Shown: positions 1 to 6,123 of the stretch, piece after piece
How positions within the stretch are numbered: the stretch's first letter is position 1
How the letters are laid out: the number at the start of each line of letters is the position of its first letter
DNA from: a bacterium
Lineage (GTDB): Bacteria > SM23-31 > JAUVVT01
Length of the DNA stretch: 6,123 bases
NCBI GenBank assembly: GCA_030616165.1
Contig: JAUWXV010000220.1
Span: forward strand, 1-6,123
Reading direction: 5' to 3'
Position numbers and translations under genes: made by a program
Notes under the pieces: generated by a model
The model's database searches: none
The model's input: the letters and a program-made list of their open reading frames with translations, nothing else
Told to the model about the DNA's origin: nothing

Positions 1-299
1 AAAGAACGAGGATTATATGGCATATTGAGAGGTGCACGTATTGCGGGAGATGTGCAGAGGTCTGTCCAGAAGAGGCAGTTGTTAATACTAAGGAATTTGA
101 AACCGCAACTAATGATAAGAATGACCTGATAATTGAACAGGAAATCTATATGGCTACCTGTCAGAGATGCGGACGGTGTTTTGAAACAGATAATGTTATC
201 GATAAAATACCCACAAGGCGTTTGAGGGAAGGAGTGAATTTTGTTGGAGAATCTATTCCACGGGAAATTAAAGAAAAATCAAAAGTGAAAACTGCTTAA
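1..299 (+). CDS. hyfH: Group 4 hydrogenase ferredoxin subunit (HyfH/HycF/NuoI-like), 3' part only
   Basis: The 5' end lies outside the window; the reading frame starts at base 3 and gives 98 residues ending in TAA. The visible part holds one complete [4Fe-4S] motif, CTYCGRCAEVCP (visible Cys 11, 14, 17, 21), followed by a conserved stretch with FETATNDKNDL and a second cysteine group CQRCGRCFE (Cys 53, 56, 59) that lacks the fourth Cys and Pro of a classical ferredoxin motif. In HyfH/HycF proteins a similar C-terminal Cys-x-x-Cys knuckle follows two [4Fe-4S] motifs, so the first motif is probably just upstream of the window. In this family the subunit is a cytoplasmic electron-transfer arm that passes electrons to the small subunit encoded downstream (2851-3327). 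Only 28 bp separate it from hyfE, so they are very likely cotranscribed. The symbol is by similarity; an Ech/Mbh or NuoI-type name is the alternative. Confidence 0.8.
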   Translation, partial: RTRIIWHIERCTYCGRCAEVCPEEAVVNTKEFETATNDKNDLIIEQEIYMATCQRCGRCFETDNVIDKIPTRRLREGVNFVGESIPREIKEKSKVKTA

Positions 300-327
300 T
301 TAGTGTTTTAAATGGAGATTTTTAAAT

Positions 328-993
328 ATGGAGAGTAATATATTAATAACTTTGAGTCTTGCAATATTATTGACTTCATTACTTGCGATTGAGACAAGGA
401 ATCTCAGAACAGCAACTATTTTTTATCTTATTCATTCAATTTTTCTTTTTTTGATAATAGTTTCGTATGCTTATATAATGAAAAATCCAACTCTTTATCT
501 CTGGGGTTTAACATGTTTTATAACAAAGGTTGTAATTATTCCATTAATAATATGGCATTATGTTAAGAGGGTTCCAAAAATCGAATACAGACCGTTCATA
601 GGTTTTGCAGTTTCGATTTTTATAGTTACTGTTTTAACCATTAGTTTATTCAATCTATTTCAGCAAGTAATCGATTTTCTTGCTCCGACAGAAGAATCAA
701 CGCAGGAGCCGATACGCTCACTTCTTGCCTCGGCATTTACTATATTTTTAATTGGATTATACTGTTTGATTACAAGAAAAGATGCAGTTAAAACTGTAAT
801 TGGTCTTGCATTTCTTGAAAATGGAGTACACCTTGTCCTTTTGAGTTTAGTTCCAAATTTATCGGAAACAACAATGATAGGAATTCTGACTAATGTGACG
901 GTAATAATATTTGTTTTGCTTTATCTCAGTAGAACAATATATGAAGTCTTTGGCTCAACAGATACAACTAAATTGTCCGAGCTAAAGTATTGA
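328..993 (+). CDS. hyfE: Hydrogenase-4 membrane subunit E (HyfE, NuoK-like)
   Basis: A 221-residue hydrophobic protein, close to the usual length of HyfE (about 215-220). Hydrophobic segments lie near residues 4-20, 28-50, 57-77, 90-112, 131-148, 155-175 and 183-203. The C-terminal half (about 130-205) resembles NuoK: GLYCLITRKDAVKTVIGLAF runs into LENG, whose Glu164 matches the membrane-embedded Glu of NuoK helices used in proton coupling. ATG at 328 is preceded by GGAG at 314-317. In the family this integral inner-membrane subunit helps link the hydrogenase module to the antiporter-like subunits. It follows the ferredoxin gene and precedes hyfF, the E-F order known from hyf operons, but here a 280-bp spacer separates E from F. 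Cytoplasmic charged loop residues (around 119-130) divide the two halves. I am confident of the family; the physiological direction (H2 production or uptake) cannot be read from this gene. Confidence 0.88.
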   Translation: MESNILITLSLAILLTSLLAIETRNLRTATIFYLIHSIFLFLIIVSYAYIMKNPTLYLWGLTCFITKVVIIPLIIWHYVKRVPKIEYRPFIGFAVSIFIVTVLTISLFNLFQQVIDFLAPTEESTQEPIRSLLASAFTIFLIGLYCLITRKDAVKTVIGLAFLENGVHLVLLSLVPNLSETTMIGILTNVTVIIFVLLYLSRTIYEVFGSTDTTKLSELKY

Positions 994-998
994 TGTTA

Positions 999-1014
999 TA
1001 ATACTTAAGTATTA
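999..1014. repeat. Perfect 16-bp palindrome after hyfE
   Basis: TAATACTTAAGTATTA is a perfect palindrome starting 5 bp after the hyfE stop. A further copy of its half-site AAGTATT overlaps the end of hyfE at 985-991, so the central AATACTT (1000-1006) could pair with either neighbour. It could be an operator or a weak hairpin; there is no following T-run that would make it a clear terminator. The function is unknown, and in AT-rich DNA chance is possible. Confidence 0.5.
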
Positions 1015-1080
1015 AATGATTCTTTAGATTTTTATTTAATTCATATAATATGAATAATTCATGAAAAATTTGGCATGATT

Positions 1081-1194
1081 GCTTTTAGTTATTAGTTGTT
1101 AGCTATTATTCATTAAAAGAATGCTTAACAAATTAATTATTAATCTAAAAGCTAATAGTTAAAAGCCAATAGCTGATTGCTGACAGATGATAAC
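1081..1194. repeat. Two facing arrays of 7-bp repeats (heptamer repeat element)
   Basis: The hyfE-hyfF spacer contains five consecutive heptamers of the form GYTNTTA (GCTTTTA, GTTATTA and relatives) at 1081-1115, a 30-bp middle part, and seven heptamers of the opposite orientation (TAAAAGC twice, TAATAGT, CAATAGC and more decayed units) at 1146-1194. The first array is roughly the reverse complement of the second, so the whole could fold into an imperfect long stem. Repeat degeneracy grows toward the right end. No ORF is present. It looks like a short heptamer-type dispersed repeat or MITE-like insertion rather than a gene; no transposase or clear target duplication is visible. Confidence 0.7.
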
Positions 1195-1273
1195 TACAAA
1201 TTCGTTAATAATTCAGAATAAGTATAAATAAAAGTTATTTCATTTAGTATATAGGATAAAATAAGGAACTGTC

Positions 1274-2791
1274 ATGGTAGAATCATTTTTGCCCATAATT
1301 CTTTTTACTGTACCAATTGTGGGAATTTTATTTGTATTTATGTTTAGAAATATTCCTATTAAATATATTAGAGAACTAATAACATTATTATTTCAGGTTA
1401 TAACTTTAATAATTGGAATTATAATTACATCCGAAGTATTTCAAGGAAAAACACTTACAGCAGCAAACAAAGCGTTTTTTGTCGATGGTCTATCGGTTCT
1501 AATGATAGTTCTTGTTAATGTTAGTATAATTTTGATTACTATATACTCGATAAAATATATTTTAAAAGAAAAAGAACTTGGAATTATAAGTGAAAAAAGG
1601 ATAACGCTTTATTATTCATTAATTCTCCTTTTTACCGGAACAATGATGTGGACTGTTACGACAAATCATATGGTAATGCTGTATGTCGCGGTTGAAGGAA
1701 CAACATTAGCCACAGCACTTCTCGTTGCCTTTTACAGGACTCGTGCATCGCTCGAAGCCGGATATAAATATGTACTTCTTGTTGTAGTCGGAATAACCTT
1801 AGCACTACTTGGAATAGTTCTGATATTTTCAGCAGCAGTTCCACATTTGCCTGAAGGAAGCCATGCACTTTTATTAACAGAAGTAGGTAGGATTTCTAAA
1901 TTAATCCCATCTAATATAGCTCTTTTAGCAGTTGTTTTTATGATAGCAGGTTTTGGAACAAAAGCTGGACTTGTGCCCTTTCACGCCTGGCTGCCCGACG
2001 CTCATGCTGAAGCGCCTACTCCTATAAGTGCTCTATTATCAGGTCTGGTAATTAAAGTAGGTGCCTATGCACTTGCAAGAACAGTTACAATTTTTACCGC
2101 TCAACATCATTCAATAATTATCTTTATTGCGATTATGGCATCAGCAGGGATGTTAATTGGAATATTTTTAGCCTGGGCACAGGATGATTTAAAACGTCTT
2201 TTAGCTTTCCATAGCGTTAGTCAGATTGCTTATGTTTTTGAAGGACTCGGATTAGGAACATATATGGGTATTTATGGTGGTTTATATCATTTAGTAAATC
2301 ATACATTTTTTAAGGGGCTTTTATTCTTATCTGCTGGATGCATTATGTATGCTACCAGAGGAAAGCGAAAAATAAGCGAACTTGGCGGTCTTGCCAGTAA
2401 GATGCCAATTACTGCTTTTTGTTTTTTTGTTGGTGCTTTGGCTATGGGAGGAGTGCCGCCTTTTAACGGATTTATGAGTAAGTTTACAATATTCCTTGCC
2501 GCTGGACAGCAGAAACTCTATTGGGCTGCCGCTATTTCCATATTTACTAGTTTTTTAACTCTTGGATGTATGGTGCACGCTGGATATTTAATATTTTGGA
2601 AAAAACCTGCAAAACAAGTGGCTTCTTCTAATAATCCTGAAGAAATCAGGGAAGTCCCGTTTTTAATGTGGGGCAGTATGATAGTATTGGCAGGATTGTG
2701 TTTATTATTGGGGATATATCCCCAAATTATACATCCATTTCTTGATAAAGCAACCGAAGCTATCCTTACAATTTGGGGAGCAGGGGTTTAG
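1274..2791 (+). CDS. hyfF: Hydrogenase-4 subunit F-like proton-translocating membrane protein (NuoL/M/N, Mrp-antiporter family)
   Basis: A 505-residue multi-helix membrane protein, near the length of HyfF (about 525). The proton-antiporter core (about residues 130-420) is intact. Glu141 (AVEGTTLATA) corresponds to the TM5 glutamate, Lys230 (FGTKAG) to the TM7 lysine and Lys261 (VIKVGAYALA) to the TM8 lysine; PFHAWLPDAHAEAPTP spans 235-250, and YHLVNHTFFKGLLF (338-351) supplies the His residues and Lys347 of the distal half-channel. These residues form the proton path in complex I homologues. ATG at 1274 has AAGGAA at 1263-1268, a 5-base spacing. The role is to pump H+ (or Na+) across the inner membrane, driven by or driving electron flow in the hydrogenase module. 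It has no long C-terminal lateral helix like NuoL, which favours HyfF over HyfB. HyfB/HyfD and NuoM/NuoN-like names are the alternatives; the position after hyfE supports F. Confidence 0.87.
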   Translation: MVESFLPIILFTVPIVGILFVFMFRNIPIKYIRELITLLFQVITLIIGIIITSEVFQGKTLTAANKAFFVDGLSVLMIVLVNVSIILITIYSIKYILKEKELGIISEKRITLYYSLILLFTGTMMWTVTTNHMVMLYVAVEGTTLATALLVAFYRTRASLEAGYKYVLLVVVGITLALLGIVLIFSAAVPHLPEGSHALLLTEVGRISKLIPSNIALLAVVFMIAGFGTKAGLVPFHAWLPDAHAEAPTPISALLSGLVIKVGAYALARTVTIFTAQHHSIIIFIAIMASAGMLIGIFLAWAQDDLKRLLAFHSVSQIAYVFEGLGLGTYMGIYGGLYHLVNHTFFKGLLFLSAGCIMYATRGKRKISELGGLASKMPITAFCFFVGALAMGGVPPFNGFMSKFTIFLAAGQQKLYWAAAISIFTSFLTLGCMVHAGYLIFWKKPAKQVASSNNPEEIREVPFLMWGSMIVLAGLCLLLGIYPQIIHPFLDKATEAILTIWGAGV

Positions 2792-2799
2792 AAGTTTAT

Positions 2800-2818
2800 T
2801 TTAATAACTGTTATTAAA
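2800..2818. repeat. 9-bp perfect inverted repeat between hyfF and hyfI
   Basis: TTTAATAAC-T-GTTATTAAA has two perfect 9-base arms around a single T, in the 59-bp hyfF-hyfI spacer. With a one-base centre it reads as a possible dimeric-protein binding site rather than a stable RNA hairpin. No known operator is matched with confidence, and AT-rich chance symmetry is possible. Confidence 0.4.
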
Positions 2819-2840
2819 GCAAAATCAACAATTAGAAGTT

Positions 2841-2844
2841 GGAG
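2841..2844 (+). promoter_or_regulatory. Ribosome binding site that fixes the hyfI start
   Basis: GGAG lies 6 bases before ATG at 2851. A longer reading from TTG at 2839 would place this Shine-Dalgarno sequence inside the coding region, so the ATG is preferred. Confidence 0.7.
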
Positions 2845-2850
2845 TTATAT

Positions 2851-3327
2851 ATGTTAGAAAAATTATGTAAGAAAGCATTTCCAAAATCACTTTGGGTATA
2901 TCATGCCAATACTGGAGCATGCAACGGCTGTGATATAGAAGTAATAAATATTTTAACTCCATATTACGATGCGGAGAGATTTGGAATAAAATTAGTCGGT
3001 TCTCCTCGTCATGCCGATGTTCTTCTTGTCAGCGGTCCTGTAACGCGTCAGTGTGCTCCAAGCTTAAGGAGATTATATGAAGCTGTTCCAAATCCTAAAT
3101 TAGTGTTTGCAATCGGCTCATGCCCGACAGGTGGTTCGGTTTTTTATGACCTTTATAGTTCTTATGGAGGTGCAGATAAAATAATACCGGTAAATTACTA
3201 CATACCTGGTTGTCCCCCCAGACCAGAAGCAATACTTTATGGTATTGCTGTTGCTTTAGGTATTGTTCCGAAAAAGGTGGAAAAAGCTGTTTTGAAGCAC
3301 TTTCCGGAAGGGTATGAAATAAAATAG
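2851..3327 (+). CDS. hyfI: Group 4 hydrogenase small subunit (HyfI, NuoB-like [4Fe-4S] protein)
   Basis: A 158-residue soluble protein of the NuoB/PSST family. It carries the proximal [4Fe-4S] cluster that passes electrons to and from the active-site large subunit. Visible ligands, numbered from ATG 2851, are Cys24 and Cys27 (ACNGCDIE), Cys91 (IGSCPTGG) and Cys121 (PGCPPRPE). The spaced CxGC pair is the form found in group 4 [NiFe]-hydrogenases and their relatives; respiratory complex I NuoB has adjacent cysteines instead, so this argues against an ordinary Nuo complex. The start is set by GGAG 6 bases upstream; an in-frame TTG at 2839 would add four residues. It lies 59 bp after hyfF and is the last gene of the + strand operon, ending just before a bidirectional hairpin. 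The large subunit (HyfG) is not in the window and probably lies upstream, so a true Ni-Fe site cannot be confirmed here. Confidence 0.9.
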   Translation: MLEKLCKKAFPKSLWVYHANTGACNGCDIEVINILTPYYDAERFGIKLVGSPRHADVLLVSGPVTRQCAPSLRRLYEAVPNPKLVFAIGSCPTGGSVFYDLYSSYGGADKIIPVNYYIPGCPPRPEAILYGIAVALGIVPKKVEKAVLKHFPEGYEIK

Positions 3328-3365
3328 ATATTTTATTATAATATCATTATTTTTTATATCTTAAA

Positions 3366-3393
3366 ATGGTGAAAGTATTTATGCTTTCACCAT
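3366..3393. terminator. Bidirectional terminator hairpin between hyfI and hydF
   Basis: ATGGTGAAAG (3366-3375) and CTTTCACCAT (3384-3393) form a perfect 10-bp stem with the 8-base loop TATTTATG. On the + strand it is followed by CTTTTTATTTT; on the - strand by TTTAAGATATAAAAAAT, a weaker U tract. It lies between convergent operons. The hydF stop codon (3379-3381) is in the loop and the last codons of hydF (encoding MVKA) make one arm of the stem. Confidence 0.8.
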
Positions 3394-4614
3394 CTTTTTA
3401 TTTTGTCGAAATAAAAAATCTTTCAGGTCATTTTCAAATGGCTTAAGTGCTCTATCAAGAAGTCCATGAATTTTTGCTATTAATATACCATAATTTACAA
3501 TTGGCACTTTGTTTTTGTTTGTAATATCAATTCTTCTTAGAATTTCTCTTCTGTTTAACATGCATCCACCACAGTGTATAATAAGTTTATATTGTGAAAT
3601 GTCTTCGGGAAAATCTCCTCCGGCTGTCCAATTTATATTCAACTCTTCACCAACATTTTCTTTAAGCCATCTGGGTATTTTAATCCTTCCTATATCATCT
3701 TTTTGGGGATGATGGGTGCAGGCTTCAGCAATTAATATATTATCTCCCGGTTTCAGTTTATCCACTGCTTCTGCGCCCTCGCTTAATTTTTTTATATCAC
3801 CCCGATATCGTGCAAAGGCAACCGAAAATGAAGTCATTAATATATCTTCTGGAGTTGTTTTTGCAACGATTTCGAATACTTGAGAATCGGTAATTACAAG
3901 TTTTGGCTTTTTTTTAAGGTTAAGAAGTGCCTGTTTAAGTTCTGTTTCTTTGACAACAATAGAAAGTCCTTGGTGGTCAAGAATGTCTCTTAATACCTGA
4001 ACTTGAGGTAGAATCAGCCTTCCTTTAGGTGCTGCGCTGTCAATTGGTGTAACGAGAATGACTGAATCTCCAGGTCCGATTAGGTCTCCAATTATTGTAG
4101 AAGGTCCTGTATCCACCGGTGAAATTTTAGCAAGATATTCTCTGAGATATTTTATTCCCTCACCGGTTACAGAACTGATAAATAAAGGAGGATGCGGAAG
4201 ATTTAATTCTTCATTTCTTATCGAAAATAAATCAATCTTATTGACAATGAATTGATATTTAATTTTGCTTTTTTCAATTTCTCCCACGAGTTCTTTTTCA
4301 AAAGTATCATACCCTAACTGTGGGTCGATTATGATTAAAGCAATATCTGTTTTCCTTAGGATTATTTTTGTTTTTTCATTTCTTTTGACTCCCAGAGTTC
4401 CTACATCATCAATTCCTGCAGTGTCTATTAATACTACAGGTCCAACCGGGAGTATTTCCATATATTTGTAAACAGGGTCGGTTGTTGTGCCGGCAACATC
4501 TTATACAATGGCGATTTCTTGATTTGTTAATGCATTAATCAAACTCGATTTTCCGACATTACGTCTTCCGAATATTGCTATATGTAATCTTTCTCCGCGG
4601 GGGGCAGTCTGCAT
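3379..4614 (-). pseudogene. hydF: [FeFe]-hydrogenase H-cluster maturation GTPase HydF, interrupted by an in-frame stop at codon 38
   Basis: HydF is the cytoplasmic GTPase scaffold on which the diiron subsite of the [FeFe]-hydrogenase H-cluster is assembled and from which it is delivered. Read from ATG 4614, it spans 411 codons, normal for the family. The order is: G1 P-loop GRRNVGKSS (16-24); TAA at codon 38; G2 GTTTD (42-46); G3 DTAG (64-67; DTPG is usual); G4 NKID (125-128); a dimerisation region; and the C-terminal cluster-binding domain with Cys299 (EACTHH), Cys348 and Cys351 (HCGGC). All these motifs are conserved. Homologues read IVSD..GTTTDP here, so TCA has apparently become TAA by one base. 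The start is supported by AGGAG 6 bases upstream and a 3-bp gap after hydE. Translation from the next ATG (4461, codon 52) would give 360 residues without the P-loop and G2, probably unable to bind GTP. A sequence error is a real alternative to a pseudogene. Confidence 0.9.
4501..4503 (-). other. Premature TAA stop codon inside hydF
   Basis: On the - strand the codons read GTA TAA GAT. The + strand has TTA where TGA (Ser TCA on the - strand) would restore the conserved serine, so a change at base 4502 alone explains it. There is no frameshift: the frame is the same before and after the stop. Confidence 0.9.
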
Positions 4615-4617
4615 ATT

Positions 4618-5700
4618 TCACTCCTGCAAAACTAATTTTTTGTGTAATGGGAATCTTTTGTATGAATCTCCCCGATCTTTAGCAACTTTTCTTCCCATAG
4701 AAACAACCATATTTTCGATTTCTTCTTTTAATTTTTCAGGCTCTTTGTATAATTTTTTATTTTTTGGATATATTTCATACTTTTTTCTTAGGTGAACTGG
4801 TGTAACGTTTGGCATTATTACATTTCCCCCCACCTCAAGAATTCGCTGTCTTCCGTTATGAATGTCTATTGTTGAAATGGCTGTTGTTGCAGGAATTAGG
4901 GTATCTTTTGTTATTATCCTTGTAATTGCAACAATCTTTAAAACGAGAGATAAGTCATTTAATTTAATTTTTTCAAGTGGAGTATCTGGATGATGGATAT
5001 AAGGATCGATGGCAATCATATCAAGTTCAAGTTCATCAAACCATTTTATGTCATTTGCAATGCTTTCAGTAGTCTGCCCTGGAAACCCAACAATTATTCC
5101 AGAACCGATTTGGTATCCTATTTCTTTTAATTCAATAACCTTTTTTCGTCTGTTTTCATACTTTAAATCGGGGTGTAATTTATAATATAATTCAGGATCA
5201 GAAGTTTCGAACTTCAAGAGATATCTGTCAGGACCAGCATCAAATATTTGCTCGTATTCTTCTCTTTTTCTTTCACCAATACAAAGCGCTGAGGCAAGAT
5301 TTGTTCTTTGTTTTATCTCTCTGACGATATCAGAAATTATCCTTGCGGTATAAAAGGAGTCTTCGCCGGATTGAAGAACTACTGTTCTGTAACCTAATTT
5401 TTGACATTTTTCAGCGTAATTCACAATTTCTTCAGGCATCAGCCTGTATCGTGATAGCCTTTTATTATCTCTTCTTAGACCACAATAACGGCAATTTCTC
5501 TCACATATATTTGAAAACTCAATTAATCCCCTTAAATGAACATCATCACCCACATATTTTTTTCTGATAAAGTCAGCGACTTTAAAGAGTTCCTGAGATT
5601 CTTCATTATCAAGTTTTAGAAGATTTATTATTTCTTTATTGGTAAATTTTTCTTCTCTATATGCCTTTTCAATGAAATTATGTATATGTTTTTTATTCAT
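4618..5700 (-). CDS. hydE: [FeFe]-hydrogenase H-cluster radical SAM maturase HydE
   Basis: A 360-residue cytoplasmic radical S-adenosylmethionine enzyme that acts with HydG and HydF to build the H-cluster diiron subsite. The SAM-cluster motif CERNCRYCG gives Cys66, Cys70 and Cys73, within a typical HydE context (KKYVGDDVHLRGLIEFSN before it, GLRRDNK after). Further conserved blocks are VVLQSGED (107-114), GSGIIVGFPGQT (199-210), IPATTA (269-274) and GGNVIMPNVTP (291-301). The C-terminal cysteines that bind an accessory cluster in some HydE proteins are absent, as in many members. The frame stays open upstream to 5886, but those 62 codons run through two palindromic repeats and have no family similarity, so ATG 5700 (MNKKHIHNF) is chosen; no clear Shine-Dalgarno sequence precedes it. 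hydF follows after 3 bp and uses a ribosome site inside the end of hydE. hydG is not in the window. Confidence 0.93.
   Translation of the reverse strand: MNKKHIHNFIEKAYREEKFTNKEIINLLKLDNEESQELFKVADFIRKKYVGDDVHLRGLIEFSNICERNCRYCGLRRDNKRLSRYRLMPEEIVNYAEKCQKLGYRTVVLQSGEDSFYTARIISDIVREIKQRTNLASALCIGERKREEYEQIFDAGPDRYLLKFETSDPELYYKLHPDLKYENRRKKVIELKEIGYQIGSGIIVGFPGQTTESIANDIKWFDELELDMIAIDPYIHHPDTPLEKIKLNDLSLVLKIVAITRIITKDTLIPATTAISTIDIHNGRQRILEVGGNVIMPNVTPVHLRKKYEIYPKNKKLYKEPEKLKEEIENMVVSMGRKVAKDRGDSYKRFPLHKKLVLQE
4621..4625 (-). promoter_or_regulatory. Ribosome binding site of hydF inside the 3' end of hydE
   Basis: On the - strand AGGAG overlaps the last hydE codons and lies 6 bases before ATG 4614. 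It supports that ATG as the authentic hydF start and suggests translational coupling, so the region carrying the premature stop is truly coding. Confidence 0.75.
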
Positions 5701-5743
5701 TAAAAATTTTAATGTGTAAACGACAAATATTGTGTTAACTAAT

Positions 5744-5793
5744 GTAGAGACGCATTGATACGAAGTAGTCCATTCTGGACAATGCCTCTCTAC
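5744..5793. repeat. 14-bp inverted repeat, GTAGAGACGCATTG type
   Basis: GTAGAGACGCATTG (5744-5757) faces CAATGCCTCTCTAC (5780-5793); 13 of 14 positions pair. The 22-base interior ends in a smaller hairpin, GTCC-ATTCT-GGAC (5768-5780), that competes with the outer stem at its last base. It lies just upstream of hydE and is more GC-rich than its surroundings. It looks like a dispersed palindromic repeat unit, but it could also affect expression of hydE. There is no T-run to make it a standard terminator. Confidence 0.7.
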
Positions 5794-5815
5794 TGTTCTT
5801 GGAAAATTCCGGTAG

Positions 5816-5835
5816 GACAGACATTCCTGTCTGTC
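5816..5835. repeat. Perfect 8-bp inverted repeat with 4-base loop
   Basis: GACAGACA, loop TTCC, TGTCTGTC: a perfect stem of 8 bp, 22 bp from the neighbouring GTAGAG palindrome. Its right end overlaps the stop codon of the receiver-protein gene by two bases. It could fold in RNA read through from that gene, but no U tract follows on the - strand. Together with 5744-5793 it may be one composite repeat insertion. Confidence 0.7.
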
Positions 5836-6123
5836 ATCTGAATATAAAATAAAAAATGACAAAGAGAATAATAATATTAACAACAACGCCTATAGCGATG
5901 TGAAGAAATGTTTTTCTCTCTTTTTGTAATCTAATATTTTCTCTAATCAGCCTTTGGTGGTCAACGATTCTCCTCAAAAGATAACTTATTTTTTCAGGAG
6001 GGAAAGGTTTCATAATATAGTCATATGCTCCTTGTTTCATAGATTCTACTGCATTGTCCACGGTTGCATAGGCAGTTATCATTATAACGGGTATATCCTC
6101 GTATTTTTCCTTTATTTTTTTTA
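5834..6123 (-). CDS. Response-regulator receiver protein with C-terminal transmembrane anchor, 3' part only
   Basis: The 5' end is outside the window. The 95 visible residues begin KKIKEKYEDIPVIMITAYAT, the end of a CheY-like receiver domain: Thr16 (MITAYA) and Lys38 with the following Pro (YIMKPF) are the conserved switch Thr and Lys; the phosphoacceptor Asp would lie upstream. The sequence closest resembles NtrC- or HD-GYP-type receivers. After the domain comes a charged helix (about 44-70, RRIVDHQRLIRENIRLQKER), probably coiled coil, and then one strongly hydrophobic segment (about 72-94, FLHIAIGVVVNIIILFVIFY and on) that ends the protein at TGA. No DNA-binding or enzymatic output domain follows. 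It therefore looks like a receiver tethered to the inner membrane by its C-terminus. It is 133 bp upstream of hydE on the same strand, so a link to hydrogenase expression is possible but unproven. A frameshift that cut off an output domain is the alternative. Confidence 0.82.
   Translation of the reverse strand, partial: KKIKEKYEDIPVIMITAYATVDNAVESMKQGAYDYIMKPFPPEKISYLLRRIVDHQRLIRENIRLQKERKTFLHIAIGVVVNIIILFVIFYFIFR

Follow-up and report, generated by a model that had tools for sequence, protein, structure and literature searches.

Does the in-frame TAA in the hydF gene of this locus reflect a genuine loss of HydF, the maturation GTPase of the [FeFe]-hydrogenase H-cluster, or an error in the sequence? 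The window, meaning the whole stretch of DNA that we analysed, is one entire contig (6123 bases) of a 3.74-Mb draft genome in 343 contigs, estimated to be 90.2% complete. Translation of the minus strand from 4614 to 3379 gave 411 codons with a single internal TAA (Table 1). In a genome search in which this stop was read through, the product scored 556 bits against TIGR03918, over the curated family cut-off of 325.55, and the match extended along the whole length, profile positions 2-392, with the TAA inside it. The assignment, frame and coordinates given in a preliminary description of this DNA were thereby confirmed. The Pfam domains MMR_HSR1, HydF_dimer and HydF_tetramer followed in this order, and the best structure matches of the product were three solved HydF proteins (PDB 5lad, 5kh0 and 3qq5). 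The G1 and G2 motifs, which lie on either side of the stop, are intact, as are G3 (DTAG, residue 64), G4 (NKID, residue 125) and both parts of the cluster motif CxH...HCxxC (CTH at 299 and HCGGC at 347). The coding signal, measured as hexamer scores, was high on each side of the stop. Since the frame is conserved both before and after the stop, chance is ruled out as the origin of the frame itself.

Table 1. Features of the hydEF locus, the HydS-type gene and other interrupted genes of the same genome
Feature	Position	Strand	Stop	Remarks
hydF, [FeFe]-hydrogenase H-cluster maturation GTPase	3379..4614	-		411 codons, one interruption; TIGR03918, Pfam, PDB
G1 / P-loop GRRNVGKS	4546..4569	-		From residue 16, upstream of stop, intact
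G2 motif GTTTD	4477..4491	-		From residue 42, downstream of stop, intact
In-frame stop, codon 38 of hydF	4501..4503	-	TAA	In switch 1, between P-loop and GTTTD; Ser in relatives
First ATG after stop, codon 52	4459..4461	-		No Shine-Dalgarno-like sequence before it
AGGAG ribosome site of hydF	4621..4625	-		From sequence; inside hydE end, upstream of first ATG
hydE, radical SAM maturase, intact	4618..5700	-		TIGR03956, 344.5 bits (cut-off 254.6)
HydS-type sensory [FeFe]-hydrogenase/kinase gene, damaged	L009 1187-2; contig C301, about 539-1724	-		Divergent from intact hydG
Isocitrate/isopropylmalate-type dehydrogenase, single in-frame stop	L115:4081		TAA	Alignment to solved structures crosses stop
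D-aminoacylase-like amidohydrolase, single in-frame stop	L133:3279		TGA	Alignment to solved structures crosses stop
D-threonine-aldolase-like enzyme, single in-frame stop	L191:1474		TAA	Alignment to solved structures crosses stop
Unnamed conserved protein, single in-frame stop	L112:3322		TGA	Judged by eye only

Codon 38, where the frame ceases to be that of an uninterrupted HydF, falls within the switch 1 region of the GTPase domain (residues 31-46 as numbered in PMC6212873); S38 is named in that study among the HydF residues with the greatest change in dynamics upon GTP binding. The corresponding column was Ser in 75 of 75 relatives, all from other genomes, as the preliminary description had supposed. 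Among the near-invariant columns of HydF, the gene departed in one of 67, namely the stop, and the earlier statement that there is no other decay in hydF was borne out. An otherwise conserved frame that carries an inactivating lesion would make hydF a candidate recent pseudogene. Comparison of the site with close relatives, proposed earlier, could be made only at a greater distance, in the relatives with Ser: hydF, hydE and hydG were searched for in same-class relatives and found in none of the assemblies, so there is no close comparison site. Reassignment of the codon, thought unlikely from the outset, was rejected because each of the three stop codons terminates long frames in the part of the genome that was sampled (TAA 238, TGA 117 and TAG 58).

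The signals for translation of hydF are as first described: an AGGAG ribosome site stands ahead of the initial ATG, from which the hydE stop codon TGA is separated by 3 bases. Initiation at this proper start would yield a 37-residue peptide carrying the P-loop only. Restart at codon 52 is unlikely. A Shine-Dalgarno-like sequence was sought before the ATG at 4461 and not found, and for this reason the 360-residue HydF is unlikely. The frame from codon 52 lacks both G1 and G2, in line with the earlier remark that a product made from it would be without an effective GTPase.

The window also contains group 4 [NiFe] hydrogenase/complex I subunit-like genes (3-3327; a NuoI-like fragment and HyfE-, HyfF- and NuoB-like genes). 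These are convergent with hydEF, and the large subunit is absent from the contig. Upstream of hydE, the edge of the contig truncates a response-regulator-like gene; its terminal part, at 5834-6121, encodes a receiver domain followed by a hydrophobic C-terminus. The GC content and tetranucleotide profile of the window fall inside the range of the other contigs, and a foreign or misbinned contig was rejected as an explanation.

HydE had been expected to be an orphan if hydF were lost. This proved incomplete, as an intact HydG is encoded on contig C301 (544 bits, cut-off 312). Departures from near-invariant columns numbered three in hydE and three in hydG, within the range of relatives, and both enzymes thus have the intactness expected of a working H-cluster maturation pathway. 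The second copy of hydF that had been suggested as a way out was not found when the 90.2% complete assembly was searched with TIGR03918; the next-best matches were other GTPases. What the maturases would act on was also missing. A search of the assembly for the H-cluster domain PF02906 (Fe_hyd_lg_C) gave no match, and one with TIGR02512 gave ferredoxin-like stretches only; at 90% completeness, then, the assembly holds no [FeFe]-hydrogenase catalytic domain. Three of the nearest TIGR02512 candidates for a classical HydA were rejected, being NuoG/formate-dehydrogenase (FdhA)-like, iron-sulfur and Nfn-like proteins according to Pfam. A completeness of 90% leaves room for a hydrogenase gene absent from the assembly.

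The gene beside hydG belongs to the HydS type, whose layout comprises two N-terminal clusters, the H-domain and a Cx2Cx4Cx16C motif (PMC8163306). Here it is in two pieces. The first contains two [4Fe-4S] motifs and runs as far as APSFPAAFNIR, after which comes a stop. The second lies in a different frame; it starts within LDKEKYNKDVEEY and continues with the FeS motif and then histidine-kinase and ATPase domains. The pieces align to residues 19-104 and 351-654 of an intact homologue of 701 residues (L212), and to residues 5-92 and 336-641 of L205, encoded in a same-class genome; intact HydS homologues thus exist, one of them within the class. About 245 residues are absent from the gene (a deletion of about 740 bases) and the frame is shifted; the junction lies near position 1455 of contig C301. 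The missing part is the H-cluster domain, which in L212 matches PF02906. In addition, Arg replaces the third Cys of the Cx2Cx4Cx16C motif, a position occupied by Cys in 23 of 23 homologues. To judge from its sequence, the gene is a pseudogene, or at most encodes a kinase without a hydrogen sensor. Because the assembly has no H-cluster domain and that of HydS is deleted, the sole visible client of HydEFG is apparently dead.

Proteins with an H-cluster domain are present in two other genomes of the class (L205, L206 and L215 in G003 and G005). No hydE, hydF or hydG was found in these two drafts, which reflects either incompleteness or true absence.

Two facts therefore go beyond the preliminary description: the client is lost, and, as detailed below, similar single stops occur in other conserved genes. 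We give roughly even credence to our preferred explanation, a genuine and recent nonsense inactivation of the lineage's only hydF, in a maturation pathway without its client. With no hydrogenase left to mature, selection on hydEFG would have been relaxed, and hydF would have been struck first among the three genes, with too little time since then for more damage. Tolerance of the stop in hydF would be explained by the loss of the client. Damage to two genes of so small a pathway would exceed the expectation from a background of about 0.5% of genes. The clean remainder of hydF, together with hydE and hydG, says that the event would be either recent or an error. Several points count against decay. 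Intact hydE and hydG suggest that there was a client until recently, or that one resides in the 10% of the genome that the assembly lacks; hydF appears free of other damage, the stop being its one departure in the 67 columns; and base errors may be common, given four other single-stop genes in 1.23 Mb.

The last point leads to the leading alternative, that the stop is an error of sequencing or consensus calling, or that the draft took up the allele of a minority strain, and that hydF is intact in the population. We regard this as a serious possibility, if a less than even one. A scan of 1.23 Mb of the genome looked for stops with coding-like sequence on both sides in one frame, and homology was used to examine the candidates. 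Apart from hydF, one in-frame stop was seen in each of four conserved genes, with a family match or conserved sequence extending beyond it (Table 1). For the interrupted D-threonine-aldolase-like gene, intact paralogues were also matched, using an approximate query sequence. The four genes show that a single in-frame stop is a type of lesion not special to hydF in this genome, and the occurrence of the same lesion in other conserved genes keeps the sequencing-error explanation alive. The same scan of 0.4 Mb of a finished genome gave just one case, in a transposase-like frame, a control sample too small to call the rate here abnormal. True bacterial genomes also contain recent pseudogenes. A further scan, for coding sequence ahead of first start codons, recovered HydS and otherwise gave mostly noise. 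An error or strain allele is also consistent with the fragmented state of the assembly and with the perfect conservation of hydF apart from the stop. Our literature search turned up no work on erroneous stop codons in drafts. What argues against an error is the HydS gene of the same pathway: its deletion, frameshift and lost ligand cannot be one base-calling error.

Two further explanations accept the stop as real, and we consider both improbable. In the first, readthrough or suppression of the TAA would provide low-level full-length HydF, in keeping with the perfectly conserved sequence past the stop and with intact hydE and hydG; against it, TAA is the most frequent terminator in this genome, no other gene points to systematic decoding of TAA, and the client gene is broken. 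In the second, with equally low probability, hydF is dead and an [FeFe]-hydrogenase is matured by another HydF encoded in the unassembled tenth of the genome. The incomplete assembly and the intact hydE and hydG would allow this, but it requires two genes to be missing, the additional hydF as well as the hydrogenase gene, and none of the genomes listed had more than one HydF scoring above the cut-off. It is very improbable that the 360-residue HydF without G1 and G2 serves as a scaffold: the open 360-codon frame keeps the dimer, tetramer and cluster-binding domains, but its ATG has no ribosome site, mutagenesis found the GTPase motifs of HydF to be essential for maturation (PMC6212873), and 75/75 relatives keep the Ser column in the N-terminal part. 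Equally improbable is the combined proposal that the TAA is real and that either full-length HydF arises by readthrough, or the GTPase-less 360-residue form acts as a scaffold with HydE and HydG for a client other than a classical [FeFe]-hydrogenase.

If the stop is real, the order in which the [FeFe]-hydrogenase system was lost would be the sensor's H-cluster domain and the scaffold HydF first, with the two radical-SAM enzymes still intact. If it is an error, this is a draft genome whose single in-frame stops need checking against the reads. Matches to hydE, hydF and hydG in drafts are no proof of a working [FeFe]-hydrogenase.

Compared with known HydF proteins (TIGR03918; 5lad, 5kh0 and 3qq5), the gene described here has the full length in frame, all motifs, the domain order and a hydE neighbour, and its product is 56% identical to Pelosinus HydF. 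It differs in the TAA at the Ser38 position and in that no client hydrogenase is visible in the genome. A recent bacterial pseudogene with a single nonsense mutation likewise has a conserved frame broken by one stop, and here a pathway partner is damaged too; unlike such a pseudogene, the hydF lesion is known from one draft assembly only. The HydS-type gene departs from the sensory [FeFe]-hydrogenases of group C/D in the deleted H-cluster domain, the shifted frame and the Arg in place of the third FeS-motif Cys, whereas it has kept their two N-terminal [4Fe-4S] motifs, the FeS motif region and the kinase.
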